Below are positions 1 to 64,000 of a DNA stretch of 64,000 nt, piece by piece; positions within the stretch are counted from its first letter, which is position 1, and the number at the start of each line of letters is the position of its first letter. The DNA is taken from contig JAKSQM010000004.1 in assembly GCA_024404115.1 (NCBI GenBank), forward strand, positions 62,001-126,000, read 5' to 3'. This DNA comes from Clostridia bacterium (lineage in GTDB: Bacteria > Bacillota > Clostridia > Oscillospirales > Acutalibacteraceae). A model generated the notes under the pieces. The model was not told the DNA's origin. It did not search any database and saw only the letters and a program-made list of their open reading frames with translations. Both the position numbers and the translations under genes were made by a program.

Positions 1-809
1 CCAGCAAGAAGTGCAACAACCTCTGTGTTTTCAAAGCGGATGTCGTTATCTGAAAGGAATTTAAGAACTGAGTTTGCAACATAGCAGCCTGAAAGGTCAT
101 CGCTTGCACCGTCAACAAATCTCTTATTATTTGTGAAAGCAAAGAGGCTTGCAAAACCAGGAACAAATGCAAGCTGACCGAGAGCCATACCTTTTTTGAG
201 TTTATCGTTCTTGCTTAAAAGTGAAACAGCTGTTGAAGCCATACCGTAAACAAGACCTGCAACGCCATAACCTGCAACAGAAACAACGCCTTTTGAACCA
301 AGCTTATATGTATAAGTCCATTCGGGAGCAGAGTCTGTATGACCTGAAATGATTATACGGCGTTTTGTTTCGCCTTCTGCCTTGCGCACAGCAATAACAT
401 TGCCAGATTCAACCTTTTTGAAAAGGGGGTCAAGAGGCTGTTTGTAAAGAGCAAATTCACCAACAACACTGCCAAGAGCAGCACCGATAAGGGGAACAGA
501 AACAGCAGCAGCTTTGTTCTTTTTAAATGCACCAATAAGGTTAGCAGCGGTTGTGCCTAAAAGAAGACCGCCAGCGATGGGAACAAAAGCCATGAAAGCT
601 CTGGGATTTGTTTCAAACTTTTCTCTTGTAACATCATCGGCATAGTTCTTGAGCATATCTGCCATATATTCCTGTGCCTTGCGCTCAGCATCACTGCCAC
701 ATTCACGGGGACCAAATTCTGAGCAGATGTGAGTTATACCCTCTTTTGCAAAGTCGCCGCAGGCTTTAATCTGCTCTGCTGCGTCTTTAATGAGTTCTTT
801 AAAATTCAT
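1..809 (-). CDS. M28-family zinc aminopeptidase-like protein, partial (C-terminus beyond the window)
   Basis: Reads leftward off the window edge, so only the first 269 residues are visible. The start ATG (807-809) follows a good ribosome site (AGGTGAT). A GHTDS motif (His157) and a later GASDDLSG motif (Asp237) match the first and the bridging zinc ligands of M28 peptidases, whose usual forms are GHxDS and GANDNxSG. Unusually, hydrophobic segments lie near residues 72-120, 173-197 and 208-225, between the N-terminal cap and the zinc motifs, so this may be a membrane-associated member. M28 enzymes cut N-terminal amino acids or amino-acid conjugates; the substrate here is unknown. It has its own promoter and is probably transcribed alone. 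Confidence 0.8.
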   Translation of the reverse strand, partial: MNFKELIKDAAEQIKACGDFAKEGITHICSEFGPRECGSDAERKAQEYMADMLKNYADDVTREKFETNPRAFMAFVPIAGGLLLGTTAANLIGAFKKNKAAAVSVPLIGAALGSVVGEFALYKQPLDPLFKKVESGNVIAVRKAEGETKRRIIISGHTDSAPEWTYTYKLGSKGVVSVAGYGVAGLVYGMASTAVSLLSKNDKLKKGMALGQLAFVPGFASLFAFTNNKRFVDGASDDLSGCYVANSVLKFLSDNDIRFENTEVVALLA

Positions 810-841
810 AAGAATCACCTCATAAAATGACATTTTTTTAA

Positions 842-870
842 ATTATATCACACACCAGTGATAAATGCAA
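842..870 (-). promoter_or_regulatory. Promoter of the M28 peptidase gene
   Basis: On the minus strand a TTGCAT -35 box and a TATAAT -10 box are 17 bp apart. The -10 is preceded by TGTGA, giving an extended -10. It lies about 35 bp upstream of the start codon. Confidence 0.7.
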
Positions 871-896
871 ATTATTGTTTGCCGAGAATTAAAAAA

Positions 897-2786
897 TTAT
901 TCAAAAACTTCAAATCCTGCAAAGTCAAATGCGTGAATATTGCCGTCAAGAATGACTTTGTCCCCTTGAAGTGAGCCAGTGCAGTTAATAAATTCTATTG
1001 AAGAATAGTTTTTGTCAAGTTCAATAACGGGGTCAAAAATTTTATCGGGGAAAATGTTCCACAAGCCCACCGCCATGGAGCTTTCGTCTTTCTTTGCCAT
1101 AATATAAAGATTGGGGTGCTTTTTGCAGACGGCAGGGAGCTTTTTCTCTGCCAGCCAATTGTATTCTCTTATGAGCTGTTCCTGACGCATATAGTTTTTC
1201 ATAAAATTTGAAATTCTTCTGTCTTTATTAAACTTGCAGGCGAAAATCAAAAACCTCTGACCGCTTGCATTTTCGTATTTTATTGCTGCAGGGAATTGCT
1301 CGTTTCCGCTTTCAAAAATGCTCAGAATTTCTGCATTTTCTTTTGCCGAAATCTCAACCGCTGTAGATAAATCTCCGCAATAAACAACCTCGTTTTCTTT
1401 AAAGAAAATTTCATTTTGGACAGATATTTTTTCGCCCACATTTTTTATGCCTGTGTCGATGCCTTTTCTTTCAAGAAATTCTGCACCCTCTGCGTCAATT
1501 ATAAATCCGTTGCCAGCGTTGCTTATGTATTTTGCGTTTTCACCAAAGGCGATTGTAACATCTGCGTTTTCATAAGTTGAGGGCAGGGAACAGCCAGTGA
1601 GCATCAGTTGCTCTGTCTGATAAAATTCGTTATCCCAAACGCTGTCAAGCTCTTTTTGAGGGTCAGAAAATTCTTTGTGAAGAATCTTTTTCATCTGACA
1701 GGTTACATTTATTCCAACTGTCTTTTTATTATTAAAATGCTTCTCAATTTTTTCATAAAGAGCGGAATTTCTCTGTGCATTTTCGCTGTAGCCTGTTTCA
1801 TAAAATGGCGAGGATACATAGTCAATGCCATACTTGAAAGCTCCGTCAAAATTCCCGTCAGCTCTTAAAATAGTGTCAAACATTTCAAGGTAAGCGGCAG
1901 GAACATTGAATCGTGGACGGGGATAAGTGTCGCCCTCTGCAAAAATTTCTATACCCTTATTTTTGCACCAGTGAGCCTCCATTCTTTCAAGCTCTGCAAT
2001 GTATTGAACAGACCTTTCTGACGAGCCTGACGCCCAGTATGGCGCACCGATAAGGCGAAGAAATGGCTTCGTTTTGCCTGCCATAATTTTTGAAAGCTCA
2101 ATGGAATCTGCACCGTCGCAATCCCATGTGGATGTTACACTGCAAAGGCTGAAACGGATTGACGGGTCAACCTCGTCAATGGCAGAGCGCATTTCTTTTG
2201 CGAAATCTCTTAGTGTGTCGCCCAGCATATCGTAATAAATCTGACGGTAGCGGTTGTATCCGCCAGTGAATGCTTTTTCCATAATCTGCTCACGGGTGAT
2301 TTTTTCGCTAAGCCTTTTTTCATATTCTTTTATGTGAAGCGCACAGGTGCAGCCGCAATCTCCTCTGTGAGAGAAGCGGAAGTCATCATCAAGCAAAATT
2401 GTTTTTGCACCTGCACGGGCGATTTTTTTAAGATAATCACAAACGGCAGATGAAAATTTTTTATCAAGCGGGCAAAATGAATCCTCGGTTGTTATGCCGT
2501 GAAGCCCTGTTATGGGGGTGTATGCCTGCTCTTTTTCAGAGTCAAGACCTACAAGCGGACCGCCGTGCCCCATTGTTGAAATCCACACGCCTGTTTCAAA
2601 GCCTGCGTCGTTATAAATTTTTATGCTTTTTTCTATTCTTTTTATTTCAGATTCGATTTTTTCTTTTGGCGAGGTGGCTCTGGCAGGGCAAAGCAAAATT
2701 CTGCTTGCCCCAAGCTTTCTTGCTTCAGAAATATTTTTTTCAAAATTTTCGTCAAAACGAACCAGTGGAACAGATATATTATACAA
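897..2786 (-). CDS. Unrecognised glycosidase-like protein (629 aa)
   Basis: No family could be assigned with certainty. The protein is cytoplasmic, with no signal peptide. Its first 350 residues alternate strand-like and helix-like stretches as in a TIM barrel, with acidic motifs at strand ends: LLDDDFRFSH followed by a Cys-rich GDCGCTC, and later IEIFAEGDTYPRPRF. This resembles the catalytic barrel of glycoside hydrolases such as GH42, with a beta-rich C-terminal part. The start is TTG (2784-2786), 6 nt behind a strong GGAGGG site; no ATG fits. It has its own promoter and no co-directional neighbour within operon distance upstream. A role in trimming plant or host glycans is inferred from the many glycosidases nearby. 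Confidence 0.6.
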   Translation of the reverse strand: MYNISVPLVRFDENFEKNISEARKLGASRILLCPARATSPKEKIESEIKRIEKSIKIYNDAGFETGVWISTMGHGGPLVGLDSEKEQAYTPITGLHGITTEDSFCPLDKKFSSAVCDYLKKIARAGAKTILLDDDFRFSHRGDCGCTCALHIKEYEKRLSEKITREQIMEKAFTGGYNRYRQIYYDMLGDTLRDFAKEMRSAIDEVDPSIRFSLCSVTSTWDCDGADSIELSKIMAGKTKPFLRLIGAPYWASGSSERSVQYIAELERMEAHWCKNKGIEIFAEGDTYPRPRFNVPAAYLEMFDTILRADGNFDGAFKYGIDYVSSPFYETGYSENAQRNSALYEKIEKHFNNKKTVGINVTCQMKKILHKEFSDPQKELDSVWDNEFYQTEQLMLTGCSLPSTYENADVTIAFGENAKYISNAGNGFIIDAEGAEFLERKGIDTGIKNVGEKISVQNEIFFKENEVVYCGDLSTAVEISAKENAEILSIFESGNEQFPAAIKYENASGQRFLIFACKFNKDRRISNFMKNYMRQEQLIREYNWLAEKKLPAVCKKHPNLYIMAKKDESSMAVGLWNIFPDKIFDPVIELDKNYSSIEFINCTGSLQGDKVILDGNIHAFDFAGFEVFE

Positions 2787-2815
2787 GGAAATCCCTCCGA
2801 ATAACAGTTTACTTT

Positions 2816-2844
2816 AGTATATCACATAATTTATCTGAAAGAAA
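2816..2844 (-). promoter_or_regulatory. Extended -10 promoter of the glycosidase-like gene
   Basis: Minus strand TATACT preceded by TGTGA (extended -10). The -35 position holds only a weak TTTCTT, 17 bp upstream. It lies about 30 bp before the TTG start. Confidence 0.5.
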
Positions 2845-2869
2845 TACCAACATAATATGAATTATCTTC

Positions 2870-2898
2870 TTGAAAAATTATTTATTGTATGGTAAAAT
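2870..2898 (+). promoter_or_regulatory. Promoter of the NhaC-family gene
   Basis: TTGAAA and TAAAAT boxes are separated by exactly 17 bp, about 33 bp upstream of the start codon. Confidence 0.65.
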
Positions 2899-2931
2899 CC
2901 TTCTAAATTCGTATAAATTGGAGGATTTTTT

Positions 2932-4257
2932 ATGAAAAAAGGCAAAGTCTCGGCACTTTTGCCCATCGGGGTATTTCTTGTTTTTTATCTTGGTCTGGGC
3001 ATTCTTTTCGAGTACATTCTGAAAATTGAAATGGGATTTTACAATATCCCCATCGTTGTGGCATTCCTTGTTGCGTTGCTCACAGCCTGCCTTCAGAACC
3101 GCAAGGTTAAATTTGATGACAAGCTGACTATTATGGGCAAAGATGTTGGCGACAAAAATGTTATCACAATGATTCTCATCTTCCTTGAGGCTGGTATTTT
3201 TGTTGGCGTTGTAGGAAGAAGCAGTGCAGAAAGCGTTGCATACTTTATGCTTTCAATCATCCCTGCAAGGTTTGCGGTTGCAGTTCTTTTCATTGTAAGC
3301 TGCTTTGTTTCAACTGCAATGGGTACATCTGTTGGCACAATCACACTTATTGTTCCTATCGCTGTTACAGTTGCTTCTGCTTCAGGCTTCAGCCTGCCCC
3401 TTTGTGTTGCATCTGTTATGGGCGGTGCAATGTTTGGCGATAACCTTTCATTTATTTCTGATACAACAATCGCTGCCTGCAACGGTCAGGGCTGCCAGAT
3501 GAAAGATAAATTCCGTGAGAATTTTGCTATCGCTCTTCCCGCTGCACTTATTGCTCTTGTAATCATCCTTATCCGCTCTTTCGGTGCAGATATTCCAAGC
3601 AATATTGACCACGCATACAACCTCATTCAGGTAATTCCTTATCTTCTCGTTCTTATTGGCGGCATCATCGGTATCAACGTTTTTGTTACACTTCTTGTTG
3701 GTATCGTTTCAGGCTCAATCATCATGCTTGCAACAGGCAGTGTTAAGGCATTTGATCTTCTTACAAACATGGGCTCAGGTGCAGCTGGAATGTTTGAAAC
3801 AGTAATGGTTGCAGTTCTCGTTTCTGCAATCTGCGCACTTATCCGTGAAAACGACGGATTTGATGCACTTCTTAACGGCATCAAAAAGCTCTTCAAGGGC
3901 AAGCGTGGCGGTCAGCTTGGCGTTGGACTTCTTGTTGGTCTTATGGACATTGCAACAGCAAACAACACAGTTGCTATCGTTATGGCTAACCCCATTGCAA
4001 AAGAGATTTCACAGGATTACGGCATTTCAAAGAGAAAGACCGCTTCACTTCTTGATACATTCTCATGTATCTTCCAGGGTGTTATCCCTTACGGTGCTCA
4101 GATGCTCGTTGCAATTTCAGCGGTTAAAGCTCTTGACGGAAATATCTCAGCTTTTGATATTATCCCCATGCTTTATTATCCCTTTGCACTCCTTTTAAGC
4201 TCACTTGTTTTCATCTTTATTCTTCCTGAAAAAGGCGACAAAACAAACGCTAAATAA
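2932..4257 (+). CDS. NhaC-family Na+/H+ antiporter
   Basis: An integral membrane protein of 441 residues with about eleven hydrophobic segments. The stretch around residues 130-185 (GTSVGTITLIVPIA, then GGAMFGDNLSFISDTT) is the signature of the NhaC family, which exchanges cytoplasmic Na+ or an organic substrate against protons. A second matching half follows (AFDLL, then DIATANNTVAIVMANPIA), as expected from the inverted repeat of this ion-transporter fold. Start ATG lies behind GGAGGA. It is a single-gene unit between its own promoter and a terminator. The transported solute cannot be told from sequence; some NhaC homologues move malate/lactate or amino acids. Confidence 0.85.
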   Translation: MKKGKVSALLPIGVFLVFYLGLGILFEYILKIEMGFYNIPIVVAFLVALLTACLQNRKVKFDDKLTIMGKDVGDKNVITMILIFLEAGIFVGVVGRSSAESVAYFMLSIIPARFAVAVLFIVSCFVSTAMGTSVGTITLIVPIAVTVASASGFSLPLCVASVMGGAMFGDNLSFISDTTIAACNGQGCQMKDKFRENFAIALPAALIALVIILIRSFGADIPSNIDHAYNLIQVIPYLLVLIGGIIGINVFVTLLVGIVSGSIIMLATGSVKAFDLLTNMGSGAAGMFETVMVAVLVSAICALIRENDGFDALLNGIKKLFKGKRGGQLGVGLLVGLMDIATANNTVAIVMANPIAKEISQDYGISKRKTASLLDTFSCIFQGVIPYGAQMLVAISAVKALDGNISAFDIIPMLYYPFALLLSSLVFIFILPEKGDKTNAK

Positions 4258-4280
4258 TTTTTAAAACTACATAAAAATCA

Positions 4281-4320
4281 GCGGTTAAGAGTAGCACTCA
4301 GCTCTCTTAACCGCCTTTTT
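4281..4320 (+). terminator. Intrinsic terminator after the NhaC gene
   Basis: A perfect 11-bp stem (GCGGTTAAGAG, 4281-4291, with 4304-4314) is followed by CTTTTT. It lies between two convergent genes; the minus side has GATTTTT, so it may stop both. Confidence 0.85.
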
Positions 4321-4334
4321 ATTTCTGTTGGATT

Positions 4335-6377
4335 TTATTCAAAATCGCTGTAGGGGATTATGTTTTCGTATTTATCAGCATCAAATTCTTTGCCGAGGAT
4401 TTTTGCATTTTTAACCTGCTTTTTGCCTTTTACAAATTCGGGCTTGCCTGGGCAGAACGGATAAAAACCGAGAACGCTGAAAATGTACCAGATTGCCATT
4501 GTGCCGTTATCCTCGTCGCCGGGGAATCCGTCATCTTCAAAAGAGAATGCCTCGTTGCAAAGCTTCTCTGCCCAGTATGCACTTTTTTCAACATTGCCGA
4601 GGGCAGAATAAATATATGGAATGTGGAAGCTTGGCTGATTTGAAATTGCGCACTGACCGAAGTCTGCCGCCGCCATTTCTGTGATTTCGTGAATCTCACA
4701 GTTGTAGCCGACAATTTCATAATCGGTCTTTGCTGCAAAAAGCTCGTCAATTTTTTCTATAAGATTATCCTTACCGCCATAAAGCTCTGCAAGACCCTCA
4801 ATATCGTGAGGAACTGCAAAAGAATTCTGCCATGCACTGCCCTCTGTGTAATCACGGCCCCACCCGTTTGGTGTGAAATCGGGGCGAAAGTTGCCCTTTG
4901 AATCCTTAGCACGCATAAAGCCTGTATCTTTATCAAAAATATTTTTGTAATATTTTGCTCGTTCTCTGTATTCTTTTTCAATTTCAGTTTTGCCAAGGAT
5001 TTTTGCAATCTCAGCAATGCACCAGTCGCCATATGCAGCATCCTGTGTAAGGTTAACACTTTCTTTCTGCTCGTCATATGGAACATAGCCTAATTTGCAA
5101 TAGCTTTCTGCGCCGTTTCTGCCAAAATCTTTGTTGTCAGAATTGTGAATTGAATGGTGAATCATGCCCTCAAGTGCAAGCTCAAGAGTATATTTGTCGA
5201 GAAGATTTTTTGTGGCGGCATCACAGATTACAGCGTCAACAAGTGTGCTGGGCATACAACCTCTTTCGCCGATTGAAAGCCATCTTGGAAGCCAGCCGCT
5301 TTCTTTATATTCGTTAATAAACGCCTTGACCATATCTTTAAGCTCATCCTTGCAAACAAGTGAAAAAAAAGGATAAACTGTTCTGTATGTGTCCCAGAAT
5401 CCATTATCGGTATAGCGTTTGCCAGCATATGTTTTGCCGTCGTGGGGGCAATAGTGAATCTCGTTGCCGTCGCCGTCAATTTCATAGCACTTGTGAGGAT
5501 AAAGGAATGCACGGTACATACATGAGTAAAATGTTTTCATCTGCTTTTCATCTGTGGGCTCAATTTCAACCTTTGAAAGGTAGCTTTCCCAAAGATTTTC
5601 TGCGTCAGATTTTATTTCGTCAAAGCTCTTATTTTCAACCTCTGCGGCAAGAGTTATCTCTGCCTGTTGGAATGAAATGTAAGAGGTTGCAAGAGAAATT
5701 TCTGTAATTTTTTCTTTTAATTTAATGTGAATTGCAGTGTCCTCTCCGCTGATTTTTTTGCCGCAAAAAGCATCGTCATCTGACTGAATCATTGTGCCCT
5801 CTGCATCAACAGAATTTTCGGGGAATTTCACAACAACATACTCACAAAAATCAACAGCATCACCGCCAGAGGTGTTATCGGTTGTGATGTAAAGTGTATT
5901 GTTTTTCTCGTTAAATTCAAAAGTGTAGTTGTCTTTAACAGAGTGAGCAGAAAAATAATTGCTGCCCTCTTCGTCAAAAGAAAGTCTGATTTTTGCGCCA
6001 CGCTCTGTGGGTGCAAACTCAATATCAGAACGGGTTCTGAGAAGCCTGTATTTAAGATAGTAGGGGGTGAGAATTGCGTCCTGCGGTCTGAAGCCTGACC
6101 ATCTTTCCTCGCCCTCCTGCTTCAAAGGTTCTTTCTGAGCCATAAAGCAAACTGCGCCGTAATCGGCAATCCATGGGGACGGCTGATGTGTAAGGCGGAT
6201 GCCCTCCAATGCTCTGTCCTGCGGATGATAATACCAGCGGTAATTGCCGTCGCTTGTCTGAGGGCAGAAAGCCGCCATACCAAAGGGAAGCTGAACCAGC
6301 GGAAGAGTGTTTCCGTTACTGAATCTGTGGCGGGAAGCACTGCCTTGCTTTGTGTTTACATAACTTAAATATTTCAT
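4335..6377 (-). CDS. GH92-family alpha-mannosidase
   Basis: The protein shows the features of glycoside hydrolase family 92, calcium-dependent exo-alpha-mannosidases acting on mannans and N-glycans. Near the N-terminus are the FSNGNTLPLVQLPFGM and LTHQPSP stretches. In the C-terminal (alpha/alpha)6 domain are SNQPSFHIPYIY and GDEDNGTMAIWYIFSVLGFYP, where the GDEDNG acidic cluster holds catalytic residues. There is no signal peptide, so it should act inside the cell on imported oligosaccharides. The ATG at 6375-6377 is preferred over an in-frame TTG five codons upstream because GAGAGGA lies at the right distance. It begins 11 nt after the Nif3-like gene and shares its transcript. Confidence 0.9.
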   Translation of the reverse strand: MKYLSYVNTKQGSASRHRFSNGNTLPLVQLPFGMAAFCPQTSDGNYRWYYHPQDRALEGIRLTHQPSPWIADYGAVCFMAQKEPLKQEGEERWSGFRPQDAILTPYYLKYRLLRTRSDIEFAPTERGAKIRLSFDEEGSNYFSAHSVKDNYTFEFNEKNNTLYITTDNTSGGDAVDFCEYVVVKFPENSVDAEGTMIQSDDDAFCGKKISGEDTAIHIKLKEKITEISLATSYISFQQAEITLAAEVENKSFDEIKSDAENLWESYLSKVEIEPTDEKQMKTFYSCMYRAFLYPHKCYEIDGDGNEIHYCPHDGKTYAGKRYTDNGFWDTYRTVYPFFSLVCKDELKDMVKAFINEYKESGWLPRWLSIGERGCMPSTLVDAVICDAATKNLLDKYTLELALEGMIHHSIHNSDNKDFGRNGAESYCKLGYVPYDEQKESVNLTQDAAYGDWCIAEIAKILGKTEIEKEYRERAKYYKNIFDKDTGFMRAKDSKGNFRPDFTPNGWGRDYTEGSAWQNSFAVPHDIEGLAELYGGKDNLIEKIDELFAAKTDYEIVGYNCEIHEITEMAAADFGQCAISNQPSFHIPYIYSALGNVEKSAYWAEKLCNEAFSFEDDGFPGDEDNGTMAIWYIFSVLGFYPFCPGKPEFVKGKKQVKNAKILGKEFDADKYENIIPYSDFE

Positions 6378-6388
6378 ATTTTTTCCTC

Positions 6389-7171
6389 TCAATCAACATA
6401 ATTATAAACTTCACCGCATTCAAAATATTTAATTTGAAGTGCAGGGAAAGCTGATTTCATTTTTTCGCTCAGAAGCATCATTCCTGCTCTTTCAGAGCCG
6501 ATGTGGGACATAACGATAACCGCTTTGTTGTAACCTAACTGAGCATAATCTCTTGCCATTTCACCAATGCACCATTCGCAGATTTCACCAGTGAGCAAAA
6601 AATCATTTTCAAAAAGTTCACTTTCAAGATGCCCGGGAGTGCCAAAACAGCAAGAAATTTTTGTGCCTTCTGCGTCAGGATTTCCGGCGATTCTTACATG
6701 CTTTAACTGGAGATTTTTTTGAATAGTTTTTGCAATTTCTTTTGCCGTCATTTTGTTATCAAGAATGAAATTATTCACAGCAAAATATTTGCCTTTAACG
6801 CACTTGCCCGAAAGACCAAGATATTTCATTTCGCCCTCATAAATTAAGTCGGGATTCATAGCGTGAGCATAATCGTGAAAACGAAAAACTGTAAGTCCTG
6901 ATTTTTCAAGGAACTTTTTCTTTTCCTCACCAATAAATGAGTCGATATTTTTATCCATATGCTCATAATAAACAGGCTCGTGAACTATCAGCATATCTGC
7001 GCCCCAGTTAACGGCATCATTCACAACATCGGGCGTTGCAAACATAGATATTGCAATTTTGCTAACTTCCTTTTCGCCATCACCGCATTTGATTGTATCG
7101 CAGGTTTTTGTGGGGTCAATCTCAACACTTGCCCAGCTTTTTATCTCATTTATTACATCATTGCACTTCAA
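6389..7171 (-). CDS. Nif3-like dinuclear metal-centre protein
   Basis: A 260-residue member of the Nif3/DUF34 family, widespread putative metal-dependent hydrolases of uncertain function (some homologues act as GTP cyclohydrolase-type proteins). Metal-site motifs are visible: GADMLIVHEPVYY near the N-terminus (usual GADLIITHHP, so one His is replaced by Glu) and MSHIGSERAGM near the C-terminus (usual GHxxTE). These substitutions suggest altered metal binding. The start is probably TTG (7169-7171) behind GGTGATT. It is the first gene of a two-gene unit with the GH92 mannosidase, so a role linked to sugar or glycan metabolism is possible but unproven. Confidence 0.75.
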   Translation of the reverse strand: MKCNDVINEIKSWASVEIDPTKTCDTIKCGDGEKEVSKIAISMFATPDVVNDAVNWGADMLIVHEPVYYEHMDKNIDSFIGEEKKKFLEKSGLTVFRFHDYAHAMNPDLIYEGEMKYLGLSGKCVKGKYFAVNNFILDNKMTAKEIAKTIQKNLQLKHVRIAGNPDAEGTKISCCFGTPGHLESELFENDFLLTGEICEWCIGEMARDYAQLGYNKAVIVMSHIGSERAGMMLLSEKMKSAFPALQIKYFECGEVYNYVD

Positions 7172-7267
7172 AAAATCACCGCCAAATCAGCACAAAAAAT
7201 CAACACAATTACTATAACATATTTTAAAAATTTTATAAAGATTTTTTGATTGATTTTTAAATATTTT

Positions 7268-7304
7268 TTAAATAAAAAACGGTGCAGATTTTTGCTCTGC
7301 ACCG
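7268..7304 (-). terminator. Intrinsic terminator of the phosphoesterase/membrane-protein operon
   Basis: Minus-strand hairpin with stem CGGTGCAGA/TCTGCACCG (7280-7288 with 7296-7304) followed by TTTTTTATT. It lies 6 bp after the stop of the membrane-protein gene. Confidence 0.85.
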
Positions 7305-7310
7305 CAAAAA

Positions 7311-8702
7311 TTATTCTTTTGTTGATGTAAAAATTTCTTTGCGTTTTGCAATAAGATAACCGATAAGGGTGAGGGGAGCGACAACCATCATGAAATACTG
7401 AACAGGAATGTGAACGAGTATTGACGGAAGCTCTGAGCCATAGCCTATAAGCATATAGCAGAAAAGATGAATTGAAAAAAGAACCGCTGTGAGCCTTGCA
7501 GCAACACCGCAGGGGTCAAGTTTCCACATCTGAGGAAGCTTGCCGAGAAGCATAAGAACTGCGAACGCAAGAACTGCTACACCGCCAACTGCCCATACAA
7601 CAATGGAAAGAGGTGCTGCATCGTCAACTCTTGTGGCAAAGGGGCGGATAGTTGAAACGCCAAAGCCAAAAGCGAATACAAATGCGCAGAGAATAATATT
7701 CTTAACCTTTTCGGGGATAAATGGAACAATATCATCCTTAAAGCCTTCGTCGGGGATTTTTTTATTGACCGCAAAGAGGATAATCATAAGAATAAGTCCT
7801 GCAATGAAGCCTGTGAAATATTCCCAGAAGCTCCATGCATCATCAAGGAACGGATATTTTTCAACAGAAAGCTTGCTCTCTAAAACAAAGAAAATGTTTG
7901 CAATTGTGATGCCAAGTGCGAATGCTGTGCTTCCCCAGAAAATAATCTTTCCGCCTGCTTTATCTTTAAAGCCAAAGCGAACTGCAATAGCGGTTACAAG
8001 TGAAGCAATTGCATGAGAAACAACAGTGATTTCTGTAAAATAGTTTCTGCCAAAGGGGATTTTCTTTGCCCAGTTTATATCTGCAAAATGCTTCATGTAA
8101 ACTGAATATACAGAGCCGTCTTTTCCGCTTTCAACAAGTCCGTTTTTAAAAGCGGCAACTGATTCGGGCTGAACAAGCTTGATTATTGGATGTGAAACAG
8201 TTGCGTTTGCAAGATAAAAAACTGCAAAGAAAATTGCAAAAACAGATATGTATTTTACAAGTGAATATTTCTTATCGCTGAAAAGTCTTGAAACGATAAA
8301 AAGGAAAAGTGGCATTGTGCCAAATCCAAGGCAAAGCATAATGAAAACGCCAGACCATGGAGTACATTCAGCTGTCATAGGACCTGCATAAGCGTCGTTT
8401 TTAACGCTTACTTCAAAGAAGCCTGATGTCTGATGCAGAAGTGTGCCCCACGCAGGTGTGGTGAGCATGCAGGCAGTTGAAGCCGCAATAATCTGAAAAT
8501 AAGAGCTGTTTGTTTTGCGTTTAAAAACCGAATAAATGAATACAGTGAAAAGAAGTCCGCAGGTGAAAACTCCGAATTCAGAGCCCCAGCCATGACTACC
8601 TCTCATTCGCCACATTGCACCTAAAATCAATGCGCCGAGAATAGCGTAAACGATTTTTTCCAAAGCAGAAAACTGTTTTGTTTCTGTTAATTTGTTTTCC
8701 AT
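7311..8702 (-). CDS. Polytopic membrane protein of unknown function (463 aa)
   Basis: About eleven or twelve hydrophobic segments and no signal peptide. No named transporter family was recognised. A distinctive polar motif, RMRGSHGWGS, lies at residues 32-41 just after the first membrane segment and could be a substrate or ion site. The gene follows the metallophosphoesterase by 17 nt with its own AAGGAG ribosome site and is the last gene of a three-gene operon (11241 to 7311). The two preceding phosphoesterases suggest it may move a phosphorylated compound or the product of their action; this is inference from context only. Confidence 0.6.
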   Translation of the reverse strand: MENKLTETKQFSALEKIVYAILGALILGAMWRMRGSHGWGSEFGVFTCGLLFTVFIYSVFKRKTNSSYFQIIAASTACMLTTPAWGTLLHQTSGFFEVSVKNDAYAGPMTAECTPWSGVFIMLCLGFGTMPLFLFIVSRLFSDKKYSLVKYISVFAIFFAVFYLANATVSHPIIKLVQPESVAAFKNGLVESGKDGSVYSVYMKHFADINWAKKIPFGRNYFTEITVVSHAIASLVTAIAVRFGFKDKAGGKIIFWGSTAFALGITIANIFFVLESKLSVEKYPFLDDAWSFWEYFTGFIAGLILMIILFAVNKKIPDEGFKDDIVPFIPEKVKNIILCAFVFAFGFGVSTIRPFATRVDDAAPLSIVVWAVGGVAVLAFAVLMLLGKLPQMWKLDPCGVAARLTAVLFSIHLFCYMLIGYGSELPSILVHIPVQYFMMVVAPLTLIGYLIAKRKEIFTSTKE

Positions 8703-8719
8703 AAGGATTCTCCTTAAAT

Positions 8720-9661
8720 TTATATTTTTTCTTCAAGATAAGGCTTGCCGTTCCTTATCATAACAGACTTAATAAAGCTGTGCTTTTTGAAATTTCTTGG
8801 GCGGATAACAACCTTGTCGTCATAAACCTCAAGCTGAAGTCCAACGCAGAAAGATTTGTCTTCACCGTGGTGATTTCCGCAGGCAAGGCTGGGCAGATTT
8901 ATAAGGTTAAGATTATCCTCTTTTTCAAAGCTTGCATAGCCATTCTTTTTAAAGCAGTTTTCGCCGCAAAGACCCATGTGTGAATGACCGCTGAAATAAT
9001 AAACATTTTTATACTGCTTCATTATTTTTTCAATTTCGTCAGATCTTTCGCCGATTCCGCCCTCGTCAAGAGTTGAATACTCTTCGCTCTTATCCCAGGT
9101 GATTGGCAGGCCATGCTTCTGATTAAGGCTCTGATGGCAGAAAACAAAAATCGGGTTTCCGCTTTCGCCAGCTTTTGCCATTTCGTCAGTGAACCACTGC
9201 ATTTCTTCATCGCTTATAGCGGCTTCACAGCCTGAATCGCTGTCTGTTGCAAGGCAGATGAAGTGATAGCCGTTCACTACATAAGAGAAATAAGGCTTCT
9301 CTCTTTTTTCGTGGCAGATAAGCTCATAATATTTTTTGTAGTTTTTAAGAGCAGCGTCATAGCCGTCGTCATTCCAGCTGTCGTGATTACCTAAAGGGAG
9401 GATAATCTTTTTTGCAGCATTTGGAACTTTATCAAAACATTCCTTTGTCATGCTCCAGTTTATTTCAGAGCCACGGGATGTTGTGTCGCCAACTGTCATA
9501 AAAACATCAACTGGAGCGATGCTTTCTTTAGCGTTTTTTAATGCACATTTCATCCTCATTTTTGGAAGCCATGGCATTGGATGCTTTTCATCAATATGAG
9601 TGTCGCTGACGATAGTGCAGTTGAGCTTTATACCGTCATAAAGTGGTTTCATTTTGCTCAT
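8720..9661 (-). CDS. Calcineurin-like metallophosphoesterase
   Basis: All five motifs of the metallophosphoesterase fold are present in order: SDTHID (residues 19-24), VGDTTS, LGNHDSW, FCHQS and SGHSHMG. These supply the ligands for a two-metal centre that hydrolyses phosphate mono- or diesters. No signal peptide is visible, so it is probably cytoplasmic. A Cys-containing stretch near residue 235 lies between the last motif and the C-terminal beta region. It starts with ATG behind AGAGGT, 20 nt downstream of the alkaline-phosphatase-superfamily gene, and is the second gene of the operon. The substrate is unknown. Confidence 0.85.
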   Translation of the reverse strand: MSKMKPLYDGIKLNCTIVSDTHIDEKHPMPWLPKMRMKCALKNAKESIAPVDVFMTVGDTTSRGSEINWSMTKECFDKVPNAAKKIILPLGNHDSWNDDGYDAALKNYKKYYELICHEKREKPYFSYVVNGYHFICLATDSDSGCEAAISDEEMQWFTDEMAKAGESGNPIFVFCHQSLNQKHGLPITWDKSEEYSTLDEGGIGERSDEIEKIMKQYKNVYYFSGHSHMGLCGENCFKKNGYASFEKEDNLNLINLPSLACGNHHGEDKSFCVGLQLEVYDDKVVIRPRNFKKHSFIKSVMIRNGKPYLEEKI

Positions 9662-9681
9662 TTTTTTACCTCTTTCTTGTA

Positions 9682-11241
9682 TTAAAAATTATAATATTTT
9701 TTAAGATTTTCAACATCATTTTCTGTGAAAGATCCGTCAAAAATAAACAGGTCATCCATATTAAAAATGAAGTTAAAATATTTATCATTGTGCTGGTTTG
9801 CGCCGTCATTACCAACAGTGAACGGCAGGTTATCCATATCGCAAAGGTGTCTTTCTTCAAGAGCGCAAACTCTGACAAGCTTAAAGTTGTGATAAATTCT
9901 CAGTTCAGATTTTTCTTTATCAAAAACAGTAATATTGTGAAGCCAACCCTCTGAAACATCATCGTGATAAGGCGTAACAAGCTCCAGCCTGCCATCACCG
10001 TCGGCAACAGAGAAGCGTGTATCACCGTCGCAAAATGTCTGGGTGAATCCACGGGAACTGCGATTTTTCCAGAACCAATCCTGTGTGGAGCAAACGCAGA
10101 CTTCCTCGTTAAGTGAGCTGTCAAGTTTAATCCAGAAGGCGAGGGCGAAGCTGTCTTTTTTGAATTTCAAATCTTCTGTAACGGCATATCCTGTTTTGCC
10201 AAGCTCTGCCCTTGCACCGAAAACGCCTGTGCTGTAATATTTGATTGTGCCGTGCTCAGTGAATTTATTTTTGCCAGTTTCATCTTTGATTTCATCATCA
10301 AAAAACATTGCAAGTTTTATTCTTTTTTCATCAAAAAATGATGCAAGACCTTGTTCACTTTTAAACGCAGGAGTTACTCTCGTTTTTATGTTATTTTTTT
10401 GAGGAGCAGGGGCGATATAATCGTTCACTTTTTGGGTAAAAATATTGTCGGGAATCTGCGAAGAAAATCCTGCTTTTTCAAACTGCGGAATATCAATTCC
10501 AAAAGCATAAAGCACAAGGGCGGCAACATCTTTGGTCTGTGCAAATCCCATCTGACTTTTTTCAATTCCTTTACCCGTAACAGCAAAATAAATGAAGCGT
10601 TCCTCTTTTGTGTAACCGCCATGACCGCCTCTTATTCCGCCATGGTCTGCAAGGCAGATGAAAAGTGTATCATCAAAAATGCCAGCCTTTTTGTAAGCCT
10701 CTGCAATGCGAAGAACATAATCGTCCGTCTTTTCAATCTGCTTGATATGACCCTCTGTGCCGTACCAGAAATGATGCCCTGCGCCGTCAACGTTATCAAA
10801 CTGAATAAAAAGAAAATCGGGCTTCTTTTCGATAACTTTTTCGATTTCTGCGCAGAGCAATTCATCATCGTCTGCTGTGATTAAATCGACACCCGCATCC
10901 TGCTCAATAATGCCACGATTTATAGGGTCCCAGTTACTGCATGCGGCAAGGTAAGCGTCGGGATATTCTTTTCTTATCCTTGCAAAAACTGTTGGCAGGT
11001 CTTTGTTTTCATAAGGGAATCTGTCAACAATGCTGTTGGTCAGCTGATGAACAGACGGATTACAGCCAATGAGCATTGCACCCCAGTTCTCTGCGCTGAT
11101 TGTGGGGTCCATTGAAAGTGCGTCATATGTAACTGCGCCATTTTCAAAAAGTGAATCAATATTCGGTGTGTTTGCATTGCGGTTGTAATTGCCCATGCCG
11201 TCAATGCCGATAACAACAGTGTGCTTGTATCTTTTTGTCAT
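9682..11241 (-). CDS. Alkaline-phosphatase-superfamily phosphodiesterase fused to a LamG-like domain
   Basis: Residues 8-270 have the layout of a type I phosphodiesterase/alkaline phosphatase core: VIGIDGMG gives the first metal Asp, the PTISAENW segment carries the likely Thr/Ser nucleophile, DNVDGAGHHFW supplies Asp and His ligands, ADHGG supplies Asp-His, and GGHGG the last His. Residues 320-519 form a beta-rich region resembling a concanavalin/LamG module (FALAFWIKLD, then FIFNMDDLFIFDG). LamG modules are usually extracellular, yet no signal peptide is visible, which is odd. It is the first gene of a three-gene operon with its own promoter. The substrate is unknown. Confidence 0.8.
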   Translation of the reverse strand: MTKRYKHTVVIGIDGMGNYNRNANTPNIDSLFENGAVTYDALSMDPTISAENWGAMLIGCNPSVHQLTNSIVDRFPYENKDLPTVFARIRKEYPDAYLAACSNWDPINRGIIEQDAGVDLITADDDELLCAEIEKVIEKKPDFLFIQFDNVDGAGHHFWYGTEGHIKQIEKTDDYVLRIAEAYKKAGIFDDTLFICLADHGGIRGGHGGYTKEERFIYFAVTGKGIEKSQMGFAQTKDVAALVLYAFGIDIPQFEKAGFSSQIPDNIFTQKVNDYIAPAPQKNNIKTRVTPAFKSEQGLASFFDEKRIKLAMFFDDEIKDETGKNKFTEHGTIKYYSTGVFGARAELGKTGYAVTEDLKFKKDSFALAFWIKLDSSLNEEVCVCSTQDWFWKNRSSRGFTQTFCDGDTRFSVADGDGRLELVTPYHDDVSEGWLHNITVFDKEKSELRIYHNFKLVRVCALEERHLCDMDNLPFTVGNDGANQHNDKYFNFIFNMDDLFIFDGSFTENDVENLKKYYNF

Positions 11242-11265
11242 AAAAAACTTCCTTTGTATTTATAG

Positions 11266-11294
11266 ATTATATATTAAAAGTGTTCGTTTTTCAA
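11266..11294 (-). promoter_or_regulatory. Promoter of the phosphoesterase operon
   Basis: Minus-strand TTGAAA and TATAAT boxes with exactly 17 bp between them, about 25 bp upstream of the start at 11241. This separates the operon from the glycyl-radical genes upstream. Confidence 0.7.
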
Positions 11295-11322
11295 TGCTGT
11301 ATTTCATTTTTAGAAAGAATTT

Positions 11323-12168
11323 TTATAATCCCGATGGCGTATAGATGCAACTGAATTTTTTTGCTATTTCTTTCATATACTCAGCTGAGGGAGGCACGAT
11401 ACTTTCTATATCATATTTTCTTCCAAGGGAATTATATTTTTCTTTGCCCGTGTTGTGGTATGCTAAGATTTCAAGGGGGGTGTTGCCTGCAAAAGCTTTC
11501 ACCTTTTCAATTTCTGATTCATTAAGGGTGGGGATAACAGGCATTCTGAAAATCAAATTTTTGTTTTCACTTTTTAGCTTTTGGGCATTATCTAAAATGA
11601 GTTGATTAGGAACACCTGTGAGCTTTTTATGAAGAACTTCGTCAATGCACTTAATGTCGCACAAAATTATATCAAGAAAAGGCAGAACTTTTTGGAAATT
11701 TTTCCATGGAACATTTGCCGCTGTTTCAATAGCTGTTCCAATATTTTTTTCTTTGCACTTTCTCAGAATTTCTGCGGCAAAATCTGATTGCAAAAGCGGC
11801 TCGCCGCCAGAGAGCGTAACACCGCCGCCTGAAGTTTCATAAAAGGCTTTGTCTTTTATTACTTCTTCCACAACCTCGTCAGCTGTTACTTTTTTGCCTG
11901 TGATTTTTCTTGCATTCTGTGGGCAGATTTCAACACATTTTCCGCAGGCGGTGCATTTATTTGTGAAAGTATTTTTGCAGAAAATTTCACATTCACCGCA
12001 GCCGATACACTTTGCGTGGCTGAGCATAAGCTCGGTATTTTTGTTTTGGGATTCGGGATTATGGCACCACAGACATTTTAAATTGCACCCTTTAAAAAAC
12101 ACGTTGGTGCGTATGCCTGTGCCGTCAAAAATGCTGAATCGCTGAATGTCAAAAATCATTCCGTCCAT
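11323..12168 (-). CDS. Glycyl-radical enzyme activating enzyme (radical SAM, PflA family)
   Basis: A radical S-adenosylmethionine protein of 281 residues. The CxxxCxxC cluster motif lies at Cys28, Cys32 and Cys35 (GCNLKCLWC). It is followed by an inserted two-cluster ferredoxin-like region (CIGCGECEIFC and CTACGKCVEICP, about residues 54-85), as in activases of the larger non-PFL glycyl-radical enzymes. GGGVTLSGGEPL is the SAM-binding motif. It installs the glycyl radical on its partner under anaerobic conditions. The start ATG lies one base after the stop of the glycyl-radical enzyme, so the two are translated as a pair. Confidence 0.93.
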   Translation of the reverse strand: MDGMIFDIQRFSIFDGTGIRTNVFFKGCNLKCLWCHNPESQNKNTELMLSHAKCIGCGECEIFCKNTFTNKCTACGKCVEICPQNARKITGKKVTADEVVEEVIKDKAFYETSGGGVTLSGGEPLLQSDFAAEILRKCKEKNIGTAIETAANVPWKNFQKVLPFLDIILCDIKCIDEVLHKKLTGVPNQLILDNAQKLKSENKNLIFRMPVIPTLNESEIEKVKAFAGNTPLEILAYHNTGKEKYNSLGRKYDIESIVPPSAEYMKEIAKKFSCIYTPSGL

Positions 12169-12169
12169 A

Positions 12170-14353
12170 TTACATTACCTGCTCTGTGCGTTTGATAATA
12201 TTATCCTGAAGTCCCTCTTCAAGCTCAACAAAATAATCGCTAAATCCGCCAACACGAACAATAAGATTTTTATATTTTTCGGGATTTTTCTTTGCCTCTT
12301 TAAGCTCGTCTGCACTTAAAACATTCACTTGAAGTGTCTGACCGCCTAAGCGAAAATAGGTTTTTGCAAGGGCGATAAAAGACAGGATTCCCGTGGGAGT
12401 ATTGAACTGGTTTTTTTGGAATTTCATCTGCAAGACATTACCGCTTGTGGCAAGAAATTGATTTGCTTTTAACACAGAGTTGAGAAGTGCGGTGGGGCCG
12501 TTTTCATCGCAGCCTGGCACTGCACCAATGCTGTCTGCAAGGGTTGAGTCATCTCTGTGCCTGCCATTTGGAAGTGCACCGACGCTGGCACCGTATCTTG
12601 CCGCACGCTCAAATGTGGAGCAGCCAAAGCCAAATTTTCCTCCTCTGAATGCAGATTTAGTCTGACCGTAGCGATAAATATGGTCGGTGATTTCAGCATA
12701 AATTCTATCAACATCATCAATATCATTGCCGAATTTATCATAAGAATAAAGGTCTTTCTGCATATTTTCGTAACCTTTAAAATCTGATTGCAAAGCATCT
12801 TTAAGCTGGGACATTGTGTATTTTTTCTCATCAAAAACGAAGTGCTTTATTGCCGCAAGGCTGTCTGCTGCATCGGGAAGTCCTTCGGTGAGAATTTGTG
12901 CATGACCGTAATAGGGACCTCTGTTTTTATAATCAAGTCCTTTTTCAATGCAGCCCTGAATAACAAGCGAGTGCCACGGATTTGGTGCGTGCTCTGCAAA
13001 AACACGCTGTGCGTAATTTGAAATTTCCACAACAGTGTCAGTGAGAAAATCTGTCTGTTTATAAAAGGCATTCAGCAATTTTTCAAATGAATCAAACTCA
13101 TCTGCGTTGCCTGTTGAAAGACCGATTTTTTCAAAGCATTTTTGGCATACACCGTCAAAAAGAGCAAATTCAAGAGCCTTGATAACGCTGATTTCTCCGT
13201 CCTCAAGTCCCATATGCGATTTGCCGAAAATGTCAATCTGATTGCATCCGTTCATGCAGTAAAGATGAGCATCGCTTGCAGGAATTCCGATAGCTTCAAG
13301 GGCGGGACAAACACATTCGTCATTATAAATTGCAGGCATACCAATGCCCGTTGCGATCGTTTCAACCGCCTCTTTCCACGCTCTTTCGGGGCTGTTTCTG
13401 TGAAAGCGCATGGTGATGTTTGGGGTTGTGTAGTGCTTTTCACGGGCAACACGCAAAATGTCATAAGTCAACTCACAACATCTGTCATTATAAAACTCAT
13501 CTGAGCCGCCAATGCAAAGATTCCACGCACGAACTTTATAAAAAAGCTCCCATAATTTTTCAAGGCATTTGTATCTGTCCTGCTCGTCATGTTTTTCATA
13601 ATATCTGCCAAGGGCATAGTCAAAAAGGCCCGGTGAGTCGTTATCAATAAAACTGTAAGCAAGCCAGAAAAACTGACAGGCTTCGAAAAAATCTCTCGGC
13701 TGATTCTGCGGAATATTCTGAAAAGCCGAAGCAATTCTTTTAAGAATTTTTGCATCATTTTCGCTTGCAGTTTCAATCATTTTTTCTGCAAGAATTCTAT
13801 ATCTTTCTGCAAGAATTTCAAGGGCAGAAAGTGCAATTTCAAGTGAGTCATAAAACGATTTTTTATCGGTATGAATTTTTTTGAAAAGATTTATTTTTTC
13901 TCTTATTCCGTTTGTGCCGATTCTGAGAAGCATTTCATAATCGGGGTTTGCATGACCTGACCCTGCGCCCCAGCAGCAGTTGTTATCCATCAGCTTAAAG
14001 TGATTGTTTGTAAAAACTTCACCTGTTAAGCGAAATGTTCTGATAGGCTCAAATTCATCGTAAAGCACATCAATTTCATCTGCAAGATAAGGAAAACGCT
14101 TCTTTTGATTGTTGCGTATATTAGGATCAGATTCTATTCCACCGCCTCTTGAATAATGAATGCCCATGTTTGGAAATTCACAGCAGGGGCCTGCAAACCA
14201 GTCCGCAGGATTTATTGAAATTTCGCACTTTTCCATAAATGCTTTAAATCCACAGGCAATGCGATAATTTCTTTCATATTTCGGGTCAACACCGCTTACA
14301 TCAGCCTCTTTAAATCCAAAGGCGAATGGCTCAATCTCTCGTAAAGTTTTCAT
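12170..14353 (-). CDS. Glycyl-radical enzyme, divergent, unknown substrate
   Basis: A 727-residue member of the pyruvate formate-lyase superfamily. The C-terminal glycyl-radical motif reads RVGGFSDYF with the radical-bearing glycine at Gly703 (usual RVxGYSxxF). The thiyl-radical cysteine is Cys370 in MNGCNQIDI. In diol dehydratases, choline lyase, hydroxyproline dehydratase and isethionate lyase the cysteine sits in GCVE, the Glu acting as general base; here it is Gln372. PFL has two adjacent cysteines, also absent. The substrate is therefore not predictable and may be new. No microcompartment shell genes are nearby. The upstream leader has a small inverted repeat. RBS GAGGTG supports the ATG at 14351-14353. 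Confidence 0.9.
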   Translation of the reverse strand: MKTLREIEPFAFGFKEADVSGVDPKYERNYRIACGFKAFMEKCEISINPADWFAGPCCEFPNMGIHYSRGGGIESDPNIRNNQKKRFPYLADEIDVLYDEFEPIRTFRLTGEVFTNNHFKLMDNNCCWGAGSGHANPDYEMLLRIGTNGIREKINLFKKIHTDKKSFYDSLEIALSALEILAERYRILAEKMIETASENDAKILKRIASAFQNIPQNQPRDFFEACQFFWLAYSFIDNDSPGLFDYALGRYYEKHDEQDRYKCLEKLWELFYKVRAWNLCIGGSDEFYNDRCCELTYDILRVAREKHYTTPNITMRFHRNSPERAWKEAVETIATGIGMPAIYNDECVCPALEAIGIPASDAHLYCMNGCNQIDIFGKSHMGLEDGEISVIKALEFALFDGVCQKCFEKIGLSTGNADEFDSFEKLLNAFYKQTDFLTDTVVEISNYAQRVFAEHAPNPWHSLVIQGCIEKGLDYKNRGPYYGHAQILTEGLPDAADSLAAIKHFVFDEKKYTMSQLKDALQSDFKGYENMQKDLYSYDKFGNDIDDVDRIYAEITDHIYRYGQTKSAFRGGKFGFGCSTFERAARYGASVGALPNGRHRDDSTLADSIGAVPGCDENGPTALLNSVLKANQFLATSGNVLQMKFQKNQFNTPTGILSFIALAKTYFRLGGQTLQVNVLSADELKEAKKNPEKYKNLIVRVGGFSDYFVELEEGLQDNIIKRTEQVM

Positions 14354-14369
14354 ATCTGCACCTCTTTTA

Positions 14370-14387
14370 ACGGCAGAGAATTGCCGT
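14370..14387 (-). promoter_or_regulatory. Inverted repeat in the leader of the glycyl-radical operon
   Basis: A perfect 6-bp palindrome (ACGGCA/TGCCGT) with a 6-nt loop, between a probable -10 (TATAAT on the minus strand near 14402-14407) and the ribosome site. It could be a repressor operator or an mRNA hairpin. The -35 box is poor, which would suit regulated transcription. Confidence 0.4.
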
Positions 14388-14493
14388 ACTTTCTTAAAAT
14401 ATTATACAATATATTTTTGTGTTTGAAAAGGCAAAAGGGAAATATCGTTATAATAAAATTTCAAACATTTTACTTCTTACTGTTAAAAATAGG

Positions 14494-14522
14494 TTGACAA
14501 AAAATTCTTTAAGGTGTAAAAT
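14494..14522 (+). promoter_or_regulatory. Promoter of carA-carB-bioY
   Basis: Consensus TTGACA and TAAAAT boxes with exactly 17 bp between them. Transcription should begin near 14529, only about 15 nt before the hairpin at 14544. The segment from 14423 to 14493 shows no gene. Confidence 0.8.
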
Positions 14523-14543
14523 TCAGTTGTAAAAGGCAAAGGG

Positions 14544-14582
14544 GTCTTTGAGCTTTGATGGCTCAAAGACTCTTTTTTTATT
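14544..14582 (+). terminator. Leader terminator (attenuator) of the carAB operon
   Basis: A perfect 10-bp stem (GTCTTTGAGC/GCTCAAAGAC, 14544-14553 with 14561-14570) with a 7-nt loop is followed by TCTTTTTTT. It lies between the promoter and carA on the same strand. No plus-strand gene ends before it, so it can only act as a regulated stop in the carAB leader. The predicted leader RNA before the stem is too short for a standard PyrR or T-box element. Confidence 0.75.
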
Positions 14583-14615
14583 ATCATAAAACGATTTTCA
14601 GAAAGGGGATTCAGA

Positions 14616-15707
14616 ATGGCTTCAGTGAAAATGAGAATAATCCTCGAAAACGGTTCTGAATATTGCGGAACTGCTTTTGGATCAGCCAAAGAAAAAATAA
14701 CAGAGCTTGTTTTTAACACATCAATGGCAGGGTATCAGGAGATTCTTTCTGACCCGTCATACACAGGGCAGGGCATTGTAATGACATATCCGCTTATAGG
14801 CAATTACGGTATGGCAGACGATGACTATGAAACAGAAACGCCCACAGTTGACGCAATGATAGTCCGTGAAAATAACGACGAGCCGTCAAATTTCAGATGC
14901 AGTGAAACTCTCAGCGGAGTTATGGAAAAATATTCTATAACAGGTGTGCAGGGGATAGACACACGAAAGCTCACCCGTGAAATCAGAAATTACGGAAGCT
15001 GTAAGGCACTTATTACACCAGTGGATATTTCTGTTGAAGATGCCGTTGAATTGCTTCAAAAAACTGAGCTTCCATGTGATGCTGTCAGCCGTGTGAGCCG
15101 AAAGAAAATCACAGAGTATAAATGCGAAAATCCTAAATATCATGTGGCGGCATTTGACTGCGGAATGAAGCAGAATATTGTCCGCTCATTTAATGAAAGA
15201 AATTGTGATGTTACTGTTTTGCCGTGGAATACTCCTGCTGAAAAGGTGTTTGAAATCGCTCCCGACGGTGTGTTCCTTTCAAATGGCCCTGGCAACCCCA
15301 CAGATGTTAAAGAGCTGATTGAAACAGCCAAAAAGCTTATTGGAAAATTCCCGATTTTTGGCATCTGCCTTGGCCATCAGATTCTTTCTTTGGCATATGG
15401 CGCAGAAACATACAAGCTGAAATTCGGACACAGAGGCGGCAATCATCCTATCAAAAATCTTGAAACAGATAAGATTGAAATAACTTCACAAAATCACTCT
15501 TATGCGGTTAAGGTTGAGAGCCTTGAAAAGACAAAATTAAAGCTGACGCACATAAATCTTTTGGATAACACAGCGGAGGGTGTTGCCTGCGAAGAAGATA
15601 AAGTTTTTGCAGTACAGTATCACCCCGAAAGCGCACCAGGCCCGCAGGACAGCGCATATCTTTTTGATAAATTTATCTCTATGATGGAGGAAAACAAAAA
15701 TGCCTAA
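14616..15707 (+). CDS. carA: Carbamoyl-phosphate synthase small (glutaminase) subunit
   Basis: A 363-residue protein of normal length for the family. The N-terminal half is the CarA-specific domain ([20 protein letters not shown]). The C-terminal half is a class I glutamine amidotransferase with nucleophile Cys in FGICLGHQ and the catalytic His-Glu in YHPESAPGP. It releases ammonia from glutamine and passes it to CarB for carbamoyl phosphate, feeding pyrimidine and arginine synthesis. ATG follows AAAGGGG. The last 8 nt overlap the start of carB. Transcription is probably controlled by the leader terminator. Confidence 0.97.
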
Positions 15708-18700
15708 AAGAACTGATATAAATAAAATTCTTGTAATCGGTTCTGGACCGATTGTTATAGGTCAGGCGGCAGAGTTTGACTATGCAGGCACGCAGGCTTG
15801 TATGGCTTTAAAAGAGGAGGGCTATGAGGTTATTCTCTGCAACTCCAACCCTGCCACAATTATGACAGATACGTCAATTGCTGATAAGGTTTTTATGGAG
15901 CCGCTGACAGTTGAATATGTTGCAAAAATAATCAGAAAAGAAAGACCAGACGCAGTCCTCCCAGGTATCGGCGGTCAGACAGGTCTTAACCTTGCAATGC
16001 AGTTAGAAAAGCTTGGTGTTTTAAAAGAGTGTGATGTTGAGCTTCTCGGCACAAAAAGTGAAAGCATAAACAGGGCAGAGGACAGAGAGCTTTTTAAAGA
16101 GCTTTGCGAAAGCATTGGCGAGCCTGTTTTGCCCTCAGAGGTTGTAAGCTCTGAAGAAGAGGGATATATAATTGCAGAGAAAATCGGCTATCCTGTTGTA
16201 CTTCGCCCTGCGTTCACATTGGGCGGCACAGGCGGCGGCTTTGCAGAGGATAAAGAAGAATTTTCGCAGTTAATCAAAAATGCACTTTCCCTTTCACCAG
16301 TTCATCAGGTGCTTATTGAAAAGAGCGTTAAGGGATATAAAGAGATTGAGTATGAGGTAATCCGTGATTCAAACGATACCGCAATTACCGTTTGCAATAT
16401 GGAAAATCTTGACCCTGTGGGCATCCACACTGGCGACTCAATTGTTGTCTGCCCGTCGCAGACTCTTACAAATAAAGAGTATCATATGCTTCGAGACAGT
16501 GCGCTTAAAATTATCCGCTCACTTGAAATTGAGGGCGGCTGCAATGTTCAGTTTGCGCTTGACCCCAAATCTTTCCAGTATTATCTCATTGAGGTAAACC
16601 CACGAGTTTCACGCTCATCTGCACTGGCTTCAAAGGCAAGCGGATATCCGATCGCCCGTGTTTCTGCAAAAATCAGCGTTGGTATGCGTCTTGACGAAAT
16701 TCAGCTTGCAAATACAATGGCTTGCTTTGAGCCTGCACTTGACTATATTGTTACAAAAATGCCACGCTTCCCCTTTGATAAATTCGCAGATGCAAACAAC
16801 AGCCTCAGCACACAGATGAAAGCAACAGGCGAGGTTATGAGCGTTGGCAGAACAGCGGAGGAAAGCCTTTTAAAAGCTGTCCGCTCACTTGAAATCGGTG
16901 TTTATCATCTTTACATGAAAAAGTTTGATGATTTTTCAACAGAGGAAATGGCGGAATATATTAAAATCGGCACTGACGATAGAGTTTATGCAATTGCAGA
17001 ACTTCTGCGCCGTGGATTCAGCAAAGAAAAAATTGCAAAAAATACAGGCATTGACCATTTCTTTATCAGAAAAATCAGTTCAATTGTTGAGATGGAAAAC
17101 AAGCTTAAAAATGCTCCCGATGATCTTTCGGTGCTTTATGAAGCAAAGCGTATGGGATTTTCTGATCTTGCAATTGCAGATTACTGGAACACAACATCAA
17201 GAAATATTTTTGAAATAAGAAAAGCCAACGGCATTATGCCAACATATAAAATGATTGACACCTGCGCTTCTGAATTTAAGAGCTATGTGCCTTATTTCTA
17301 TTCAACTTATGAGGAAGAAAATGAATCAATCGTATCCCAAAAGAAAAAGATAATTGTTCTCGGCTCAGGCCCTATCAGAATCGGTCAGGGCGTTGAGTTC
17401 GATTACTCTACAGTTCACGCTATCAAAACAATCAAAAGTGAGGGCTATGAGGCTATTATCATCAACAATAACCCAGAAACAGTTTCAACCGATTACACCA
17501 CATCCGATAAGCTCTATTTTGAACCCCTTTGCGTTGAGGATGTTATGAATATCATCACTCTTGAGAATCCAGAGGGTGTTATCGTTTCTCTTGGAGGTCA
17601 GACAGCGGTCAACCTTGCACAGCCTCTTGAGGATTACGGTGTAAAACTTCTTGGCACAGATTGCGCCGCCATTGAAAAGGCAGAGAACAGAGATTCTTTT
17701 GAAAAGCTTCTTATTTCGCTTAACATCCCCCAGCCAAAAGGACTTGCAGTTACAAATATTGAGGACGGTATCAAGGCTGCGGCAGATATTGGTTATCCTG
17801 TTCTTGTTCGCCCCTCATTTGTTCTTGGCGGAAGAGCAATGCAGATTGTTTCTAAAGAAAAAGATTTGCGTCATTACCTCAAAACTGCCGTTGAAATTGA
17901 CGAGGATAAACCCGTTCTTGTTGATAAATATATTCAGGGCAAAGAGGTTGAGGTTGATGCAATTTGCGACGGCGAAAATGTTTTTGTGCCAGGTATTATG
18001 GAGCTTGTTGAGCGTACAGGTGTTCACTCTGGCGACTCTGTGAGCGTTTACCCAACATTCAGCGTGTCTGATAAAGTTAAGGGCAAAATTCTTGAATATT
18101 CCAAAAAATTAGGTCTTGGTATCGGTATTATCGGTCTTTTCAACATTCAGTTTATTGTTGATAAAAATGACGATGTTTATATTATCGAGGTTAATCCCCG
18201 TTCATCAAGAACAGTGCCATTCCTTTCAAAATCAACAGGCTACAGTCTTGCAGATATTGCCTCACTTGTAATTATGGGCAAGAGCCTGCGTGAACAGGGC
18301 ATATATGACCTTTACCCCGAAGAAAGGAAACGCTGGTATGTTAAAGCTCCTGCATTCTCTTTCTCAAAGCTTCACGGAATGGATTCATATCTTTCACCCG
18401 AAATGAAATCAACTGGTGAAGCAATCGGCTATGATGATAAGCTTCACAGAGCAATGTATAAGGCGCTTGTTGCATCTGGAATGAAGCTTCAGAATTACGG
18501 CACAGTTCTTGTAACTCTTGCTGACGAAGATAAGGTTGAAGCAATGCCACTTATAAAAAGATTTTACGATATGGGCTTTAATATTGAGGCAACATCTCTC
18601 ACAGCGGAGTATCTTAAAAATTATGGCATCCGCACAAGAGTAAGGGGTAAAATCAGCGAGGGCAGTACGGACGTTCTTGACTCAATCCGTTCTGGATATG

Positions 18701-18879
18701 TGAGCTATGTTATCAATACCCGTGCGATTATGTCTGGCGTGCATTATGAGGACGGCGTTCAGATTCGCCGCTGCGCAACAGAAAATAATGTAACAATGTT
18801 CACTTCTCTTGATACAGTAAGAGTGTTGCTTGATGTGCTTGAAGAAATCACAATCAGCATTTCACTGATTAACAGTTAA
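15700..18879 (+). CDS. carB: Carbamoyl-phosphate synthase large subunit
   Basis: A 1059-residue protein of standard length with the two homologous synthetase halves: [18 protein letters not shown] near residue 12 and [17 protein letters not shown] near residue 550, each with an ATP-grasp domain ([15 protein letters not shown] in the first, [15 protein letters not shown] in the second). The last 140 residues form the MGS-like allosteric domain that binds UMP and ornithine in known enzymes. It makes carbamoyl phosphate from bicarbonate, ATP and ammonia channelled from CarA. Overlap with carA implies coupled translation. Confidence 0.98.
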
Positions 18880-18882
18880 GCT

Positions 18883-19416
18883 ATGAAAAATAAAAAAACA
18901 ATTCAATCCATTGCGGTGGCATCGGTTTTTACGGCAATTATCTGCATCAGCGCACAGATTTCTGTGCCAATGCCATACGGTGTGCCTGTAACGTTGCAGA
19001 CCTTTGCCGTTGCACTTTGCGGTTATTGCCTTGGTGCAAAAAAGAGCCTTATGTCAATTGTCGCATATATTTTAATCGGTCTTGCAGGTGTGCCCGTTTT
19101 CTCAAATTTTAACGGGGGAGCGGCGGCACTTTTCGGCAAAACAGGCGGGTTCATTTTTGGATTTATTTTCCTTATACTTTCTTGCGGATTTGCCGAAAAA
19201 ATCGACAGAAAAATTTTAAAAATTCTAACAGGAATGGGCGGAATTATTCTTTGCCATATAACAGGAATAAGCTGGTTTTCGTTCCTCACTAAATCGTCAT
19301 TGTTTTCATCGGCTGTGATGGTTTCAATTCCATTTATTCTGAAAGATGTTGTGAGCGTTGTTTTAGCAGAGCTTCTTTCTGAACGGCTGAAGAAAATAAA
19401 GAATCTTCCTATCTGA
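18883..19416 (+). CDS. bioY: BioY-family biotin transporter (ECF S component)
   Basis: A 177-residue membrane protein with about six hydrophobic segments and BioY hallmarks: VPVTLQTFAVALCG near residue 35 and GKTGGFIFGFIF near residue 82. BioY captures biotin alone or with the EcfAT energising module; no ecfA or ecfT gene is in the window. The start follows carB by 3 nt without a strong ribosome site of its own, so translation is probably coupled to carB. Joining biotin uptake to carbamoyl-phosphate synthesis is unusual. A terminator follows directly. Confidence 0.9.
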   Translation: MKNKKTIQSIAVASVFTAIICISAQISVPMPYGVPVTLQTFAVALCGYCLGAKKSLMSIVAYILIGLAGVPVFSNFNGGAAALFGKTGGFIFGFIFLILSCGFAEKIDRKILKILTGMGGIILCHITGISWFSFLTKSSLFSSAVMVSIPFILKDVVSVVLAELLSERLKKIKNLPI

Positions 19417-19421
19417 AAAGG

Positions 19422-19466
19422 GGAGCGTGTAGGTTTTGGCTGACCTGCACGCTTTCCTTTTTTATT
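19422..19466 (+). terminator. Intrinsic terminator of carA-carB-bioY
   Basis: Stem GCGTGTAGGT/ACCTGCACGC with one G-U pair, followed by TTTCCTTTTTTATT. Confidence 0.8.
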
Positions 19467-19468
19467 GC

Positions 19469-19500
19469 AAAAAAATCTGACCCCGAAAAACGGAGTCAGA
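19469..19500 (-). terminator. Intrinsic terminator of the hyp/membrane-protein cluster
   Basis: Minus-strand stem TCTGACTCCG/CGGGGTCAGA (one mismatch) followed by seven T. It ends the leftward cluster that begins at 25164. Confidence 0.85.
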
Positions 19501-19516
19501 CTGTAAAAAAGTTAAA

Positions 19517-20554
19517 TTATTCAGCTCTATCCATAGCAACCTGATAATCTTTAAGGTCTGTGAAGATTTCGTTTGTATAAGGATTCTTCTTAGCCTTGAT
19601 TGAACGCATAATGATTGCTGTAAGAACAAGAACGTTAACTGCAAGAGCGATGATAGCAACGATACCCTGTGCTCTGGGGTCTGCGCTTGCGGGAGCAACA
19701 GCTTCTGTAGCACCGATTATGTCGAAGTCAACGGGATAAACTGATGACTTTGTTGTGAATACGCTGTAATCCTGGAATGCAGGAACAACCTGAGCGAACA
19801 TGCACCAGAGAGCAAGAGTATTAGCTCTGTTCTGAATCCAGCCGCCCTTATTCCAGAAGAAGTTTGCGAATGTGGGAGCAAGGAGAAGTGCAAGACCGCA
19901 ATACCATGCGTGTGTGGGAAGGTTGTTGTAGGTGTATTCAAAGTTCCAGAGGTCATATGCGATGATGTAAAGCCAAACCATGTCGGGCCAGAGCATATCG
20001 TCCTTTTTCTTTGATGAGTAGATGCCCCACCAGCCAGTCATGCAGAAGATGTTGATGATACCTGCAAGACCGTTGAGGATGTTCCACCATCCGCCATAAA
20101 GCCAAACGCCCTCTGATGAGAACCACCAGCCGCCTGCAAGAGAACCTGCACGAACAACTGACTCAAAGTCGCTTACAACAGCAATAAGGATGTTGATTGC
20201 AACGATGATGAAGGGGAAAGGTTTGAACCATTCTTTTTTGCCGATGCCCCATTTATATTTGAGCATCATAAAGCCGATACAGCCTGCTGTTGAGGCGTAA
20301 AGCTTTGCGTAGTGGAACCAGCTGTTCATATGTACGTAAGTGGGGTTGTTAAGTGCCCACTCAGCGCCTGTGCCTGCTGCAATGTAAACAGCTACAAAGT
20401 AAGCTGTAAGAGCTGCAGGAAGGATGCAGAAACAGAAAAGTCCACCAAGTTTTGTGCGTCTTGAAAACTCATTGATGAGAACAAGACCAACGAATACGAG
20501 CAGCCAACCAAGTAACTGCCAGCCGGAGTTTTCTCCGTAGATGTGGAATAACAT
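19517..20554 (-). CDS. Tryptophan-rich polytopic membrane protein (possibly DUF5692)
   Basis: A 345-residue integral membrane protein with about nine hydrophobic segments and many Trp and Tyr residues, for example GGWWFSSEGVWLYGGWW in the middle. It resembles the DUF5692 family in length and composition, but I cannot confirm that. Function unknown. ATG at 20552-20554 is preferred over an upstream in-frame TTG because GAAAGGA precedes it. It is the last gene of the leftward cluster containing hypA, hypB and the Fe-S/FAD oxidoreductase. Between hypA and this gene (20586-20605) lies a hairpin without a T tract, perhaps an mRNA processing or stability element. Context suggests a membrane partner of that redox module. 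Confidence 0.65.
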   Translation of the reverse strand: MLFHIYGENSGWQLLGWLLVFVGLVLINEFSRRTKLGGLFCFCILPAALTAYFVAVYIAAGTGAEWALNNPTYVHMNSWFHYAKLYASTAGCIGFMMLKYKWGIGKKEWFKPFPFIIVAINILIAVVSDFESVVRAGSLAGGWWFSSEGVWLYGGWWNILNGLAGIINIFCMTGWWGIYSSKKKDDMLWPDMVWLYIIAYDLWNFEYTYNNLPTHAWYCGLALLLAPTFANFFWNKGGWIQNRANTLALWCMFAQVVPAFQDYSVFTTKSSVYPVDFDIIGATEAVAPASADPRAQGIVAIIALAVNVLVLTAIIMRSIKAKKNPYTNEIFTDLKDYQVAMDRAE

Positions 20555-20619
20555 TGTTTTTCGTCCTTTCAATATTTTATTTGCAGAGTGGAGTTCCCTC
20601 CGCTCTAAAGACCGTAAAG

Positions 20620-20964
20620 CTAATATGCTTCAATTTCTTTGATGTTTATCTCGTTACCCTTTAAAAGATATGTTTTTTCGCTTTCGCAATAAGGGCAGAT
20701 TCTGCCGTGCTGAACGGTGGGGTAAGTTTGCTGACAACCTTCGCAGAATGTTACGGCAGGGAGCTTAATAATTTTAAGCTCCGCACCGTTTAAAAGCTCG
20801 CTTTTGTCTGCCGCCCATCGCCAGCAATCACCAAGATATTCATCGATAACACTTGAAACCTCGCCAAGCTCAAGAGTAACGCTCTGAATTTTTTCAAGCT
20901 CGTTATCTTTGCCCACCTTTTCAAGTGATTCAATTATATGAAATACAATTCCTAATTCGTGCAT
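20620..20964 (-). CDS. hypA: Nickel metallochaperone HypA
   Basis: A 114-residue protein with the two HypA features: the N-terminal MHELG nickel site (His2, Glu3) and a zinc ribbon with two CxxC pairs (CEGC and CPYC, about residues 71-91). HypA hands Ni2+ to nickel enzymes, usually NiFe hydrogenase, together with HypB. Its ATG shares one base with the stop of the preceding oxidoreductase gene (TAATG), so translation is coupled. No HypC, D, E or F gene and no hydrogenase subunit is visible in this window. Confidence 0.93.
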   Translation of the reverse strand: MHELGIVFHIIESLEKVGKDNELEKIQSVTLELGEVSSVIDEYLGDCWRWAADKSELLNGAELKIIKLPAVTFCEGCQQTYPTVQHGRICPYCESEKTYLLKGNEINIKEIEAY

Positions 20965-23732
20965 TATTTCTTATTTTTCTTTGCGGCACGCTTGATTTTA
21001 ATCTCACGCTTGAGCATATAGGGCAGAATCTTTTTGAATTTATCCTCTGATCTGACAAAATCACTGCATTCGGGAAGATCACGGTGAAGAGTGATAGCGT
21101 CAAATGCGCATTTTGTTGTGCAGACACCGCAGCCAATGCACTTGTTGGGGTCAACAACAGATGCACCGCAGCCAAGGCATCTTGCAGTTTCAATTTTTAT
21201 CTGCTCCTCTGTAAGTGGAAGATGAGCATCACGGAAAGATTTTTTAGCGTCGATTGATTTGTTAAGACCTGTGAGCTGTCTCTTTGAACAGTCATAATCA
21301 TCAACAACAATGTTGTCTTTATCAAGCTCAATGAAATCGTTGCGATTTCTGCCGATTGTAAGGCTTGCATTTGGCTGAACAAATCTGTGAATTGAAATTG
21401 CGCCCTCTTTACCTGCGGCAATGGCATCAATTGCAAATTTAGGTCCAGTGTAAACATCACCGCCAACAAAAATGTCTGGCTCAGCTGTCTGATATGTAAG
21501 CTTATCTGCAACAGCTCCGTTGCCTCTGCCAAGCTCAACCTTTGTGTCTTTAATAAGGTCGCCCCATACGATGCTCTGACCGATACTCATAAATACATGA
21601 GAGCATTCAACTGTGATAGTGTCATTCTCATCATAAACGGGAGCGAAGCGTTTGTTTTCATCATAAACAGAAACGCACTTTTTAAGCACAATACCTTTAA
21701 CCTTGCCGTTTTCTGTGAGGATTTCTTTTGGTCCCCAACCGCAGTTGATGGCAATGCCCTCTTCTGTTGCTTCTGCAATTTCTTCTGCTGATGCAGGCAT
21801 ATTGTCTTTATCCTCAAGGCAATACATAGAAACTTTCTGCTCGCCGCAGCGGATGCTTGTTCTTGCAACATCTATTGCAACATTACCGCCACCGATAACA
21901 ACAACATCGCCTTTAAGGTCGAATTTCTCTTTTTCGCCAGCTTCACGCAGGAAGTCAACAGCAGACATAACACCCTCTGCGTCTTCGCCTGCAATGCCAG
22001 CCTTTCTGCCGCCCTGGCAACCGATTGCAATGTAGAAAGCTTTGTATCCCTGCTCACGAAGCTCGGCGATTGTTACATCCTTGCCAACCTCAACACCGCA
22101 CTTGAATTCAACGCCCATTTCACGAAGAATATCAATTTCAGCGGCAACAACATCTTTTTCAAGCTTGTATGAGGGGATACCGTAAACCAGCATTCCGCCT
22201 AACTTTTCGTTCTTTTCAAATACTGTTGGGTAATAGCCTTTTTCTGCAAGGTAGTATGCACAGCTCAAACCAGCAGGACCGCCGCCGATGATGGCAACTT
22301 TCTGTGTGAATCTGCCTCTGTTTGAGGGAACGATAATCTGAGGAATGAATCTTGTTTCTGCATCAAGGTCTTTCTGTGCAATGAATTTTTTAACATCATC
22401 AATTGCAACGGCTTCGTCAATTGTTCCTCTTGTGCAGGCATCCTCACATCGTCTGTTGCAGATTCTTCCGCAAACTGCGGGGAACGGATTGTTTTTCTTT
22501 ATAAGTGCAAGTGCATCTGTGTATCTGCCTTGAGCAGCAAGTTTAAGATAACCCTGAACTGCAACATGTGCAGGGCAAGCAGTTTTACAAGGTGCTGTGC
22601 CAGTGTCATAACAGTTAATTCTGTTGTTATCACGGTAGTCCATATCCCATTTGTCGGGACCCCATTTGATTTCATCGGGAAGCTCGTGCTTTGGATAAAC
22701 AACGGGGCCGTCTTTTGTGCAAAGCTTCTGACCAAGTTTAACTGCGCCAGCGGGGCAATACTCAACGCATCTGCCGCAGGCAACGCATTTTTCACTTGCA
22801 ACATTTGCAACATATGCTGAACGGGACATATTTGGTGTGTTGAAAAGCTGAGATGTTCTCAAAGCGTTGCAGATGTTTACATTACAATTGCAGATTGCAA
22901 AAATCTTGCCTGTGCCGTCAATGTTTGTTACCTGATGAACAAAGCCGTTATCTTCCGCTCTCTGGAAAATTTCCATAGCTTCATCATATGTAATATATCT
23001 GCCTTTCTGTGTTTCAACAAGGTAGTCAGCCATATCGCCAACACCGATACACCAATCGTTAAAATCATCACCGCAGCCCTCGCCAAGAACCTGACGGGAT
23101 GCACGGCATGAGCACATACCAGCGGCATACTTGCCCTCATATTTTTTCAGCCAGTATGAAATATGCTCTATATCAATGCTTGTGTTTTCTGCTTCAATTG
23201 CTTTTTCAACAGGGATAACGTGCATACCGATTCCTGCTCCTCCGGGAGGCACCATAGGTGTAACCTTTTCGAGGGGCATAAATGTCATTCTTTCAAAGAA
23301 TTTGCCAAGCTGAGGATTTTCTTCGATCTGTGAAAAACGCATATTGAAAAACTCTGCACTGCCTGGAACAAATGCAGGCAGAACATACTGCTTTTCGTGC
23401 TTCGGATTTTCCCAGTTATATTCAAGCAGACCGATATAGCTCATATCGTAAAGGATTTTTTCAAGGTAATCCTTATCTTTGCCTGTTGCTTTCATAAGCT
23501 GCTCAATTGTCATTGGAACTCTGACTTTCATTTTAAGGGCAATCTCTGCCATTTCGTCAGTAACAAGAGCGTCAAGACCGTAATATTCGGGATCTTCGGG
23601 CTTAACTCCGCCAATCTTTGCAGGCAATCTGTCTGTAATTTTTCTGCCCAGCTTCATTATCAGCTCACGGGGTTCTTTTGGCGGTTCGGGGATAGCGCAA
23701 TCTGGTGCATTTGGTGTAAATTCATCTTTCAC
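20964..23732 (-). CDS. Large Fe-S/FAD pyridine-nucleotide oxidoreductase (GltD-like core)
   Basis: A multidomain electron-transfer protein of about 922 residues. In order: a winged-helix-like region (about 45-125); a Cys-rich region with MCSCRASR and CNCNVNIC; a 4Fe-4S ferredoxin motif CVACGRCVEYCP (about 315); the GltD-type motif CKTACPAHV with CGRICNRRCEDAC (about 390-440); an FAD-binding motif IIGGGPAGLSCAYYL (about 485); an NAD(P) motif VIGGGNVAIDVART (about 620); and a C-terminal second ferredoxin pair with CIGCGVCTTKCAFDAI (about 870). It should pass electrons between NAD(P)H and an Fe-S partner. GTG at 23730-23732 is chosen because GGAGGG lies 8 nt upstream and hypB ends 2 nt before; an ATG at 23747 lacks a site. 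Confidence 0.88.
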   Translation of the reverse strand: MKDEFTPNAPDCAIPEPPKEPRELIMKLGRKITDRLPAKIGGVKPEDPEYYGLDALVTDEMAEIALKMKVRVPMTIEQLMKATGKDKDYLEKILYDMSYIGLLEYNWENPKHEKQYVLPAFVPGSAEFFNMRFSQIEENPQLGKFFERMTFMPLEKVTPMVPPGGAGIGMHVIPVEKAIEAENTSIDIEHISYWLKKYEGKYAAGMCSCRASRQVLGEGCGDDFNDWCIGVGDMADYLVETQKGRYITYDEAMEIFQRAEDNGFVHQVTNIDGTGKIFAICNCNVNICNALRTSQLFNTPNMSRSAYVANVASEKCVACGRCVEYCPAGAVKLGQKLCTKDGPVVYPKHELPDEIKWGPDKWDMDYRDNNRINCYDTGTAPCKTACPAHVAVQGYLKLAAQGRYTDALALIKKNNPFPAVCGRICNRRCEDACTRGTIDEAVAIDDVKKFIAQKDLDAETRFIPQIIVPSNRGRFTQKVAIIGGGPAGLSCAYYLAEKGYYPTVFEKNEKLGGMLVYGIPSYKLEKDVVAAEIDILREMGVEFKCGVEVGKDVTIAELREQGYKAFYIAIGCQGGRKAGIAGEDAEGVMSAVDFLREAGEKEKFDLKGDVVVIGGGNVAIDVARTSIRCGEQKVSMYCLEDKDNMPASAEEIAEATEEGIAINCGWGPKEILTENGKVKGIVLKKCVSVYDENKRFAPVYDENDTITVECSHVFMSIGQSIVWGDLIKDTKVELGRGNGAVADKLTYQTAEPDIFVGGDVYTGPKFAIDAIAAGKEGAISIHRFVQPNASLTIGRNRNDFIELDKDNIVVDDYDCSKRQLTGLNKSIDAKKSFRDAHLPLTEEQIKIETARCLGCGASVVDPNKCIGCGVCTTKCAFDAITLHRDLPECSDFVRSEDKFKKILPYMLKREIKIKRAAKKNKK

Positions 23733-23734
23733 TT

Positions 23735-24403
23735 TTAAGCCCTCCATTCATTTATCTGATTTCTGAGCCAATCAGCCCATTTATCAATTCCTTCGCCTGT
23801 TTTGGCGCAGATTGGAATAACCTCTGCCTTTGGATTTCTCATATGAACATACTCTTTGCATTTTTCAAGATCAAAATCAAAATAAGGCAATACATCAATT
23901 TTATTTACAAGCACAACATCGCAAACTGAAAACATAAGTGGATATTTCAGCGGTTTATCGTGCCCTTCGGGAACAGAAAGAATCATAGCGTTTTTGGATG
24001 CGCCTGTGTCAAATTCAGCAGGGCAAACAAGGTTGCCGACATTTTCAAGAATGGCAAAATCAACATCATCTGTCTGAAGTCCGTCAAGACCCTGCTTTGT
24101 CATTCCTGCGTCAAGGTGGCACATTCCGCCCGTGTGAAGCTGAATAGATTTAACGCCTGTTTTTGCAATTGTTATTGCGTCAACATCAGAGTCAATGTCA
24201 GCCTCCATAACGCCGATTTTGTATTCATCTTTAAGTGCTTCAATTGTCTTGGTGAGCGTTGTTGTTTTGCCAGAGCCAGGGGATGACATAAGGTTCAAAA
24301 GAAAAATCCCCTTTTCTTTAAGCTCTTTTCTCAGAAGCTCAGCCTGCTCGTCATTGTTGGCAAAAACACTCTGTTTTATTTCAAGAATTTTAACTTCTTT
24401 CAT
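23735..24403 (-). CDS. hypB: Hydrogenase nickel incorporation GTPase HypB
   Basis: A 222-residue SIMIBI-class GTPase. The P-loop SSPGSGKTT lies at residues 40-48, the metal-binding Cys95-His96 in GGMCHLDAG, and the guanine-specific NKID near residue 165. With HypA it delivers nickel using GTP hydrolysis. It lacks a His-rich nickel-storage N-terminus. It sits between the small membrane-protein genes and the Fe-S/FAD oxidoreductase, within 12 nt and 2 nt respectively. The separation of hypB from hypA by a redox enzyme gene, with no other hyp genes, is unusual. Confidence 0.95.
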   Translation of the reverse strand: MKEVKILEIKQSVFANNDEQAELLRKELKEKGIFLLNLMSSPGSGKTTTLTKTIEALKDEYKIGVMEADIDSDVDAITIAKTGVKSIQLHTGGMCHLDAGMTKQGLDGLQTDDVDFAILENVGNLVCPAEFDTGASKNAMILSVPEGHDKPLKYPLMFSVCDVVLVNKIDVLPYFDFDLEKCKEYVHMRNPKAEVIPICAKTGEGIDKWADWLRNQINEWRA

Positions 24404-24415
24404 TGTAAACTCCGT

Positions 24416-24736
24416 TTATTTTTTGTTTTTATTTTTAAGTGCCGCCTTAACCTTGCCGTCGGGGTCTTTTATAAGAAGAGTTACAACCCACACAACAAGA
24501 GCAAGAGCAATTACAGATAAGCCGAGGAATGCGTCATTGAGCATATCAAGAGGGGCGGGATTGAAATATTCCGCTTTAAGCTCAGCGTATTCAAAAACAG
24601 CGTCAACCAGCCACATAAGTGATGCACCCCAGAAAAGCCAGCAAAGAACACCAGTGCAAAGCTTGTTGTCAACAGGGCGTGTGTACCACACAACTGTTGA
24701 AATTACTGCGGCAAAAACTGTGAGAAGTAATGTCAT
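24416..24736 (-). CDS. Small membrane protein of the hyp cluster (106 aa)
   Basis: Three hydrophobic segments (about residues 1-17, 28-48 and 68-90) and a basic C-terminal tail. Not recognised. The second segment, CWLFWGASLMWLVDAVFEY, resembles the WGGSFLLAFEHLW stretch of the neighbouring 143-residue protein, so the two may be related subunits of one membrane complex. Its ATG overlaps the stop of that gene by 4 nt (ATGA), and hypB follows 12 nt later. Context suggests a membrane anchor or quinone- or ion-linked part of the nickel/redox module; this is inference. Confidence 0.65.
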   Translation of the reverse strand: MTLLLTVFAAVISTVVWYTRPVDNKLCTGVLCWLFWGASLMWLVDAVFEYAELKAEYFNPAPLDMLNDAFLGLSVIALALVVWVVTLLIKDPDGKVKAALKNKNKK

Positions 24737-25164
24737 ACTGCACTTTCCTCATTGTGTGTTTCAACTGCATCTTTTCTCTTTTCGATTACATTTGAAACAA
24801 TAACCATCACTGCCCAAACTGCGGTGAGAAGCACTGCCATTGCAACGCCGACTGTGGCAATTTCATAAAGCATCTGCGTTGTGGATTCAGAATTTGCCAT
24901 TGCAGTTAAGAACGGGAACCACGGCACAACCTCGCCATGCCATAAATGCTCAAATGCAAGGAGGAATGAACCGCCCCAAAGAAGCTTTGCAAGCCACATA
25001 AGCTTTCTTGAAAATCTGATTTTTTCATTTTCACTTGATTTTAATGCAGCGTTTCCGTTAGAAAACTTGTGAGCAGAAAGTGAATTGTTTTCTTTCTTTT
25101 TAATAATCTGAGTGGCAACTGTAACAATAACAGCTTCTGCCACTGTTGCGGTGAAACATGCCAT
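24733..25164 (-). CDS. Small membrane protein of the hyp cluster (143 aa)
   Basis: First gene of the six-gene leftward cluster. Hydrophobic segments at about 3-18, 57-75 and 99-121, with a charged middle (residues 22-52) and a charged tail. The segment WGGSFLLAFEHLWHGE contains His and Glu residues that could bind a cofactor. Not recognised as any named family. ATG follows a strong AAAGGAG site at 7 nt. It is preceded by a consensus promoter overlapped by an operator-like palindrome, so the whole cluster is probably regulated. Confidence 0.65.
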   Translation of the reverse strand: MACFTATVAEAVIVTVATQIIKKKENNSLSAHKFSNGNAALKSSENEKIRFSRKLMWLAKLLWGGSFLLAFEHLWHGEVVPWFPFLTAMANSESTTQMLYEIATVGVAMAVLLTAVWAVMVIVSNVIEKRKDAVETHNEESAV

Positions 25165-25181
25165 AAAAAAACTCCTTTCAA

Positions 25182-25201
25182 ATAAGCACGAATAAGCACG
25201 A
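25182..25201. repeat. Tandem 10-bp repeat in the leader of the hyp cluster
   Basis: AATAAGCACG occurs twice back to back between the promoter and the ribosome site. Its meaning is unknown. Confidence 0.6.
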
Positions 25202-25218
25202 AGCCTGTCGATAATTAA

Positions 25219-25251
25219 AATATATCACATTGATAAATATCTGTCAATGTG
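25219..25251 (-). promoter_or_regulatory. Promoter and overlapping operator of the hyp/redox cluster
   Basis: Minus-strand TTGACA (25242-25247) and TATATT (25219-25224) with 17-bp spacing and a TGTGA extended -10. A perfect 8-bp palindrome, CACATTGA/TCAATGTG (25226-25233 and 25244-25251, 10 bp apart), covers the -35 box and spacer, as expected of a repressor or FNR/CRP-family site. Confidence 0.7.
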
Positions 25252-25257
25252 CGAAAT

Positions 25258-25302
25258 CAAAAAAAATAATAAACGGCTGCAACTTTATTATTGCAACCGT
25301 TT
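25258..25302 (-). terminator. Terminator after the DUF4838 gene
   Basis: Stem AAACGGTTGCAA/TTGCAGCCGTTT (one mismatch) with an 8-nt loop, followed on the minus strand by ATTATTTTTTTT. It insulates the hyp promoter from the upstream glycan operon. Confidence 0.85.
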
Positions 25303-25309
25303 AAACCTG

Positions 25310-27217
25310 TCAGTTATGAATTTTATCAAGGGTATTATAGAGCTTTTCTACGAAGGAATCGAACTTGTCATAAAACAATCCGTCATGCTTTGTTTCCCAG
25401 AAATCGCAGGGGAAAAGAAGAACTCGGCACGGGTGAGTTGAGATGTATTTTATGCCGCCCTCACCAACTGCTGTGTTGCCAAAAGCAATGATTTTTTCGC
25501 TCAGTGCCTTGTGGCTGCTCATATAATTATAAAGTCCTCTGAAAGGTGAATATTCCCTTTTGAAGTTAGAGCATTTCCAGTATTGCCAGCTGATTTCACT
25601 GCGCTCAATTCTGTTAAGCTGTTCCTCTGTTTCAGCGGCTGATTTTGCACTTTCCCAAAGGTAATCTATGCGTTTGATGTCTTTGTTTTTAAGCCTTGGC
25701 AAAGCTGCTCTTGGCTGCTGGCGAATGTGAAGATGCTTCGTGCGTGTAACAGAATGTTCAGAAATTATGTTGATGTATTCGTGAAGATATTCACCGCCTG
25801 CACCGTAAACAGCGTTGAGATAATCGCCCATAAGCTCATCAAAATCTGTGCGGTACGGATTTTCCATAAGTTTTGCAAGGAGGAATGATCTCAACTCATA
25901 AAATTCGCCGTTGCAGATGTCCATGTAATAGTTGCCCTCTTCATAAAGACCTTTTGCACCGTTTTCATAAAAAATCTGAACATTTCTCTGAAGCACCTGG
26001 AAGTTTGCAAAGGGGCAGAATGTTTCGGAATAGTTGTTTACATAATCCCAGATATAAAGGCGGTCGCAGATGTTGCTCCAGCCCTCAAGGTCTTTAAGAA
26101 ACTCTGCATTCTCTTTGCATGCAGGGTTGTCAATTGTGTGTCCGTAGCAGCATTCAATTGAGCAAAGGCGAACGATAACATTGTCCGCAGGCTTAACCTG
26201 TGATGGCACATGGCGGGTGTATTGATATGCGAATGTGTCGATTGCAACGTTGTCATAGCCTGCATTTTTAACAGACTCTGCAACTGCATTTGCAAAGGTG
26301 AGCATTGTGCCAGCCTGTGAATCGTTGGCTTTGTCAAGTGCGGCGCATTTATCGCAGGTGCAATAATTCTGATTATCGTCCTGTGTAAGTGAAACAATCT
26401 GAATGTCCGCTTCGGGGTTGTGCTCACGCTTTAAAAGTGAGAGTACTTCGTCTGTTACAATTTTAAGTACATCGGGGTTTGTAAGGCAAAGCTGGTCGGG
26501 GATTCTTTTGCCATCACGGAATGCAAAATATTCGGGATGCTCATCAAAATATTTATCCCTGCTGCAAAAATATGTTGAAAGCGTATGGCAGAATGTGCCG
26601 AGGTAGGGGATATAAACACCTTTCTCTCCGTTATTTCTTGCTGTTGAGCCGTTAAGTGAATGAGCACGGGCATATTCTGCATAATTTGTGCTCATAGTGT
26701 CAAGCTTTCTGTATTCAAAAAACGGAGTGTAAGAAATGTCAATGTCAGCGTCAACATCAATTCTTTCAGGTGATGGATTTGAAGTGATGTTGAATTCATA
26801 AACTTCGTATCCGCAATAGTCGCTGAGGAAACGGTAAACGCCGTCAAGGGTGCCGCTGCTGCCAGTTCCGCAAATATAAAGTGAGCTGTCGTCAGATTTA
26901 ATTTCATAAAAGCCCATTGCTTTTTCGCTCTGTTCAAAGCTCATGCGGTTTGTTTTGCCAACAACAATTTCGTTGCCTGTGATGCTTTCAGAATCAAGAG
27001 CTATGGTCAGATTTTCGCCAGTGATTTTTTGCAGATGTTCCTGCAATTGTTTTGCCGCAAATTTTTCTGAATCTGTTGCAGATGCAGAAATAACAATTTT
27101 TTCTGCTGACTTGCCGTTTGCAAAAACGATTGTGCCGTCAGCATTTGCCGCACTTGCAATAATTCCAAAAGAAAGAATCAACGCAACTGTCAGCAAAACA
27201 GAAATGATTTTTTTCAT
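25310..27217 (-). CDS. Secreted DUF4838 protein (glycoside-hydrolase-like)
   Basis: A 635-residue protein with a clear signal peptide (lysines, hydrophobic core, cleavage near ASA at residue 23). An N-terminal alpha-glucuronidase/hexosaminidase-type mixed domain (about 25-165; SEKFAAKQLQEHLQKITGE, then GTLDGVYRFLSDYCGYEVY) precedes a barrel-like DUF4838 domain (about 180-500; DNQNYCTCDKC and DTFAYQYTRHVP are typical). This architecture occurs in gut and soil polysaccharide users, where activity is mostly uncharacterised. It follows the clan-A glycosidase gene by 15 nt behind a good AAGGAG site, so the two are co-transcribed and exported together. Confidence 0.85.
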   Translation of the reverse strand: MKKIISVLLTVALILSFGIIASAANADGTIVFANGKSAEKIVISASATDSEKFAAKQLQEHLQKITGENLTIALDSESITGNEIVVGKTNRMSFEQSEKAMGFYEIKSDDSSLYICGTGSSGTLDGVYRFLSDYCGYEVYEFNITSNPSPERIDVDADIDISYTPFFEYRKLDTMSTNYAEYARAHSLNGSTARNNGEKGVYIPYLGTFCHTLSTYFCSRDKYFDEHPEYFAFRDGKRIPDQLCLTNPDVLKIVTDEVLSLLKREHNPEADIQIVSLTQDDNQNYCTCDKCAALDKANDSQAGTMLTFANAVAESVKNAGYDNVAIDTFAYQYTRHVPSQVKPADNVIVRLCSIECCYGHTIDNPACKENAEFLKDLEGWSNICDRLYIWDYVNNYSETFCPFANFQVLQRNVQIFYENGAKGLYEEGNYYMDICNGEFYELRSFLLAKLMENPYRTDFDELMGDYLNAVYGAGGEYLHEYINIISEHSVTRTKHLHIRQQPRAALPRLKNKDIKRIDYLWESAKSAAETEEQLNRIERSEISWQYWKCSNFKREYSPFRGLYNYMSSHKALSEKIIAFGNTAVGEGGIKYISTHPCRVLLFPCDFWETKHDGLFYDKFDSFVEKLYNTLDKIHN

Positions 27218-27232
27218 AAAGATCTCCTTTGA

Positions 27233-28456
27233 TTATTTAGTTCCTGTTATAACTTCTTTAACTGCGTAGTATGCAGGCTTTGGTGTGCCGTCAATTGTGC
27301 AGATGCCCCACTTTGTTTCAAATGGGCACCAGCTATGACCGCAGGCGAAGCAAGCCGCCATATCCTGATTACAATAAATAATCATACCTGCAAGGCAGTT
27401 GAGCTTTTTAAGCTCGGTCATAACAGCTTTGTAATACTCTGCCTGTCCGTCGGGTGTGTGAGGAATATTGTTTATTGTTTTTTCTGATGTTTCGCCATAG
27501 AAATGGTTTGAATAACTGCTGAAAACAAGCTCTGCCCACTGCGCCTTTTCGTCGGGATGCTCAAGGCTCAATGTGTTTCTGAATTGCCACGGAAGCTTGT
27601 TTATAAAATTCTCACCATCTGCAATTGCTTCCGTCTCGGTGGAATAGCCGTAAATGCCAAGGATTTCTGCCTTTTCTTCTGCTGATTTCTTACCGCCTGC
27701 ACTCCAGAAGCCAAATTCCTCAATAATAATAGGCTTGCCCGTCAAGCGATAAAGCTTTTTAACTTTCTTTGCGTAATCCTTTGGCTCAGCATCACCCTGA
27801 TTGCCTGTATAAAGGTCAATGCCAACATAATCGCAATATTTAAGATAAGGCTTCATAAGCTTGTGAAGCTCACGGCTAACCTGAATCAAGTCTGCTGAAT
27901 TATATCCGATTGGGAAGCTTTCGTTATTTTTCGCTTTTTCTTCGGTGATTGCTTCCAGCTGTGAGCCAATATAAAATGCCGCCTCTTCAATGGTAAGTGG
28001 GTGCATAAATCCAACAAGACCCATTTCGTTTGTTATCTGAAATCCGCCTGCGATGTCCTTTAAATCGTTATAAAGGAAAACGGCGATTTCTTTTGTTCTT
28101 TCAATATCGTCAACGGGGTTAAATCCCATGTCAGAAATAATATCTCTGGGGTAGGGAGTTACTGCCATAACCTTGAAGCCGTGGTCAGCATAACCCTTGC
28201 AACGCTCCTTGAATTTCAGATAATCGTTGCGGATATTTCCATTTTTGTCAAAGGGGCAGGGGATGTCAAATCTTACCCATTTAAGTCCTGCATCTGCGAG
28301 GGTGTCATAATCCTCATTGGGGTGGCAGATGCCATAAATAAATCCGCCGTTCTGCTCAATAAGATTCTGAACATTCTTATCGGGCAGGTTAAATATGCTT
28401 CCGAAAAAGCACGAAATGGCGATAATAATGCTTTCAATAAATGCAACAAATTTCAT
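27233..28456 (-). CDS. Clan GH-A glycoside hydrolase with N-terminal signal or anchor
   Basis: A 407-residue TIM-barrel glycosidase of the retaining clan A. The acid/base is in QITNEM (Asn143-Glu144) and the likely nucleophile in KPIIIEEFGF (Glu247); Asn-Glu before the acid/base is the clan hallmark. Residues 3-22 form a hydrophobic N-terminus that exports or anchors it. The exact GH family cannot be told; GH5, GH39 and GH53-like barrels are alternatives. The ribosome site AAGGAGG is strong, and an AT-rich promoter (TTGATT, TAAAAT) lies just upstream near 28497-28525. It forms an operon with the DUF4838 gene, so both probably attack the same extracellular polysaccharide. Confidence 0.8.
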   Translation of the reverse strand: MKFVAFIESIIIAISCFFGSIFNLPDKNVQNLIEQNGGFIYGICHPNEDYDTLADAGLKWVRFDIPCPFDKNGNIRNDYLKFKERCKGYADHGFKVMAVTPYPRDIISDMGFNPVDDIERTKEIAVFLYNDLKDIAGGFQITNEMGLVGFMHPLTIEEAAFYIGSQLEAITEEKAKNNESFPIGYNSADLIQVSRELHKLMKPYLKYCDYVGIDLYTGNQGDAEPKDYAKKVKKLYRLTGKPIIIEEFGFWSAGGKKSAEEKAEILGIYGYSTETEAIADGENFINKLPWQFRNTLSLEHPDEKAQWAELVFSSYSNHFYGETSEKTINNIPHTPDGQAEYYKAVMTELKKLNCLAGMIIYCNQDMAACFACGHSWCPFETKWGICTIDGTPKPAYYAVKEVITGTK

Positions 28457-28561
28457 TTAAAAACCTCCTTAAAATCATTAAGAACTTTTTGACATTTTAG
28501 CATATTATTTTTAAAAAATCAATCTGACAAATTAAAAGTATTTTAACAAAAGACCATAATC

Positions 28562-28765
28562 GTGTTTTATACAATTTTTTTCAATTGTAGATTTTTGAGC
28601 CTGTGGGTGTTCCGTGTTCTGCTCAGTTACATATTGATTTCTGTTCTTCATTCTGACGCAGCTGCATACAGATGGTGCCTTAATGCCGACCAGTTCATAA
28701 GAATGATGGCAATGATGATTTTTTACCTCACTAACCATTGGCAGAAATATACAAAGGAAGATTAA
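28562..28765 (+). other. Possible gene remnant in a 373-bp gap
   Basis: The gap 28457-28829 holds no confident gene. A 67-codon reading frame with a GTG start has natural codon use from about 28603 onward and ends in a hydrophobic then polar stretch (IRMMAMMIFYLTNHWQKY). It lacks a ribosome site and starts abruptly, so it may be the 3' end of a lost membrane-protein gene or chance. A terminator for the leftward gene follows at 28764. Confidence 0.25.
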
Positions 28766-28803
28766 AAAATCCCAGTTCACTTCATTTTGTGAGCTGGGAT
28801 TTA
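28764..28803 (-). terminator. Terminator of the Gfo/Idh/MocA gene
   Basis: Long stem AAATCCCAG-TCAC with one mismatch (28767-28780 with 28790-28803), followed on the minus strand by TTTTTT. Confidence 0.85.
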
Positions 28804-28829
28804 TTTTGTAGAAAGAAATTTTATTTGAT

Positions 28830-29927
28830 TTAAATCTTCGGTATTTCAAGATTTATGCCGTTCTGCTCTGCTGACTGGCTGGCGATAATTCCGGGGAGGG
28901 ACATCTTAATCGCAAAATCAACATCAAGCACAGGCTTTTTATTTTCAAGAACGCAGTCAACAAAATCTGAGAACATACGGGAATCTCCGCCGCCATGACC
29001 GAATGCATTTGCGTTGCCGTATTCATCAAGATATGCTGTTGCAACGGGAATTTCAATTTCCTGTGCGAATGTTCCGGGGATGCTTGCAAGCTTTGCAAAG
29101 CTGTGGGCTTTGTCAACAATTTTTCGTCTGTCTGTTTCAATAGAGCCCTGTGTTCCGCAAAGGCGGTAATTGTGGTCGTAGCTTGTGTATGCACCGAAGC
29201 TTACAAGCAGTTTGATTATTGCACCTTTTTCTGTTTTAAAAATTGCAATTGCGGTGGAATTTTTCTTAGGAAAATACGGGTTATAAACTATATCCGCATT
29301 CATGCAGGATACGCTGACACAGCGGTCATCCATAATATAAAGAAGCGGACCCAATTCGTGTGTTGAATATTTTATTGCGTTGATATATGTGCGCCAATGA
29401 CCTGCGGGGTAATTATCGGGTGAAAACTCTTCGGGGTTTATAGCGTGAAGATACTCTGCTTCAGCGAATACAACATCGCCGAATTCTCCTCTTTCACGCA
29501 TTTTTTTCCACGTTTCAATAAATGCCCAGTAACAGCAGTTTTCTGCCGCCATATAGATTAAATCGGGATGCTCTGAAACGATTTTTCTTAATTCAGATGC
29601 TTCCTCAACGCTTGTGATAGATGGAATTTCACAAAGAACGTGCTTGCCTGCCTCAAATGCTTTTTTAACTATCGGCACATGATAAACAGCCTCGGTTGCA
29701 ACTATTACAGCGTCAATATCCATTTTGAGCATTTCGTCATAATCGTTCAGATACACCACATCATTCACATCAAATGATTCAAAATATTCTTTGCAGTGAG
29801 CAAGAACTTTTTCGTTGTGGTCGCAAGCCGCAACAATTTTGCATTTGGAATTGCCAAATCCGCAAGCCGCAACAGCAGCACCTCTGCCAGCTCCTACAAC
29901 ACCGCAGCGTAAAATTTTATTATCCAT
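28830..29927 (-). CDS. Gfo/Idh/MocA-family NAD(P)-dependent oxidoreductase
   Basis: A 365-residue cytoplasmic protein. The N-terminal Rossmann fold has GVVGAGRGA (residues 9-17) and VIVATEAVYH. The family motif EKP appears as CEIP (residues 98-101), a known kind of variation that may change catalysis. The C-terminal alpha/beta domain contains the expected substrate-facing segment, where ATHE-type residues appear as STHELG. Relatives oxidise or reduce sugars and inositols, or cleave GalNAc (GH109). It stands alone with its own promoter and terminator, between glycosidase genes, so a sugar substrate is likely. Confidence 0.88.
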   Translation of the reverse strand: MDNKILRCGVVGAGRGAAVAACGFGNSKCKIVAACDHNEKVLAHCKEYFESFDVNDVVYLNDYDEMLKMDIDAVIVATEAVYHVPIVKKAFEAGKHVLCEIPSITSVEEASELRKIVSEHPDLIYMAAENCCYWAFIETWKKMRERGEFGDVVFAEAEYLHAINPEEFSPDNYPAGHWRTYINAIKYSTHELGPLLYIMDDRCVSVSCMNADIVYNPYFPKKNSTAIAIFKTEKGAIIKLLVSFGAYTSYDHNYRLCGTQGSIETDRRKIVDKAHSFAKLASIPGTFAQEIEIPVATAYLDEYGNANAFGHGGGDSRMFSDFVDCVLENKKPVLDVDFAIKMSLPGIIASQSAEQNGINLEIPKI

Positions 29928-29972
29928 AATATACTCCTTTATGCTTTGATTTTGTTATATATCTTTGGATAA

Positions 29973-30001
29973 ATATTATCACAAAAAAATGCTTATATCA
30001 A
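29973..30001 (-). promoter_or_regulatory. Promoter of the Gfo/Idh/MocA gene
   Basis: Minus-strand TTGATA and TAATAT boxes, 17-bp spacer, TGTGA extended -10. Confidence 0.6.
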
Positions 30002-30039
30002 TAGTCTGCAAGAATGATAAATTAGTTATATTTCCATAC

Positions 30040-30066
30040 AAAAAGAGAGTGCAAATCTGCACCCTC
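30040..30066 (-). terminator. Terminator after the GH10 gene
   Basis: Short stem GAGGGTGCA/TGCACTCTC (one mismatch), followed by TTTTTG on the minus strand. Confidence 0.65.
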
Positions 30067-30073
30067 GTTAAGG

Positions 30074-31165
30074 TTAAAAATCGCACACTGCATAGAATGC
30101 GTTTTTCGGCATGCTCTCTCTGTCAAACAGAAGCTCATGTCTGTAATACTTCTCACCGTCAGCAGTTTTCTGCGGTCGATTATCGTTAATTCCCCAGAAA
30201 GTTACGCTTGAAATTTTATCTTTGTTTCGGCGAAGCACCTCAAACATCTGACTGAACTTCTTTGATTGAAGAAGCTCAATATTTCTCGGAAGCGTATCAA
30301 AAATATCATTCTTGTTTGCATCTATGCGCATATCACATTCGGTTATCTGAATATCTACGCCTATCTCATAAAGCTTATCAATAACTTTCTGAAGACGGCG
30401 GGGAGTTTCGTTGGTTTCCCATAAATTCCAATGGCTCTGAATGCCAACCGCATGAATGGGAACACCCTCGTTGACCCACTTTTCAACATATTTAAGCAAG
30501 TAATCCTGCTTTTTCTGCTTTTTAAGAACTGTGGTTTCGTTAACGCACAGCACCGCAGTGGGGTCTGCTTCGTGAGCGTATTCAAAGGCTTTTGTGATGT
30601 ATTCTTCACCGCAAATTGTCAAGAAGTCATTGTGCTTAAATGCACCGTCTTTTTTATCGTAGCCAAAAGGTTCGTTCACAACATCCCACACATGGATGAT
30701 GTCTTTATAGCGGGTTACAATAGTTGTTATGTAATCGTGCATTCTCTGGAGCAGAACATCTTTGCTGACAAGGTTTCCCTCGCTGTCTTTTGTCATCCAG
30801 CTTCCAAGGTATCCCCAGACAAGGCAATGACCACGAAGTTTAAGACCGTTTTCACGGCAGAAGTTGGCAATGGTATCAGCTTCGCTGAAATTCCATACAC
30901 CCTCAGCAGGATTAAGAACAGCCTGCTTAAACGCATTTTCGCCCGTCAAAGATGAATAATTTTTCAGCAGAAATGCAGAAATATCTTCTTTGTTGCAGTG
31001 CCATCCGCTAACAGCTGCTCCAATGTCAAAATAATCGGCATAGCAATCTTTGAAGCCTATGTAGTTTTCATCACCAAGCTTGTCAGAATAATCATAATCT
31101 GACAGCGGACTAAAGGTTAAAAAAGATAAAACTGCAAGCAAAAGGCTCAGGATTCTGGTAAGCAT
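30074..31165 (-). CDS. Secreted GH10 endo-beta-1,4-xylanase
   Basis: A 363-residue single-domain xylanase. Family 10 motifs: the acid/base Glu165 in WDVVNEP, the nucleophile Glu276 in QITECD, plus GHCLVWG near residue 112 and TGENAFK near 74, in the usual order and spacing. Residues 1-20 form a short hydrophobic export signal. No carbohydrate-binding or dockerin module is attached. It cuts internal xylan bonds outside the cell. It follows the GH29 gene by 33 nt with its own AAGGAG site and shares that transcript. A plant-fibre habitat fits. Confidence 0.93.
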   Translation of the reverse strand: MLTRILSLLLAVLSFLTFSPLSDYDYSDKLGDENYIGFKDCYADYFDIGAAVSGWHCNKEDISAFLLKNYSSLTGENAFKQAVLNPAEGVWNFSEADTIANFCRENGLKLRGHCLVWGYLGSWMTKDSEGNLVSKDVLLQRMHDYITTIVTRYKDIIHVWDVVNEPFGYDKKDGAFKHNDFLTICGEEYITKAFEYAHEADPTAVLCVNETTVLKKQKKQDYLLKYVEKWVNEGVPIHAVGIQSHWNLWETNETPRRLQKVIDKLYEIGVDIQITECDMRIDANKNDIFDTLPRNIELLQSKKFSQMFEVLRRNKDKISSVTFWGINDNRPQKTADGEKYYRHELLFDRESMPKNAFYAVCDF

Positions 31166-31198
31166 AAAAGATCTCCTTATAATATATGTTTCGTGCTG

Positions 31199-32482
31199 TT
31201 AAAGAATTTTTTCTCCGCCGTGAAGCTGAGGATAGCGGGACGCATAAATGTACTGCGGTTTGTCTTTAAATTCAAGCTTGAAAACTGCAACGCCTGCGTG
31301 CTTGTCGGGGCAATCCTTTGGCAGATTTTTAATAATCAATCTGTGCTCAAGAGCTTCAAATTCAAGCTCTTCACCTGTTGCAAGAAGAGTTATCTTTTCG
31401 GGTGGAACAACATATCCGCCAACACCGATTTCAGGCTCTCCGCACCAGATTCTGTTCCACAGATAAATATTGTTGCCGTTCTGTGTTTCGTATGTTACAC
31501 CGTTGCCGCCGATTCTGCCCTCAACTCTCGGCAAGCTATATACAGATTCACCGTTTTCTGAAAGCCATGCGCCAACTTTTGTGAGAGGTTCGACGACTTC
31601 TTCGGGAATGCTTCCGTCGGGCTTCGGGCCAATGTTAAGAAGCAGGTTGCCGCCGCACTCAACGCAGGTGTTGAGCATTGTGAGTATTCTTGATGGAGTG
31701 TAGCTGTAGCTTGCGGCATATTCAGAGTTAACATAACCCCAGCTGATGCCGTTAAATGTCATGCAGGCTTCCCAATCACGCTCCATAGGTGTGATGTGTG
31801 CTTCGGGTGTGCCGTAGTCCTCGTCAAGGCAGCTGCGGTTGTTGATGATGATTTCGGGCTGAAGCTTTCTTATCATCTGATTTCTTCTCAGCGAATCCCA
31901 GCCCGCTGCTGAACATAAAGGATTACTGCCATCATACCACAGAATGTCAATCTTTCCGTAGTTGGTCATCAGCTCACGGTTAAGCTCATAGGTGTATTCA
32001 ATAAAGCGGTCATAGGCAGCCTTTTCTGACATACAATCAAATGCGTCGGGGTTGTGCCAATCCATAAGTGAATTGTAAAGACCGATTCTCATGCCGTGCT
32101 TTCTGCAAGCATCAGTGAATTCCTTTACAATATCAACTTTCGGGCCGTAATTCACTGAATTAAAAGGGTTTACCTTTGAATCCCACAGGCTGAATCCGTC
32201 GTGATGCCTTGTTGTAAGTACAATATATTTCATGCCAGATGCTTTAGCAAGCTTAACCCATTCCTCAGCCATTCCTTTTTTATAAGGAAAATCATCTGCA
32301 AGCTTTGCGTATTCTTCGGGCGGAATGTTTTCGTCAACCTGTGCCCATTCGTTTCTGCCTATCATTGCATAAAGTCCGTAATGCACAAACATACCGAATT
32401 TGGCTTCTCTCCACCATTTCATACGCTCATCTCTTGTAGAGGCTGTCCATCTTTCGTATTCGGGTTTTGTCATTATTTTCAT
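31199..32482 (-). CDS. GH29-family alpha-L-fucosidase
   Basis: About 427 residues. GH29 signatures: KFGMFVHYGLY (residues 28-38), LTTRHHDGFSLWD (about 89-101), and LWYDG with the nucleophile Asp184. The C-terminal part (about 330-427) is beta-rich as in other fucosidases. No signal peptide, so it acts on imported fucosylated oligosaccharides. The ATG at 32480-32482 is chosen because ACAGGAGGT lies 6 nt upstream; a longer frame with a start 14 codons earlier lacks a site. First gene of an operon with GH10. Confidence 0.9.
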   Translation of the reverse strand: MKIMTKPEYERWTASTRDERMKWWREAKFGMFVHYGLYAMIGRNEWAQVDENIPPEEYAKLADDFPYKKGMAEEWVKLAKASGMKYIVLTTRHHDGFSLWDSKVNPFNSVNYGPKVDIVKEFTDACRKHGMRIGLYNSLMDWHNPDAFDCMSEKAAYDRFIEYTYELNRELMTNYGKIDILWYDGSNPLCSAAGWDSLRRNQMIRKLQPEIIINNRSCLDEDYGTPEAHITPMERDWEACMTFNGISWGYVNSEYAASYSYTPSRILTMLNTCVECGGNLLLNIGPKPDGSIPEEVVEPLTKVGAWLSENGESVYSLPRVEGRIGGNGVTYETQNGNNIYLWNRIWCGEPEIGVGGYVVPPEKITLLATGEELEFEALEHRLIIKNLPKDCPDKHAGVAVFKLEFKDKPQYIYASRYPQLHGGEKIL

Positions 32483-32545
32483 AAAAATACCTCCTGTAAG
32501 TATGACTATGTATTCAAGCTTCAATCAATTTTCTGATTCCACATT

Positions 32546-32573
32546 ATTATATCATATAATGTAAGCTTTTCAA
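32546..32573 (-). promoter_or_regulatory. Promoter of the GH29-GH10 operon
   Basis: Minus-strand TTGAAA and TATAAT boxes, 16-bp spacer, ATGA extended -10. It is back to back with the rightward promoter at 32613. Confidence 0.65.
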
Positions 32574-32612
32574 GCACAGATAAATTAAAATCAAAAGCAG
32601 ATAAATATATGT

Positions 32613-32640
32613 TTGTTTTTCTGTTTTCGTATGATATAAT
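32613..32640 (+). promoter_or_regulatory. Promoter of the rightward reductive operon
   Basis: A strong TATAAT with TGA before it (extended -10) and a weak TTGTTT -35, 16 bp apart. An ATG with GGAGGT follows at 32677. Confidence 0.55.
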
Positions 32641-32676
32641 TCGATTATCACAGAAAAGCACAGCTTTGGAGGTAAT

Positions 32677-33165
32677 ATGAGTAAATCTGACACTATACAT
32701 ATTGCATACGGATTTCATGTGAATCTTTATCATTCTTACAGAGGCGACAGCAATGACGGGCTGGGCTTCGGCTCTGACATCCGCATAATCAGAAAGATTA
32801 TTGATGTGCTGAATGAGCTGAACGAAAAGGGCATCCCTGTTAAGGGAACATGGGACACAGAAAATTTCTTTTCTCTTGAAAAAATTCTGCCCGAATATGC
32901 GCCCGATATTATCAGCGGAATCCGTCAGCGTGTGGAAAAATATGGCGACGAAAATATAATTATGGGCTACAACAACGGCGCACTCAGTGCAATGAATGAT
33001 GATGAATTTATCTCGTCAATTGAGCTTGCTGTTTCAAACAAAGGCGGCAGCGGACTTAAAGATATTTTTGGCACTTATGAGCCGATTGTTCGCCCGCAGG
33101 AGGTTATGTTTACCCCGTCGCAGGTGAGCCTTTATAATAAATGCGCTCTCTACAGCTGTGTGTAA
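32677..33165 (+). pseudogene. Remnant, 5' piece: N-terminal part of a glycosidase/deacetylase-like barrel
   Basis: The first 150 residues read as the N-terminus of a large GH57/GH38- or deacetylase-like enzyme (HVNLYHSYRGD, VKGTWDTENFFS, then IVRPQEVMFTPSQ). The frame ends abruptly at a TAA just after YNKCALYSCV, in the middle of what should be the catalytic domain. Start and ribosome site (TTGGAGGTAAT) are intact. The following piece begins in another frame 8 bp before this stop, so an internal deletion plus frame loss is likely. Confidence 0.6.
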
Positions 33166-33934
33166 GGATGTTGACCGATGCGGTGCGCAGGACCATGACT
33201 GGTCGGCAAATATCGGCGAATGTCTTGCACTTTTCACAACTCATCCTGCTGGAAACGGCAACAATCGCTTTGGCTCTTCACCGGGGTATTGGATAGGCAA
33301 CGGTCGCCGTCCCATGAGCGTTCAGAATGAAAATGTGAATGTTACAATTTATAAAATTCCCAAAAAAATTCGCCTTGCAGAAACGGCAGTTTCAAAAATC
33401 ACACACGCATATATGCCAAAAGATTTTTATGATGAATTTGAGCTGCAGGGGAACAAAGTTTTTGCAAGAAAAGATGGAATTTTTGTTGCAATGATTTCAA
33501 ACGGTGAGCTTAATTTTAAGCCATACGACAGAGAATCTTTGAACGGACTTTTCCGAAATCTTAAAGCGGAGCTTCCCGAAGAATATATTCCTCACAGTGA
33601 ATTTGATTTATGTCGTGAGGGCGGTGAATATCACGCATACATCACCGAGCTTTCAAGTGAAGATAAAGAAAGCTTTGAAGAATTTAAAAACCGCATTGCA
33701 AAAAACAGCGTGGATTTTAAAGCTGATTCAGTTGAATATTCAACATATTTTGGCAAAATTTTTGCTTCATACAGCGGCGATTTTTCTATAAATAATTCGC
33801 CTGCTCAAAAAGAATTTGACAGATATGATTCTATTTTCTGCCACGCAAAGCGAAAGAGTGATTCAATCTCTGTCAACAGCGGAGAACATACCCTTGAGCT
33901 TAAATTAAGCACAGCAGAAAGAACAGCGAGATAA
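33158..33934 (+). pseudogene. Remnant, 3' piece: C-terminal part of a polysaccharide-degrading protein
   Basis: Frame +2 relative to the upstream piece. The first credible residues are DWSANIGECLALFTTHPAG; then GYWIGNGRRPMSVQ and NVNVTIYKIPKK, followed by ITHAYMPKDFYDEF. These recall the C-terminal beta-rich region of large heparinase-like or related glycan-active proteins. There is no ribosome site at its start. I cannot tell whether both pieces come from one long gene with an internal deletion or from two genes joined by a deletion. Expression of a functional protein is unlikely. Confidence 0.5.
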
Positions 33935-33955
33935 AATATTTTTGGAGTGATAACA

Positions 33956-35173
33956 GTGCTTCTTAATGAAAAAACAAAAATTTATGGCAGGGAAGTCAAC
34001 AACCGAGTTGTGCTTCACCCAATGGAGGGCTGCGACGGAAACGCAGACGGAAGTATCGGTGAGCTTACCCGCCGCAGATACCTTCGCTTTGCTGAAAGCG
34101 GAGCAGGAATAATCTGGCTTGAAGCAACGGCGGTTTCTTCAGAATGCCGTGCCAATCCCCGCCAGCTTTACATAAACGAAAATAATAAAGACAGCTTTAA
34201 AAATCTTGTTGCAGAAATAAAACAGCACGCTTTAGAAACAGTTGGCTTTGAGCCGATTATCATAATGCAGGCTACAAACAGCGGCAGGTGGAGCAAGCCA
34301 AACGGCACACCCGAACCGCTTATTGCATACCATAATCCTTTGTGGGAAAAGGGCAAAGAAAACCTGCCTTACACAGTTGTAACCGACGAATACTGCAACG
34401 GTGTTGTTGAAAAATATGCGGCAGCCGCACGCCTTGCCTCTTATGCTGGCTTTGACGGAATTGATGTTAAATGCTGCCACGGATATTTGATGAACGAGCT
34501 TCTCAGTGCATTTGAAAGAGAGGGGAAATATGGCGGAAGCTTTGAAAACAGAACAAGGCTTTATTTTGATTGCCTTAATGCTGTTTTTGAGAATAAAAGC
34601 GACAGCCTTTTTGTAACAACCCGCCTTAATGCCTGCGATTGCTTTGATTACCCTTACGGATTTGGCGTTGACGAAAACAACAATATAGATTTGACCGAAA
34701 CAAAAAAGATTATTGCTTCCCTTGAAAAAATGGGCGTGGAGCTTATCAATCTTACTCTTGGCAATCCGTATCTTATTCCTCACATCAACAGACCGTATGC
34801 CAATGCACCTGAAGCTGGTGAGGTTGGCGAAAAAAGAATATACGATATTACAAAAGAGCTTCAGCAGGCTTTCCCGAATGTTAAACTGATTATGTCGGGG
34901 CTTTCGTTCCTCGGTGCAGAGGTTATTGATTATGCAGAGAAAGCTCTTGAGGATTCAGCGGCATTCTTTGCAGGCTTTGGAAGAATGTCTTTTTGTTATC
35001 CGTCATTTTATTCAGATTTTCTTAAAAACGGTGAGCTTAATAAATCAAAGTGTTGCCTTGCCTGCGGTAAATGCACAGAGCTTATGCGCCACGGCTGTGT
35101 GGCAGGCTGCCCCATAAGAGACAGCGAAGTGTATATGCCTCTTTATAAAAAATATGTGCTTAACAGGGAGTGA
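33956..35173 (+). CDS. Old-Yellow-Enzyme-family Fe-S flavin ene-reductase
   Basis: About 405 residues. An FMN-binding TIM barrel of the NADH:flavin oxidoreductase family (VVLHPMEGCDG near the N-terminus; GFDGIDVKCCHGYLMNELLS is the HxGYLLxQFLS-type motif). The C-terminus carries a 4Fe-4S motif, CCLACGKC with a further C about 10-14 residues on, as in 2,4-dienoyl-CoA reductase and BaiCD-type enzymes, but the extra FAD/NAD domains of those enzymes are missing. It probably takes electrons from a partner and reduces an activated C=C bond. GTG at 33956 fits GGAG at 33944-33947. First intact gene of a three-enzyme set. Confidence 0.88.
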   Translation: MLLNEKTKIYGREVNNRVVLHPMEGCDGNADGSIGELTRRRYLRFAESGAGIIWLEATAVSSECRANPRQLYINENNKDSFKNLVAEIKQHALETVGFEPIIIMQATNSGRWSKPNGTPEPLIAYHNPLWEKGKENLPYTVVTDEYCNGVVEKYAAAARLASYAGFDGIDVKCCHGYLMNELLSAFEREGKYGGSFENRTRLYFDCLNAVFENKSDSLFVTTRLNACDCFDYPYGFGVDENNNIDLTETKKIIASLEKMGVELINLTLGNPYLIPHINRPYANAPEAGEVGEKRIYDITKELQQAFPNVKLIMSGLSFLGAEVIDYAEKALEDSAAFFAGFGRMSFCYPSFYSDFLKNGELNKSKCCLACGKCTELMRHGCVAGCPIRDSEVYMPLYKKYVLNRE

Positions 35174-35177
35174 TAAT

Positions 35178-35906
35178 ATGTTTGCAGTTGTAACAGGAGG
35201 AAACAGAGGAATCGGTCTTGCAATTGTTAAAAGGCTTGTGGCAAGCGGATATAAATGCCTTGTTGCTGCAAGAAGTGAAACCGATGAAATAAAATCACTT
35301 GCACAGGAGGGAAAAGCAGAATTTCTTTCTTGTGATATTTCTGATAAAACTTCAAGAGAAACGCTTAAAAAAAGACTTAAACAGGAAGAGAAAATTGACT
35401 TGCTGGTAAACTGCGCAGGTGTTGCACCAAAAATTCGTAAAGATATGCTTGAAATCAGCGAAGAGGATTTTGATTATGTTCTTAATATAAATCAAAAAGG
35501 AACATTTTTTGTTTCACAGATTGCGGCAAATATTATGAAAAATCAGCATAGCGGACGCATTGTTTTTATTAGCTCTCTTTCGTCATACACCGCATCTGTT
35601 GAAAGAGCAGAATACTGCATTTCAAAGGCTTCTATTTCAATGTTTACAAAGCTTTTTGCCGCAAGGCTTGCAGAGTATGGCATCAGCGTGTTTGAGGTTT
35701 CACCTGGAATTATTGAAACAGATATGACAAAATGCGTTAAAGGCAAATATGACGCATTGATTGACGGCGGACTTACACCGATAAAAAGAATGGGTCAGCC
35801 TGATGATGTTGCCACAGCTGTTGAAGCGGCGGCAAGCGGAAAACTTGATTTCTGCACAGGCACAGTGATAAATGCTGACGGAGGCTTCAGCGTAAGAAGA
35901 TTATGA
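35178..35906 (+). CDS. Short-chain dehydrogenase/reductase (FabG-like)
   Basis: A 242-residue classical SDR. The cofactor motif TGGNRGIG lies at residues 7-14, the NAG motif appears as NCAGVAP, and the catalytic Ser-Tyr-Lys set as ISSLSS with YCISK. It oxidises or reduces a hydroxyl/keto group with NAD(P). The ATG at 35178 is chosen because GGGAGTGAT directly precedes it; an upstream in-frame ATG overlaps the previous gene. Start 4 nt after the ene-reductase stop; its own stop overlaps the next gene by 4 nt, so all three are translated together. Confidence 0.92.
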   Translation: MFAVVTGGNRGIGLAIVKRLVASGYKCLVAARSETDEIKSLAQEGKAEFLSCDISDKTSRETLKKRLKQEEKIDLLVNCAGVAPKIRKDMLEISEEDFDYVLNINQKGTFFVSQIAANIMKNQHSGRIVFISSLSSYTASVERAEYCISKASISMFTKLFAARLAEYGISVFEVSPGIIETDMTKCVKGKYDALIDGGLTPIKRMGQPDDVATAVEAAASGKLDFCTGTVINADGGFSVRRL

Positions 35907-37681
35907 GAAATTTTTATGATGTTATAGTTGTGGGCAGTGGTGCGGCAGGATTCAGCACCGCCGACTGGCTTCACAGCTTTGGAATTAAAAACATCTGCAT
36001 AGTTACAGAGGGTATAAACTGCGGAACATCAAGAAACACAGGCAGTGATAAGCAGACCTATTATAAGCTTGATATGTGCAGTGATGCAGGGGACAGTGTG
36101 CTTAAAATGGCGCAGGATATTTGCGCGGGCGGCGGCATGAACGGCAGCGATGCTTTTATTGAAGCGGCTAACAGCGCACGGTGCTTTATGCGCCTTGCAG
36201 AGCTTGGTGTGCCGTTCCCTACAGATAGATTCGGGCGGTTTGCAGGCTATCGAACTGACCACGATAACACCTGCCGTGCCACATCAGCAGGGCCTCTTAC
36301 ATCAAAATATATGACCGAAAAACTGCAAAAAAAGGTAGAAAAAAACGGCACCCCGATTCTTGACGGGTACCGTGTAATAAAGCTGATTGTGAAAAACAAC
36401 AAATGCTTTGGTGTGATCTGCTGCACAGCAAACGGATTTGAATTTATTTATTCAAAGGCGGTCATTCTTTGCACAGGCGCTCCTGCTAAAATATACAGCC
36501 ATTCTGTGTATCCCGAAAGTCAGGCTGGTGCAACAGGACTTGCCATTGAAGCAGGTGTGGAGCTTTCAAATTTTCAGGAATGGCAGTATGGTATCGCTTC
36601 TGTAAAATTCCGCTGGAATCTTTCTGGCAGTTATCAGCAGGTAATTCCAAGATATTTTTCTGTTGATACTGACGGCACAGAAACAGAGTTCCTCGCTTCA
36701 AATGATAATCTCAGCGATATTTATTCAAATGTATTTCTCAAAGGCTATCAATGGCCGTTTGATTCTAAAAAAATCGACGGCTCGTCTAAAATAGATCTTC
36801 TTGTTTTTAAAGAGCTTGAAAAAGGCAAAAGAGTTTTTCTTGATTACACAAAAAATCCTGAGGGCTTTCAGTTTAAAAATCTTTCGGATGAAGCAAAAGA
36901 ATATCTTCTTGAAACCGAATGTCTTGCAGATACTCCCATAGAAAGGCTTATGAAGCTCAACCCGAAAGCGGTGAAGCTTTATAAAGATAACGGCATTGAC
37001 CTGACGGCGGAGCCGCTTGAAATCAGAATTGCGGCACAGCATAACAACGGAGGAATAAGAACTGACCTCAACTCTGAAACAACGGTGAAAAATCTTTTTG
37101 CCGCAGGAGAAGCGGCAGGAAAATTCGGTGTGTATCGCCCTGGCGGCAGTGCACTTAATGACACACAGGTTGGCGGTCTGCGTGCAGCAGAATATCTTTC
37201 AAGAATAATTGAAAGTATTGACGCTGAAACACCCGACGTTGAAGTGCCAAAACTTCCAAAAATTTCAGAGAATCCGACACTTAAAAAATATGAATCTGAG
37301 CTTTCACTTAAAATGTCTATCTGCGCAGGGATATTCAGAGATTGTGATGCAGTTAAGAATCTGCTCACTGAGCTTGAAAAAATTAACCGCAATTTTTATG
37401 ATTTGATAACTGTCAAAGACCACTTGCAGACAGGCGAATTTTACAGCTTCAAGCTGACCCTTTCAAGTATGATTTCACTTTGCAGAACGGAGTTTGACTC
37501 AATCACAAAAATCGGCTCCCGTGGTGGATGTATATGCACAAAAGACGGCGTGCGCCTGCCCGAAAATGTGGAATACAGAAAATATATCACCGTAACAGAT
37601 TCTGACACCGTGCGATATGAGCCAGTGGATGAAATCCCCAACGAAAAGCCTGTTTTTGAAAAACTGCTTAAAAATATTTAA
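35903..37681 (+). CDS. FAD-dependent fumarate-reductase-like flavoprotein
   Basis: A 592-residue protein of the succinate dehydrogenase/fumarate reductase flavoprotein group. The FAD motif VVGSGAAGFS lies at residues 9-18, and the C-terminal FAD site at YRPGGSALNDTQVGG (about 410). A cap region lies between. The C-terminal helical domain (about 450-592) is as in L-aspartate oxidase or adenylylsulfate reductase alpha. No signal peptide or flavin-attachment His is obvious, so it is a soluble cytoplasmic reductase or dehydrogenase. It overlaps the SDR gene by 4 nt (ATGA). With the ene-reductase and SDR it forms an apparent reductive pathway for an unsaturated or cyclic compound. Confidence 0.85.
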   Translation: MRNFYDVIVVGSGAAGFSTADWLHSFGIKNICIVTEGINCGTSRNTGSDKQTYYKLDMCSDAGDSVLKMAQDICAGGGMNGSDAFIEAANSARCFMRLAELGVPFPTDRFGRFAGYRTDHDNTCRATSAGPLTSKYMTEKLQKKVEKNGTPILDGYRVIKLIVKNNKCFGVICCTANGFEFIYSKAVILCTGAPAKIYSHSVYPESQAGATGLAIEAGVELSNFQEWQYGIASVKFRWNLSGSYQQVIPRYFSVDTDGTETEFLASNDNLSDIYSNVFLKGYQWPFDSKKIDGSSKIDLLVFKELEKGKRVFLDYTKNPEGFQFKNLSDEAKEYLLETECLADTPIERLMKLNPKAVKLYKDNGIDLTAEPLEIRIAAQHNNGGIRTDLNSETTVKNLFAAGEAAGKFGVYRPGGSALNDTQVGGLRAAEYLSRIIESIDAETPDVEVPKLPKISENPTLKKYESELSLKMSICAGIFRDCDAVKNLLTELEKINRNFYDLITVKDHLQTGEFYSFKLTLSSMISLCRTEFDSITKIGSRGGCICTKDGVRLPENVEYRKYITVTDSDTVRYEPVDEIPNEKPVFEKLLKNI

Positions 37682-37716
37682 AAATCCCCCCGCATCATAA
37701 TTTCAGATGCAGGGGG
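37681..37716 (-). terminator. Terminator between convergent genes
   Basis: Stem CCCCC-GCATC/GATGC-GGGGG (37686-37696 with 37706-37716), followed on the minus strand by ATTTTTAA. It mainly serves the leftward TIR gene and may also end the rightward operon. Confidence 0.7.
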
Positions 37717-37758
37717 AAATTGCTTATTTGGATATTTTCTCTATTATAAGTAATTGTT

Positions 37759-38787
37759 TTATTTAATTATCTTTTTTAGTCCCTTTTTTAACCTATGTAT
37801 CATATCGTCATATTCTTCTTTGTTTAAAGGATCAAATCTGATGTATTTCAAAGAAGCGATTATTGATGGAACTTCACTGTCATCTATTATTACAACAAAA
37901 ATCGGTTTGTTATGTTTGCGATATTTCATATAAAATCCTTGCCATTCGTCTTTGCAGAAAGCTGATTCAAGATAGCTTTTTGATAAAATAATTATCAATG
38001 CGTTGCAATTATCCAATCCGTCTGAAATGGATTGAGGTATGCTTTGACCTGCATCAATATCCCACATATCAAACCAAACATCATACCCTGATCTTTCAAG
38101 ATCCATTGCAATATATGCAGAAATTTGTTTATCAATCGAAGAATGTGAAATAAAAACTTTTTTCATACCTGTGCCCCTTAAAAATACAGTATCTACGTAT
38201 ATTTGATTTAAAATTTTTAATGTGTAAACATATTCATCATACAATGTAATAGCATCGTCTACATCAAACATCAAGCTATTGACTCTATATCTGCTTAATT
38301 GTGAAGAAAGGCTATTTGCTCTGGATACAACATCATACACAGTAACCGTATTGCTTAAGTATTTAAGTGGAATTTCATAACAATAGGCTAAGCTGTTTAC
38401 CATTTCACCCCAGAATACATATCCATAATCACCACAATAATCGTCATAATAGCCGATTCTTCCTTCGAATTCACCAGCGATTACTTTAACAATACCGAAA
38501 GTCAGTTCATCACTATCAAGATCAGAATTTATTAACTCAGATCCAAATATTACTCTTTCAATTGTTTCTTTTTTGTAACTTTCAAATGTTGTTTCCAATG
38601 CTTTTCGCATTTGTAATTTTTGTTTATTTATACCATATTTTTTTAATTTATATTCGACTTGTTTTTTAGAAACATTAAACAATGCCGCAATTTCACTTTT
38701 TATTAAATCTTTTTCTATATAAAGATCAAATAAATCATCCTGAGTAACTTGATCCCAAGTTTTATCATAAGATTTCAATTTGCTCAC
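37759..38787 (-). CDS. HTH-TIR domain protein, possible defence gene
   Basis: About 342 residues. Residues 1-60 contain a homeodomain-like helix-turn-helix (DLIKSEIAALFNVSKKQVEYKLKKYG). A middle part (about 90-125) has FGIVKVIAGEFEGRIGYYDD, reminiscent of a KOW-type fold. Residues 208-342 are a TIR domain: KVFISHSSIDK, VWFDMWDI, LIIILSKSYLES and FCKDEW with the catalytic-type Glu about residue 281. TIR domains cleave NAD+ in antiphage systems. No sensor partner gene is adjacent. The gene is more AT-rich than its neighbours and sits next to tRNA genes, so recent transfer is likely. GTG at 38787 fits AAAGG at 7 nt; TTG at 38790 is possible. Confidence 0.85.
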   Translation of the reverse strand: MSKLKSYDKTWDQVTQDDLFDLYIEKDLIKSEIAALFNVSKKQVEYKLKKYGINKQKLQMRKALETTFESYKKETIERVIFGSELINSDLDSDELTFGIVKVIAGEFEGRIGYYDDYCGDYGYVFWGEMVNSLAYCYEIPLKYLSNTVTVYDVVSRANSLSSQLSRYRVNSLMFDVDDAITLYDEYVYTLKILNQIYVDTVFLRGTGMKKVFISHSSIDKQISAYIAMDLERSGYDVWFDMWDIDAGQSIPQSISDGLDNCNALIIILSKSYLESAFCKDEWQGFYMKYRKHNKPIFVVIIDDSEVPSIIASLKYIRFDPLNKEEYDDMIHRLKKGLKKIIK

Positions 38788-38868
38788 CAAACTACCTTTT
38801 GTTTAATTATAAAATGTAACTATTAGAATTTCGTTAGAACGGTTTTATGGAAATGTAGTTGTATAAAA

Positions 38869-38904
38869 CAAAAAACTGCTGAAACACGAAGCTTCAACAG
38901 TTTT
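38869..38904 (-). terminator. Terminator of the tRNA pair
   Basis: Minus-strand stem AAACTG-TGAA/TTCA-CAGTTT followed by TTTTG, just after the CCA end of tRNA-Tyr. Confidence 0.75.
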
Positions 38905-38907
38905 AAG

Positions 38908-38992
38908 TGGTGGGAGAGGGTGGATTCGAACCACCGAAGTCACTGACGACAGATTTACAGTCTGTTCCCTTTGGCCGCTCGGGAACTCTCCC
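38908..38992 (-). tRNA. tRNA-Tyr (GTA)
   Basis: 85 nt with encoded CCA. The acceptor stem GGGAGAG pairs with CTCTCCC, the T-arm has GGTTCGAATCC, the variable arm is long as expected for bacterial tRNA-Tyr, and the anticodon loop CTGTAAA carries GTA. It is the downstream member of a tRNA-Thr/tRNA-Tyr pair. Confidence 0.96.
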
Positions 38993-39006
38993 ATTATTCA
39001 ATAAAA

Positions 39007-39082
39007 TGGAGCTGGTGGACGGACTCGAACCCCCGACCTGCTGATTACAAATCAGCTGCTCTACCAACTGAGCTACACCAGC
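39007..39082 (-). tRNA. tRNA-Thr (TGT)
   Basis: 76 nt with encoded CCA. Acceptor stem GCTGGTG/CACCAGC, D-arm TAGCTCAGTTGGTAGAGCA, anticodon TGT in the stem CTGAT/ATCAG, and T-arm GGTTCGAGTCC. Lies 14 nt upstream of tRNA-Tyr in the same transcript. Confidence 0.96.
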
Positions 39083-39098
39083 GCCTCAACGCTCAATT

Positions 39099-39127
39099 AA
39101 TATATCACATACAAAGACATTTGTCAA
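39099..39127 (-). promoter_or_regulatory. Promoter of the tRNA-Thr/tRNA-Tyr unit
   Basis: Minus-strand TTGACA and TATATT boxes, 17-bp spacer, TGTGA extended -10, about 16 bp before the tRNA-Thr 5' end. Confidence 0.8.
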
Positions 39128-39256
39128 CACTTTTTTTGAAATTTTTTTAATTTTTTTAAAAAAGTTGGTAATATGACAATAAAATGCATTCTGTTATTGA
39201 TTTTTTGCACAAAATAGCGTATATTTATTTCATATAATAATTAAGGTGGTAAATTT

Positions 39257-39925
39257 ATGAAAAAATTGAACAAAATACCAGTTATTCCCAAATCTCATCA
39301 GATTACATGGTGGGTCTGCCGTGGGATTTTGTTTATCTGGGGCGCTTCAATGCTGTTTTTAGGCTACACAACAGAATTTCTTGAAGCTATGTTTGCCATA
39401 ATATTTACACACCTGTGGGATATGTTTCAGCTTTTTGGCGGCAAGAGCTTCATAACATATGTGCCATATTACCTTTTTACTTTTTTGAATTGCTTTATTG
39501 CTTTCAGCGTTGCAATTGGTTCAACTGTCAACAAATTCACTACATTTCCTTATATCGACCTGCCTGAGCATTTCTTCGCCGGCTTCATTGCCGCTGTTGG
39601 CGGATATGAATTTGCAGTGATTATGCAGTCAAGGCAGCCTAAGGATAAGCGCATAAGCCCTGCACTGGCTTCACTTTTTGCCCTTGCATTTTCGGTTACG
39701 CTTATGGTCGGCTGGGAATTTTATGAATTCACTATGGACAGATTGTACGGTCTGAATCTTCAACGCTCTGCCTTTAACATTGAAGAGGGTCTTGTTGACA
39801 CAATGGTTGACCTTATTCTTGGCAGCTCAGGCGCATTGCTTGGAATGTTTGTAATAGCGTTTAAGAAAAACAATGTGCTTTCAAAAAAGAAAGCTGAAAA
39901 AATCGCAGAAAATTCTAAGAAATAA
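39257..39925 (+). CDS. YjdF/DUF2238-like integral membrane protein
   Basis: A 222-residue protein with about five hydrophobic segments. The segments LPEHFFAGFIAAVGGYEF and VGWEFYEFTMDRLYG, with a later EGLVDTMVDLILGSSGALLG, match the YjdF/DUF2238 pattern of a conserved His/Glu/Asp set buried in the membrane. Function is unknown in that family; metal or small-solute handling has been guessed. ATG follows AAGGTGG. It lies 15 nt before the phosphohexomutase gene and is probably co-transcribed with it. Confidence 0.7.
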   Translation: MKKLNKIPVIPKSHQITWWVCRGILFIWGASMLFLGYTTEFLEAMFAIIFTHLWDMFQLFGGKSFITYVPYYLFTFLNCFIAFSVAIGSTVNKFTTFPYIDLPEHFFAGFIAAVGGYEFAVIMQSRQPKDKRISPALASLFALAFSVTLMVGWEFYEFTMDRLYGLNLQRSAFNIEEGLVDTMVDLILGSSGALLGMFVIAFKKNNVLSKKKAEKIAENSKK

Positions 39926-39940
39926 TCGGGAGGAGATTTT

Positions 39941-41665
39941 ATGAATAATATTAAAGAGCTTTATGAGCTTTGGCTCCAGAAAGCAAAGGATGAAAAAGAG
40001 ATTTATGACGAGCTTGTTGCAATTAAAGACAAGGACGATGAAATTCTTGACAGATTTTATCGCAACCTTGAATTCGGCACAGGCGGTCTGCGTGGAGTTA
40101 TTGGCGCAGGCACAAACAGAATGAATGTTTTCACTGTTAATCAGGCAACACAGGGTCTTGCAGATTATCTTAACGAGGCATTTGAAAATCCCTCAATTGC
40201 TATTGCACACGATTCAAGAATTAACTCTGATGTATTTGCAAAAAGTGCCGCAGAGGTTCTTGCAGGCAACGGCATCAAGGTTTATTTTTACCCTGAGCTT
40301 GTTCCCACACCTATGCTTTCTTTTGCAGTGCGCAAGCTTAATTGCAGTTCAGGTATTGTTATCACAGCCAGCCACAATCCCTCTCAGTATAACGGATATA
40401 AATGCTACGACCAGAAAGGCTATCAGATAACAGACGAGGGTGCCGCAAAAACCTATGCTTATATGCAGAAGGTTGATATGTTCACTGGCGTTAAGATTCT
40501 TGACTTTGATAAAGGTCTTGAAAACGGTATGATTGAATATATCGGTCAGGATGTTTATGATGAATTCTACAAGGCTGTTCTTAACGAGTGCATCAACCCC
40601 GAAATCACCAAAAACAGCGACCTTAAAATTGTTTACACTCCCCTTAACGGAACAGGCAACAAACCCGTTCGCCACGTGCTTAAAGAGATGGGCTTCAAGG
40701 ATGTTACTGTTGTTCCCACACAGGAAAAGCCAGACGGACATTTCCCCACCTGCCCTTATCCCAACCCCGAAATCAGACAGGCGTTTGAAGAAGCAATTAA
40801 GCTTTCAAATGAAATCGGCGCAGACTTGCTCCTTGCAACTGACCCCGACTGCGACAGAGTTGGTATTGCTGTTAATGACGGCGGTGAGTATAAGCTGATG
40901 ACAGGAAACGAGGTAGGCGTTCTTCTTGCACAGTATCTTCTTTCTTGCAAAGAGGCAAAAGGTACACTTCCAGAGAAGCCTGCAATTATCAAAACAATCG
41001 TTACAACAAATCTTATCTCTGCTGTTGCAGAAAAATATAACTGCGAAATTTATGATCTTCTTACAGGCTTCAAATATATCGGCGAGCTTGTAACAGAGCT
41101 TGAAGCAAAGGGCGAGGTTGACCGCTACATTCTCGGTATGGAAGAGAGCTACGGTTATCTTACAGGTATTCACGCCCGTGATAAGGACGGCGTAAACGGC
41201 GCATCACTTATCTGCGAAATGGCAGCATATTACAAGGCAACTGAGGGCAAGAATCTTTATCAGAAAATGAACGATATATATGACCAGTACGGTATGTATA
41301 TGAACACACTTCTTAACTTTGCATTTGCAGGCGCAGAGGGTATGGACAAAATGAAGGGCATTATGGCTGAGCTTCGTGAGAATCCACCCAAAGAAATTGC
41401 AGGCATGAAAGTTACTAAAGTCAGCGATTACCTTACAAGTGTTGCAACAGACACCGAAACAGGTGAAAAGACAGTTCTCACTCTTCCAAAATCAAATGTT
41501 CTTGCATACGCTCTTCCCGATGGCAACAGTGCAATCATCCGCCCATCAGGCACAGAGCCAAAGATTAAGATTTATGTTACCGCAGTTGGTAAGGACAGAG
41601 AGTCAGCACAGGATCTTACAGATAAAATAAGTGAAGATATGAAAGGATTTATAGGTGTTAAATAA
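39941..41665 (+). CDS. pgcA: Phosphoglucomutase/phosphomannomutase
   Basis: A 574-residue alpha-D-phosphohexomutase. The four conserved loops are present: the phosphoserine loop TASHNPSQYNGY (about residue 145), the Mg2+ loop DPDCDRVG (about 305), the sugar-specificity loop MEESYGY (about 405) and the phosphate-binding loop RPSGTEPKIKIY (about 535). It interconverts glucose-1- and glucose-6-phosphate, and possibly mannose phosphates, linking glycolysis to glycan and cell-wall precursors. Ribosome site GGGAGGAG. The stop shares one base with a tiny downstream gene (TAATG). Confidence 0.95.
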   Translation: MNNIKELYELWLQKAKDEKEIYDELVAIKDKDDEILDRFYRNLEFGTGGLRGVIGAGTNRMNVFTVNQATQGLADYLNEAFENPSIAIAHDSRINSDVFAKSAAEVLAGNGIKVYFYPELVPTPMLSFAVRKLNCSSGIVITASHNPSQYNGYKCYDQKGYQITDEGAAKTYAYMQKVDMFTGVKILDFDKGLENGMIEYIGQDVYDEFYKAVLNECINPEITKNSDLKIVYTPLNGTGNKPVRHVLKEMGFKDVTVVPTQEKPDGHFPTCPYPNPEIRQAFEEAIKLSNEIGADLLLATDPDCDRVGIAVNDGGEYKLMTGNEVGVLLAQYLLSCKEAKGTLPEKPAIIKTIVTTNLISAVAEKYNCEIYDLLTGFKYIGELVTELEAKGEVDRYILGMEESYGYLTGIHARDKDGVNGASLICEMAAYYKATEGKNLYQKMNDIYDQYGMYMNTLLNFAFAGAEGMDKMKGIMAELRENPPKEIAGMKVTKVSDYLTSVATDTETGEKTVLTLPKSNVLAYALPDGNSAIIRPSGTEPKIKIYVTAVGKDRESAQDLTDKISEDMKGFIGVK

Positions 41666-41763
41666 TGGGAAACAGAAAATTTGTCAGAATCACAGCACTT
41701 GCACTTGCAGTTATTATGTTTTTGAGCGTTTTTGTTGGCGTAATGTTCTCTCTGGCAAGATAA
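41665..41763 (+). CDS. Tiny single-span membrane protein (32 aa)
   Basis: The ATG overlaps the stop of the phosphohexomutase gene (TAATG). The 32-residue product starts with a basic stretch (MGNRKFVR) and continues as one hydrophobic helix ending SLAR, the pattern of a small inner-membrane protein. Coupled translation and the clean positive-inside pattern favour a real gene. Function unknown; it might regulate a membrane protein such as the YjdF-like one upstream. Confidence 0.5.
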   Translation: MGNRKFVRITALALAVIMFLSVFVGVMFSLAR

Positions 41764-41791
41764 AACAGATGTGAAATCAAGGACTAAAAAA

Positions 41792-43183
41792 ATGAAAAAA
41801 GTATTATCTTTATTATTGACAGCGGTTGTTATTGCTTCATCATTTGCCGGCACAATCACTGCATATGCTGCCGCACTGAAGCCAGGTGATGTGAATAAAG
41901 ACAGAAAAGTAAATTCCACCGATGCCCTTGAAATTCTTATGATTTCAATTGGCAAAATGGAAAAGACAGATGACGCACTTTCTGTTGGCGATATTGATGG
42001 CGACGGCAAGCTCGGCTCAAGCGACGCACTGATGATTCTTCAATATTATGTTGGTGTTGAGTTCACAGTTCAAAAGGTTGTTGTGAATAAAAAAGACACA
42101 ATCTGCAAAAAAGGCGATATTATAACGGCAACTGGCAAGGCGTATCCGCTTTTTGCAAAGGATACAAGTGTTGAATGGTCATCTTCAAATGAAAAAATTG
42201 CACAGGTGAGCAATGTCGGAAGTATAAAAGTTCTTGAAAACGGCTCTTGCACAATCACCTGCAAATCAAAAGAAAATCCCAAGGTTTCTGCATCATTTAA
42301 AATAAATTGCGGTATTAAGGCGACCTCTGTTACGCTCAATAAAAAGAGTGATTCAGTTGCAATGGGCAAGTCAATTCAGCTTCAGGCAACTGTTGCCCCT
42401 GCGGATGCTTACTGTGATGTTTTCACATGGAAATCATCTGATTCTTCCATTGCCTCTGTTGATGAAAAAGGCAAGGTAAAGGCAAAGTCAATGGGCACTG
42501 CCACAATCACCTGCACCACAACAGACGGCTCAAATAAAAGCGCAAAATACACTATCACCGTTAATATGATGAAAGTGCCGTATGTTAATCAGATGAGTGC
42601 ATACCCAACAGGCTGTGAAGCGGCTTCAAGCTGTATGCTTCTGAAATATTATGGATTCAGCATCACTATGGATCAGATGGTAAACATCATCCCCAGAGAA
42701 AATCTTGTTAATAAAAACGGCAAGTGGTACGGACCCGACATTAACGAAAAGTTTGTTGGCGACCCAAGATACGGCTACCGCTCAAGCATAAGAGGATACG
42801 GTGCATTTTCACCTTGCATCACAAAGGCACTGCAAAAGGCAATTGACCAGCGTGGCGGTGGATACACTGCAAAAAATCTTAAAGGCTGCACTATTGATAC
42901 TCTTTATAAAACAGTTTCAGAGGGTAAGCCTGCGGTTGTGTGGGCAACATACAATATGAATAACCCCACAGAGGTTAATGCGTGGTATATTAACACCACA
43001 GGCAAATATTTTGAATATCCTAAGGGAACACATGTTATGGTGCTTTGCGGATATGACAAGAATTATGTTTATGTAATGGATCCATACGAAAGCCCCAATG
43101 CAAAGAAATTCTCAAAATCAACTTTTAAAAGTCGCTGGGAGCTTCTTGGCAAACAGGCAATTGTTCTTGAAAAGAATAAATAA
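41792..43183 (+). CDS. Secreted dockerin-Big2-C39-like cysteine peptidase
   Basis: About 463 residues. Signal peptide (about 1-26, cleavage near AYA). A type I dockerin follows directly (PGDVNKDRKVNSTDALEIL and GDIDGDGKLGSSDALMIL, two Ca2+ loops, about 30-90), so here it is N-terminal. Then two bacterial Ig-like group 2 domains (about 95-265; VEWSSSNEKIAQV and FTWKSSDSSIASV) and a C39-like peptidase domain (about 270-463; VPYVNQMSAYPTGCEAASSC, with His in GTHVMVLCGYD and Asp in MDPY). It should dock to a cohesin on the cell surface and cleave peptides. ATG at 41792 fits AAGGA; the longer GTG frame does not. Confidence 0.88.
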   Translation: MKKVLSLLLTAVVIASSFAGTITAYAAALKPGDVNKDRKVNSTDALEILMISIGKMEKTDDALSVGDIDGDGKLGSSDALMILQYYVGVEFTVQKVVVNKKDTICKKGDIITATGKAYPLFAKDTSVEWSSSNEKIAQVSNVGSIKVLENGSCTITCKSKENPKVSASFKINCGIKATSVTLNKKSDSVAMGKSIQLQATVAPADAYCDVFTWKSSDSSIASVDEKGKVKAKSMGTATITCTTTDGSNKSAKYTITVNMMKVPYVNQMSAYPTGCEAASSCMLLKYYGFSITMDQMVNIIPRENLVNKNGKWYGPDINEKFVGDPRYGYRSSIRGYGAFSPCITKALQKAIDQRGGGYTAKNLKGCTIDTLYKTVSEGKPAVVWATYNMNNPTEVNAWYINTTGKYFEYPKGTHVMVLCGYDKNYVYVMDPYESPNAKKFSKSTFKSRWELLGKQAIVLEKNK

Positions 43184-43198
43184 AAATTTCAGCAATTT

Positions 43199-43232
43199 TC
43201 AGCACAGTTCTTTTGAGCTGTGCTGATTTTTT
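43199..43232 (+). terminator. Terminator of the C39-like peptidase gene
   Basis: Stem TCAGCACAG/CTGTGCTGA with a 10-nt loop followed by TTTTTT. Confidence 0.85.
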
Positions 43233-43326
43233 GTTTGTTATTTTGACGAAAGAATTGTATAGCTTCTTTTTGTGAAATACTATCGGTTGTGCAATAAAAA
43301 TTTTTCTTAGAATATTAAAAAAAGCG

Positions 43327-43355
43327 TTCCATTTTCTTTAAAGATAATGTATAAT
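43327..43355 (+). promoter_or_regulatory. Promoter of the dnaD-dnaI-tex operon
   Basis: TATAAT with a weak TTCCAT -35 at 17 bp, about 38 bp before the start. Within 43233-43326 I see nothing else. Confidence 0.5.
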
Positions 43356-43392
43356 TACAATTGAATTATTGTATAAAGGAAAGTTTTGTTTA

Positions 43393-44382
43393 ATGAGTTA
43401 TAAAATCAATTTCTCGTTATTGAGAGAATCGTTTGTTCTTCCATCTGTTATTGCAGATAAATATTTAAAAATGGCAAACGAGGTTCAGATAAAAACAATT
43501 CTGTGGATATTCAGAAATTCGGGTGAAAGCGTTGATGCTTCGCAGATTGCAAAAAAAATCGGCAAAAGCTCCGCCGCCGTTGAGGAGGCACTGCTTTACT
43601 GGTCATCTGTCGGTGTGCTTGAATCTGATGTAATGCCTGAATCGGCAAAGGCAGTTGAAACAGTCGCTCCGCCTGTACCAAAAGAATTGCCCGAAATTCC
43701 GTCTTTTGCACCGAGCTATGAGCAGATTGTCAAAAGATGCAGTGAATCCCCAGAAATGGAAGAATTTTTTAACGAAATTCAAAAAATTCTTGGCAAAACA
43801 TTGGGGTATGACGGTCAGAGTGCATTTGTGATGATGCACGACAGCTACGGCTTGCCCTTTGAAGTGATTTTTATGCTGGTGAGCTATTGCGTTGAAACGG
43901 GCAAGCCTGCATATAAATATATGAGTAAGCTTGCACAGAGCTGGGGCGAGAAAGAAATCGACACTATCGAAAAAGCGGACAAGGCAATTTCTGATATGAA
44001 AACCTGCTCAAGGGTTTGGGGCGAATTCACAAGATTTACTGGTATTCAAAACCCGAAGCCTACATCAAAGCAGGAGGAATTTCTTCTTCGCTGGACGGAT
44101 GATTATAAATTCACCGTTGAGATGATTTGCCTTGCATATGAAATTATGGCGGATAACTGCACAAGGGTCAGCTTCAGCTATATGGACGCTGTGCTGAAAT
44201 CGTGGTATGAAAAGGGAATAATGACCCCTGAGCAGGCAGACGCACTGAAAGAAGAATGGAAAAAATCAAGACCTGCCAAAAAGGGCAAGGGTCAGGAGTT
44301 TAAATCAACATCTTATAATATGGATGAATTTAAAAAGAGGGCAGACCAGCTGCCAGTTTATAAACCAAGAGAGGGGAGTTAA
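43393..44382 (+). CDS. DnaD-domain replication protein
   Basis: About 329 residues. The N-terminus (1-80) is a winged-helix like DnaD_N (VDASQIAKKIGKSSAAVEEALLYW). Two DnaB2/DnaD-type helical domains follow (about 125-190 and 215-290; the second with YMDAVLKSWYEKGIMTPEQ, the YxxxIxxxW signature). It remodels DNA at oriC and helps load the helicase with the DnaI-type protein encoded 2 nt downstream. ATG at 43393 lies behind AAAGGAAAG; a TTG start 8 codons earlier is possible. Confidence 0.88.
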   Translation: MSYKINFSLLRESFVLPSVIADKYLKMANEVQIKTILWIFRNSGESVDASQIAKKIGKSSAAVEEALLYWSSVGVLESDVMPESAKAVETVAPPVPKELPEIPSFAPSYEQIVKRCSESPEMEEFFNEIQKILGKTLGYDGQSAFVMMHDSYGLPFEVIFMLVSYCVETGKPAYKYMSKLAQSWGEKEIDTIEKADKAISDMKTCSRVWGEFTRFTGIQNPKPTSKQEEFLLRWTDDYKFTVEMICLAYEIMADNCTRVSFSYMDAVLKSWYEKGIMTPEQADALKEEWKKSRPAKKGKGQEFKSTSYNMDEFKKRADQLPVYKPREGS

Positions 44383-44384
44383 AA

Positions 44385-45353
44385 ATGGGCTACTCAACAG
44401 CAGAATACGAGGCTGCACGCCGTGAGCTTGAAAAAAGAAGAACACAGGCAGAAAATATTCAGAAAAAACATCACGAAGAGGTAACAGCAAAAATCCCCGA
44501 AATAACCGAAATAGAAAGTCAGATGGCACAGACCGCACTTTCTGTTATTAAGGCACTGGGCATGGGCAAGGATGCTGTTTCTTATGTTAAAATGCTTGAA
44601 GAGGCGAGCCTTTCCGCTCAGAAAAGAAGAACTGAGCTTCTTAAAGAAAACGGCTACCCAGAGGATTATCTCAAGGTAAAATATACCTGCCCGAAATGTG
44701 AGGATAAAGGCTTTGTAAGCGGCATAATGTGCGAATGTCATAAAAACCTTCTTAAAGCAAAGGCATACGAAAGGCTTTGCAATAAATTCCCAATTGACAG
44801 GTTTACTTTTCAGAATTTTGACACAGGCTATTACCCCGATTCAGGCAACGGAATCACACCCCGTCAGAGGATGGAAAGCGTTTTTGAATTTTGCAAAAAC
44901 TATGCTATGGATTTCAGCAAAAAATCACCCAGCATAATTTTATACGGCAACACAGGTCTTGGCAAAACTCACCTTTCGCTGGCTATTGCAGGGGCAGTTA
45001 TCAAGCGTGGATACGGCGTGATTTATTGCTCTGCACAGAATATTTTAAGCAAGCTGGAAAATGAAAAATTCGGCAGAGAAGAGTATCAGAATACAGAGAA
45101 AAATCTGCTCCAGTGTGATTTGCTTATTCTTGACGATTTAGGTTCAGAATTCAGTACACAGTTCACAGTTTCAGCGGTTTATAACATTATCAATTCAAGA
45201 CTTCTTGACGGCAAGCCTACAATAATCAGCACAAATCTTTCACCCGAGAATCTTGAAAGCACCTACACCCCAAGAATTGCATCAAGAATTTACAGCGAAT
45301 ATGTTCTTTTGCAGTTTGACGGCAACGACATAAGGCAATTAAAAACGAGGTAA
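44385..45353 (+). CDS. DnaI/DnaC-type helicase loader ATPase
   Basis: 322 residues. An N-terminal coiled-coil-like part (about 1-95), a zinc-binding element CPKC with CECH (about 104-124), then an AAA+ domain with Walker A GNTGLGKTH (about 187-195), Walker B LLILDDLG (about 245-252) and sensor STNLS. It loads the replicative helicase onto DNA opened by DnaA/DnaD. It overlaps in operon with dnaD (2-nt gap) and tex (6-nt gap). Confidence 0.93.
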   Translation: MGYSTAEYEAARRELEKRRTQAENIQKKHHEEVTAKIPEITEIESQMAQTALSVIKALGMGKDAVSYVKMLEEASLSAQKRRTELLKENGYPEDYLKVKYTCPKCEDKGFVSGIMCECHKNLLKAKAYERLCNKFPIDRFTFQNFDTGYYPDSGNGITPRQRMESVFEFCKNYAMDFSKKSPSIILYGNTGLGKTHLSLAIAGAVIKRGYGVIYCSAQNILSKLENEKFGREEYQNTEKNLLQCDLLILDDLGSEFSTQFTVSAVYNIINSRLLDGKPTIISTNLSPENLESTYTPRIASRIYSEYVLLQFDGNDIRQLKTR

Positions 45354-45359
45354 CATACA

Positions 45360-47543
45360 ATGGATATAATTAAAAAACTGACCGATGAATTTAAGCTTCA
45401 GCAGTGGCAGGTTGAAAACACTGTTGGTCTTATTGATGACGGCAACACAATCCCTTTCATTGCACGATACAGAAAAGAGGCTCACGGCACACTTGACGAC
45501 CAGACCCTCCGTGAAATTTCTGAAAGGCTTGAATATCTCAGAAATCTGGATAAGCGCAGAGAAGAGGTTTATAACTCAATTGAATCACAGGAAAAAATGA
45601 CGGATGAAATTGCCGCAAGCCTTGATAAGGCACAGACCCTTGCAGAAATTGAGGATATTTATCGCCCGTTTAAACCTAAGAGAAAAACGAGAGCATCCGT
45701 TGCAAGAGAAAAAGGACTTGAACCTTTAGCGGCTGCAATTTATCTTCAGAATGAAAAATCACCTGAGCCAATTAAAATGGCAGAGGAATATATTGACGCA
45801 GAAAAAGGCGTTGAAACAGCAGAGGATGCACTGAAAGGCGCAATGGATATTATTGCAGAGGATATTTCTGATAATGCCAATATCCGCCGCAGACTCCGCA
45901 ACCTTTTCACTGTTTCTGGTGAGGTTATTTCAAAGGCATCAGACGAAGAGGCAGAGAGCGTTTACACTCAGTATTACGATTTTTCTCAGCCTGTTAACAA
46001 AATTGCAGGGCACAGAGTTCTTGCAATCGACAGGGGAGAGCGTGAGGGCTTCTTAAAGGTGAGCGTTACTCTTGACAGTGTTAAGGCTTCAAATGTAATT
46101 GAAAGTGAAACAATCACTTCAAATAATTCACCCTGCACAGAAACTGTCCGTGCCGCAGGTCAGGATGCCTATGACAGACTTATTTACCCCTCTGTTGAAA
46201 GAGAGATCCGCTCAATGCTCACAGAGAAAGCGGCGGCAGATGCCATTAAAGTTTTTTCACAGAATCTTAAAGAGCTTCTTCTTCAGCCGCCTGTTAAGGG
46301 CAAAACCGCTCTTGGTCTTGACCCGGGATACAGAACAGGCTGCAAGGTTGCAGTTGTTAATGCGACGGGCAGAGTACTTGACACGGGCGTTGCATACATC
46401 ACCCATTCAGAGGCAAAACAAAGAGAAGCAAAGGAGCTTATTAAAAAGCTTATTTTAAGATATGGCGTTGAGATTATTGCAATCGGCAACGGCACAGCAT
46501 CAAAAGAAACAGAGATTTTTACAGCAAATCTTTTAAAAGAGCTTAATACAGACACAAAATATATGGTTGTCAGCGAGGCAGGCGCATCTGTTTACTCCGC
46601 TTCAAAGTTAGCGGCAGAGGAATTCCCCCAGTTTGATGTTTCATTAAGAAGTGCTGTTTCAATTGCAAGGCGCTTGCAGGACCCGCTTGCCGAGCTTGTT
46701 AAAATTGACCCGAAAGCAATCGGTGTTGGTCAGTATCAGCACGATATGCCTAAAAAGGAGCTTGAATCTGCACTTAACGGCGTTGTTGAGGATGCAGTAA
46801 ACAGCGTTGGTGTTGACCTTAACACTGCATCGCCTGCACTTCTTTCAAGGGTATCTGGCATCAACTCATCTGTTGCAAAAAATATTGTTGTTTACAGAGA
46901 AGAAAACGGCGAATTTACATCACGCTCACAGCTTAAAAAAGTGCCGAAGCTTGGCGCAAAAGCGTTTGAGCAGTGTGCTGGCTTTATGCGTGTTCCCGAA
47001 AGCAAAAATATGCTTGATAACACAGGCGTTCACCCCGAAAGCTACAAGGCGGCAAAGGAGCTTCTTGCTATTTGCGGATACACAGAGAAAGACGCTGCAA
47101 AAAATCAGCTTGAGGGATTCAAAGAAAAAATCAGCTTCTTTGGTGAAGAAAAAATCGCAAAGAAACTTGAAATCGGTGTTCCCACACTTAACGATATTGT
47201 AAAGGAACTTCTTCAGCCAGGCAGAGACCCGAGAGATGAGCTTCCACCACCGCTTCTCAGGGCAGACGTTATGGATATGAACGACCTGAAAGCTGGTATG
47301 GAGCTTCAGGGCACTGTCAGAAATGTTATTGACTTTGGTGCATTTGTTGATATCGGTGTTCATCAGGACGGACTTGTTCATATTTCACAGATAACCAACA
47401 AATATATAAAGCACCCCGGCGAGGTACTCAAGGTTGGTCAGATTGTTACAGTATGGGTTCTCTCTGTTGACACTAAAAAAGGCAGAATTTCATTAACAAT
47501 GAAAAAACCTGCGGAGGAGCTGAAAAAAGATGATAAACGTTAA
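45360..47543 (+). CDS. tex: RNA-binding transcriptional accessory protein Tex
   Basis: A 727-residue protein of standard length. N-terminal Tex helical part (GNTIPFIARYRKE near residue 30), a YqgF/RNase H-like domain (ALGLDPGYRTGCKVAVV near 320), two helix-hairpin-helix units (about 485-560; DLNTASPALLSRVSGI) and a C-terminal S1 RNA-binding domain (about 640-715; GTVRNVIDFGAFVDIGVHQDGLVHIS). Thought to bind RNA polymerase/RNA and influence transcription. Its last 14 nt overlap the PP2C-like gene. Confidence 0.96.
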   Translation: MDIIKKLTDEFKLQQWQVENTVGLIDDGNTIPFIARYRKEAHGTLDDQTLREISERLEYLRNLDKRREEVYNSIESQEKMTDEIAASLDKAQTLAEIEDIYRPFKPKRKTRASVAREKGLEPLAAAIYLQNEKSPEPIKMAEEYIDAEKGVETAEDALKGAMDIIAEDISDNANIRRRLRNLFTVSGEVISKASDEEAESVYTQYYDFSQPVNKIAGHRVLAIDRGEREGFLKVSVTLDSVKASNVIESETITSNNSPCTETVRAAGQDAYDRLIYPSVEREIRSMLTEKAAADAIKVFSQNLKELLLQPPVKGKTALGLDPGYRTGCKVAVVNATGRVLDTGVAYITHSEAKQREAKELIKKLILRYGVEIIAIGNGTASKETEIFTANLLKELNTDTKYMVVSEAGASVYSASKLAAEEFPQFDVSLRSAVSIARRLQDPLAELVKIDPKAIGVGQYQHDMPKKELESALNGVVEDAVNSVGVDLNTASPALLSRVSGINSSVAKNIVVYREENGEFTSRSQLKKVPKLGAKAFEQCAGFMRVPESKNMLDNTGVHPESYKAAKELLAICGYTEKDAAKNQLEGFKEKISFFGEEKIAKKLEIGVPTLNDIVKELLQPGRDPRDELPPPLLRADVMDMNDLKAGMELQGTVRNVIDFGAFVDIGVHQDGLVHISQITNKYIKHPGEVLKVGQIVTVWVLSVDTKKGRISLTMKKPAEELKKDDKR

Positions 47544-48348
47544 AGAGCAATCAATTATTTCAAAGCGTGCAGATGGTTTGGAATGTGAAGACGGACTTTT
47601 TGTAAGCGATGATTTTATTTGTGTTGTTGACGGTGTAACCTCAAAGGGCAAATGGACATGGGACGGACACACCAGCGGATATTATGCAAAAGAGCTTATT
47701 GTAGCAGGTATGTCAAAGCTCCCTGCTGATGCAACAGGCGAGGAAGCAATAAACTTTCTTAATCAGTGCCTTGCAGATGGCTATACTCCAGAGCGCAGGG
47801 AAGAGGCACTTCACAACAGCAACGAAAAAATTCAGGCAAACCTTATAATTTACAGCCGAAAGAGAAAGCAGATATGGTCTTTTGGCGATTGCCAGTGCAT
47901 AATTAACGGCAAGCTTTTCAGCCACGAAAAGAAAATTGACATCATTCTTTCAAATATGCGTTCACTTTATCTTGAGCTTGAAAGAATTTGCGGCAAAACC
48001 GAGGAGGAGCTGATTGCTCACGATACAGGGCGTGAATTTATCTTGCCAATTCTTGAAAAAGCCAGCCTTCTTGAAAACACAAAATCCGAATACGATATTG
48101 TAAATCTTAACGGATTTGAAATTGAAACAGATAAGCTTGTTAAATATTATCTGTTAGAGGGGGACGAGGTGGTTCTTGCCAGCGACGGTTATCCTGAGCT
48201 TAAAACAACCCTTAAAGAAAGCGAGCGTAAGCTTGCAGAAATTCTTGATAAAGACCCCCTTTGCTATAAGAATTATTTATCAACCAAAGGACTTAAAGAG
48301 GGTAACGCCTCTTTTGACGACAGAACATATATCAGCTTTACAGTATAA
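47530..48348 (+). CDS. PP2C-like protein phosphatase
   Basis: 272 residues. The metal-site motifs of the PPM family occur in order but in divergent form: FICVVDGVTS (about residue 30-39), SFGDCQ (about 117-122), VLASDGYPEL (about 216) and FDDRTYISF at the C-terminus. It probably removes phosphate from Ser/Thr residues or acts as a signalling phosphatase like SpoIIE/RsbU relatives. No kinase or anti-sigma gene is near. Start overlaps tex by 14 nt; GGAGGAG precedes it. Confidence 0.75.
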   Translation: MINVKEQSIISKRADGLECEDGLFVSDDFICVVDGVTSKGKWTWDGHTSGYYAKELIVAGMSKLPADATGEEAINFLNQCLADGYTPERREEALHNSNEKIQANLIIYSRKRKQIWSFGDCQCIINGKLFSHEKKIDIILSNMRSLYLELERICGKTEEELIAHDTGREFILPILEKASLLENTKSEYDIVNLNGFEIETDKLVKYYLLEGDEVVLASDGYPELKTTLKESERKLAEILDKDPLCYKNYLSTKGLKEGNASFDDRTYISFTV

Positions 48349-48363
48349 ACAGGAGGAATTTTT

Positions 48364-49230
48364 ATGAAAAAGTTTTTAGCAGTTTTACTTGTTGTGGCAA
48401 TGCTTGTTCCATTTGCATCAATGGGTGCTTTTGCCGCATCGGATTCAACAAAAGCAACATGGACATTAAAGGCAAGTGTTTATAATGCCGCCGCTTCTGA
48501 AGCAGATGACAAGGCAAACTTCACAAAAGGCGGAAGCACTGTTTATAACTCAGCAAGCACTTCAAATATTGAGGTTAAGCCAGGTCAGGTTGTTTGGGTA
48601 ACAATCCACCTTAAAACAGGCTCTGCTTATTATGCAGGCGAATTCTCAGCAAATGTTTATTATTCAAACAATATCTTTGCTTCTGCAAAAAAGAGCAATT
48701 ATGTCTGGAACACAAAGGGTAAATACACAGGCATCTGCAGCATGCAGACAGGCGCACCGTTCTCAATGATAACTGAGAAAAACAAAAAAGCAGGCTACCC
48801 TGCAAGCTGGTCAGACAGCCAGAAAAATTCTCACGAATTTTACACAGCAATTATGATTCCCGATGTTGCAAACTATAAAAAAACAGTTGCAAGCGTTGAT
48901 GAAGATATTGTTTCATATCCTATCTATGTTAAGTCAGACGCTAAAAACGGCGCAACAGGCGAAATAATAATTCCGCAGGAAAGCCTTGCAACATCCACTA
49001 ACAAAACAGGCAAATTTTATCTTAACAATTTTGTAAACGGCGACCTTACAAAAGACTCTGTTCAGTATTCAAAGGGTGTAACTCATGACCTTTCAAAGGC
49101 AAAGATTACATTCACCGTTGTTGGCGGAAGCTCAGACCCCACACCTTCACAGGGCGGCGTATCATTCTTCCAGGCAATTATCAATTTCTTTAAAGCTATT
49201 GCAGAGTTTTTCAAAGGTTTATTCAGCTGA
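48364..49230 (+). CDS. Secreted beta-rich protein with Phe-rich amphipathic tail
   Basis: 288 residues. Signal peptide (cleavage near AFAAS, residue 25). The body (about 27-250) is beta-rich with a cohesin-like feel (VKPGQVVWVTIHLKTGSAYYAGEFSANVYY, given here only as two adjoining strands), but family assignment is uncertain. After a PTPSQGG linker the last 23 residues form three near-repeats of FFxAIxx (FFQAIIN, FFKAIAE, FFKGLFS), an amphipathic helix that could lie on the membrane. The same tail type ends the cohesin-like protein at 60250. Ribosome site AGGAGGAA; 15 nt after the phosphatase gene. Confidence 0.75.
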   Translation: MKKFLAVLLVVAMLVPFASMGAFAASDSTKATWTLKASVYNAAASEADDKANFTKGGSTVYNSASTSNIEVKPGQVVWVTIHLKTGSAYYAGEFSANVYYSNNIFASAKKSNYVWNTKGKYTGICSMQTGAPFSMITEKNKKAGYPASWSDSQKNSHEFYTAIMIPDVANYKKTVASVDEDIVSYPIYVKSDAKNGATGEIIIPQESLATSTNKTGKFYLNNFVNGDLTKDSVQYSKGVTHDLSKAKITFTVVGGSSDPTPSQGGVSFFQAIINFFKAIAEFFKGLFS

Positions 49231-49255
49231 ATAAACCCAGACTGAGGTGAAGATT

Positions 49256-50374
49256 ATGTCAAAAATCAAGCTTGCGTATGTTACTCACGGGCTTTCTTCA
49301 AACGGAATAGAATCACTGCTTCTTAATGTTATGAAGCATATGGATACTTCAAAATATGATGTGTCTTTTGTGATTGCCATTGATGAGGGTGTTCCCTGCC
49401 TGCATGAAAAAACAGTTAAGGATCTTTCAGCAAAGGTTATCCGCATATGCGATATGGATTCTTTAAAAAAGAAGCTTACTTATATGCGCTCTCTTGAGAA
49501 AGTTTTCAGAGAGAATCAGTTTGATGTTGTTCATGCAAATATGGATTTGCTTAACGGTATTGTGCTTCGTGCCGCAAAAAGAGCAGGCATAAAAAAGCGT
49601 ATCTGCCATGCACATACATCAGGCTCAAATTATAAATTTGATGAAAATAAGAGCAAGCTTATTTCTTTGGCGCAGAAGATATACAGAAGGATGATGAAGC
49701 ATCTGATTCTTTCAAATTCTACAGTTCTTTTAGGATGTTCTGAAGAAGCTAATAAATATTTTTATTCAAAGAAAGCATCGCAGGCAAAGATAATATATAA
49801 TGGCATTGACCTTCATTCATTCACCTCAAAAGAGAAAAAAACGGTTTCGGGAATTGAAAAAAGAAATATAAATCTTGTTACTGTAGGAAGAATTTCAATT
49901 CCAAAAAATCCTATATTTATTGTAGATATTATTAAGGCACTTTCATCTCTCAGGCAGGATTTTGTGCTTAACTGGGTTGGCGCAGGCGAGATGGAGGAGC
50001 AGGTTAAAGCTTATATCAAGGAGCAGGGCGTTGCCGACTATATCAATATGACGGGCGTCAGAACGGATGTGGCAGACATTCTCCATTCAAGCGATTATTT
50101 CATTTTCCCATCTCTTTTTGAGGGACTTGGCATTGTTCTGATTGAGGCTCAGGCGGCAGGTGTTGAGTGCTTTGCTTCAACAGAGGTGCCGACTCTTGCA
50201 GATTTAGGTGCGTGCCATTATCTTCCTCTTTCGTTTGGTGCAGAGAAGTGGGCGGAGGAGATAAACAATGCTATCAATTCCGGCGTCAGAATGACCGCTT
50301 CAGATGAAAAAATTCAGCAGTTTGATATAAGAAAAACTGTCAGCGACCTTGATAAAGTATATTGTGAGGAATAA
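49256..50374 (+). CDS. GT4-family glycosyltransferase
   Basis: 372 residues in the GT-B fold. The N-terminal acceptor domain opens with KLAYVTHGLSSNGIESLLL, and FDVVHANMD follows; the C-terminal nucleotide-sugar domain has NLVTVGRISIPKNP (about 205) and the E-x7-E-type motif SLFEGLGIVLIEAQAAG (about 290-305). It transfers a sugar from a nucleotide donor, probably to a surface polysaccharide. ATG at 49256 follows TGAGGTGA. The next glycosyltransferase starts 3 nt after its stop. Confidence 0.9.
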   Translation: MSKIKLAYVTHGLSSNGIESLLLNVMKHMDTSKYDVSFVIAIDEGVPCLHEKTVKDLSAKVIRICDMDSLKKKLTYMRSLEKVFRENQFDVVHANMDLLNGIVLRAAKRAGIKKRICHAHTSGSNYKFDENKSKLISLAQKIYRRMMKHLILSNSTVLLGCSEEANKYFYSKKASQAKIIYNGIDLHSFTSKEKKTVSGIEKRNINLVTVGRISIPKNPIFIVDIIKALSSLRQDFVLNWVGAGEMEEQVKAYIKEQGVADYINMTGVRTDVADILHSSDYFIFPSLFEGLGIVLIEAQAAGVECFASTEVPTLADLGACHYLPLSFGAEKWAEEINNAINSGVRMTASDEKIQQFDIRKTVSDLDKVYCEE

Positions 50375-50377
50375 TAT

Positions 50378-51100
50378 ATGAAAAAAACTATACATTACTG
50401 CTGGTTTGGCAGAGGTGAAAAGCCGAAGCTTACACAAAAATGTATTGCTTCGTGGAAAAAGCATCTGCCAGATTATGAAATTAAAGAGTGGGATGAGGAT
50501 AACTTTGATTTATCCGCTTGCAAGTTTGCCTCTGATGCTTATAAAGACAGAAACTTTGCATTTGTCAGCGACTATGTAAGGGCAAAGGTTCTTTATGAAG
50601 AGGGCGGAATTTATTTTGACACAGATGTTGAAGTGTTGGGCAATTTTGACCGCTTCCTTGACGATAAATTCTTTGCAGGATTTGAAGAGAAAGCATTTGT
50701 TGGCACTTGCGTTATGGGCGCAGAGCCACATTCGCCATTGCTTTCAGAGTATATTTCTCACTATGAAAATGCCGATTATTTTAATGCGGACGGAAGCAAA
50801 TATGTTGACACAAATGTTATTCTGCTCACAAGACTTCTTGAAGAAAAGGGACTTGTAAGGGATGATAAAGAGCAGACAGTTGACGGATATATAAAAATTT
50901 ATCCACGCACATTTTTCAGCCCATATGATTACATAAACGGCATAAACTATATAACAGATGACAGCTATGCAATCCACCATTTTATTCAGTCATGGCTGCC
51001 TCCCAAAACAAGAATAAAATCTGCCCTGAAGCGAAAGATAATCAAGCTCGTCGGGGGAGAAAATGTTAAGAAAATCAGAGAAAAAATAAGCGGAAGCTAA
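50378..51100 (+). CDS. GT32-like glycosyltransferase
   Basis: 240 residues, GT-A fold. Opens with IHYCWFGRGEKP, and KCIASWKKHLPDYEI follows; YEEGGIYFDTDVEVL (about 74-88) contains the DxD metal/nucleotide-sugar motif. Family members act in capsule or lipopolysaccharide synthesis. It is paired with the GT4 gene, so both likely build one surface glycan. The basic C-terminus (about 207-240) may contact the membrane. Confidence 0.9.
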   Translation: MKKTIHYCWFGRGEKPKLTQKCIASWKKHLPDYEIKEWDEDNFDLSACKFASDAYKDRNFAFVSDYVRAKVLYEEGGIYFDTDVEVLGNFDRFLDDKFFAGFEEKAFVGTCVMGAEPHSPLLSEYISHYENADYFNADGSKYVDTNVILLTRLLEEKGLVRDDKEQTVDGYIKIYPRTFFSPYDYINGINYITDDSYAIHHFIQSWLPPKTRIKSALKRKIIKLVGGENVKKIREKISGS

Positions 51101-51135
51101 GTTGCTTTCACATTTAACTGGAGATGTTGTTTTCA

Positions 51136-52398
51136 ATGAATGAAAGTACCCAGAGAAGATTCAGCAGGATAGTTAATATTGTTTATCTTGCAATTTTGTT
51201 AGGCTTTGCCTATCTGTTTATGAAATATTGCTTCGGAATTGTTTTCCCGTTCATCTTTGCGTTTTTCATTGCAGTTATTGTTCAGAAGCCTACAAATGCT
51301 ATTTATAAAAAAACAGGTCATTTAAAAGGGCTTACATCAACAATCCTTGTTTTGCTTTTGTTGATTATAGGTGTTTCCCTTGTTTCACTTGTTGGTGCAA
51401 AGGCGGTTACATCCTGCCGTGATTTTATCGCATATCTTATTGAAAGGGTAAAGGATTTCCCGTCGTTTATCACTAATGTTGAGAAATGGATATCAAATGT
51501 TATTTCTGTTTTGCCCGATGCTATTGAAGCAAGAATCAGTGCATCTGTAACCCGTGCCCTTGAAAGATTTGAAGAGCTGACAGTTACAGAAGCCGCAGGA
51601 CTTCTTATGCAGGCGGCGGCAAACAGCGACAAAATTGATGTTTCTTCAATTTCATCTATTGTTTCACCAATCGGCGGCGGAGTATGGAGCGTTGTTAAAG
51701 AAATTCCGTCTGTGCTTGTTGCATCACTTGTTACCGTTATTGCAAGCTGCTTTATGGCATCAGATTATGATATGCTTGTTGGCTTTGTTAAAAGGCAGAT
51801 GGCACCAAGACACAACGAGGCTCTTTCAAGAAGCAAGGTTATTCTTTTCTCCACACTTAAACAGCTTCTTAAAGCATACGGCACAATAATGGTTGTTACT
51901 TTTTCAGAAATGACCCTTGGATTGTATATTCTGAAGCTTATCGGAATTTACAACAGCGATTATATCATCCTCATTGCGGCAATCACTGCGGTGGTTGATA
52001 TTGTTCCCGTTCTTGGTACTGGTACTGTGCTTGTTCCGTGGGCACTTTACAGCTTGCTTAATGCCAATGTTCCCTTTGCAATCGGTCTGATTGTGATTTA
52101 TGTTGTGATTCTTGTTATCCGTCAGGTGCTTGAGCCAAAGCTTGTTGCAACAAAGCTGGGACTTCCCCCTGTTATCACAATTGCGGCAATGTATATCGGC
52201 ACTCAGCTTTTTGGATTTATCGGTCTTTTCTTGTTGCCCATTACGCTTATTATGATAAAGAAGCTTAATGATGAGGGCGTTATCCATTTGTGGAAAGTGT
52301 CTGGCACAGAAGAAAACGAACCAAAGGAAGAATCAACTGAAACCGCAGAAATTGCAGAAGTGGTTGAAGAAAATGTAAAATCTGAAACAGCAGAATAA
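51136..52398 (+). CDS. AI-2E/YtvI-family membrane permease
   Basis: About 420 residues with about eight membrane helices and the family's large extracytoplasmic loop (about 85-180). The conserved C-terminal part includes DIVPVLGTGTVLVPWA and VRQVLEPKLVATKLGLPP-like sequence, typical of the AI-2E transporter/UPF0118 family and of the spore protein YtvI. Substrates in this family are mostly unknown (Na+(Li+)/H+ exchange, autoinducer export and others proposed). The C-terminal 35 residues are acidic and disordered. ATG at 51136 is 12 nt from GGAG; an ATG at 51124 directly abuts that site and is less likely. Confidence 0.85.
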   Translation: MNESTQRRFSRIVNIVYLAILLGFAYLFMKYCFGIVFPFIFAFFIAVIVQKPTNAIYKKTGHLKGLTSTILVLLLLIIGVSLVSLVGAKAVTSCRDFIAYLIERVKDFPSFITNVEKWISNVISVLPDAIEARISASVTRALERFEELTVTEAAGLLMQAAANSDKIDVSSISSIVSPIGGGVWSVVKEIPSVLVASLVTVIASCFMASDYDMLVGFVKRQMAPRHNEALSRSKVILFSTLKQLLKAYGTIMVVTFSEMTLGLYILKLIGIYNSDYIILIAAITAVVDIVPVLGTGTVLVPWALYSLLNANVPFAIGLIVIYVVILVIRQVLEPKLVATKLGLPPVITIAAMYIGTQLFGFIGLFLLPITLIMIKKLNDEGVIHLWKVSGTEENEPKEESTETAEIAEVVEENVKSETAE

Positions 52399-52408
52399 TA
52401 AAAAAAGA

Positions 52409-52447
52409 AAACATCCTTTTCCAATCAGTGGACAAGGATGTTTTTTG
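52409..52447 (+). terminator. Terminator of the glycosyltransferase/permease unit
   Basis: Stem AAACATCCTT/AAGGATGTTT with a 15-nt loop followed by TTTT. Confidence 0.8.
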
Positions 52448-52477
52448 TGCTTTATAAATCAGAAATTATCGATATAT

Positions 52478-52574
52478 AGCCTCCCTTGGGGGAGGTGGCA
52501 AAATCTTTGATTTTGACGGTGGGGGTAACCCCCTCAGTCTGCTCCGCAGACAGCTCCCCAAAGGGGCGCCTTTG
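52478..52574. repeat. Palindrome-rich interspersed repeat element (MITE/REP-like)
   Basis: About 97 bp made of consecutive small hairpins: CCTCCCTTGGGGGAGG, AAAATCTTTGATTTT, GGGGGTAACCCCC, TCTGCTCCGCAGA and CTCCCCAAAGGGG. I recall very similar elements scattered through gut Clostridia genomes. It lies between a rightward terminator and a leftward terminator, that is, in a spot where insertion does no harm. Not coding. Confidence 0.75.
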
Positions 52575-52600
52575 TTTCAACAAATCCCAATTTGTCAAGC

Positions 52601-52633
52601 AAAAAATAACCCGCCGAAAATCTTTTCAGCGGG
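52601..52633 (-). terminator. Terminator of the lipid-anchored-like repeat protein gene
   Basis: Minus-strand stem CCCGC-GAAAA/TTTTC-GCGGG followed by TTATTTTTT. Confidence 0.8.
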
Positions 52634-52658
52634 TTTGTTGCTTTATAAATTTTAAATC

Positions 52659-53456
52659 TTATTTCTTTTCGTCAGGCTGATGAAGTGTTTCTGTGCAGGT
52701 GCCGTCTTTATCATATTCATATGTTCTGAAATCATAAAGCTTGCCGTCTTTATACTGATTCATAAGCTTAACTCTGCCGTCTTTGTCATACTCATACTCA
52801 ACATAGCCAACAAGTCCGTCTGCATCATAAAAAAGAGTTTTTGTTTCTTTGCCGTCTTTATCGTAGTTATACTCTGTCTTTGCAATCATATTGCCATTGG
52901 CGTCTGTTTCAATATAAACAACAGGCTTACCGTCTTTGTTATATTCCTGCTCTTTTTTAAGAAGCTCTTTGCCGTCTTTGTCATAATTAACAGCAGATGT
53001 CTGCTTGCCGTTCTCATCATAATCAAACTTGCAGTATTCGCCTGAATCCTTGCCGTCCTCATATTTATGCTGAACAACAACCTTGCCGTTTTCATATTCA
53101 TCAACACGGTCAACAGTCTTGGTGCCCTCTGCATAATAAACAATCTTCTTTGTCTGGTCGTTAGCGTCAGAATAAATCTCTCTTGAAACCTGAGATTTTT
53201 CTTCGTCGGTATATTCTTTGTTTACTTTGTATTCAAGTTTGCCGTCTTTGGTGTAATGCTCTTCTGCACCTGTTTCTTCGTTTATTTTAACAACATCATT
53301 AGATTTTTGAATTGCAGGCTTTGCACCGCCAAATGCTGTTTTGAATGCCCAGCCGATGCCTGTAGCAATAGCGATAGTAAGAATAACTGAAACCGCAACC
53401 TTGATTGCACTTGCCAGCTTTGCTGAGGATTTTTCTGTCTTTTTATTTTCGTTCAT
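52659..53456 (-). CDS. Single-span membrane protein with Tyr-Asp-rich repeats
   Basis: About 265 residues. A short cytoplasmic N-terminus, one membrane helix (about 19-42), and an extracellular part made of irregular repeats centred on YDKDGK or YNKDGK (at least eight from about 75 on). Such YD/MORN-like repeats form beta-strands and occur in RHS-like and toxin-immunity-like surface proteins. Not recognised further. It is a single gene. ATG at 53454-53456 has AAGGAGG at the right distance; a longer frame begins in the promoter region. The opposite-strand papain-like gene starts 114 bp away, so they share a divergent control region. Confidence 0.65.
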   Translation of the reverse strand: MNENKKTEKSSAKLASAIKVAVSVILTIAIATGIGWAFKTAFGGAKPAIQKSNDVVKINEETGAEEHYTKDGKLEYKVNKEYTDEEKSQVSREIYSDANDQTKKIVYYAEGTKTVDRVDEYENGKVVVQHKYEDGKDSGEYCKFDYDENGKQTSAVNYDKDGKELLKKEQEYNKDGKPVVYIETDANGNMIAKTEYNYDKDGKETKTLFYDADGLVGYVEYEYDKDGRVKLMNQYKDGKLYDFRTYEYDKDGTCTETLHQPDEKK

Positions 53457-53570
53457 AATACATTCCTCCTTATATAAATACATTTTACAATTTTTCTTGA
53501 TAAAAGTCAATAACCGTGATATATTTATCTTGTCAGGGCAACATTTACTATTTATGTTGGGGGCGTTAAA

Positions 53571-55418
53571 ATGTCAAAAATTATCAGTTTGGTTATCAGC
53601 GTTATTCTTTGGTTTTTTCCCTTCCTCAATTTCTTGCCCATCGGGGCAGAATTTCCCGCAAAATTACAAATTATCACAATGGATGAGGATGGAAATGACA
53701 TCATTCTGCTTGATGAAAACGGCGAGGCTGTTGATGAGGAACAGTTCCACGCAGACAGTGCAGAAGAAGAAACAGTTACACTTCCTCAAAAATATGACGC
53801 AAGGGACGACGGGATTGTTACGCCCGTTAAAGCGCAGGGCAACACAGGGTGTTGCTGGGCCTTTGCGGCCATTTCTGCTGCGGAAACAAATATGATAAAA
53901 AACGGGTTGGCAGACAGCAGCGTGGATTACTCCGAAGCGCACCTTGTGTGGTTCGGTCTGAGAAGCCGTGCCGAGTGCGAAACCGACCCAACCTTTGGAG
54001 ACGGCATTTTTACAGAAAATCCTTTTACGGATGGCGGTAATTGGTGCCGTTCTGTTTTTACCCTTGCAAGGTGGTCTGGTGCGGAGCTTGAAAAGAATGC
54101 ACCGTTTGACGGGATTCCGTTTATTAAAGTTAGTTACCCTGAAGAAAAAAGATATAATTCATCTGCTCATTTGCAAAACTCAAAATATATTCCTGCCGAT
54201 GATATGAACGGCATCAAAGAGGCGATACTTGATTGCGGCTCTATAACTGCGTCATATTATCATTCGGGCACATTTTTAAACTATAATGATAAGGGCGAAG
54301 CCTGCTACTTTCAAAAAAGCGTAAAGAACACAAATCACACAGTTGTTATTGTAGGCTGGGACGATAATTTCAGCAAGGATAATTTTATCCGTACTCCCGC
54401 AGGGGACGGTGCGTGGCTTGTGAAAAATTCGTGGGGCACAAAAAATGATGACAGCGGATATTTATGGCTTTCTTACCATGACACTTCACTTTCTTATTTT
54501 GTTACATTTGAAATGGAAAGTGCCGACAATTATGAAAACATAAATCAGTATGACGGCTTCGGATATAAAGGCTGGGCGTATGTTGACGGTTGCGACACAA
54601 TGTCTATGGCGAATGTTTTTGAAACAAAGGACAGGGAAACACTGAAAGCTGTTTCGTTTCATACTGTTCAGCAGAATGTAAATTATGCTGTTGAAATTTA
54701 CACCGATGTGCCTGCTGACGGCAACCCCACAGATGGGGCGCTTGCCTCCACACAAAGCGGATTTATGAAATACAGAGGATATAAAACTGTGCCGCTTTCA
54801 GACACTGTTTCTATGAATAAAAACACCCGATATTCGGTGGTGGTAACGATTCAATCAGCCGTCGGTGCAGATGCGTGTATTCCTCTTGAATACCCGACAG
54901 GCTTTGACGGTGCGCACATCAGGTCTTACCACGGCGAAGTGGGGCAGAGCTATTTTACAATTCGTCGCAACTTTGATGAATGGCAGGATTCTGCAAAGCA
55001 GGGATACAACAATGTGTGCATTAAAGCGTTTACAGATAATGACGATTTCTGTTTGAAAGACAGCTCCACTTATGAAATAAGGCACAATATTCTCACAAAT
55101 GTTATTGTTGATGACAGCGACGATTTTATTTTATCGCAGTTTAAAAACAGACACATTTCTATTAAAAACGATTCAGTTTATCTTCTTGATAAAAACGGCA
55201 AAATAAAAAATTCCATGCCCGTTGCACGATTAGGTGATATTGACAATGACGGCAATATAGATTTTGATGATTATGAGCTTCTTATGCTTTTTGAAGCAGG
55301 TGTGGTGAAGCCTACGGATATTGAGAAAGCCTCAGCGGATTTCAACAGTGATTGGCGAATAACCGAGGATGATGCTGTTGCTTTTACAATGATTTTATAT
55401 ATGAGAGAAAAATTATAA
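53571..55418 (+). CDS. Secreted papain-like (C1) peptidase with C-terminal dockerin
   Basis: 615 residues. A signal peptide or anchor (1-27). A papain-fold domain (about 72-330): QGNTGCCWAFA with catalytic Cys95, NHTVVIVGWDD with the catalytic His, and VKNSWG with the catalytic Asn. The residue before the active Cys is Cys94 instead of the usual Ser. A lectin-like beta domain follows (about 345-500). The C-terminus is a type I dockerin (GDIDNDGNIDFDDYELLM and the degenerate ADFNSDWRITEDDAV, about 555-610). It should be exported and attach to a cohesin-bearing scaffold. The ribosome site (GGGGGCG) is unusual. Confidence 0.88.
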   Translation: MSKIISLVISVILWFFPFLNFLPIGAEFPAKLQIITMDEDGNDIILLDENGEAVDEEQFHADSAEEETVTLPQKYDARDDGIVTPVKAQGNTGCCWAFAAISAAETNMIKNGLADSSVDYSEAHLVWFGLRSRAECETDPTFGDGIFTENPFTDGGNWCRSVFTLARWSGAELEKNAPFDGIPFIKVSYPEEKRYNSSAHLQNSKYIPADDMNGIKEAILDCGSITASYYHSGTFLNYNDKGEACYFQKSVKNTNHTVVIVGWDDNFSKDNFIRTPAGDGAWLVKNSWGTKNDDSGYLWLSYHDTSLSYFVTFEMESADNYENINQYDGFGYKGWAYVDGCDTMSMANVFETKDRETLKAVSFHTVQQNVNYAVEIYTDVPADGNPTDGALASTQSGFMKYRGYKTVPLSDTVSMNKNTRYSVVVTIQSAVGADACIPLEYPTGFDGAHIRSYHGEVGQSYFTIRRNFDEWQDSAKQGYNNVCIKAFTDNDDFCLKDSSTYEIRHNILTNVIVDDSDDFILSQFKNRHISIKNDSVYLLDKNGKIKNSMPVARLGDIDNDGNIDFDDYELLMLFEAGVVKPTDIEKASADFNSDWRITEDDAVAFTMILYMREKL

Positions 55419-55484
55419 AAATTTTATTTTTCTGCAATAATTTACAACTTTCATTCGTTTTATATATGAAAGGAGGAACAAGTC

Positions 55485-55970
55485 ATGACTTTTTTTATGA
55501 GAGAAGAGGATTCCTTTTCTTATGCTTTCAATCAATATGCAGATACCGTTTACCGTGTTGCAATACATAACACAGGCAATCCCTCTGACGCTGAGGATGT
55601 TTCGCAAGAGGTATTTTTAAAGCTTCTGAACAGCTCAAAATCTTTTAAAGATAATGAGCATCTCAAAGCGTGGCTTATAAGGGTTACAATCAACCTTTGC
55701 CATGACAGACAGCGAAAAATCAAACAGGAAATTCTTGTAAATCAGCCTGTCAGCGATGAACCTGTAAGCGATGAAAATGCAGTTTTAGAGGCGGTAAAGG
55801 CTCTGCCCGAAAATTACAGAAACACAATTTATCTTCATTATTATGAGGGTTATACCGCAAAGGAAATCGGCAAAATTTTAGGCGCAAAAGAGGGCACTGT
55901 GCTTTCGTGGCTTTCACGGGCAAGAGCTCAGCTGCGCAAAGATTTTACAGGAGGATTTGACGATGAATAA
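55485..55970 (+). CDS. ECF-type RNA polymerase sigma factor
   Basis: 161 residues with region 2 (EEDSFSYAFNQYADTVYRVA, then DAEDVSQEVFLKLL) and region 4 (LPENYRNTIYLHYYEGYTAKEIGKILG, then VLSWLSRARAQLRK). It redirects RNA polymerase in response to a signal, probably at the cell envelope. Its last 8 nt overlap the DUF4349 gene, which likely encodes its regulator. RBS AAAGGAGG. Confidence 0.93.
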   Translation: MTFFMREEDSFSYAFNQYADTVYRVAIHNTGNPSDAEDVSQEVFLKLLNSSKSFKDNEHLKAWLIRVTINLCHDRQRKIKQEILVNQPVSDEPVSDENAVLEAVKALPENYRNTIYLHYYEGYTAKEIGKILGAKEGTVLSWLSRARAQLRKDFTGGFDDE

Positions 55971-56955
55971 AGATGATTACATTAAGGCGGTTGACGAAAT
56001 CACTGCCCCCGATTCTTTAAAAGAAAAGATAGAGAACGCAAAAAAAGATGCACCGAAAAAGAAAAAGTTTCCGCTTAAAGCGGTTGCCGCAATTGCCGCC
56101 TGCGTTGTTTTGGTTGCAGGTGTTATCTCTGTTTCGGGTATGACAATGGGCAAGGCAAGCTCTGATTCCATTAAAAGTGAAAACGGCTATGGCTATACTG
56201 ATGATATGAAATCAGAGGAATGTGCAGACCAGGTTGCATATGACGGAGTAGCTAATGGCACAAATCTGATGACAAAAACCGAAGCAACCCGAAAGGTTAT
56301 CAAGAACGCAGAGCTTTATATTCAGACTAAAAATTATGATAAATTCATATCTGATTTAAGCAAAAAAATTGACGAATTTAATGGCTACACAGACAGCCTT
56401 GAAGAGAATAATTATTCTTCAAAAACTGCAACAATTGTTGTAAGAATTCCGTCAGAGAGCCTTGAAAAATTCCTTGCAGGTGTGGATAAAATTGGCACTG
56501 TTCAGGAAAAGAATATTTCAAAAAGTGATGTAACCGACGCTTACACAGATGTTGAAAGCCACATCACTGCCCTTGATACAGAAGAGAAAGCACTTTTAAA
56601 AATTCTTGAAAACTGCAAAACCGTCAGCGAAACAATTGAGGTTCAATCAAGACTTTCTGAAGTTAGAGCAGAGGCAGAGCGTTACAAGAGCCAGAAAAAA
56701 TCTTATGATTCGCTTATCAGCTATTCAACTGTAACACTTAACATTTCTGAAGAGGAAAGAATCATCACTTCAGACGGCTCATTCTTAGCTCAGCTTAAAG
56801 AAAAATTCTTTAACAGTATTTATAATCTCGGCGCATTTGCCCGTGAATTTGCATTGACCGTCCTCGGCAATATTCTTTATATTCTTATTGCCGCCGCAGT
56901 TGCAGTGGTTGTGATAATTATTATTAAAAAGAAGAGAAAGAAAAAAGAAATCTGA
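55963..56955 (+). CDS. DUF4349 membrane protein, probable anti-sigma partner
   Basis: 330 residues. An N-terminal cytoplasmic part (1-35), a membrane helix (about 36-60), an extracellular DUF4349 domain (about 100-270; a helical hairpin ALDTEEKALLKILENC/TVSETIEVQSRLSEVRAE), a C-terminal membrane helix (about 295-320) and a Lys-rich end. Gene coupling with an ECF sigma factor and the topology suggest a membrane sensor that holds the sigma factor; a classical anti-sigma zinc motif is absent. ATG at 55963 fits GGAGG; a TTG 6 nt upstream is also in frame. Confidence 0.85.
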   Translation: MNKDDYIKAVDEITAPDSLKEKIENAKKDAPKKKKFPLKAVAAIAACVVLVAGVISVSGMTMGKASSDSIKSENGYGYTDDMKSEECADQVAYDGVANGTNLMTKTEATRKVIKNAELYIQTKNYDKFISDLSKKIDEFNGYTDSLEENNYSSKTATIVVRIPSESLEKFLAGVDKIGTVQEKNISKSDVTDAYTDVESHITALDTEEKALLKILENCKTVSETIEVQSRLSEVRAEAERYKSQKKSYDSLISYSTVTLNISEEERIITSDGSFLAQLKEKFFNSIYNLGAFAREFALTVLGNILYILIAAAVAVVVIIIIKKKRKKKEI

Positions 56956-56967
56956 CAGGCAAAACAA

Positions 56968-56997
56968 AAAGGAGAAGCTCAAACGGGCTTCTCCTTT
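56968..56997. terminator. Bidirectional terminator
   Basis: Stem AAAGGAGAAGC/GCTTCTCCTTT with an 8-nt loop between convergent genes; T-rich on both sides. Confidence 0.8.
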
Positions 56998-57011
56998 ATT
57001 CATACTACCAA

Positions 57012-58028
57012 TTATTTATTAAGTGCGGCGAAAAGCTTTACATTATCAAATGAGTATGTATATTTGCCGTCCTCAATGCCGTGAACGATTCTGCAAACCA
57101 TATCGTTATAAGGTGTGGGAACGCCGAACTTTTTGCCGTATGCGCAAACAACGCCGTTGATTGCATCAATTTCGCACTTTCTGCCTTTTTCAAGGTCCTG
57201 AAGCATACTTGCTTTAAGAAGGCGGTGTTTCTTTATGCAGATAGGAATAAGGAAGTTTGAAATCTTCTTTTTGATAGGTCCTTTGAAGTCAAGGAGCTTA
57301 ACGATGTCTTTACCCTGAACAGGCTCAATTTTGATGCCAGCAGCTTTTGCAACATCAATGCACTCTTTAATAATGCCCTGACAGCAAACTCTTGAATCCT
57401 TACGCTCTGCTGCATCACCGAATGTGCCGCCCATAACAGCTGACATACCGCTGAATGCAGAGTTAATAAGAAGCTTTGACCAACGAACGCCCATGAAATT
57501 CTCTTCAACCTCAACAGGGCACATAAGCTCAAGAATCTTTTTAACTTCCATAAGCTTGTCATCAATCTGACCGTTCATTCTGCCAAGACCGAATGAAAGA
57601 CTGTCTGGCTCACTTGTAAGCTCTGAAACGCCATGACCGTGAAGTGTAGCGCCCCATGCAACTGAGCAGCCCATTGTGTTATCTTCGCCAACAACTTCAG
57701 AAACTGAAAGTTCGGGGAGACCGTTCTGCATTGTGCAAACGATGCAGCCCTCGTTCATATTCTTCTTGAGATTTTCAAGAATGTTTTTGTTGTCAAGCTG
57801 TTTTGTCATGAGAATAATCAGGTCATATTTCTCTGTGAGCTGATCGGGTGTAAGTGCGTGAACAGGAACAGTCATATCAACTGTGCCGATGATGTGTGCA
57901 CCGTTTTCGTTCATTGCATCAACATGGTCCTTGTTTCTTGTGATAAGGTCAATGTCAACGCCTGCCTTTGAAATGTATGCGCCAAGAACTGTTCCAAGAG
58001 AACCTGCGCCATAAATTGCAATTTTCAT
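57012..58028 (-). CDS. Ketopantoate-reductase-family enzyme (ApbA/PanE)
   Basis: 338 residues. The N-terminal NADPH site GAGSLGTVLGAYISKAG (residues 7-23), TMQNGLPE (about 99-106) and the C-terminal catalytic domain with GVRWSKLLINSAFSGM (Lys in the KxxxN motif) match 2-dehydropantoate 2-reductases, which make pantoate for coenzyme A. The insertion PIKKKISNFLIPICIKKHRLLK (about 260-280; quoted here in part) is larger than usual, so another 2-keto acid is possible. It follows the secreted hydrolase gene by 15 nt behind AAGGAG. No other pan genes are near. Confidence 0.78.
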   Translation of the reverse strand: MKIAIYGAGSLGTVLGAYISKAGVDIDLITRNKDHVDAMNENGAHIIGTVDMTVPVHALTPDQLTEKYDLIILMTKQLDNKNILENLKKNMNEGCIVCTMQNGLPELSVSEVVGEDNTMGCSVAWGATLHGHGVSELTSEPDSLSFGLGRMNGQIDDKLMEVKKILELMCPVEVEENFMGVRWSKLLINSAFSGMSAVMGGTFGDAAERKDSRVCCQGIIKECIDVAKAAGIKIEPVQGKDIVKLLDFKGPIKKKISNFLIPICIKKHRLLKASMLQDLEKGRKCEIDAINGVVCAYGKKFGVPTPYNDMVCRIVHGIEDGKYTYSFDNVKLFAALNK

Positions 58029-58043
58029 ATTTATCTACTCTCC

Positions 58044-60038
58044 TTATAAAATTACTTTATAAAATTCAGAATATGCTTTATCTGAAAAGAATGCAAAAAC
58101 AAGTTTGTCAGAAACTGTAACTGCTTTGTCAAGAATCTTTGCCCATGTGGCAAGCTCGGGGAGCTGCTTCTGATAAAGAAGGTCAACTTTTTCAGGGTTG
58201 AATCCGCCGTATTCACTTAAAAATGCGTTGACTCTCTGTGTCGTTTCACTTACAAAAGCGTCATCAGCAATTGTTGCTTTCATAACTCTTTCGCAATCAT
58301 AAATAATATCCTCTGCCTCTTTAACAGTGGCTTCGTCCCAGTCAAGCTCGCCAGCTTCATATGCGGCATAAAGCTCCTTGATATTGTCATATCTCCAGCG
58401 GCGGATAAACCAGTTATCTGAATTGCCGTTGAACTGTGGGAACTTTTCGGGATTTGAATGAACATTCTCAACCTCTGTTGAATATAAAAGTGCGATTGCA
58501 AGGTTAATAACAGGGGCATTGTTTGCGGCATCCTCATGGTGCATATTGTAGAAATACCATGTGTTGTCGGGCAACACACCTGTGGAAGCGTCAACCTCTC
58601 TGTCGGGTGAAATGTAGCTGTAATCGCCCTCAATAGCCTGCTTGTAGCTGTCGGGAAGCTTCTCGTCTGGGAGAACGGCTGTTGCGCCAAGTGTTGTGGA
58701 TTCAATATTGATAACGCCGTCGCTGTTTACTTTATCTGAATTGCCCATAATGTGGAAGAAGTTGTATCTTGCATCACCTGCATAAAGGCTGTAGCCAGCG
58801 ATAATGTCAATTTTAACTCCGTTATCCACCATCTTTTTGATGTTGTCTTTAAGATTAAGCTGAGCTTCATAGAATGCGTCTGTCTTAGCTCTTACTGCCT
58901 TGTGTGCATCATCACCAAGGTATTTATCTGCAAGAGCGGGGTATGCTTCGCTCTGAACCATTGCCCAAATCTGCGGAGTGTTCACAAGCAGGTGGTCAAG
59001 AAGCACCTCATAAAGCCTTGTTACCATAGAAGCGTTAACGCTTGCAGGCAATGCACGGATAAGGAAATTCACAACACGGCCGATAAGGTTGCCGTATTCT
59101 GTAAATTCACCGATTGCCATGGGGAAAAGCTCGCCGTACCAGAATTCGGGGCGAAGATCCCAATTTCTGTTAAACATATCTGTAACAACCTGTGTGCCGT
59201 TAAGAACAGGAACGATGTTTGCAATAGTGTTGACCTTGTTTGTGTCAGAGAACTGCTGGCAGAATGCTGTGAAGATTGTGCCGCCAAGGCTTATGGGGAG
59301 AAGATTAACTTTCTTTGCGCCTGTTTTTTCAAGAACAAAGTCTATGTACTGGTCAAGGTATCTTGCAGATTCCATTGCATCACCAAAAAGGCTGAATGCA
59401 AAGAAGAAAAGATTTTCCTCGCCGATAACTTCGCTTACAGCTTTAAGAGGAAGAATCTTATAAAGGTAAGCACATTCATTTTCCATATAGCTCTGATTAT
59501 CGGGGTCTTTTGTTGCAAAATCTGCAAAAGAGCCTTTAAATTCAAGTAAGCCAATATCGTTGTTGGCAAATGTTCCGTCGGGAAGAGTCTGCTGAGGTGC
59601 AAATGCTTTATCTGCAACCTTGCCAATGCCGTTTACAATGCCCACATCTCTCTGGAAAATAATAGAGAAAATAAGCGGAACAAGGAAATATTTAACCGCC
59701 GCAAGAATTGTTGAGGGAATATCAACAATAACTGTTGAGCCTGAAAGGTCGTTGCCAAAAGCATCTCTCTTAATAGGCGGGCGGGACTGATCTGCCTCTG
59801 CTGACTGGTCATAATTCTTATCAACAACATATGTTATTGAGTGTGAAATACCAGGCACTACAATAAGGGGGTAATAGTTACCGTTTTCGTCCTTATCGTC
59901 ATAAACTATCGACATATCCTCAAGAGAATATGGATAATTGTCTGACGCAGGATGGCTTGATGCGGCCACCGCAACAGTGGGAACGAACAGCAAAGCAAAA
60001 GCCATAAAAACAGCAATTGCCTTTTTAATATGTTTCAT
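58044..60038 (-). CDS. Secreted alpha/beta-hydrolase-like protein (664 aa)
   Basis: Signal peptide (cleavage near AVAAS, residue 25). YPLIVVPGISHS (about 55-66) resembles the oxyanion-hole strand of lipases and PGAP1-like esterases. VNLLPISLGGTIFTAF (about 245) is the nucleophile elbow, PISLG in place of GxSxG, so Ser is kept but the first Gly is Pro. A hydrophobic insertion (about 112-135) may embed in a membrane. The C-terminus (about 520-664) is helical. Substrate unknown; an ester or lipid is likely. ATG at 60036-60038 follows CAGGAGGAA. Upstream 60060-60185 shows nothing else. Confidence 0.7.
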   Translation of the reverse strand: MKHIKKAIAVFMAFALLFVPTVAVAASSHPASDNYPYSLEDMSIVYDDKDENGNYYPLIVVPGISHSITYVVDKNYDQSAEADQSRPPIKRDAFGNDLSGSTVIVDIPSTILAAVKYFLVPLIFSIIFQRDVGIVNGIGKVADKAFAPQQTLPDGTFANNDIGLLEFKGSFADFATKDPDNQSYMENECAYLYKILPLKAVSEVIGEENLFFFAFSLFGDAMESARYLDQYIDFVLEKTGAKKVNLLPISLGGTIFTAFCQQFSDTNKVNTIANIVPVLNGTQVVTDMFNRNWDLRPEFWYGELFPMAIGEFTEYGNLIGRVVNFLIRALPASVNASMVTRLYEVLLDHLLVNTPQIWAMVQSEAYPALADKYLGDDAHKAVRAKTDAFYEAQLNLKDNIKKMVDNGVKIDIIAGYSLYAGDARYNFFHIMGNSDKVNSDGVINIESTTLGATAVLPDEKLPDSYKQAIEGDYSYISPDREVDASTGVLPDNTWYFYNMHHEDAANNAPVINLAIALLYSTEVENVHSNPEKFPQFNGNSDNWFIRRWRYDNIKELYAAYEAGELDWDEATVKEAEDIIYDCERVMKATIADDAFVSETTQRVNAFLSEYGGFNPEKVDLLYQKQLPELATWAKILDKAVTVSDKLVFAFFSDKAYSEFYKVIL

Positions 60039-60185
60039 GCTGATTCCTCCTGAAATCAAAATTAATCATTATATATAGTATCATAGACTGGTGAGATTGG
60101 CAATAGAAAATACAAATAAAACTCTTTGGTGTTCACTTTTTAAAGATAAAAAATAAACTACTTTTAGTCAAATGACGATTTGTTG

Positions 60186-60214
60186 TTGACTTTTTTGCTT
60201 TCAGATTATATAAT
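60186..60214 (+). promoter_or_regulatory. Promoter of the small cohesin-like gene
   Basis: TTGACT and TATAAT with exactly 17 bp between, about 30 bp before the AAAGGAG ribosome site. A strong promoter. Confidence 0.85.
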
Positions 60215-60249
60215 GAAATTGCATAAATTACTTAAAGGAGAGATTTTTT

Positions 60250-60789
60250 ATGAAAAGATTATCAAAAATAGTTGCACTCGTTATGTGCTTGATTATGATT
60301 ATGTCTACCGCTTCAGTGCTTTTCATCAGCGCACAGGCTGCAACAGCTGCACCTAAGTTCGCATTTGAAGAGACTTCAAAGAGCGGCGACACAGTTACAT
60401 ATGAACTCAAGCTCAAGAGCGGCGGATTCAACTCACTTGACTGCAAGTTTGTTGTTTCAAGCGGCGTTAGCTGCACATCAATCAAGTTTGCTAACGGTGT
60501 AACAGGCGGCGTTTCAAACCCCAAGACAGGCAAAATCAGCTATGCTAACACAGAAACATACTCAACAGCTGGCACAGTTGCAACAGCAACATTCAAAGTT
60601 CCCTCTGGCTCATACAGCATCAACCTTGATGTTGAAAACTGCGCAATCAGCAACGGCAGCGGCCTTACTGATGTTACAAACAGCGTAACAGTTGAGGGCG
60701 CATCAATGTCTTGGTTTGCAAGAATCATTGCAGCTATCGTTTCATTCTTCAGAGCAATCGGCAACTTCTTCAAGAGCCTTGTTGGCTAA
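60250..60789 (+). CDS. Secreted cohesin-like protein with Phe-rich amphipathic tail
   Basis: 179 residues. Signal peptide (cleavage near AQAAT, residue 33). One cohesin-like jelly-roll domain (about 36-148): FAFEETSKSGDTVTYELKL, FNSLDCKFVVSSGVSC, GKISYANTETYSTAGTVATATFKV give the alternating strands and the typical late SINLDVENCAIS. The C-terminal 27 residues form an amphipathic helix (FARIIAAIVSFFRAIGNFFKSL) repeating FFxAIxx, like the tail of the protein at 48364. It could capture dockerin proteins at the cell surface. Codon use is strongly biased to preferred codons and the promoter is strong, so it is probably abundant. Confidence 0.8.
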   Translation: MKRLSKIVALVMCLIMIMSTASVLFISAQAATAAPKFAFEETSKSGDTVTYELKLKSGGFNSLDCKFVVSSGVSCTSIKFANGVTGGVSNPKTGKISYANTETYSTAGTVATATFKVPSGSYSINLDVENCAISNGSGLTDVTNSVTVEGASMSWFARIIAAIVSFFRAIGNFFKSLVG

Positions 60790-60820
60790 TAAGATTTAAC
60801 GATAAACTTAATACGCAACA

Positions 60821-60858
60821 AACCCCACAGCTCAATTGAACTGTGGGGCTTTTGTTTA
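60821..60858. terminator. Bidirectional terminator
   Basis: Stem CCCCACAG/CTGTGGGG (60823-60830 with 60841-60848) plus AACAAA/TTTGTT flanks; T-rich on both strands, between convergent genes. Confidence 0.8.
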
Positions 60859-62178
60859 TTATTTTGGCTCTATCCAGCCGAATTTACTTGTGGGGATAAG
60901 CATTTTCTCTGCATCTCCGCCATTTTTAAGGAACAGCTGAAACAGCTCCTCTTTTCTTTCATCTGAATATGTGTATTTCCAGAGCCTTTCAATTTTGCCG
61001 AAATCCTCAAATGTTTCATCGGGAAGGGTGTAAACGGTTTCTTTGTTATATGGCATGGGAACGCAAACTGTGCCATCGCCTGTTACAAGGTTGTGAGTTG
61101 CAATTTCTGCGATTCTGCGGTTAGCTTCTCTTTTGCCCATATCGTCATCATAAAAAATTCTTGTAACTGGGAAAACGGCTGTGTCTGCCATCAACTTTTC
61201 ATAAAGATTTTTGCTAAGACCTGTGTGTCCGTGGTGAGATACCTGAACAACATCGCATTTCAGTGCATCTGTGAATCTCTCTTCAAGCCTTACGCTGGCG
61301 GCAACTGCGGCATCACCTGGGATGAATATTTTTGAGTCCTCTGCCTCAACCATAAGGATAGCGGAAGAATCGTTGTAGTCGGTGATTTTTTCGGGGTAAA
61401 TATCTTCGTGAGTGCCAAGAACATCAAATGCAAGGTTGCGGATGTAAAATCTCATACCAGTGTGAAGCTTATAAACGGGGGCGGGGTATTCATGGAGAAT
61501 TTTAAAAAGCTTCTCTGCCATTTCAAGCTCTTCGTGGTTGTCGATTTTTATATCATAACTGCTTGAAAGCAAATTCTGATAAAATCCCTCAATCACAACA
61601 TCATCTGTGTTATATTTAAGAAAGTCAATTAGCTTTGAAATGTGGTCTGTATGAGCGTGGGTGATGAACCAGCCGTTGATAACAATTTTCTGCCCCTCAG
61701 GTGTGCGCTCACGCATGAATTTATGTATTCTGTCGTTATCGTTAAACTGGAAGTAATGACCGCTGTCAACAACAAAAAAGCTGTAGTCCCTGCACTGAAT
61801 CAAAAGGCACATTCCGCAGTCAATAAGAGCCTGATCATTTTCAAAGCCATAAAATGTTGTGGTGCAGTTGCCATCACACTCTGTTTTATTTAAATTGGGT
61901 GTCTGGTCATTTTCGCTTGCAGTTACTCTTGTTTCACCGTTGCAGGGGGTAAAAAGAATATTCACCTGCACATCCTTTTTCATTGATGCAAAAAGGTTGC
62001 CGTCGATCTCTCTTTTTTGCAAAAGGGTGAAGCCGTCATTTTCAAGCAATGCAACATAGCTTTCAAAGTCAGAGACATCAGTGCCTTTATAAAGCTTCAT
62101 AAAGCAGTTTTCTCTGCAATCATATATTTCTTCCGTGCTGTCTTTCAACATCGGGAATTTTTCAAAAATATTGTCCAT
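60859..62178 (-). CDS. Metallo-beta-lactamase-fold hydrolase (ComEC-like)
   Basis: 439 residues. The N-terminal 100 residues are not assigned. The MBL domain has THAHTDH (about 174-180) as the metal motif, FIPGDAA (about 285-291) and VSHHGHTG (about 312-319), the order seen in ComEC-type and related MBL proteins. No membrane segments, so it is a cytoplasmic or free enzyme, possibly a nuclease or phosphodiesterase. RBS AAAGGAG; single gene. Confidence 0.82.
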   Translation of the reverse strand: MDNIFEKFPMLKDSTEEIYDCRENCFMKLYKGTDVSDFESYVALLENDGFTLLQKREIDGNLFASMKKDVQVNILFTPCNGETRVTASENDQTPNLNKTECDGNCTTTFYGFENDQALIDCGMCLLIQCRDYSFFVVDSGHYFQFNDNDRIHKFMRERTPEGQKIVINGWFITHAHTDHISKLIDFLKYNTDDVVIEGFYQNLLSSSYDIKIDNHEELEMAEKLFKILHEYPAPVYKLHTGMRFYIRNLAFDVLGTHEDIYPEKITDYNDSSAILMVEAEDSKIFIPGDAAVAASVRLEERFTDALKCDVVQVSHHGHTGLSKNLYEKLMADTAVFPVTRIFYDDDMGKREANRRIAEIATHNLVTGDGTVCVPMPYNKETVYTLPDETFEDFGKIERLWKYTYSDERKEELFQLFLKNGGDAEKMLIPTSKFGWIEPK

Positions 62179-62270
62179 AATAAACTCCTTTTTTTACAAT
62201 ATATTATGATTATATTCCACTGCACCCTTTAAGTCAATAAATCATTAACATTACTTTAACAATACACTGC

Positions 62271-62299
62271 TTGATTTTTTAACCTTAATATAATATAAT
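62271..62299 (+). promoter_or_regulatory. Promoter of the ftsW/rodA-pbp unit
   Basis: TTGATT and TATAAT with 17-bp spacing; a second overlapping TATAAT starts 5 bp upstream. Confidence 0.65.
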
Positions 62300-62333
62300 T
62301 GCTAAAGCTAAGTTTTTTCAGGAGGTGAAAAGC

Positions 62334-63638
62334 ATGACAATCAGTGAAGATAAACCTTTCAACTGGTTTCCGCCCCTTTTCCTTATAACGCTGTTTCAGC
62401 TTATTTCAGCGTCCTTTGTTGTTTTTGATGACGGCGAGTTTAAATATCTGACCGCCGCAACAGTTATGGCATATATCCTTGTTGAATGGGTTTATGCAAT
62501 TATTGCAAGCGTTGCTTTTGAAATAAGGCACCTTGAGCTGGAGCTTATGGGATTTTTCCTTTCTGGCATCGGCATAATTATTTGCGGCAGTATCAGCGAA
62601 AGCTATGCCATGAAGCAGGGCATTGCAATTGGTCTTGGTCTTATAGTTTATCTTATTATGCTTGCCATTCTTAGAAGAACAGATATTGTTATGAAATTGA
62701 GAACACCTGTTGCCGTCTGTGCGGTTGGCATACTTATTCTCAACCTCGTTCTTGCCAAAACAACCAACGGCACGCTGAACTGGATTGAAATTGCAGGCAT
62801 TTCCATTCAGCCGTCAGAGATTGTTAAAATCGCATTCGTTTTTGTTGGCGGTGCTACACTTGACAAGCTCCAGATGACAAAGAGCATCACAAAATACATT
62901 ATTTTCGCAATTGCCTGCGTTGGATTCCTTTTCCTTATGCGAGATTTCGGCACAGCACTTGTTTTCTTTTTCACTTTTGTGATTATTGCATTTATGCGCT
63001 CAGGTGATATAAGAACAATCGCCCTTGTCTGCGCCATAGCTGTTTTAGGTGCGGCAATGGTTATATTCTTTAAATCAACAGTTGCCGCCAGATTTGAAAC
63101 ATACCGCCACATCTGGGATGATATGTATGGCAAGGGAATGCAGCAGACAAGAACACTTATTTACTCTGCCAGCGGTGGATTCTTTGGCTTAGGCATCGGC
63201 AAAGGTATGCTCAAATATACTTATGCCGCTTCAACCGACCTTGTTTTTGGTATGCTTTGCGAAGAATGGGGATTCATCATTGCAGGCACGGTTGTTGTTA
63301 CATTTGCATTCTTTGTTTATTATGCAATCAAAACCGCACGCAACACACGCTCTGCATTTTATGCAATTGTTGCCTGCGCCGCATCGGGTATGCTCCTTTT
63401 CCAGATGTCCCTCAATGTTTTTGGTGTTACCGACCTTTTGCCGTTCACAGGCGTTACGCTTCCCTTTATCAGCCGTGGCGGCACAAGTATGCTTTGCTCA
63501 TGGGGAATGCTGGCATTCATTAAATCGGCAGATATTCACACTTACCCCAAGCTTTCAAAAACAATTCTGCCCGATCATCCGCTTTATCCCGAAGATATTC
63601 CCATCAGCTTTAAAAGGAGGCGCAATGTAAATGGATAA
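62334..63638 (+). CDS. FtsW/RodA/SpoVE-family peptidoglycan glycosyltransferase
   Basis: About 434 residues with about ten membrane helices. SEDS-family signatures: LNWIEIAGISIQPSEIVKI (about 150), LLMRDFGTALVFF-like strand with Arg-Asp, and the C-terminal FTGVTLPFISRGGTSMLCSW (about 385). SEDS proteins polymerise glycan strands from lipid II. The ATG at 62334 follows AGGAGG by 8 nt. The last 8 nt overlap the start of a class B PBP gene, the usual cognate transpeptidase. Confidence 0.93.
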   Translation: MTISEDKPFNWFPPLFLITLFQLISASFVVFDDGEFKYLTAATVMAYILVEWVYAIIASVAFEIRHLELELMGFFLSGIGIIICGSISESYAMKQGIAIGLGLIVYLIMLAILRRTDIVMKLRTPVAVCAVGILILNLVLAKTTNGTLNWIEIAGISIQPSEIVKIAFVFVGGATLDKLQMTKSITKYIIFAIACVGFLFLMRDFGTALVFFFTFVIIAFMRSGDIRTIALVCAIAVLGAAMVIFFKSTVAARFETYRHIWDDMYGKGMQQTRTLIYSASGGFFGLGIGKGMLKYTYAASTDLVFGMLCEEWGFIIAGTVVVTFAFFVYYAIKTARNTRSAFYAIVACAASGMLLFQMSLNVFGVTDLLPFTGVTLPFISRGGTSMLCSWGMLAFIKSADIHTYPKLSKTILPDHPLYPEDIPISFKRRRNVNG

Positions 63639-64000
63639 CGCCACCAAAAGAGCCTATTCACTTTTTGCCGTTATTGGCGGATTCACAATCGGCTTGCTGA
63701 TTCTTATTTATAGCTTTATTGCTCACGGCTCATCATGGGCAACCAATAAAGCCAATCAGCACCTTTATTCAAACGGAACTGTTTCCACCTTTGGCGATAT
63801 TTATGACAGAAACGATAAAGCACTTGCAGTAACAGTTGACGGCAGGCGAAAATACAACAGCGATTCTGTTATCAGAAAAGCAACGCTTCACGCAGTTGGC
63901 GATTTAAACGGCTATATTTCAACAGGTGTGCAATATACATTCAGAAACACACTTGCAGGCTATAGTCCCATTAACGGCATTGCTTCAATTGTTCAGTATG
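63631..64000 (+). CDS. Class B penicillin-binding protein, partial (C-terminus beyond the window)
   Basis: Only the first 123 residues are visible. A short cytoplasmic start, one membrane helix (about 9-30), then the dimerisation region with GDIYDRNDKALAVTVDG (about 55-71), the usual class B opening where RGxIxDRNG is replaced by FGDIYDRND. The transpeptidase domain with SxxK, SxN and KTG lies outside. ATG overlaps the ftsW/rodA stop by 8 nt; AAGGAGG precedes it. It should cross-link the glycan made by its SEDS partner. Confidence 0.88.
   Translation, partial: MDNATKRAYSLFAVIGGFTIGLLILIYSFIAHGSSWATNKANQHLYSNGTVSTFGDIYDRNDKALAVTVDGRRKYNSDSVIRKATLHAVGDLNGYISTGVQYTFRNTLAGYSPINGIASIVQY

Follow-up and report, generated by a model that had tools for sequence, protein, structure and literature searches.

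A putative IsrA-type reductase locus with HypA, HypB and three membrane proteins in a Clostridia bacterium

The isr neighbourhood and the locus in the window

The closest described system is the isoprene-induced operon of Acetobacterium wieringae reported by Kronen et al. in 2023 (PMC10134865), which, according to the published text, encodes the 901-aa oxidoreductase IsrA (VUZ27132.1), HypB, a ferredoxin and two copies of HypA; the host genome is described there as being without hypCDEF and without a NiFe hydrogenase. The authors suggest that IsrA receives the nickel and, for 988 IsrA homologues, they report HypA nearby in 73%, HypB in 56%, DUF5692 in 40% and TetR in 21% of the cases; the IsrA-type proteins make up their "clade 9", a putative isoprene reductase group, so that DUF5692 was already known as a frequent neighbour of clade 9 homologues (PMC10134865).

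The window analysed here, a stretch of 64,000 nucleotides from a Clostridia bacterium, was described preliminarily as holding six tightly spaced leftward genes. All six were found as open reading frames on the minus strand, and the six-gene locus is confirmed as real. Its features are:

24733..25164, minus strand: TM143, first gene, membrane protein of 143 aa, unnamed family (ORF, alignment)
24416..24736, minus strand: TM106, membrane protein paired with TM143, 106 aa, unnamed family (ORF, alignment)
23735..24403, minus strand: hypB, nickel-inserting GTPase, 222 aa (TIGR00073 above cut-off)
20964..23747, minus strand: putative IsrA-type oxidoreductase, 927 aa from the first ATG (PF07992 and PF14691)
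20620..20964, minus strand: hypA, HypA-family nickel metallochaperone, 114 aa (PF01155 above cut-off)
19517..20554 from the first in-frame ATG, minus strand: DUF5692 polytopic membrane protein (PF18948)

The TM143 and TM106 genes overlap by 4 nt, TM106 is separated from hypB by 12 nt, hypB overlaps the oxidoreductase gene by 13 nt, and the latter overlaps hypA by 1 nt; the gap between hypA and the DUF5692 gene is 65 nt, with an alternative TTG start of the DUF5692 gene at 20572. HypB scores 251 bits with TIGR00073 and presents the metal-site motif, Cys95-His96 and Cys127. HypA (104.6 bits with PF01155) keeps His2-Glu3 and two CxxC, and is divergent, since it falls below the TIGR00100 hydrogenase equivalog cut-off (67.5 vs 88.1 bits). 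The Trp-rich membrane protein noticed previously has indeed 5.7% Trp and is the DUF5692 protein (PF18948, 466 bits vs a cut-off of 27, E 4.9e-140).

The oxidoreductase is the large Fe-S/FAD protein expected, but its length is 927 aa from the first ATG, the 922 aa given before corresponding to a later start. With both PF07992 (FAD/NAD(P) domain) and PF14691 above cut-off, it is laid out as a Cys-rich N-terminal domain of about 310 aa, [4Fe-4S] sites, PF14691, PF07992 and C-terminal ferredoxin sites. In an alignment of 51 rows, C212, C214, C233, C286, C288 and C293 are invariant (51/51) and C225 is kept in at least 90% of the rows; C212/C214 and C286/C288 form two CxC motifs in the N-terminal extension.

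An FAD/Fe-S oxidoreductase of about 900 aa, with a Cys-rich N-terminal domain and two CxC motifs, is thus common to the window and the isr operon, and in both systems HypA and HypB adjoin it and the host genomes can be without hypCDEF, as far as the published text of the isr work describes them. On the grounds of architecture, Cys site and neighbours, we assign the locus with high confidence to the IsrA-type (clade 9) reductase clusters. The idea of an undescribed system has to be abandoned for the core of the locus, because the same neighbourhood of oxidoreductase, HypA, HypB and DUF5692 was published in 2023, with shared architecture and extra Cys site (PMC10134865).

Conservation of the four-gene core

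Named genomes were scanned with the DUF5692 protein as query, and the best 80 of 353 loci were taken. Titles of many of these 80 refer to Lachnospiraceae, Oscillospiraceae/Ruminococcaceae or gut material. Culturable commensals carrying the core genes include Extibacter muris DSM 28560 (L068), Faecalicatena faecalis (L050) and Gemmiger formicilis (L053). The exact order hypB-oxidoreductase-hypA-DUF5692 is kept in 39/80 of these best 80 of 353 loci, some of which are cut by contig ends, and for this reason the four-gene core is a conserved unit, beyond chance. The rest of the best 80 of 353 comprises oxidoreductase-hypA-DUF5692 (12/80), oxidoreductase-DUF5692 (5/80), hypB-DUF5692-oxidoreductase-hypA (3/80), hypB-oxidoreductase-DUF5692 (2/80), one case each of hypA-DUF5692, of a mixed-strand order and of the oxidoreductase only, and DUF5692 alone (16/80). 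Relatives of TM143-TM106, searched by blastp and by motif, were found in none of these best 80 of 353 named loci, in 40 of which hypB is present and over 1.5 kb of sequence lies upstream of it. The gene order that had been proposed as a check in relatives is therefore conserved for the four core genes and not for all six.

In genomes sampled from the class, DUF5692 was found in 12/245 and the N-terminal domain of the oxidoreductase in 33/391; 10 of the 12 DUF5692 genomes fall among these 33 (binomial 1e-9, assuming that the 245-genome sample lies inside the 391-genome sample), the other two, G110 and G170, having their matches at the end of a contig. The DUF5692 and oxidoreductase genes are on separate contigs in G045, G068 and G199; therefore, DUF5692 tracks the oxidoreductase beyond simple linkage.

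As for the history of the core, in a quick tree of 88 rows, built from relatives of the window protein, the window oxidoreductase groups among sequences labelled Lachnospiraceae/Oscillospiraceae (77% identity to that of locus L033) and the five oxidoreductases from the same taxonomic order are scattered. Moreover, the core genes are also present on a 267-kb record of Subdoligranulum variabile that carries the label of a mobilizable plasmid. It is likely that the core spread by horizontal transfer.

The TM143-TM106 pair and lar genes

No Pfam or NCBIfam family, transporter models included, matched TM143 or TM106 above cut-off, and a search of solved structures gave no relative of either. TM143 shows two motifs that are invariant in a 48-row alignment, a Met-Ala-Cys start and EHxWHGE, the residues found in 48/48 rows being M1, A2, C3, E10, E72, H73, W75, H76, G77 and E78; in TM106, M41, W42 and the acidic D45 are invariant in 50/50 rows. 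TM106 was detected in 10/60 close relatives, counting the window genome, and in 41/391 class-sample genomes. The stretches taken were 12 from the relatives, of which nine were chosen for TM106 and three for the oxidoreductase, and, for TM106, 40 of the 42 class-sample places (all but the window and G362). TM143 and TM106 share a strand in 47/47 loci holding both, and 45 of these 47 pairs overlap or are at most 17 nt apart, when ORFs are taken from the first start codon, the other two being 2.2 kb apart. TM143-TM106 is thus a conserved pair of genes outside any named family, which seems new.

The pair is often followed by genes of the nickel-pincer nucleotide pathway: in 21/49 TM106 loci a lar gene (larE/larB/larC) of the same orientation lies no more than 236 nt downstream. 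LarB, LarC and LarE are above the NCBIfam cut-off in L136, LarC was recognised by Pfam in L136 and L141, and the lar genes of the remaining loci were assigned by blastp. LarC is present in 36/41 TM106 genomes vs 175/391 overall (Fisher 2e-9, with the 41 genomes belonging to 22 genera and those of the same genus not being independent), and in 21/47 TM106 loci vs 2/101 other loci. The five TM106 genomes in which LarC was not found are that of the window (G000), G029, G062, G072 and G183; LarC was not found either in G296, outside the 391 sample, where TM143-TM106 is divergent from the oxidoreductase (L142). In G062 and G183 the pair is followed by a 302-aa gene, whose product in L236 (G062) was identified as an ArsP_1 permease.

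Since TM143-TM106 co-occurs with two unrelated nickel pathways, we propose a function in nickel supply, which we regard as an evenly balanced possibility. If this were true, the pair would represent a new nickel membrane module common to both pathways, of interest also because larBCE without larA has been described in about 15% of the genomes analysed, with clients not yet known (PMC11796402). The pair could instead be unrelated to nickel and be an envelope or stress pair whose position close to lar and hyp genes has some other cause. The 26/47 TM106 loci without LarC in the locus would agree with this, as would the failure to match transporter families or solved structures; by contrast, the strong association of TM106 with LarC, by genome and by locus, the gene of an iron-dependent-repressor-family regulator immediately upstream of the pair in two loci (L227 and L228), and the invariant Cys, His and Glu residues of TM143 make this explanation somewhat unlikely.

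The genome-wide association of TM106 with the oxidoreductase was not significant (5/41 vs 33/391), and therefore the six-gene form looks lineage-specific; within the relatives examined, it looks like an assembly specific to the lineage of the window.

Substrate, nickel and comparison with known systems

G261, which belongs to the genus of the window, has its genes arranged as TM143-TM106-larB-larC-larE-hypB-X-hypB-oxidoreductase; larE and the first hypB are separated by 266 nt, and the contig breaks off within the oxidoreductase gene. The best solved relative of X, a protein of 485 aa, is 2b9w (E 8.4e-104, in two stretches), which we take to be the linoleate (polyunsaturated fatty acid) isomerase PAI of Propionibacterium acnes, although the title of the structure record is putative aminooxidase. 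PAI-like genes are directly upstream of hypB-oxidoreductase also in G211 and G325 (2b9w E 2.8e-62 and 7.3e-42, respectively, both full length), and in G352, by blast and a Pfam amine-oxidase match; 2b9w was clearly the best solved relative for all three proteins tested (G261, G211 and G325). In these four genomes the PAI-like gene is two genes upstream of the oxidoreductase, and in G042 a C-terminal PAI fragment is four genes upstream. Over 148 loci of at least 8 kb, a PAI-like match of at least 85 bits occurs in 6/84 oxidoreductase loci, corresponding to five genomes with G211 counted twice and only a fragment in G042, and in 1/64 other loci, L262, itself fetched because of PAI. At E<=1e-30, PAI is in 2/391 class-sample genomes, G211 and G307, both carrying the oxidoreductase. 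Speaking against such a link, no PAI-like neighbour was found in the best 80 of 353 named DUF5692 loci, and the window genome differs from those with PAI relatives near the oxidoreductase in that none was found in it at E<=1e-30.

The position of these PAI relatives hints at conjugated fatty acids as the substrate, and we consider a fatty acid to be a candidate that falls slightly short of an even chance. Among the genes flanking the IsrA homologues of A. woodii and A. fimetarium, an oleate hydratase is reported (PMC10134865). The main text of that paper nowhere contains the string 'linole', and, judging by titles and the beginnings of abstracts, none of the papers listed in the literature searches, some lists being cut short, joins IsrA-type enzymes to linoleate isomerase or conjugated fatty acids. 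The linkage of the core to fatty acids through PAI-like genes seems new.

An enzyme of the same class could act on other substrates, such as isoprene-like hydrocarbons, terpenes or polyprenyl/carotenoid chains. The sole experimentally linked member found is isoprene-induced, and terpenes are proposed by the authors for others (PMC10134865); in G042, moreover, a 512-aa amine-oxidase-family protein, encoded between the PAI fragment and the oxidoreductase, has as its only solved relative at E<=1e-5 a gamma-carotene desaturase (E 2e-14). On the other hand, genomes of several families repeatedly show a PAI-like gene close to the oxidoreductase, and no hydrocarbon-specific enzyme recurs in the loci whose neighbours were identified, so that we hold a substrate of this kind to be unlikely.

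Regarding nickel, HypA and HypB usually serve NiFe hydrogenase together with HypCDEF. In the window genome (84% complete) HypA was found once and HypD was not found; HypD is missing in 18/31 and present in 13/31 other oxidoreductase-carrying genomes, and it was not found in the four tested genomes of the same taxonomic order as the window, G261, G245, G267 and G296 (91–99% complete). As HypD was not found in G000 and in 18/31 others, the chaperones appear independent of the NiFe-hydrogenase pathway, which agrees with the re-use envisaged in the preliminary description. That description had also named a standard NiFe hydrogenase operon elsewhere in the genome that uses these chaperones, or a gene order not kept in relatives, as what would speak against it, and here the outcome is mixed: HypD was not found in the incomplete G000 and the four-gene order is kept, but the six-gene order is not.

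The oxidoreductase, with its invariant extra Cys site, is probably the nickel client. It might, however, work without nickel, HypA and HypB having been taken over for a different metal or for the assembly of the multi-Cys Fe-S site. For the N-terminal Cys site no set of nickel ligands is established, and the divergence of HypA from the hydrogenase equivalog points in the same direction; against this, HypA and HypB keep their canonical nickel motifs, namely His2-Glu3 with two CxxC, and C95-H96...C127, and TM143-TM106 is independently tied to nickel-pincer genes, and we judge a nickel-free enzyme distinctly unlikely. The earlier suggestion of a redox partner for some nickel enzyme keeps its link to nickel and loses the partner role, the oxidoreductase itself being the likelier nickel protein: its NAD(P)/FAD/Fe-S module does resemble electron-transfer subunits, for example the alpha chain of NfnI and the small chain of glutamate synthase, but neither LarA nor LarC was found in G000 and HypA/HypB adjoin the oxidoreductase itself across relatives, as also in the published isr text (PMC10134865), which makes a partner enzyme elsewhere improbable.

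Starting from the observed gene content, conservation, motifs and linkages, we tentatively propose a membrane variant of the IsrA-type reductase operon, with nickel, a lipid substrate and a nickel-supply pair. The GTPase HypB and HypA would insert nickel into the oxidoreductase, for which the N-terminal site of six to seven cysteines is the most likely place; electrons from NAD(P)H would pass through FAD and the [4Fe-4S] chain to this site, where a hydrophobic substrate, probably a conjugated one, would be reduced at a C=C bond. Nickel in the enzyme, the direction of electron flow, the substrate and the roles of the three membrane proteins are inferred. The substrate would most likely be an unsaturated fatty acid, e.g., a conjugated diene from a linoleate-isomerase-type enzyme; DUF5692, a likely membrane partner, might anchor the oxidoreductase at the membrane and/or present the lipid, and TM143-TM106 might be a module for nickel uptake or for its hand-over at the membrane, taken from the nickel-pincer gene neighbourhood. 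In its fullest form, which we consider doubtful, the operon would be a complete membrane-bound nickel-dependent conjugated-fatty-acid reductase with its own nickel-supply pair, a candidate for the reductase of gut/rumen biohydrogenation, which is poorly assigned. Within this form, and equally doubtful, TM143-TM106 would be a new membrane family serving both HypAB- and LarBCE-dependent nickel enzymes, in which nickel may be bound through the N-terminal Ala-Cys of TM143 and EHxWHGE. If the fatty-acid reading were true, a gene family of many Lachnospiraceae/Oscillospiraceae would become a testable candidate for conjugated-fatty-acid reduction.

Compared with known systems, the core of the locus is already described, and the membrane pair and the linkage to fatty acids seem new. 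In contrast to the isr operon, as published, the window operon lacks both the second HypA and a ferredoxin gene of the isr type, and carries DUF5692 and TM143-TM106 in one six-gene run. With the NiFe-hydrogenase maturation system (HypABCDEF) it has HypA and HypB in common, whereas in the window genome HypD was not found and there is no sign of a hydrogenase client. In genomes of the same class TM143-TM106 is often directly upstream of larE/larB/larC, while in the window it precedes hypB, LarC and LarA not being found in the genome. Finally, the cis-9,trans-11-octadecadienoate (CLA) reductase of Butyrivibrio is a smaller protein, of about 60 kDa. In 2015 this conjugated-fatty-acid-reducing oxidoreductase was said to be missing from KEGG, COG and Pfam, although its sequence had been reported (Fukuda 2007); the same text describes it as apparently membrane-associated and using NADH 1:1 (PMC4478896). 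Such an NADH-linked, membrane-associated reduction of a conjugated fatty acid (Hughes 1982, via PMC4478896) would fit the operon described here.

Small membrane-protein pair and lar genes

Immediately 3' of TM143-TM106, the two small membrane proteins that open the six-gene operon, lar genes for synthesis of the nickel-pincer cofactor were found at the loci L136, L139, L141, L201, L204, L221, L227, L228, L232 and L238 of the relatives, and at others. LarC and the small pair are both present in the genomes G261 (same genus as the window), G262, G269 and G287, and in all four of them LarA gave no match at E ≤ 0.001; therefore, the nickel-pincer cofactor may there have a client enzyme different from LarA.

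Other clusters recur near the pair. Proteins of ~476 aa, carrying copper-amine-oxidase-N and DUF362 domains in the two members scanned, were observed at 12 loci (e.g., L223, L236 and L208), mostly immediately 5' of TM143, and a ~302-aa permease, ArsP_1 in the one member scanned, lies 3' of TM106 at 7 loci (e.g., L236, L216 and L218).

Operon flank and DUF5692 variants

The operon is convergent with the following flanking genes of the window, which apparently have no relation to it:

15700-19416, + strand, carbamoyl-phosphate synthase large chain-like and BioY-like transporter genes (resemblance judged by eye)

DUF5692 occurs with no hypB, hypA or oxidoreductase gene within the fetched stretch in 16 of the 80 named loci, the best of 353 (e.g., L030, L048 and L074). 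At L023 (4908-6074, genome G199) it carries an extra N-terminal stretch of ~128 aa, which starts with a signal peptide, as judged by eye, and had no match in Pfam.

Genes around the oxidoreductase in relatives

Two distinct HypB genes were observed close to a single IsrA-type oxidoreductase gene at L141, L142, L272 and L029. At L265 (9002-12431, genome G042) three genes stand between a fragment related to the linoleate isomerase PAI and the oxidoreductase: one for TetR, one resembling ferredoxin reductase, and one for a flavoprotein of 512 aa, whose closest solved relative is gamma-carotene desaturase. A FecCD-type permease and a periplasmic binding protein were found 3' of oxidoreductase-hypA at L275, L278 and L279; in lineages other than that of the window, they may correspond to the small pair as a means of metal uptake.
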